Position numbers and translations under genes: made by a program. A DNA stretch of 20,307 nt, taken from the IMG/VR virus record IMGVR_UViG_3300023119_000163, positions 1 through 20,307 of that record. One strand, 5' to 3'. Within the stretch, counting starts at the first letter, position 1; every line of letters starts with the position of its first letter. The notes under the pieces are model-generated. The model saw only the letters and a list, made by a program, of their open reading frames with translations. It was not told the DNA's origin and searched no databases. Origin of the DNA: a virus. Positions 1-20,307 of this stretch are shown here, in pieces.

Positions 1-1665
1 GTAGTTTGAAAAACTTCCGCTAAAATATCTTAGTGCTGCGCTAACAGTACGATAATTACTGTTAAAGATAATGTCATATCTAATAGCATCAAGTAACAAT
101 CTTGTATCTCTACGACACTTGTCTTCGTCATATGTAAAGCCAGCCCAAATACTAGGAGTCGCTGCTGCAATTTGCGCATTGATCCAAGTCACAACATCAT
201 CAGCAATAAGATCTTTGTTTGAAGATAACAGTTCGTATGCTTTTTTGTATTCCGGTTCTCTAAAACGTAGAACAAATTCTTCAACAGGTGCATCACGATT
301 GATACCTACAATACTGATTGTTTGTTTACCGTCTGCCTGACCAGTTGCTGTAACAAAACTTCTATCAAACGCAAATGCTTTAGGTGAATAACCACTACTA
401 CGTAGAGCATACAAACCAAAGTTGGTAGCAGAGTTGGTAATTGAACAATATCCACCCGACTGACAGTAAACACCGTTGAGCAGGAAGATTTCAAAACAAG
501 ACACGATCTGTGCATAAGCATCATTGGTTAATCGCCACGCAGTACCACCAAATGATAGAATAGTAAATGCGTTAGCAACCATTGACTTACCTTGTTCAGG
601 TATAGCACCAACAACTGGATTTTCAGCTTCGATACCGTAGGTCGGAACGTTGGGCGATTCAACTTTAGCACCGTCAATCTTAGCACCGTTCATACCTAAG
701 AACGAAATAATACTGGCGTTTTGAATGTAAGGTGAAGTAAAAATTGTTGGTCTTGTGTTTGGTAGGTTTGGATAATCAGCACGGTCTGTAACATCTGTTG
801 CAAACGGATCATCAAATGAAACAGCGTAGTCTGCTGTAATAGTTGGAATAAAGTTGTCGTCGACACCGTCTCGGAATGTAAATTCACCAAAGTAACAAGC
901 GTTACGAACACGTAGCATGTCCAAGTTAGCATTTGCAGGGCGAATAATACAACCACGCAAACCATCACCTTTGATAACTGTGTTGTCAGGAACAACAATT
1001 GGGTTGTCTTCTGTATAGTCGCCAACTGCAACTTTAATGTTTACACGTTTGAAGTTGATAGAACCATCACTGTTGTAAACTAGTCCTGAGGCAATCTGAC
1101 ATGCACGTTTTACAGTTTTAACTGGAGCACTCTGTCCATCGTTATCGTCATCACCTTGTTCTTGCGAAACGTAAATTACGTTACCGCCAAAAATATCTGG
1201 ATCAGTAAATTCTAAGTTACCACTGCCGTCTGTTTTTAAAATTTGACCAACAGTACCGATTGACGGAGGCAATGTCATACGGTAACCTTGATCTAGTGTG
1301 TCTGGTGCTTTAAGTCCTACTCCTGCATCACCTGATGCTGTAAGTTCTTTAAATGTAAGAGTGTTTGCATCTTCAACATCGATGCTGTTGTAAAAATTTA
1401 CACCTGCCGCAGTGTACTGAGCAGTGTCTTGACCATTTACTCTAATATTGATTTCTGCTGCTGCACTATCGCCCTTGTCGTCAATAGCAACTTCTGTATC
1501 GTTATCAAAAATACGTCTAGTAACATCTTGCACTGTGTTATCATCACGTAGTAAGAATATCTTACCATCTGCTGTGTTGATAGCTAATTCGCCTGATTCT
1601 AATTGAGATACAATCGGTTGCTTACCCGCGACCGCACTGCGTTTGTGTTTAATTCTAGTTGCCAT
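1..1665 (-). CDS. Large tail-fibre/virion structural protein, N-terminal 555 residues (cut by left edge)
   Basis: The frame is open from an ATG at 1665 to the window edge, so the C-terminus is missing. AGGAGG at 1674-1679 lies 8 nt upstream and fixes the start. Residues about 8-40 (ending SGELAINTADGKIFLL) match the N-terminal motif common in phage tail-fibre proteins. A segment from about residue 162, beginning VIYVSQEQGDDDNDGQSA and containing GDYTEDNPI, looks like a right-handed beta-helix of the pectate-lyase-like type. Near residue 515 the signature KCRRDTRLLLDAIRYD starts a helical repeat of the kind found many times in the next gene upstream. The two proteins also share the IVSCF and SITNS stretches and are clearly paralogous. 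Probable role: a surface fibre or decoration contacting the host. The function is inferred from domains; the receptor is unknown. Confidence 0.9.
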   Translation of the reverse strand, partial: MATRIKHKRSAVAGKQPIVSQLESGELAINTADGKIFLLRDDNTVQDVTRRIFDNDTEVAIDDKGDSAAAEINIRVNGQDTAQYTAAGVNFYNSIDVEDANTLTFKELTASGDAGVGLKAPDTLDQGYRMTLPPSIGTVGQILKTDGSGNLEFTDPDIFGGNVIYVSQEQGDDDNDGQSAPVKTVKRACQIASGLVYNSDGSINFKRVNIKVAVGDYTEDNPIVVPDNTVIKGDGLRGCIIRPANANLDMLRVRNACYFGEFTFRDGVDDNFIPTITADYAVSFDDPFATDVTDRADYPNLPNTRPTIFTSPYIQNASIISFLGMNGAKIDGAKVESPNVPTYGIEAENPVVGAIPEQGKSMVANAFTILSFGGTAWRLTNDAYAQIVSCFEIFLLNGVYCQSGGYCSITNSATNFGLYALRSSGYSPKAFAFDRSFVTATGQADGKQTISIVGINRDAPVEEFVLRFREPEYKKAYELLSSNKDLIADDVVTWINAQIAAATPSIWAGFTYDEDKCRRDTRLLLDAIRYDIIFNSNYRTVSAALRYFSGSFSNY

Positions 1666-1696
1666 TCGGCGTGCCTCCTATTTAGGTACGGGTCAA

Positions 1697-1734
1697 GTCT
1701 ATATAGACGCCCTGAAATATGCGATAGAAATCGC
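1697..1734 (-). other. 5' leader with a palindrome and a small hairpin
   Basis: Between the late promoter and the Shine-Dalgarno site, 1697-1708 is a perfect 12-bp palindrome (GTCTATATAGAC) and 1721-1734 can fold into a 5-bp hairpin (GCGAT, loop TTCT, ATCGC). They could shape or protect the leader of the left-edge fibre gene. No known riboswitch pattern was recognised and chance is possible. Confidence 0.35.
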
Positions 1735-1742
1735 TGTATTGT

Positions 1743-1750
1743 TATTTATC
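1743..1750 (-). promoter_or_regulatory. T4-type late promoter box (GATAAATA)
   Basis: GATAAATA on the minus strand matches the T4 late consensus TATAAATA at 7 of 8 positions. It lies just after the terminator of the giant upstream gene and about 78 nt before the ATG at 1665, so it gives the left-edge fibre gene its own late transcript. The predicted leader of about 70 nt carries two small symmetrical elements (1697-1708 and 1721-1734). Confidence 0.6.
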
Positions 1751-1756
1751 ATAGGA

Positions 1757-1788
1757 GTAAAAGTGGTAGCTTTATTAGAAGCTACCAC
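1757..1788 (-). terminator. Intrinsic terminator of the giant fibre gene
   Basis: On the minus strand a perfect 10-bp stem (GTGGTAGCTT pairing with AAGCTACCAC, loop CTAATA) is followed by TTTTAC. The stem covers the last codons and the TAA (1775-1777) of the 2529-aa gene, so coding sequence and terminator overlap. It ends the operon that starts near 11275. Confidence 0.8.
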
Positions 1789-4700
1789 CATCTAGTGTAT
1801 CAGTCCATATTGGAGTTGCATCAACATCACTTGTTACAGTAAGTACTTGGAAACTTTCATTTATATCGCTTGTTCCTGCTGCATCTGTTACCTGTAACGG
1901 ATCAGCTGTATTACCATACAAAATACCATTTGTTGTAAATTCACTTACACCAGTACCACCATACTGTACTTCCAAATCATTGTTTGTTAGTATCAGTGTA
2001 CCATCAATGGTTACATCAATATCAAATGTAGTATTGCCATTTACAGTACCGCCTGTAAGTTTATTTAGGTATCTGTTCTCAACATATGTTGCAACGGCTT
2101 TCTGTGTAGGCACAGTATTAAAGTCTTGTGTACCAATACTTGCAATCAAATTTGCATTGTCACTAACTTCTTTCAGTTCAACACCAACCGGAATACCGTC
2201 TCTAATAAACGGACCAACACTGGTTAGACCCGACAAGTCAATTTCATTAGCGTTCAGTGTAATAGCACCTGTAAGAGCGTTTACACCAAAGAAGTTACCA
2301 ACTCTAAAGTTACCAATTTGGTCAACAGTACCACCAGCAAACACTCTACCTTGATTGCGTTCAATAATTTCTTGTTCTGGTATTGCTGTACCGCCAAAGA
2401 ACGGTAAGGCATTATATGTAACACCGGCACCAACATATTCAAATGCATGACCCGATGTACTAATTGTACTCACGTTGTACAGTGCTGCTTTCTTATCTTG
2501 TGTAACACTGGTTAAACCTGGGAAGATAGTAACTTGAGCTGTGCCACCATATTCTGCATTCAATGCATCTGTTGCTGTATCAGCAATAGTGTTTTGTGCA
2601 TTTAGCATTACGTTTCTAATACTATGGTAAACAGAACTACCTAGTTCGTGATTATGAGGTACTTCATGCCATCCTGCTGTGCTATTTTCTAAAACAGCTA
2701 AACCAATTCTATCAACTAACAATTCAATATTTTGTCCAACTGTTGCACTAGCATCATTGTTAGTTAGGAAAACTTGACTTTCTAAGTTGTTATAACTCTT
2801 AGTAACAGGATCGTTAGCAGCAACTTGTTTCATAATATCACCTAAGTAATAATATGTGTAAGCTGTTATATCACTTTGATTTGCATAGTCTGTATTTGTA
2901 AGATTGTTTAAAATTGCACCACTGTAATATGCTTCGCCTGCTCTGCGTGATTGCTTATTACCGCCATACATAATATCATATAGAACTGCATCAATAATGT
3001 ATCCAGTATCTCTCTTACACTTGTCTATGTTATAATCAAATCCTAGTATACTTTCGTTGATATAATCAACTGTGCCTTGTTGTATATTTGCTTTTTGAGC
3101 TAATAGTTGTGATCCAGTAGATCTTGTCAATAATGGTAACCAACTGTAATCTGCTTCAACTTCTGCAGGTGTTCCTACTAGTGTTTGATTATCAACAGCA
3201 TCTTTTACAATACCAATCAGACTTACTGCTGTTCCGCTTTCTACTATAGTGCCATACGCTCCGCCTAGTACTTGGCTTTCAGGGTTGCCTGCTTGAGGTA
3301 TTACAGCAACACCCTCGATACAACTTTCGACAATGTTTTGCAAGTGCGCATATGCTGCCACTGTATTGTCTTTTTGCTCATCTGGTAGATAATTAGCAGT
3401 TCCTAAGAAGTATGCTCTAGTTGCAATCAATGTTGCAATATTACCAGTGTATAGTAAATCATATGCAACTGCATCAAGTATTTGTCCAGTATCTGAGCGA
3501 CACTTGTCTTGATCATATGAGAATGCATTGTAAGTAGTTTCTAGGAAACTAATTGTGCCTTCTACAATTGTATCTTTTTCTGTTTGTAGATTATCAATTG
3601 CTGCTTGCGCACCTGCTGTTGCCCAAGTAGTATCTGGGTAAGTCAGTGTAGGCAATTGATCAGTGCCGTTTTCAATTACATCTTGTATAATTTGTAGTAA
3701 ATCTTCTGCTCTAGTCACTTCAGCTGCTGTTGCAGCACCTGCAACATTATCCTGTATTTCTACACTTTGTTCTGGATCTGCTACTGTTACATCTAATAAT
3801 ACATCGCCTAATAGTGTTTTAACCCAGCCTAATGCTTGGGCAGTTTCAGTTTGTTGTCCGCCTACTTGACTTGATGCGCCAACATAGTAACTTTGTGCTG
3901 CTTGATAAGTTGCAGCATTCCCGCCGTAAAGTATATCATAAGTTAGTGCATCAATAATATATTTTGTATCTCTGTTACACTTTGCACTATCAAACGTAAA
4001 GTCTCTAGTAAATGTAAAGTTGATATAATCAATTACAAGATTTTGTAATGCAGATGTTCTATCTATTAGTGATGAAAAATCAGCTTGTAAATCTACATTT
4101 ACCCAACTTAAATCTGTTTCATTATCAGAAGGTAATACCGAAATGTCTTCGGAGTTTATAACATCTTCTACATATTGAATCAAGTTATCGGCTGTGCCTG
4201 CTGGAATAGGTCCTGCGCCACCTAGACTTACATCTTGTGTTATTCCTGTTTGTTCTAAAGTTCCGTGTGCAATATTTTGAATAACATCTGATAAAACATT
4301 TGCTAATTCGTTGTATGCTGCAACAGTTGCTACCTTTTGTCCTGCACCTAATTGACTTTGTGTACCTACATAATAACTTTCAGCTGCTTGCTTTGTTGCA
4401 AGGTTACCTGGATACAAAATGTCATAACAAATAGCATCAACAATGTATCTTACATCTCTTGCACATTTATCTTCATCAAATACTAAACTTGGATAGTTAT
4501 TTGTCACATATGCTGTTGTTTCTGCTGCAAGGAAATCTCTGTTGATCTGTAATTGGTCTACTGCTAATGTAAAGTTTGCATTTATTCCGCTGTCAGGGAA
4601 TACAATAGCGTCTGCTGCTGTATCAGTACTAACTTCACCATTTAATATAATATCCAAAATTTCATTGAAACCAGCTTTTACTCGAGATTTAAATAAACTT

Positions 4701-7700
4701 GATAATCTAAAGAATTCTTCATCAATTCTGTCTCTCAGATATTCAATTGCTTTTACAGTTTGTAGATTTTGTCCACTTAGCACATACGAACTATTTGCAC
4801 GTTGATATGCTAAACCTGCTGTTACACTGTTATAGTTTGTTCCTATTGCAGCATCATAAGATACTGCTTCAATCATTATAGCAACATCTCTTTCACACTT
4901 CGCCTCATCGTATATAAATGACTGGAAAGTGTTAGCAATAAAGATAGAAACGTTTTCTTGTAGTGTTTCTTTATTGCCTTTAATTGTGTTATAAGCCTGT
5001 TGCTTTTCAGTTGATGCCCATGCAATGCTCGGAGTTTGTGTTGCTGGAACACTGTCTAAGTTACCCGCTCTAATTACATCTTCTATAATTTGAACTAAGC
5101 CTTCAGCGTCATCTGATTCAGTTGAACTTGCAGGTGTGCCTGCTGTATTTTGCGATTCTGCGTTTGCAGGTGTTTTAACAACTGCTGCTTCAATAACAAT
5201 ATCACCTATAATATCTTTCAATCTAGCATAAGCATCAGCCGTTGCGGCCTCTTCGCTTGGACTTCCTAGTTGGCTAACGCCATCAACAAAATAACTGTTA
5301 GCAACTGTGATAGTTGCACTGTTTCCACCGTACAAAATGTCATGACACAGTGCATCAACAATGTAACCTACATCTCTTTCGCATTTTACACTATCGTAAG
5401 TTAAACTTGGAAAGTTTGCTGCAATCCATGCTGTAATCTCTCTAATAATAAATTGTTTATTCGCAATAAGTTGATCTTTTGCTTCAACAGCGTTAGGTGT
5501 TGGTAGTACACTTGGAGTAGGAAATACCAATGCATCTGCGGCTGTATCTGTGCTGATCACACCATTTTCTAAAATATCAATTACTTCATCCATTGCTGCA
5601 TTAGACAATGGTTCAACAACATCTGTTAGTCCTAACAACACTAATTGTGATTTTAGTTCTTGCAGTGCTGCTACTGTTTGTATTTTTTGTGTATCTTGCA
5701 AATAAGCGTTACTTGCTCTTTGATACGCTAAACCTGCTGTCACGCTGTTGTAATTTGTGCCTAAACTAATATCTAATGCTACTGCATCTGCAATTAGGCC
5801 AACATCTCTTTCACACTTTGTTCTGTCAAATGTAAAGTTTTGATAGTTGTTTTGTATAAATGCAACTGCTTCTGCTGCAAGAAAATCTCTATTGTTTTGT
5901 AGTTGTGCTTTTGCTTCAATTACACCTGCACTTGCACCAGTTGGATTGGTAAATGTTAGCGGATCTGCACTTGTATCGGTGCTTACTACACCATTGTTTA
6001 AAATGTCAATCACTTCATCAAAGTTTGCTTCAACTGCTGTTTGTGTGCCTGCATCTCCTGCTGTTGCAAGACTTGCTTCGCCTTTTGCATAGTTTAATGC
6101 TGCTGTTGTTTCTGCTAACTGATCAGCTACAACTTTAGTGCTATTAGCTCTTTGATATGCTAATCCATTGGTTACAGCATTATAGTTTGTACCAAGTAAT
6201 GCGTCATAACCTGCACCATCTATGATAATTCCTGTGTCTCTACGACACTTTGTTTCATCATATGTAAAGTTGTTTGCATTGATATATGCTACAACATCTT
6301 CTTGTAAGAATGCACGGTTTGCAACCAGTTGTTCGTGTGCATTTATCAATGCTGTTGCAGCAGGACCTGGTGTTGGATATAAATTACCTTCACTTGGTAA
6401 TTGATCATATTCAATTATGTTTAGAATATCATCAAACAGGTCACTTACAGTTTGCTGGAATGTTGCATCTCTATTAGCTGCTTCGACTGCTAACCTACCT
6501 GCATATCTCAATGCAATAATTGTAGCAGGTTTTTGCTCAGTATTTAGATATGCAACGTTTGCTCTTGAGTATGCAAGACCTGCTGTAATACTGTGATGGT
6601 TAGTGCTTAGTAGAGCATCTCTGTACACAGCATCTATTAGATATCCCACGTCTCTTTTACATTTTTCAACATTGTATGTAAGTGTAGGATTATTAGCAAG
6701 ATTGTAATCAATTGCTAATCCAATGTTATTTGACACTTGAGATAGTATCTCATTGAATGCTTCTACTTGTGGAATAGGCTCATCTTCTACAAGAGGATAT
6801 GTTTTAGTATCTAGATTTGTCAGTGCTTGCTCGTTGATTACTAATTCTAAATTTTGTATCAATCCTGCTAGAATTGTTGCTTCAACTTGTGTAGCATCTC
6901 CGCTTGAAAAATCTTGCGATTCTACATTTCCTACGGTTGCAGTAACAGTTAAACCTCTTACCAAGCGTTGCGAAATAAATCTTACTCTTGCAAAAGAATC
7001 TTCAATTGCAGAAATTTGTTCTGCTGTAAAGTTAGACCAAGTAACATTTGTAAAGATATATTGTGTCTCTTGTACAGTAGCAGTGTTACCACCATACATT
7101 ACATCATAACTTAGTGCATCTACTAGATTTTCAAGATGTGCAGTCCATTCTGCTACATCATATGTAATTGTATCACTTTGTGTGTCCAAGTATGCAAACC
7201 ATTCTGCAACAATAAAATCTTTGTTTGCTTGTAAATGATCTTTCGCATCAATACCGTTTTGTCCAGAACCAACCGAAGCTGGATAAGTTGACACAATACC
7301 TGAACTATCACCGTCATCTACAACGTTTTTAAGTATGTTTATTGTTTCTGTAACAGCAGCTAGTGCTGGTCCGTTTGCTTGAACTTTTGCCAATGCGCTA
7401 AACAGTTGATACAAATAATCAAAACTAGATAAGAACATACTTCTAAAACGTGGACGATAAGTAAATTCTTGTGCTTGTCTTACAACATTGTGATTACTAC
7501 CGTGGGCAACATAATATGCCATCTCGGTTAGTATTTGTGTTAGTTCTGTTGTATATGTAGATTGATTATAACTTAGTTCAGTGAATTGGTCATTTATATA
7601 AGCAGTCAACTCATTTATAATAAAGTCTCTGTTAGCAAGGATATTATCTTTTGCTTCGATAACTTCATCGTCTATAAGTGTTAAATCATTCAAACTATCA

Positions 7701-9364
7701 GCAAGATCGCTTCCTAAATAATTTGTGTAACTACTATCACCTGCATTGAGTGTATCAACAATAACTGCAAATCTTTGATCAATTTCTTCTTTCATTGCAA
7801 GATTGTCAGTTAGTGCTTTCATTTCATCACGTGTAGCTTCAATACCATAAATTGTAGGAGCTAACTGGTCAAGAATCACTTTTCTACTTGTGCTACGCAA
7901 ATAACTTGTAGCAGCCGCAGTAGATTGATAATATGTTCCAAAAACAATATCACTTGTTACAGCATCAATGATTCTTCTAATATCACGTTTACAAGTTTCA
8001 ACATTGTATTTGAAAGGATTTACAGATATTTCATTTGCAGTAATGTAATAATATGTATCATCACCTTCAAATTTAATAATACTACCTGTTTGAGGTTTGT
8101 CTCTCAAACTTGCAACTTCAATGATACTATTGGTTCTTAAATTTACATCTGCTGTTGCATCAACACTAGCGCCTCCGCCGATAAATCTAACTTGAGGAAT
8201 TTCGGTATATCCGCTACCTCCATCAATAATACTTACAGCAGATACAGTACCTGTTGTAAAATCAACTTGAGCAGTACCTGTTGCTGTTGTTCCGCCGGCA
8301 CCAAGTGGTGGATCAAATTCAACTGTAGGTACACCAGAATAACCCAATCCTGGGAAGTCTAGCGTAACACTTGCAACACTTGAATAATAATCTTGTGTTG
8401 GAACAGCAGTGGTATATGCAACTGGATAGAAGCCATCTGCAACAACACCTTCTGTACCAAAGTCACTAACACTGTTCGAAATTGATAGGTATCCACCTTT
8501 GGTTGTTAGGAAGCCCACGCTACAGAAAACTGAGAAGCAACTAACAATCTGTGTATAACCAAAGTTTGTAATATGGAATCCAATACCACCTTGAGAAATC
8601 TGTGTAAACGCATCAGCAACAAATGAAAACACAAGTGATGCTGGATCATACTCGTCTCCGTCAACAAGTATACCGCCACCGCCGCCAGTTGGATTGATTT
8701 GTTTTTCTACTGGAAGACTTGGGTTATCTTCTAGTGTAAGAGGTCTGGCTCCTGGTTCAATTCCAGGAATCTGAACTGTTTCAAAAGGAATAAATTCTGT
8801 TCCATCGTTTAACCAAGGACCGTTCATGTTAGTACAGTTTTGCACGTACGGCGATGTTGTTACAAGAGCGCCTGGACGTATTCTTGCACACCATCCAGGT
8901 GCTCTTAGTCCTCTAAATGTCATCTGGAATAAGTAACAACCGTTACCCATAAAGAACAAATCATCTGTGTTGTTCTTAGGAAAAATTCTTGTGTTACGTA
9001 ATTCGCCTTGTCCTGAAACAGTTACAAAATCACGAAGTGTGATAGGATTGTTTTCATAATAGTCGCCAGGAGCAACTATAATCAAACTACCTTCCGGAGC
9101 AACCTCGGCTGCTTTTTTAACACTAGCAAAAGCACCATTTTTATCTGCACTTTGGCCATCGTTGTCATCACTTCCGTCTTCTGTTACATAGTATACATTT
9201 CTTGTTTTAGGACCGGAAGCATCACCTGTAACAACCACGTCGGCATCAATTCTAAATTGTTTTCCCTCATCGAGGTTCATTTCCATGTTGCCGTCAGCTG
9301 TCAAGATAAATGTATTATCTCCAACCTTCCTGCTATGTATCGACTGTCTCTTTATAAAACTCAT
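1775..9364 (-). CDS. Giant repeat-bearing virion/tail-fibre protein (2529 aa)
   Basis: This is the largest gene in the window. Its ATG at 9364 directly follows the TAA of the preceding gene, with GGAAG just upstream as a weak ribosome site. Residues about 57-320 (starting VYYVTEDGSDDNDGQSADK, with APGDYYENNPI) look like a right-handed beta-helix. Residues about 327-412 hold two Gly-rich units (GLGYSGVPTVEF and GSGYTEIPQVRF) familiar from marine phage structural proteins. From about 450 to 2200 runs an array of about 12 helical repeats of 130-160 residues, each led by a K-C-x-R-D...I-D-A...Y-D...G-x-N signature. The C-terminus has fibre-like motifs (GHAFEYVGAGVTYNALPFFGG, GGTGVSEFTTNGILYGN). 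No enzyme residues or membrane segments were seen. It is probably a long tail or side fibre. Similar large proteins are known, from memory, in T4-like cyanophages; the exact position in the virion is not determined. Confidence 0.92.
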   Translation of the reverse strand: MSFIKRQSIHSRKVGDNTFILTADGNMEMNLDEGKQFRIDADVVVTGDASGPKTRNVYYVTEDGSDDNDGQSADKNGAFASVKKAAEVAPEGSLIIVAPGDYYENNPITLRDFVTVSGQGELRNTRIFPKNNTDDLFFMGNGCYLFQMTFRGLRAPGWCARIRPGALVTTSPYVQNCTNMNGPWLNDGTEFIPFETVQIPGIEPGARPLTLEDNPSLPVEKQINPTGGGGGILVDGDEYDPASLVFSFVADAFTQISQGGIGFHITNFGYTQIVSCFSVFCSVGFLTTKGGYLSISNSVSDFGTEGVVADGFYPVAYTTAVPTQDYYSSVASVTLDFPGLGYSGVPTVEFDPPLGAGGTTATGTAQVDFTTGTVSAVSIIDGGSGYTEIPQVRFIGGGASVDATADVNLRTNSIIEVASLRDKPQTGSIIKFEGDDTYYYITANEISVNPFKYNVETCKRDIRRIIDAVTSDIVFGTYYQSTAAATSYLRSTSRKVILDQLAPTIYGIEATRDEMKALTDNLAMKEEIDQRFAVIVDTLNAGDSSYTNYLGSDLADSLNDLTLIDDEVIEAKDNILANRDFIINELTAYINDQFTELSYNQSTYTTELTQILTEMAYYVAHGSNHNVVRQAQEFTYRPRFRSMFLSSFDYLYQLFSALAKVQANGPALAAVTETINILKNVVDDGDSSGIVSTYPASVGSGQNGIDAKDHLQANKDFIVAEWFAYLDTQSDTITYDVAEWTAHLENLVDALSYDVMYGGNTATVQETQYIFTNVTWSNFTAEQISAIEDSFARVRFISQRLVRGLTVTATVGNVESQDFSSGDATQVEATILAGLIQNLELVINEQALTNLDTKTYPLVEDEPIPQVEAFNEILSQVSNNIGLAIDYNLANNPTLTYNVEKCKRDVGYLIDAVYRDALLSTNHHSITAGLAYSRANVAYLNTEQKPATIIALRYAGRLAVEAANRDATFQQTVSDLFDDILNIIEYDQLPSEGNLYPTPGPAATALINAHEQLVANRAFLQEDVVAYINANNFTYDETKCRRDTGIIIDGAGYDALLGTNYNAVTNGLAYQRANSTKVVADQLAETTAALNYAKGEASLATAGDAGTQTAVEANFDEVIDILNNGVVSTDTSADPLTFTNPTGASAGVIEAKAQLQNNRDFLAAEAVAFIQNNYQNFTFDRTKCERDVGLIADAVALDISLGTNYNSVTAGLAYQRASNAYLQDTQKIQTVAALQELKSQLVLLGLTDVVEPLSNAAMDEVIDILENGVISTDTAADALVFPTPSVLPTPNAVEAKDQLIANKQFIIREITAWIAANFPSLTYDSVKCERDVGYIVDALCHDILYGGNSATITVANSYFVDGVSQLGSPSEEAATADAYARLKDIIGDIVIEAAVVKTPANAESQNTAGTPASSTESDDAEGLVQIIEDVIRAGNLDSVPATQTPSIAWASTEKQQAYNTIKGNKETLQENVSIFIANTFQSFIYDEAKCERDVAIMIEAVSYDAAIGTNYNSVTAGLAYQRANSSYVLSGQNLQTVKAIEYLRDRIDEEFFRLSSLFKSRVKAGFNEILDIILNGEVSTDTAADAIVFPDSGINANFTLAVDQLQINRDFLAAETTAYVTNNYPSLVFDEDKCARDVRYIVDAICYDILYPGNLATKQAAESYYVGTQSQLGAGQKVATVAAYNELANVLSDVIQNIAHGTLEQTGITQDVSLGGAGPIPAGTADNLIQYVEDVINSEDISVLPSDNETDLSWVNVDLQADFSSLIDRTSALQNLVIDYINFTFTRDFTFDSAKCNRDTKYIIDALTYDILYGGNAATYQAAQSYYVGASSQVGGQQTETAQALGWVKTLLGDVLLDVTVADPEQSVEIQDNVAGAATAAEVTRAEDLLQIIQDVIENGTDQLPTLTYPDTTWATAGAQAAIDNLQTEKDTIVEGTISFLETTYNAFSYDQDKCRSDTGQILDAVAYDLLYTGNIATLIATRAYFLGTANYLPDEQKDNTVAAYAHLQNIVESCIEGVAVIPQAGNPESQVLGGAYGTIVESGTAVSLIGIVKDAVDNQTLVGTPAEVEADYSWLPLLTRSTGSQLLAQKANIQQGTVDYINESILGFDYNIDKCKRDTGYIIDAVLYDIMYGGNKQSRRAGEAYYSGAILNNLTNTDYANQSDITAYTYYYLGDIMKQVAANDPVTKSYNNLESQVFLTNNDASATVGQNIELLVDRIGLAVLENSTAGWHEVPHNHELGSSVYHSIRNVMLNAQNTIADTATDALNAEYGGTAQVTIFPGLTSVTQDKKAALYNVSTISTSGHAFEYVGAGVTYNALPFFGGTAIPEQEIIERNQGRVFAGGTVDQIGNFRVGNFFGVNALTGAITLNANEIDLSGLTSVGPFIRDGIPVGVELKEVSDNANLIASIGTQDFNTVPTQKAVATYVENRYLNKLTGGTVNGNTTFDIDVTIDGTLILTNNDLEVQYGGTGVSEFTTNGILYGNTADPLQVTDAAGTSDINESFQVLTVTSDVDATPIWTDTLDGGSF
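2950..8010 (-). repeat. Array of about 12 protein-level helical repeats
   Basis: The signature C-x-R-D-(3)-I-x-D-A-(2)-x-D-(3)-G-x-N recurs with its cysteine at about residues 457, 900, 1039, 1184, 1328, 1489, 1635, 1795, 1955 and 2115 of the 2529-aa protein. Two degenerate copies lacking the cysteine sit near 610 and 740. Two unit types are visible: about 145 aa with GTNYNSVTAGLAYQRA, and about 160 aa with YGGNxAT and YYVGxxSQ. One copy also appears at the end of the visible part of the left-edge gene. DNA identity between copies is only moderate, so the duplications are old. Confidence 0.85.
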
Positions 9365-9697
9365 TTAAACTTCCAAAAAACTCAATGTTGCTGATAAAAC
9401 TGTAGGTGATGCACCTACACATACTACTGTGTCGCCTTCTTCTAAAATCAATCTTTCCGCTGAAAAAGTAAATGTATCAGCACTATCAATTGGCAAATCA
9501 TTTATAATACGATTTGCATCTGATTTTGATTGACCATCAGGTATAACATGAATATCAACTTTAGTATCGTTTGTTCCGCTACCATCATTGATACCGTTGT
9601 TACAAACAATAATTGTTGTAAGAGCATATTTTTTTCCAGCAGGAACAGTGACTAATGTTGTGTCTGTTGAGAGTATATTTGCATTCACTATTGCCAT
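9365..9697 (-). CDS. Small beta-rich virion protein (110 aa)
   Basis: The start at 9697 is supported by AAGGAA a few bases upstream (TTAAGGAATAAAG then ATG). The stop TAA at 9365-9367 abuts the ATG of the giant gene, so the two are probably translationally coupled. The sequence is all-beta in character: residues about 13-35 read TTLVTVPAGKKYALTTIIV and the end reads LILEEGDTVVCVGAS followed by ATLSFLEV. This pattern (VPAGK...LxLxxGD...xxxLSxLE) occurs in small structural proteins of many marine phages, from memory. It has no catalytic motif or membrane segment. It is likely a decoration, baseplate or fibre-associated protein; the precise role is unknown. Confidence 0.85.
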   Translation of the reverse strand: MAIVNANILSTDTTLVTVPAGKKYALTTIIVCNNGINDGSGTNDTKVDIHVIPDGQSKSDANRIINDLPIDSADTFTFSAERLILEEGDTVVCVGASPTVLSATLSFLEV

Positions 9698-9706
9698 CTT
9701 TATTCC

Positions 9707-10768
9707 TTAAAATATAATACTGTATAGCAGGGCTTTATTCCTACTAACAAATTCGTCTTGTGTGCCATCTTGGTTGATAAAAAACAATCCAGTTCCGCCA
9801 TCTGCTAGTGTTTTACTGTAAAGTGTAACACCTTCTGCAGGAGGATCAGCAGGATCTGATTCAAGCATAAAGTTTTGCCAACCATCGATTTGTACTTGAC
9901 CTGTTCCGCTACCACGCAGTCTGATATTGCTATCAATACTACTTGTTGTAACGACAGGAATATCACCAGGATCGTTTATAATACGCAGTGTACCAAACTC
10001 TACTCTACTATCAAAAAAGTTTGTAAAGTTTGATCCATCTAAAGTAATAACAACTTTTGTATCGCCGCCGTCAATGTCAGCATCAAATACTTCTACGCTA
10101 CTATCATCTTTTTCAATCTTTGATTGGAAAAAATATTCGTGATAGCTGTCTACATATTCAACAACACCAGTAGCGTTTATAAGTGCATCTTCTTTTCCAG
10201 CATTGATTGCACCAGCAAGAAAATTTATTTCTTTGTCTAGTGGATCAGGTGAAGTGTAATTCCAAATTTGACGCTCATAATCTGTTGTATCAAATGCTAC
10301 AACAACACCAGTACCTTGACCGATTAAATACAAATCTTCATTTGTATCTGTCATGATACTGCTGGCATGAATACCAGCGTAGTCACCGTTACCTAATTTG
10401 AAAATAAAAGCACCTTCTGTAGAATCAGGTTTGCCGCCTGCTCTAATAGTGCTAATTTCTTCATCATAAAAAACTCTAGCATCAAATCTGTCTGGGCCAC
10501 GTCCTATAATTAAACCAGCTTGGCGATCGTAGCCATCAAGCAAATCTGTAATACCGCCGTCGCCGCCGGGGTCATTACTATTGATTGTAAGTGTCTTATC
10601 TGCGATACTAACTTCAGTTGACTCTACTGTGGTTGTTGAACCAAACACATCCAAGTCGCCTGTAATTTTTACTTTACCGCCTTCGCCAGTATCTAATACA
10701 ATCTCACCGTTTTCGTTGATTTGTATTGTATATCTGTCGACACCTATCTGGTTAAAACGCTCAGCCAT
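9707..10768 (-). CDS. Beta-rich virion structural protein (353 aa)
   Basis: The ATG at 10768 is preceded by AAGGAG, and the stop lies 9 nt before the next gene. Residues about 33-66 read KITGDLDVFGSTTTVESTEV then IADKTLTINSND, the 'GDLxVxGTTTTVxST...IxDxxIxLN' motif frequent in fibre and baseplate-attached proteins of T4-like marine phages. The rest is rich in short beta strands and Gly/Asp turns (for example RLRGSGTGQVQIDGW near residue 285), with no signal peptide or enzyme motif. It belongs to the same late operon as the 135-aa, 110-aa and 2529-aa genes. A role as connector or fibre component is inferred from motif and context. Confidence 0.88.
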   Translation of the reverse strand: MAERFNQIGVDRYTIQINENGEIVLDTGEGGKVKITGDLDVFGSTTTVESTEVSIADKTLTINSNDPGGDGGITDLLDGYDRQAGLIIGRGPDRFDARVFYDEEISTIRAGGKPDSTEGAFIFKLGNGDYAGIHASSIMTDTNEDLYLIGQGTGVVVAFDTTDYERQIWNYTSPDPLDKEINFLAGAINAGKEDALINATGVVEYVDSYHEYFFQSKIEKDDSSVEVFDADIDGGDTKVVITLDGSNFTNFFDSRVEFGTLRIINDPGDIPVVTTSSIDSNIRLRGSGTGQVQIDGWQNFMLESDPADPPAEGVTLYSKTLADGGTGLFFINQDGTQDEFVSRNKALLYSIIF

Positions 10769-10779
10769 TTAAGTTCTCC

Positions 10780-11187
10780 TTAAACTGCTGTTAGTACAAT
10801 ATAATCGCTTGAACTATCGTTTTCTAAAACCCAAGTGTATCTGTTACCTGAAAAATCTGTTGCAATTCTTTTTGTCATTTTTGCAATTGGAGTAGGTGCT
10901 GCACTGTTTCCGCCTACATAGCCGTTGATTCTCATTTCGCCATTGCTGTTAGGAATTGTGCTTTGTAGTACAAGTGGACCTAAATTAGTTCCGTCTTGAT
11001 TTTTACAAGTAAATGTTTTTGCGCCACGCTGTTTGTAAATGTATGCGTAGTTTGTTGTTGTGTTGTATGTTGCATCAGTGTATGCAGTTCCGCCTGCATA
11101 TGCTTCTACTCTGATACCTGTTGCTGATCCTAATGGTGTACCAATAGCGTCGGTTCCAAGTACATCTTTTTTTAGTGGACGTCCCAT
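10780..11187 (-). CDS. 'MGRPL' family marine-phage structural protein (135 aa)
   Basis: I chose the start at 11187 because AAGGAG stands 6 nt before this ATG. An upstream in-frame ATG at 11280 has no ribosome site and lies within the late promoter box. The protein begins MGRPLKKDVLGTDAIG, matching an N-terminus (MGRPLNKxxFG) that I recall from small structural proteins of T4-like cyanophages and pelagiphages. The body is beta-rich (TGIRVEAYAGGTAYTDATY; RYTWVLENDSSSDYIVLTAV at the end). It is the first gene of the left late operon, after a leader of about 80 nt. It is probably a minor virion protein; the function is not known. Confidence 0.85.
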   Translation of the reverse strand: MGRPLKKDVLGTDAIGTPLGSATGIRVEAYAGGTAYTDATYNTTTNYAYIYKQRGAKTFTCKNQDGTNLGPLVLQSTIPNSNGEMRINGYVGGNSAAPTPIAKMTKRIATDFSGNRYTWVLENDSSSDYIVLTAV

Positions 11188-11270
11188 TGTTTTCTCCTTA
11201 TGTTGACGTTCTAGGTCTACGCAGTGGGTGCTGCATAAGTCCTCGACGAGGCTCATTACCTTATCATAAG

Positions 11271-11278
11271 TATTTATC
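11271..11278 (-). promoter_or_regulatory. T4-type late promoter box (GATAAATA)
   Basis: GATAAATA matches the late consensus TATAAATA at 7 of 8 positions and lies downstream of the ncRNA terminator and about 85 nt before the ATG at 11187. It is the likely start of the 135-353-110-2529 aa operon. The leader holds a short inverted repeat (CCTCGTCGAGG). Confidence 0.6.
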
Positions 11279-11307
11279 ATTTTAGTAAAAATGGGTTATT
11301 ACATCTA

Positions 11308-11342
11308 CAAAAAAAGGCCTGCAATTATGTTGCAGACCTTTT
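11308..11342 (-). terminator. Strong intrinsic terminator of the intergenic RNA
   Basis: On the minus strand GGTCTGCAA pairs with TTGCAGGCC (one G-U) around the loop CATAA. A-T pairs extend the base of the stem, which is followed by seven T residues. This is a textbook Rho-independent terminator. The next 135 bases upstream hold no plausible gene, so it appears to serve the intergenic RNA. Confidence 0.9.
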
Positions 11343-11560
11343 CTATAATATATGATAGGTTGGACTAAGGATTACCAACAACCGCCTCAACAGATCCTGT
11401 CCATTAATTCAGCGGAGCCTAGCATCGGATAGTTACTTCCAAAATACGCATCTTCATGTCTCCATGCTCATGCGCTGCCACTACAGCTACTAGCCAAGTT
11501 ACTGCCTCTGTAAAGCAGCGTTTCCTTGCACTATCTAACTCGGACCGTCGTCTTTGTTAT
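11309..11560 (-). ncRNA. Candidate structured non-coding RNA (about 250 nt)
   Basis: The 250 bases between a sigma70-like promoter and an intrinsic terminator contain no convincing ORF but several complementary segments. From the 5' end of the minus strand: GATAGT (about 11530) pairs with ACTATC (about 11430) and encloses three hairpins. These are CTGCTTT-ACA-GAGGCAG inside an outer CAAG/CTTG helix; GCTGT-AGTG-GCAGC; and CGCAT-GAG-CATG-GAGA-CATG-AAG-ATGCG, with a GNRA-type loop. Downstream lie ACAG-GAT-CTGT and GGTTG...CAACC. GTCC near the 5' end can pair with GGAC after the core. The base composition is visibly less AT-rich than typical for an intergenic gap. I could not match it to tmRNA, RNase P RNA, SRP RNA, tRNA or the glutamine riboswitch. 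Function unknown. Confidence 0.75.
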
Positions 11561-11566
11561 GTATTA

Positions 11567-11594
11567 AATATAGCATATACAAAATAAAAGTCAA
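11567..11594 (-). promoter_or_regulatory. Sigma70-type promoter of the intergenic RNA
   Basis: TTGACT (11589-11594) and TATATT (11567-11572) are separated by 16 bp, each matching the bacterial consensus at 5 of 6 positions. Transcription would begin near 11560. It lies directly after the stop codon of the cold-shock-like gene. It is unlike the late boxes elsewhere in the window, which suggests that host holoenzyme transcribes this RNA, perhaps early or constitutively. Confidence 0.7.
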
Positions 11595-11599
11595 CCAGT

Positions 11600-11794
11600 T
11601 TATTCAACTTTTTTTAAATTTTCTGCATGTTTTCTGCCATTTTTTTCTATTGGCTCGTATTCAACTCTATCACCTAACACAAGTTTGTGTTCTTTCTTTT
11701 TAAACAAAACATCGTGTCTATTTTGTCCCCATTCGTCTGGACGTATCAATCCGTGTATACCAATAAATTTATAAACTTGTCCTGTTACTATCAT
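11600..11794 (-). CDS. Cold-shock-domain-like small nucleic-acid-binding protein (64 aa)
   Basis: Length and pattern fit a single cold-shock domain. G5-x-V7-x-x-F10 opens the fold. IHGLIRP (13-19) stands where bacterial Csp proteins have RNP1 (KGFGFI). HDVLF (27-31) stands where RNP2 (DVFVH) lies. LGDRVEYEP (40-48) and NGRKHAENL (52-60) match the usual G-x-x-V-x-F and A-x-x-V end. RNP1 has lost its aromatic residues, so single-strand RNA/DNA binding may be weaker or altered. The ATG overlaps the stop of the MTHFR-like gene (TAATG) and GGAG lies upstream, so the two are coupled. It may act as an RNA chaperone or anti-terminator during infection (inference). Cyanobacteria usually lack this family, which hints at a heterotrophic host. 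Confidence 0.75.
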   Translation of the reverse strand: MIVTGQVYKFIGIHGLIRPDEWGQNRHDVLFKKKEHKLVLGDRVEYEPIEKNGRKHAENLKKVE

Positions 11795-12492
11795 TACATC
11801 ATCTCCAGTTGTAATAGTGTTTGATCTAATTTGCCAAAGTTATAAAGATGGATAGGATTATCTCTTAAATCTTTTACAAACTTTACAGTGTTGAAACCTT
11901 TTGTGTTTACATAAGTTAGTCCACGTAAATTACCAACTGCATATGCTACACTATCAGTAAGTCCACATAGTCTAGCATACTTCCACAGTCCTTCTAGTGT
12001 GCAATTAGTTGCTACACCAAAACGTGTTTTCTTTTCCCAAGTGTTTAGCAGTCGTGGATTAAAACACAGTTGACTTATACCGCCTTTAAAATGCATATAC
12101 TTTGTCCATTGCATATTTGCATATGTTTCACTTTGTGGATATACTCCGCAGTACATATCAAAACCATAATCTTCTATAGTATCTCTTACTTCATAAAAAG
12201 TTTGATAAACTTTGCCTTCATATGTACTACCGCCGATAATCAAAACTTTATCAACGCCTGCTTTGCGCATTGCTATACAGTTTTCGTGTAATTCTTTTTC
12301 ACTTTGCAAATTACGTGCTGCAATATGTGCAACTGCTTTTGCACTACCTGCTTGTTGATTTAATTCAATTGCAGCATCTTTAACACGAGATAAATCTGTT
12401 TTAGGCAAATGTGTTATACTTACACTACTTGCTGTATCAACTGCATATTGACTTAGTTTTTGTTTAGGAGTTTTTTCTACACTTATGTCCAT
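11794..12492 (-). CDS. Compact methylenetetrahydrofolate reductase-like protein (232 aa)
   Basis: The sequence follows the MetF/MTHFR TIM-barrel pattern step by step. SVEKTP (4-9) corresponds to S-x-E-x-x-P with the active-site Glu (E6); SVSITHLP (23-30) to the SVTY strand; AHIAARNL (55-62) to the PHL.AR strand; VDKVLIIGG (80-88) to the 'ALRGD' strand; and CGVYPQSE (115-122) to the A-x-YPE flavin-side motif. ISQLCFNP (139-146) matches the TQ.FFD strand, TRFGVATNCTLEGLWKYARLCG (split at 156 and 171) the later GI.GP...L...A..CG region, and IHLYNFGKLDQT (214-225) the closing 'G-H-x-x-x-FG' motif. The Asp of 'RGD' (D120 in E. coli) is replaced by S89, and the protein is shorter than the usual 290 or so residues. 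It is either a divergent reductase making 5-methyl-THF with FAD, or a related folate-binding protein. There is no Shine-Dalgarno site; TATAAGTA ends 4 nt before the ATG. Confidence 0.7.
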   Translation of the reverse strand: MDISVEKTPKQKLSQYAVDTASSVSITHLPKTDLSRVKDAAIELNQQAGSAKAVAHIAARNLQSEKELHENCIAMRKAGVDKVLIIGGSTYEGKVYQTFYEVRDTIEDYGFDMYCGVYPQSETYANMQWTKYMHFKGGISQLCFNPRLLNTWEKKTRFGVATNCTLEGLWKYARLCGLTDSVAYAVGNLRGLTYVNTKGFNTVKFVKDLRDNPIHLYNFGKLDQTLLQLEMM

Positions 12493-12496
12493 GTAG

Positions 12497-12504
12497 TACT
12501 TATA
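12497..12504 (-). promoter_or_regulatory. Late-promoter-like box (TATAAGTA) at the start codon
   Basis: TATAAGTA matches the late consensus at 7 of 8 positions, lies immediately after the capsid-gene terminator, and ends only 4 nt before the ATG at 12492. With T4 geometry (+1 about six bases after the box) the mRNA would begin at or next to the start codon, giving a leaderless message. Confidence 0.45.
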
Positions 12505-12506
12505 AT

Positions 12507-12534
12507 AAAAATAGGCCCCGTAGGGCCTATTTTA
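12507..12534 (-). terminator. Intrinsic terminator after the major capsid gene
   Basis: AAAATAGGCCC pairs with GGGCCTATTTT around a TACG loop (a C-UACG-G-type tetraloop context) and is followed by a T-rich stretch (TTTTTATT). It lies 20 nt after the capsid stop codon and closes the head-gene transcript. The symmetric A/T flanks could let it act in both directions, though no gene opposes it. Confidence 0.88.
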
Positions 12535-12553
12535 AAACTTATAAAACTAAAAC

Positions 12554-13726
12554 TTAGCTGAAGCTTAGGTTATTTGTTGTAACTTGTACTTCTTCTAAGT
12601 AGTCAGCTGCGTTACCTAGAGACGAAGCTGTATTCGATAGCTCAACATATCCATAACGTGTCATGAACGAAACTGTTGGCTCGAATGTGCTTGGATCTAG
12701 GACAACACCTGAAGACATTAGTGGGATGTATGGGCAGTAGAACGCTGCTGCGTCTGACTCGCTTGTACCTTTGTATCCAACTAATACGTCATCATCTGCT
12801 GCGTATGTGTTTACGTAAATTTTCATTGCGTTGTTCAATGTACCAACCATTTTTGTGTTTGTTGGTGCTTCGAATGTACCTTCTGTAGTACGTGCAAATG
12901 CTGAAGTTGTAGCAGACTGTAAGATTGTCAATACAGCTGGAGATACAACAGCCCAGTTACCTGCGCCTCTACGTGTACGTTGTGCAATGCGGTTTGCTGC
13001 ACGGTTGATTAAAACTGCAAGTGCTGCATGTTCGTCACCAACGAATGTAGCTGTACCAGATACTGCTGCTTGATCATATGTATCTGTACCTGTGCCTGCT
13101 AATGAGCTTAGGCTTGCTAGTACTTCTTGATCGATTTCAGCAGTAATTTCTTGTGCTAGAGCAGCCATAATTTCTGCTTCAACATCAATACCATGCTGTG
13201 ACTGAGCGTCTTGAGCTGCTTCGAATGTCCAACGTGCGCTTAGTTTGCGTGTTTTCGCTTCGACAGTTTGCTTCAAGATTTGAATGCTTAGTCTGTTACC
13301 TGCTTCGCCTTCAAGCGCCGCAGTTGCATCTGCTTTTGCAGTTGTTGTGTTACCCGAGTATGCTTCAGCAATTTTGAATGGGCTTAGTGCTTCTTCACCT
13401 GCTGTTGCGCCTGATGCGCCTGAGCCTGCTGTGTCTGAATAACGCACACGTAGTGTGTGAATCTGACCAACTGGACCAGTCATTGGTTGTACACCAACTA
13501 GTTCATTTGCAATGACTGTTGGCATAACACGTCTGATCACTGGAAGGATCACACGGTTTAGTGTTGCGATGTTACCGGCAGATGTAGCACCAGCAGTTGC
13601 GGTTTCAGCCAAATACTTGCGAGTATTTTCTAGTGTTGAAGCCATTACTGCTTTCTTATTGCCTTGTAGGCCTTCAAGAAGTGCGCTTTTTGTATCGTGC
13701 CAGCGACTTTCTAATAGTTCTGACAT
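12554..13726 (-). CDS. gp23: Major capsid protein gp23
   Basis: This protein forms the hexamers of the T4-like head. RRVMPTVIANELVGVQPMTG (about 65-84), then PVGQIHTLRVRY, are gp23 hallmarks. Others are KLSARWTFEAAQD (about 170-182), IDVEAEIMAALAQEITAEID, NRAANRIAQRTRRGAGNW, and the late VGYKGTSESDAAAFYCPYIP (about 316-335) with MTRYGY near the end. I set the start at 13726 because GAGGAG lies 7 nt before this ATG; an upstream in-frame ATG at 13753 lies within the end of gp22. The protein has 390 residues against 521 in T4. KYLAE at 37-41 followed by TATAGATSAG is a likely gp21 cleavage site (T4 uses I/L-x-E), which would remove about 41 N-terminal residues. It ends at a strong terminator. 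Confidence 0.97.
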   Translation of the reverse strand: MSELLESRWHDTKSALLEGLQGNKKAVMASTLENTRKYLAETATAGATSAGNIATLNRVILPVIRRVMPTVIANELVGVQPMTGPVGQIHTLRVRYSDTAGSGASGATAGEEALSPFKIAEAYSGNTTTAKADATAALEGEAGNRLSIQILKQTVEAKTRKLSARWTFEAAQDAQSQHGIDVEAEIMAALAQEITAEIDQEVLASLSSLAGTGTDTYDQAAVSGTATFVGDEHAALAVLINRAANRIAQRTRRGAGNWAVVSPAVLTILQSATTSAFARTTEGTFEAPTNTKMVGTLNNAMKIYVNTYAADDDVLVGYKGTSESDAAAFYCPYIPLMSSGVVLDPSTFEPTVSFMTRYGYVELSNTASSLGNAADYLEEVQVTTNNLSFS

Positions 13727-13739
13727 TGGTTTCTCCTCT

Positions 13740-14831
13740 TTATAGTCCAGCAAGACGTTTTAAATCAATTACATTATGATCTACGTCTGCTTTGATGTCA
13801 TTTGTTTGGGTTCTGTTGCCTGTTACTTCTTTTGCCTCTGCTAGTACTGCCTTCTTCTTCGCTGGAGTGTTACCGTCGATAACTGCCGGTAGGTATTTGT
13901 CAAACGCAGAACGAAGTCTGTCAGTTTGAACTGATTCCAGTAAGTCTACCATAATTTCACGCTGGTCTTTGCTCAATGGCGCAACCATATCGTTAATCGT
14001 GTCTTTGCGTTTTGCACTTTCTGTAATCATTTTATTTTGATTAGCCTGTGCTTCTGCAAGTTTAATTGCTTTAGCCGCTGCTTCTCTTGCTTCTGCTAGT
14101 TGCTTGTCTTTTGTACCAACAACTTTCATAAGTTTTGAAGTTTCACTCTTCTCGTTTAGATATGAGTGTTGATATTCGTTAGCAAATGCTTCGAATAACT
14201 TACGACCAAAATCATTTTCACGTGCTGCATCAATATCTTCTTTCAGTGCTGCAATCTCTTTTTTGAGACCTTTTGCAACTGTTTCTGATACTAATTTGGC
14301 ACTTTTTTGAATAAAGTCTGTTTTAACTTTATTTACATGAGCTTTGCCTTCACGTACTAAGCGTACTTTTGTTTCGGCAAGATCTTTTTTGTCTTCGTAA
14401 AACTCTGCAATTTCTTTTGCAAGTGACTCAACTACAAACTCTTCTAGAGCAACAAACTTATCAGCCATTGCTTTTTGATCTGAATGTAGTTCTTTGATTT
14501 CAGTTGCTAGTTGTTCACTAACAAATGATTTCAATAGATTGGCATTTCTACGCTGTGCAATAGCAAATTTTGCTTTTGCTTCTGCTAATTGCTTGCGATC
14601 TTCTTGGAATTCTGCAATTTCTTCACTAAGTTTTTCAGTCATCATAGCATCAATGGCTTCAACCATTGTTGTTTTATCATGCTCATACTTTTTAGCAAAT
14701 TCTTCACGTAGTTCCGCAGTCGCTTGTAGGCGATTTTCTTTCACCTTTGCGTTCCATGCTTCTTCTAGTTCTGTGCGCACTTCTTCCGATAGTGCTGAAT
14801 TTTCGAAGAGTGATTTTAGTGCATCTAACAT
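13740..14831 (-). CDS. gp22: Prohead core scaffolding protein gp22
   Basis: This is the internal scaffold on which the capsid assembles, later digested by gp21. Its 363 residues are dominated by charged heptad-like helices, for example LSEEIAEFQEDRKQLAEAKA (about 68-87), and near-repeats of this unit around 102-120 and 134-155 (AKEIAEFYEDKKDLAETKV). This suggests internal duplication of a coiled-coil segment. The segment SKDQREIMVDLLESVQTDRL then FDKYLPAVIDG (about 284-317) is a recognisable gp22 C-terminal motif in T4-like marine phages. The start at 14831 follows AGGAGAGG. It lies between protease and capsid genes, the T4 order, and its TAA is 13 nt before the gp23 ATG. Confidence 0.93.
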   Translation of the reverse strand: MLDALKSLFENSALSEEVRTELEEAWNAKVKENRLQATAELREEFAKKYEHDKTTMVEAIDAMMTEKLSEEIAEFQEDRKQLAEAKAKFAIAQRRNANLLKSFVSEQLATEIKELHSDQKAMADKFVALEEFVVESLAKEIAEFYEDKKDLAETKVRLVREGKAHVNKVKTDFIQKSAKLVSETVAKGLKKEIAALKEDIDAARENDFGRKLFEAFANEYQHSYLNEKSETSKLMKVVGTKDKQLAEAREAAAKAIKLAEAQANQNKMITESAKRKDTINDMVAPLSKDQREIMVDLLESVQTDRLRSAFDKYLPAVIDGNTPAKKKAVLAEAKEVTGNRTQTNDIKADVDHNVIDLKRLAGL

Positions 14832-14848
14832 TTTGTATCCTCTCCTAG

Positions 14849-15472
14849 TTAGCGGAGTTTGTCTATTATATCTAATAGACTCTCTTTTAAGTATTTTTGT
14901 GCCTTTTTGTCGCCTTGAACTTCCCTTGATGTTTGGAACGCCCTATAACCGCCTCTGCTATTCATAAGATGTTCGTATATCGGTGTTGGGTATGCGCCTG
15001 GGGCGCTTGGTTGCGCCACAACGTCTACAGTGATAATTTCAAAATCTGATACTTCACCGTTACCGCTTTCGCTTACATTACCACTACCTCTCGATGAAAC
15101 GCCTAGTTTAACGCTGCTTTCTAGCATTGTTTTAACTAATTGTCCCATCGGAGTTGGTAGAATTTTTAGTTTACCATAACCGTTTGGTCCATCCATCCAC
15201 ATTTCTGTAATCATATGGCTTACACGGTCTAAGTTGATGTTTAGTCCATCTGGATGATCTACTTCACCTAACACTGAATAGCCACCACTAATCTGCTCGT
15301 TGAGCGTGGTGACAGCCCTGCCAATCTCATTTACGGGATAAACACGCTGATTTGCGTTGCGTACTCCACCTTGGATACAAATACCTTTCATGAAAAGGTC
15401 TTTGCCCTCGTTGGCAGACTCAACAACCATTTTAGCAGCATCAAAACTCAAATGTTCGGCTAATAGTCTCAT
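14849..15472 (-). CDS. gp21: Prohead core protease gp21
   Basis: This is a serine protease of the T4 gp21 (herpesvirus-assemblin-like) type that matures the prohead by cutting scaffold, core proteins and gp23. The sequence shows GICIQGGVRNANQRVYP (30-46), then GEVDHP (69-74) with catalytic H73, SSVKLGVSSRGSG (119-131) with the nucleophile S126 or S127, and DFEIITVDVVAQPSAPGAY (143-161) with D150 as the probable third residue. It has 207 residues, close to T4 gp21 (212). AAGGA lies 7-8 nt before the ATG. The order core protein, protease, scaffold, capsid is the T4 order. Confidence 0.95.
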   Translation of the reverse strand: MRLLAEHLSFDAAKMVVESANEGKDLFMKGICIQGGVRNANQRVYPVNEIGRAVTTLNEQISGGYSVLGEVDHPDGLNINLDRVSHMITEMWMDGPNGYGKLKILPTPMGQLVKTMLESSVKLGVSSRGSGNVSESGNGEVSDFEIITVDVVAQPSAPGAYPTPIYEHLMNSRGGYRAFQTSREVQGDKKAQKYLKESLLDIIDKLR

Positions 15473-15482
15473 ACTTCAGTCC

Positions 15483-16487
15483 TTACTTTGCTCTTTTTGG
15501 AGCACCATTTAAAGGTGAGCCTGCTGAACTATCTTGCTCAGGTGCTTTACCTTTTTTCTCGGCACCATGGCCGGATGTGCTACTCATGTTTGTAGCACCT
15601 TTAGCGCCAGGAACGTTTACGTTACCAGCGTTATCTTCTTTTGGGTTTTGGTCGTTTAGTGCAGAACCTTTTACTTTTGATCCTTTGCCTACTTCACCGT
15701 CATTTGCTGTATCGCCTTTTGCAATATTAGCGCTTGTTCCGCCCATGTTGTTTGGACCAGCTACAACTGATTTTGAATTGGCGCCATTGTCGCCCATTGT
15801 TGCAGATACTGTATCAACATATTCACGCATTAGTTCGCCTGCGCTTTTAGCACCTTCTTTAACTTCTTCGTCAGCTGCTTCTTCAACTTCTTCGTCGGCT
15901 GCTTCGTACGCTTCCATTTCTTCTTCGTCGTCGTCGTCGCCTTCTTCTGAATCCATGTCCATTGGCATATCCATGTCCATGTCCATATCGCCTTCGCCTT
16001 CGTCGCCTTCTTCGTCGCCCATCATAGCTTCAAATTCTGCTTTCAGTGCTTCTAGCTCGTCTTCTAGGTCTGCTACACGATCTTCAACGTCACCGTCTTC
16101 GTCGCCCATGCCCATGTCATCGTCGCCCATTTCTGGTTCCATATCCATGTCACCGCCCATTTCTGGCTCTTCGATGTCACCCATCATGTCGTCTACTGGG
16201 TCACCTTCTGCTACATCAAAAAAGTTTTCGTCAACTTCTTCGTCTGATTCATCTACTTCTTCATCAGTTGCTTCGTCTAGATCTTCTTCTGATTCATCTA
16301 CTTCTTCATCTGTAGCTTCATCAACTTCATCATCAGTTGTTTCTTCTACTTCTTCATCTTCAAGTAATGATTCGTAAATATCTCTTGATTTTTCTACCAC
16401 GATTTCGTGGAACAATGCTTCTGCACCTTCTCTGTCTTCATTGACGAGACGCTCAAGCATTTCTTCAAACTTATTGCGATCAGTCAT
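15483..16487 (-). CDS. Acidic prohead core protein (gp67/gp68 position)
   Basis: The start at 16487 is chosen because AAGGAG lies 6 nt upstream; an in-frame ATG at 16508 would place that site inside the gene. Residues 1-42 form a helical head (NKFEEMLERLVNEDREGAEA, then LFHEIVVEKSRDIYESLL) resembling T4 gp68-type core proteins. Residues 43-211 are extremely acidic, with two 15-residue tandem repeats (DEATDEEVDES...), Met-Asp runs around 167-179 and a short coiled coil at 132-156. From about 230 the chain turns Gly/Asn/Lys-rich and ends basic (PKRAK). In T4 the acidic core proteins are cut to internal peptides by gp21. It is neither clearly gp67 nor gp68 and may combine both roles. Confidence 0.85.
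   Translation of the reverse strand: MTDRNKFEEMLERLVNEDREGAEALFHEIVVEKSRDIYESLLEDEEVEETTDDEVDEATDEEVDESEEDLDEATDEEVDESDEEVDENFFDVAEGDPVDDMMGDIEEPEMGGDMDMEPEMGDDDMGMGDEDGDVEDRVADLEDELEALKAEFEAMMGDEEGDEGEGDMDMDMDMPMDMDSEEGDDDDEEEMEAYEAADEEVEEAADEEVKEGAKSAGELMREYVDTVSATMGDNGANSKSVVAGPNNMGGTSANIAKGDTANDGEVGKGSKVKGSALNDQNPKEDNAGNVNVPGAKGATNMSSTSGHGAEKKGKAPEQDSSAGSPLNGAPKRAK
16233..16322 (-). repeat. Tandem 45-bp coding repeat in the acidic core protein
   Basis: Two adjacent 45-bp units encode DEATDEEVDESEEDL and DEATDEEVDESDEEV. Nucleotide identity is high, so the duplication is recent or kept by slippage. Related partial copies (EEVEETTDDEV, EAADEEVEEAADEEV) flank it. Confidence 0.8.
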
Positions 16488-16520
16488 GTCATTCTCCTTT
16501 ATTGTCAAGGCTGTCTATTA

Positions 16521-16528
16521 TATTTACA
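16521..16528 (-). promoter_or_regulatory. Possible late promoter box (TGTAAATA)
   Basis: TGTAAATA differs from TATAAATA at one position, follows the hairpin at 16548-16577, and lies 33 nt before the ATG of the acidic core protein. It would give the core-protease-scaffold-capsid block its own late transcript. The second consensus base is changed, so activity is less certain. Confidence 0.4.
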
Positions 16529-16547
16529 CTTTTTAGAAAATATACGT

Positions 16548-16577
16548 GTAAAATGGGGTCAAAACGGCCCATTTTAC
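16548..16577 (-). terminator. Hairpin after the 197-aa gene, possible terminator
   Basis: A perfect 10-bp stem (GTAAAATGGG pairing with CCCATTTTAC, 10-nt loop) starts 3 nt after the stop codon of the 197-aa gene. The run of T residues lies within the stem rather than after it, so it may be a weak terminator or an mRNA 3'-end protector. Confidence 0.5.
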
Positions 16578-16580
16578 GGA

Positions 16581-17174
16581 TTACTGGAAATTTTTCGCAA
16601 AATCATCTACTGTGATATGCGATAAATTAGTTAAATCTTTGAGATGATCAGGAATATAATCATTCATAGACTTTATTATTCGATAGTATTTAGTCTTTGG
16701 AAACTGATTTATACACATCATAGTTTGTCTTTGCCAGTTGCCATAATAGGTTGCTCTATCATTTACACCTTTGTAATTTTTTGTGCCAGCATATACATTG
16801 TTTACAAGTTCTTGTTTTTCACCTAGACCAACATAATCAAAGCCTAATATGTATATTACTTTATGCCCGTGTTGACTTGCAAGTAATAATGCTGTTGGAC
16901 CACTGCTCCATCCTTTGTTAGGTTCCATAATTTTAATACCTGGAGTACGTTCAGTAAGTTTATTACGATTACTCCATACATTATTTTTTGTTTGATATTG
17001 TGTTGTGCTTATTTCAGTAATCATTTTAGTATCAACACAAACTAAATGATCTGGAGCATACTCTCTAAATAGAGCATTGCACCCATATACTGTTCCATAT
17101 TTTTTAAAATTATGATGATTTATTTCTTTGCGACTAGTACCGTTGCCTAATACAAACGCTATTTTTTTGACCAT
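16581..17174 (-). CDS. DUF115 / GT42 sialyltransferase-like Rossmann protein (197 aa)
   Basis: The N-terminus KKIAFVLGNGTSRKEI (3-18) has the G-N-G-x-S loop that binds nucleotide in DUF115 (MAF/MptE-like) and GT42 sialyltransferases. Next come TVYGCNALFREY (28-39), with the R/G-C-N motif, and APDHLVCVD (40-48). GWSSGPTALLLASQHGHKVIYILGFDY (split at 88 and 101) mirrors the 'SG...A...A...G...I.L.G.DF' block of that group. Length is about two thirds of a typical GT42 enzyme. It overlaps the preceding stop by one base (TAATG), with GGTGGA upstream, so it is coupled to the gp67-position gene. It is an insertion relative to the T4 order. It may modify a sugar or glycosylate a virion or host component. 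The assignment is from remembered motifs; the donor substrate is unknown. Confidence 0.6.
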   Translation of the reverse strand: MVKKIAFVLGNGTSRKEINHHNFKKYGTVYGCNALFREYAPDHLVCVDTKMITEISTTQYQTKNNVWSNRNKLTERTPGIKIMEPNKGWSSGPTALLLASQHGHKVIYILGFDYVGLGEKQELVNNVYAGTKNYKGVNDRATYYGNWQRQTMMCINQFPKTKYYRIIKSMNDYIPDHLKDLTNLSHITVDDFAKNFQ

Positions 17175-17422
17175 TAAATTCCACCAGCTGCTGCCTGTGC
17201 TGCTAATCCATACATTTGTCTAATGTAGTTTAAATCTTTAGCTTTTTGATCTCTGTGGGCATCGCTGGCCTTGCGGGCACGATTGATATCTTTAAGAGTT
17301 AAACGACTTTTACGTTCATCATCAACTTTAATCACATCGGTATCGTTTTGAGGATCATATGTTTCATCCTCTTCGGGTTCCATTGTTTCTTTGTTAAAGT
17401 AATATAATTCTCTTAGTATCAT
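17174..17422 (-). CDS. Small conserved protein in the gp67 position (82 aa)
   Basis: The protein begins MILRELYYFNKETMEPEEDE, is acidic over residues 10-35, and then has a basic helical part (SRLTLKDINRARKASDAHRD at 39-58) ending IRQMYGLAAQAAAGGI. I recall small cyanophage proteins of similar form, with an RLTLxxINxLRKAxDA core, just after gp20. The T4 gene at this place is gp67, an 80-aa internal prohead core protein, and size and position agree, but sequence similarity to T4 gp67 is not evident to me. It has no Shine-Dalgarno site. A perfect late-promoter box ends 5 nt before the ATG. A role in the prohead core is inferred. Confidence 0.8.
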   Translation of the reverse strand: MILRELYYFNKETMEPEEDETYDPQNDTDVIKVDDERKSRLTLKDINRARKASDAHRDQKAKDLNYIRQMYGLAAQAAAGGI

Positions 17423-17427
17423 GTTAG

Positions 17428-17435
17428 TATTTATA
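17428..17435 (-). promoter_or_regulatory. Perfect T4 late promoter box (TATAAATA)
   Basis: An exact 8-of-8 match to the T4 late consensus, overlapping the gp20 stop codon (TAA, 17431-17433). It ends 5 nt before the ATG at 17422, so with T4 spacing transcription would start on the A of the start codon. Confidence 0.65.
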
Positions 17436-19188
17436 TCGTTTGTGCTGTTTCTTCGCCACCTAATGCACCACCGCCTAGATCATCTTCTGTATTTGTACCC
17501 GGTGCTTCTCCAGTTCCACCATCAATGCCACCTAGGTCACCACCTAAGTCGTCTTCTAAGCCACCTAAGTCTCCTGCAAGGTCAGCACCGCTAAGTCCTG
17601 CACCACGCATTTCACCTGCCATATCATCTGAAACTAGATCAGTTAGGTTTTCATCGTTTTCTTCTAACCATAGACGTTCATTCTCAGCAATCTCTTCTTC
17701 ACTAAGTCCTAGGAAGCGTTTTAGTGCAAATCTATTTGAAATATATGGAATTGCTGCCATACCTGTAAATGTACTAATACGATTGTTATCAAGTTCTGCT
17801 TGTCTATATGCTGCAAAGTTCTGCGGAGGTGTTAGCCTCAAGTCAAACATACTAAAGTCTACGTTTGCGCCTTTGCTTTGTAGGAATAGTTTGAATTCTT
17901 TGTTGAATTCTTCTTCAACCATGGATTGCAAACGTTCGCAATATTTGTTAAAGCGTAATTCTTGAATGTAGGCTGTGCCCACACGTCCATCATTATATTG
18001 TGAAGCACCGTCATCTGCTCCAGTTGGTAAGTACGAACTTGGGATACGTAAGCCGCGTACCAACTTATTAGTAAAGTATCTAAGGTCATCAATCTCTCCT
18101 AGGTTAGTACCGCCTGGTAGAGTTTCAACTTTAGAGCCACGCCCTTCAGCAGTTTGTGGAAAGAAGTAGTCTTCGTTGATTGACAGTGGATTATATGAAC
18201 TGTCTATGACATTTGTGCCGCCACCTGTCTTGGATGGGATTCGTCTTTGGTGTATTTCCGTTTTAACACGCTCCACAAACTGCATAGCAAGGTGTGAAGG
18301 CATGTTGCCCACATCAACGTAGAATACTCTGCGCTCCGGCGCACGTTGGACACGATAGATAATAATCGCATCTTCTAATAATTCTTTTTGTTTGTAAACT
18401 TTAAAAATGCTTTCAAGCAAACTGTTACCAAATGGATAGTTTTGGTCTAGTCCTTCACTCATACTCAAATGCAATACGTGATTAGCATCTACATAGGTTT
18501 CGTCGTGTTCTTGTGCAAATCTACTGGTGTTACCACTTGGTGTATGATTACCACCTGTCATACCTTGTTGCTTGACTTGTTGATAACCGTTAGTGCCGCC
18601 TGGTCCATAGCTGTTTTGTGTGTTCAGTGGTGTTGCTTCTAATGCTTCAAACGCAAAGTTTAGATTTTTTACAACATATTGCTCAGGCTTTTTGCCTTCA
18701 CTTTCGTTTACAATAATTTTTGTAACTTGACTAGGATCAACATGGAATAGTTTTTGTGTCTCTGGATCTCTAATAAAAAATTGATCGCCATATTTAAATG
18801 CATTACGTATTGTTCTAAACATACGTGTTTCAAATTGATTTAATTTACACCACTGTTGTAAGTATTGTCCAATTACCTGAACTTCGCTATTAGTTGGCGA
18901 ACCTTTAAAATCAATGTTAAAATGTGTATCGTTTTGTTTATTCTTTTGCGTACAAAACTCTGCAAGAATATCTAATGCAGCATTTACTTCACTGTCGCTG
19001 TCCATTGTGTTGTATTGATTATAACGTTCGATTCTATTAGGAGAACCAACATATACATCTGGAAGGTGTGAGGAATAGTTAGCAGCAGCAGGGCCAACGC
19101 CGTTGTTGCCTTTTAAACTAAATGGTGAGTAACTACCATTTCTATTATCCGCAGTTGGAACTGGGGTAAAGTATTTTTTCCAACTCAT
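17431..19188 (-). CDS. gp20: Portal vertex protein gp20
   Basis: Twelve copies form the DNA-entry ring and nucleate prohead assembly. Family features in order are the N-terminal RIERYNQYNTMDSDSEVNAA (about 53-72) followed by LDILAEFC; FRTIRNAFKYGDQFFIRD; HVLHLSMSEGLDQNYPFGNS, then LLESIFKVYKQKELLEDAII; YRVQRAPERRVFYVDVGNMP (about 279-298); LPGGTNLGEIDDLRYFTNKL; and RGLRIPSSYLP. Its 585 residues exceed T4 gp20 (524), mostly through a Gly/Asp/Leu-rich tail (about 525-585, units like DLGGLEDDLGG) that looks disordered. The start at 19188 follows GAGAGG, and its ATG abuts the TAA of the upstream gene. Confidence 0.97.
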   Translation of the reverse strand: MSWKKYFTPVPTADNRNGSYSPFSLKGNNGVGPAAANYSSHLPDVYVGSPNRIERYNQYNTMDSDSEVNAALDILAEFCTQKNKQNDTHFNIDFKGSPTNSEVQVIGQYLQQWCKLNQFETRMFRTIRNAFKYGDQFFIRDPETQKLFHVDPSQVTKIIVNESEGKKPEQYVVKNLNFAFEALEATPLNTQNSYGPGGTNGYQQVKQQGMTGGNHTPSGNTSRFAQEHDETYVDANHVLHLSMSEGLDQNYPFGNSLLESIFKVYKQKELLEDAIIIYRVQRAPERRVFYVDVGNMPSHLAMQFVERVKTEIHQRRIPSKTGGGTNVIDSSYNPLSINEDYFFPQTAEGRGSKVETLPGGTNLGEIDDLRYFTNKLVRGLRIPSSYLPTGADDGASQYNDGRVGTAYIQELRFNKYCERLQSMVEEEFNKEFKLFLQSKGANVDFSMFDLRLTPPQNFAAYRQAELDNNRISTFTGMAAIPYISNRFALKRFLGLSEEEIAENERLWLEENDENLTDLVSDDMAGEMRGAGLSGADLAGDLGGLEDDLGGDLGGIDGGTGEAPGTNTEDDLGGGALGGEETAQTI

Positions 19189-20307
19189 TTATACACCTCT
19201 CAACATATTGCCTGTAAGGCCTTTTGTAGCTTTCATTGTTTTTCTTTGTGTGCCCACTGCCATATTTTCTACTGAAATCAATTGTCCTAATAAGTTTATC
19301 ATGGTATCTAATTTATCACCATTCATATTTTGACTTTGGGCTGCACTAGTAGTACTTATGCTATTTGCCACATTTGATTGCACTTCTTGAACATTACTAT
19401 CCAGTGATCTAATGCTTTTCATAAGTGTTTGCATAACACCCATACTGGTTTTTGCACTCATTACATTTGCTGGACCTGAAATAAATTCTGGGCCTGCTTC
19501 ACCTACTAATCCATAACCGCCTTGCGGAATAGATCCACCTTCAGCAAATCCTCCTGTAAAACGTCTGCCACCTTGTTGCGATTCTCTAAATCTTTCTATT
19601 GCAGCATTTGTATGTTGTTGATTTTGTCTTAGTGTCTCAACTCCTTGTGCTGCACGTTCAGCTGCTTCTCGTGCTGCTTGCATAGGAGGATCCATTGCAG
19701 TAAATCCTTGACTAGTTAGTTCTGCAACTCTTGCATTTGCTTCTGCTAATCTTTCTTCTGCGGTGGTAATTCTTGCAGTTGTTTGTTCACCTTCTTCGGC
19801 AATCGATGCTGCTGTATTTTGGGAAGCAGTTTCAGTTGCTGCAACAATGTCTTCACCGTTTTGCCCTAATGTAGTTTGCATCCCTTCTAAATAATTATTG
19901 CGTTCAACATCTCTGTTTGCAGCAGCATCTCTTGCATCTTCTGCACCAGCAATATCAAACAGTGCATCTACACCTTTGTTTATACCTGCGGCAATTTCTC
20001 CTGCACTAGGCATAGCAGCTGATATCCTATCTAATGCACCAATAGCAACATCTTCAATTTTGCCAATTGTATTTTCCATTACAGCAGTAGAAACTTCACG
20101 TAGATTTTCTTGCATGTCAATAGTTCTGTCAAAAATACCTGTAACTTGCTCCATTTGATGAACTTGTTGTTCTTGGATTTGATTACGCATTTCGGCTTCG
20201 GCTTCGGCAGCAGTTTGACCTGCTCCTTTAGTCGAATCAATTGCATTTTTATAATCGTATGCTGCACCACTTGCATCTGCAAATGCATTGGAAATGCTAC
20301 TTACACC
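19189..20307 (-). CDS. Coiled-coil structural protein with tape-measure-like motif (cut by right edge)
   Basis: The frame is open through the right edge, so the N-terminus is missing and 372 residues are visible. It is rich in Ala, Glu and Gln with long helices (for example ERLAEANARVAELTSQGF) and no membrane segment. A Gly-rich block (GGFAEGGSIPQGGYGLVGEA, followed by GPEFISGPANVMSA) matches the 'GG.....G..LVGE.GPE.' motif common near the C-terminus of phage tape-measure proteins. The end is again helical. It directly precedes gp20 with no gap (TAA then ATG), a place held by tail-tube gp19 in T4, to which it shows no likeness. An alternative is a head-tail or internal virion protein. The real start lies outside the window. 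Confidence 0.8.
   Translation of the reverse strand, partial: GVSSISNAFADASGAAYDYKNAIDSTKGAGQTAAEAEAEMRNQIQEQQVHQMEQVTGIFDRTIDMQENLREVSTAVMENTIGKIEDVAIGALDRISAAMPSAGEIAAGINKGVDALFDIAGAEDARDAAANRDVERNNYLEGMQTTLGQNGEDIVAATETASQNTAASIAEEGEQTTARITTAEERLAEANARVAELTSQGFTAMDPPMQAAREAAERAAQGVETLRQNQQHTNAAIERFRESQQGGRRFTGGFAEGGSIPQGGYGLVGEAGPEFISGPANVMSAKTSMGVMQTLMKSIRSLDSNVQEVQSNVANSISTTSAAQSQNMNGDKLDTMINLLGQLISVENMAVGTQRKTMKATKGLTGNMLRGV

Follow-up and report, generated by a model that had tools for sequence, protein, structure and literature searches.

A divergent manA-family RNA in a predicted stand-alone transcription unit of a T4-like phage

Gene context and transcription signals

The stretch of DNA that we analysed, hereafter the window, comprises positions 1 to 20,307 of the IMG/VR virus record IMGVR_UViG_3300023119_000163. 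It covers part of the genome of a T4-like phage, with a capsid block (portal, gp21, gp22, gp23) and a fibre-like gene cluster, all on the minus strand. Within the fibre cluster, a 2529-aa open reading frame (ORF; 1775-9364, minus strand) contains recurring KCxRDxGxIIDA-like segments and has no Pfam match. The locus considered here lies on the same strand, between a small ORF that ends at 11600 and the next operon. The original prediction had described it as free of genes, and the ORF list indeed holds no ORF of 60 aa or more within 11308-11594. Neither a tRNA nor a tmRNA was matched in the window by ARAGORN or Rfam, and wcaG RNA (Rfam RF01761) gave no match there. Judged from its sequence, the minus strand is predicted to carry one transcription unit, made up of a sigma70-type promoter, a structured RNA of about 205 nt and an intrinsic terminator (Table 1).

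Table 1. Features predicted at the RNA locus and in the leader of the following gene (window coordinates)
Feature	Position	Strand	Detail
sigma70-type promoter	11567-11594	-	-35 TTGACT 11594-11589; 16-nt spacer; -10 TATATT 11572-11567; TG before -10
Divergent manA RNA body	11352-11560	-	Rfam match 11554-11349; covariation
P1, 5' hairpin, GACG loop	11536-11559	-	11559-11556 with 11539-11536; 11552-11550 with 11545-11543
Closing helix (pseudoknot helix of the Rfam manA model)	11354-11535	-	11535-11531 with 11358-11354
P2 and P3 arm	11495-11528	-	P2 11528-11525 with 11498-11495; P3 11519-11515 with 11505-11501
P4 multi-branch arm	11419-11493	-	contains P5 11487-11477, P6 (GAGA loop) 11474-11447, P7 11442-11425
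P8	11382-11415	-	P8a supported by alignment
P9, 3' hairpin	11359-11379	-	100% of cells paired; 2 pairs with two-sided changes
Intrinsic terminator	11309-11344	-	15-pair hairpin 11344-11310 and T run
T4-type late box GATAAATA of the following operon, outside the RNA unit	11271-11278	-	late-box scan
freshwater-2 RNA (RF02980), leader of the next late gene	11185-11252	-	46.7 bits, full length; gathering score 49.9

A profile search returned at least 125 distinct homologous matches in the fetched loci, and 67 dereplicated homologues with both flanks serve below as a sample among the matches listed; the rules for promoters, terminators and dereplication are those of our own scripts. A lone site such as TTGACT-16-TATATT does not exceed chance (17 found against 14.2 expected in a 5-kb scan). 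Its conservation is another matter: a sigma70-type promoter with at least 9 of 12 matches precedes the RNA in 65 of these 67 homologues, against 28 in shuffles, which here and for terminators and late boxes preserve base composition only. In nearly all of the 67, the -10 element ends 30-40 nt upstream of a GATAGTG motif, so that the first hairpin begins near the expected transcription start, which would lie near 11560 in the window.

Behind the fold, an intrinsic terminator is found in 41 of the 67 listed homologues (1.4 in shuffles), and a folding-based detector reports 40. It stands clear of the fold, at a median distance of 11 nt, and the sequences of its stem vary while the hairpin stays. 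It was not found in the remaining 26, some of which continue into gp32 or rubrerythrin. With promoter and terminator both kept among the homologues, the self-contained transcription unit of the original prediction stands.

A T4-type late box follows the RNA within 130 nt in 49 of the 67 listed homologues (2.1 in shuffles) and precedes it in none of them, which bears out the earlier view that its promoter is of an early, host type unlike the late boxes around it. Over the entire window, late boxes show no enrichment: that strand has 3, where 3.6 would be expected. The locus is an early-to-late boundary, in which early promoter, manA RNA, terminator, late box and late operon succeed one another.

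A second structured element, the freshwater-2 RNA, follows the late box and ends on an ATG of a 135-aa ORF, whose start is probably at 11187 and not at 11280. It scores above its cut-off in the homologous loci L260, L286, L145 and L007. Although it adjoins the manA RNA here and in homologous loci, it is a separate leader and no part of that RNA. Two of these loci also have a glutamine riboswitch (RF01739), separated from the manA relative by a few hundred bases (L260 5003-5050, plus strand; L286 5879-5926, minus strand).

Fold, covariation and family membership

Within the GATAG/CTATC closing helix lie the P2-P3 arm, the P4 arm, which branches into P5, P6 and P7, and the helices P8 and P9; P1 is 5' of the closing helix. 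The original prediction had drawn a closing helix around three hairpins; the helix is present and the hairpins are supported, but the description was incomplete, since more arms are enclosed. The 255-nt RNA has a folding energy of -80.1 kcal/mol (z = -3.0).

We scored the manA-derived structure on a MAFFT alignment of 39 homologues that had been fitted to no structure. Standard pairs occupy 92.4% of the pair cells, against 31-39% when the partners are slid by 1-3 columns, and the covariation score is 0.43 against 0.06-0.11. The compensatory changes to which the original prediction had looked were found: 35 of the 56 pairs are changed on both sides, against 6-17 in the slid controls. None of 500 shuffles matches any of these pairing or covariation measures, and RNAalifold, without prompting, predicts most of the same helices. 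A decayed gene can be rejected as the origin of the stretch, because no ORF of at least 60 aa covers it and its base changes are compensatory.

The support is distributed over most of the fold. P1 changes on both sides (GAC/GUC to GGA/UCC), as do 4 of the 5 pairs of P3, whereas P2 is invariant in the clade. In P6, the hairpin for which a GNRA-type loop (GAGA) and a purine internal loop had been proposed, all 9 pairs show two-sided changes and at least 99.5% of cells are paired; covariation thus upholds it. The inner helix P8b (11400-11390) is poorly supported, with 52% of cells paired. The closing helix is invariant inside the clade, yet both of its sides change between clades: it reads GAUAG/CUAUC in the window, GGGAG/CUCCC in P-SSM2 and others, GGAUG/CAUCC in S-CREM1 and UAUAG/CUAUA in the homologue L201. 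Loop and junction nucleotides are invariant across the 39 sequences. Loci retrieved with the pattern ATAGTGCAAGGAA, on which the dereplicated set was also filtered, cannot vary inside that motif.

The original prediction had recognised no known class in this RNA and had itself counted a match to one against its novelty. An Infernal search of Rfam aligns the window with manA RNA (RF01745) end to end (11554-11349, model positions 1-192 of 192; 32.8 bits; E = 3.5e-5, computed for the 20-kb window against all 4227 Rfam families). The claim of a new class thereby falls; those of a structure and a transcription unit survive. The match falls short of the gathering score, 55.2, which is a curator's inclusion threshold and not a structural feature, and at that threshold Rfam reports no match, the one to manA appearing only in E-value mode.

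Since the window's own score is below the curated cut-off, membership was tested through its relatives. Three homologues (L201, L242 and L301) pass the manA gathering score, with 56.4-57.5 bits, and tie the clade to the family. In the reverse direction, a covariance model built solely from the 39 sequences of the window's clade (R1) detects the manA RNAs of P-SSM2, P-SSM4, S-SSM5 and S-CREM1 over their full length (E from 1e-10 to 4e-7), at the same sites that score 97-184 bits with the Rfam manA model. R1 finds one copy each in 13 of 24 records, of which those without a match may be fragments; the copy in S-SSM7 was not reported by it. From these sequence comparisons we conclude that the RNA of the window belongs to the manA family, as a divergent member, and represents no new RNA class.

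Several other searches had a narrower yield. With strict filters, the Rfam manA model had no hit among 12 long contigs from relatives, and a DNA search with the S-CREM1 manA recovered no sequence but its own. Matches to annotated phages at the DNA level fall mainly on the terminator end (Enterococcus phages). Weak matches to Thr_leader, MicC, STnc30, STnc390 and Trp_leader are centred on the terminator hairpin, and these candidates were rejected. The clade pattern has 22 scattered matches in bacterial and archaeal genomes, fewer than the approximately 50 that we estimate by chance given how large that collection is, and thus gives no evidence for chromosomal copies.

Neighbourhoods of manA relatives

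In S-SSM5, manA lies directly after gp23, the same place as in the window, and many relatives of the window RNA are located likewise, separated from gp23 by no more than a few small ORFs. The downstream neighbours differ between relatives. The fibre cluster is one of them; others, recognised by eye from their translations, we take to be gp32, rubrerythrin, a cold-shock protein and a nucleotidyltransferase-like protein. A tRNA-Gly follows the manA relative within about 10 nt in two loci (L153, L170) and follows manA by 1 nt in S-SSM7, while in S-CREM1 manA fills the gap between tRNA-Leu and tRNA-Asn. In S-CREM1, wcaG lies near manA; the two were described alongside each other as cyanophage RNAs of unknown function (PMC2864571).

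Canonical manA RNAs also carry an early-type promoter immediately upstream. A near-consensus promoter is present in 83 of 86 dereplicated loci among the matches listed (4.5 in shuffles that preserve composition), and its -10 element mostly ends 20-32 nt before a GGGAGTG motif. A terminator follows in 27 of these 86 loci and an ARAGORN tRNA in 6, and in many loci a gene comes immediately next. A hairpin AGACCUAAGAUGCAACU...GGUCU with T runs recurs directly downstream of canonical manA (L383, L391, L404, L410, L415 and others); its conserved sequence makes it look like more than a plain terminator.

The family description places manA in the 5' UTR of a gene, an association and not a structural criterion. 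The window RNA departs from it, having its own terminator, a late box and a second leader before the next gene, and the association fails also in S-SSM7 and S-CREM1, where tRNAs follow. What the window RNA shares with RF01745 is full-length homology, the helices including the closing helix, the upstream promoter and its occurrence in T4-like marine phages; it differs in having diverged below the gathering score and in its stand-alone anatomy. It is this anatomy, with its own early promoter, a terminator and a late box behind, that is new, and not the RNA class.

One lineage (L306, L317, L282, L240 and relatives) has a perfect or near-perfect TTGACA-17-TATAAT promoter and a manA without a terminator. 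A late box lies directly behind the RNA in most of its members, followed by a gp32-like gene, of which manA could here be the early leader. Among contigs with manA relatives, three contain a permuted tmRNA (RF04321) above its gathering score: L223 (12927-13260, plus strand), L301 (6326-6523, minus strand) and L284 (3702-3907, minus strand).

Action in cis or in trans

That the RNA has start and stop signals of its own suggests that it works by itself, beyond any control of the adjacent gene. Host RNA polymerase would act early at the sigma70-type promoter and begin transcription no more than a few nucleotides from the first hairpin; the transcript would fold into the manA architecture and be ended about 10 nt after the fold by the intrinsic terminator, which shows no sign of regulation. 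Both early synthesis by host polymerase and the end at the RNA's own terminator are read from the conserved signals. Later, the fibre operon would be read from a T4-type late box belonging to it. With such a division, the RNA would most likely be a separate, stable molecule whose fold acts in trans, on a factor of the host or of the phage. The packaged or host-decoy role offered in the original prediction would be a special case of such action. Transcription, its early timing, the stability of the product and action in trans are all what we infer from the arrangement of the locus, and we consider it probable that the divergent manA RNA is a free-standing early transcription unit of this kind.

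Weinberg et al. 2010 proposed that manA probably regulates in cis and might be a riboswitch (PMC2864571). Applied to the window, their proposal would have a ligand-bound manA fold decide whether the terminator forms and so control the fibre operon downstream. Many canonical manA RNAs precede genes, and the terminator stands directly behind the fold, as in many riboswitches; it does not, however, overlap the fold, and no anti-terminator pairing is seen between its arms and the RNA. The 5' arms of the terminators pair with their own RNA at -8.1 kcal/mol, with the RNAs of other members at -8.4 and, when the arms are shuffled, at -8.0, so that the duplex with the own arm is no stronger than with other members' RNAs (41 members; permutation p = 0.91). 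As the next operon has a late box and a leader of its own and the downstream genes are unrelated among relatives, we regard this attenuator as unlikely.

A structured 5' module could act in cis in some other way, for instance by protecting or insulating an early transcript, and would here be left as a stub that insulates late from early transcription. That the fold begins at the expected transcription start in canonical and divergent manA alike, and that manA heads tRNAs, genes or nothing, agrees with such a role. A plain terminator would nevertheless insulate without a conserved fold of about 200 nt, and loops and junctions invariant in 39 sequences exceed the needs of a generic stabiliser; we think this explanation improbable as well. 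Hardly credible is a new class that resembles manA by chance: although the window itself does not reach the gathering score, full-length matches are significant in both directions, homologues exceed that score, and the helices, the placement of the promoter and the position after gp23 in S-SSM5 are those of manA.

For the clade of the window, then, the free-standing form is the better reading than a leader. Many canonical manA RNAs run straight into a gene, so a leader role may still apply in the family at large. A tentative generalisation, to which we give somewhat less than even weight, is that manA RNAs are early phage RNAs acting in trans on the host and no riboswitches, sometimes co-transcribed with tRNAs or genes, and that the window's clade displays the complete stand-alone form.

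This large structured family, described in 2010, is on file as cis-regulatory. The portion of the literature naming RF01745 that was available to us reports no experiment on manA RNA, no ligand and no tested function. Equipped with an early promoter and a terminator of its own, and present in several unrelated neighbourhoods, the manA of this clade offers a defined RNA of about 250 nt for experiment, with which the choice between a riboswitch and a trans-acting phage RNA becomes directly testable for manA.

For annotation, divergent manA accounts for an unannotated gap in many contigs of T4-like phages. In three annotated genomes, whose manA regions are our loci L368, L370 and L371, hypothetical proteins overlap manA on the same strand: PSSM4_169.1 (NC_006884, 164884-165057) and SSSM5_127 (NC_015289, 116417-116623), both labelled 'T4-GC 428', and SSSM7_180 (NC_015287, 151441-151572). 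These three may be false gene calls on manA RNA.
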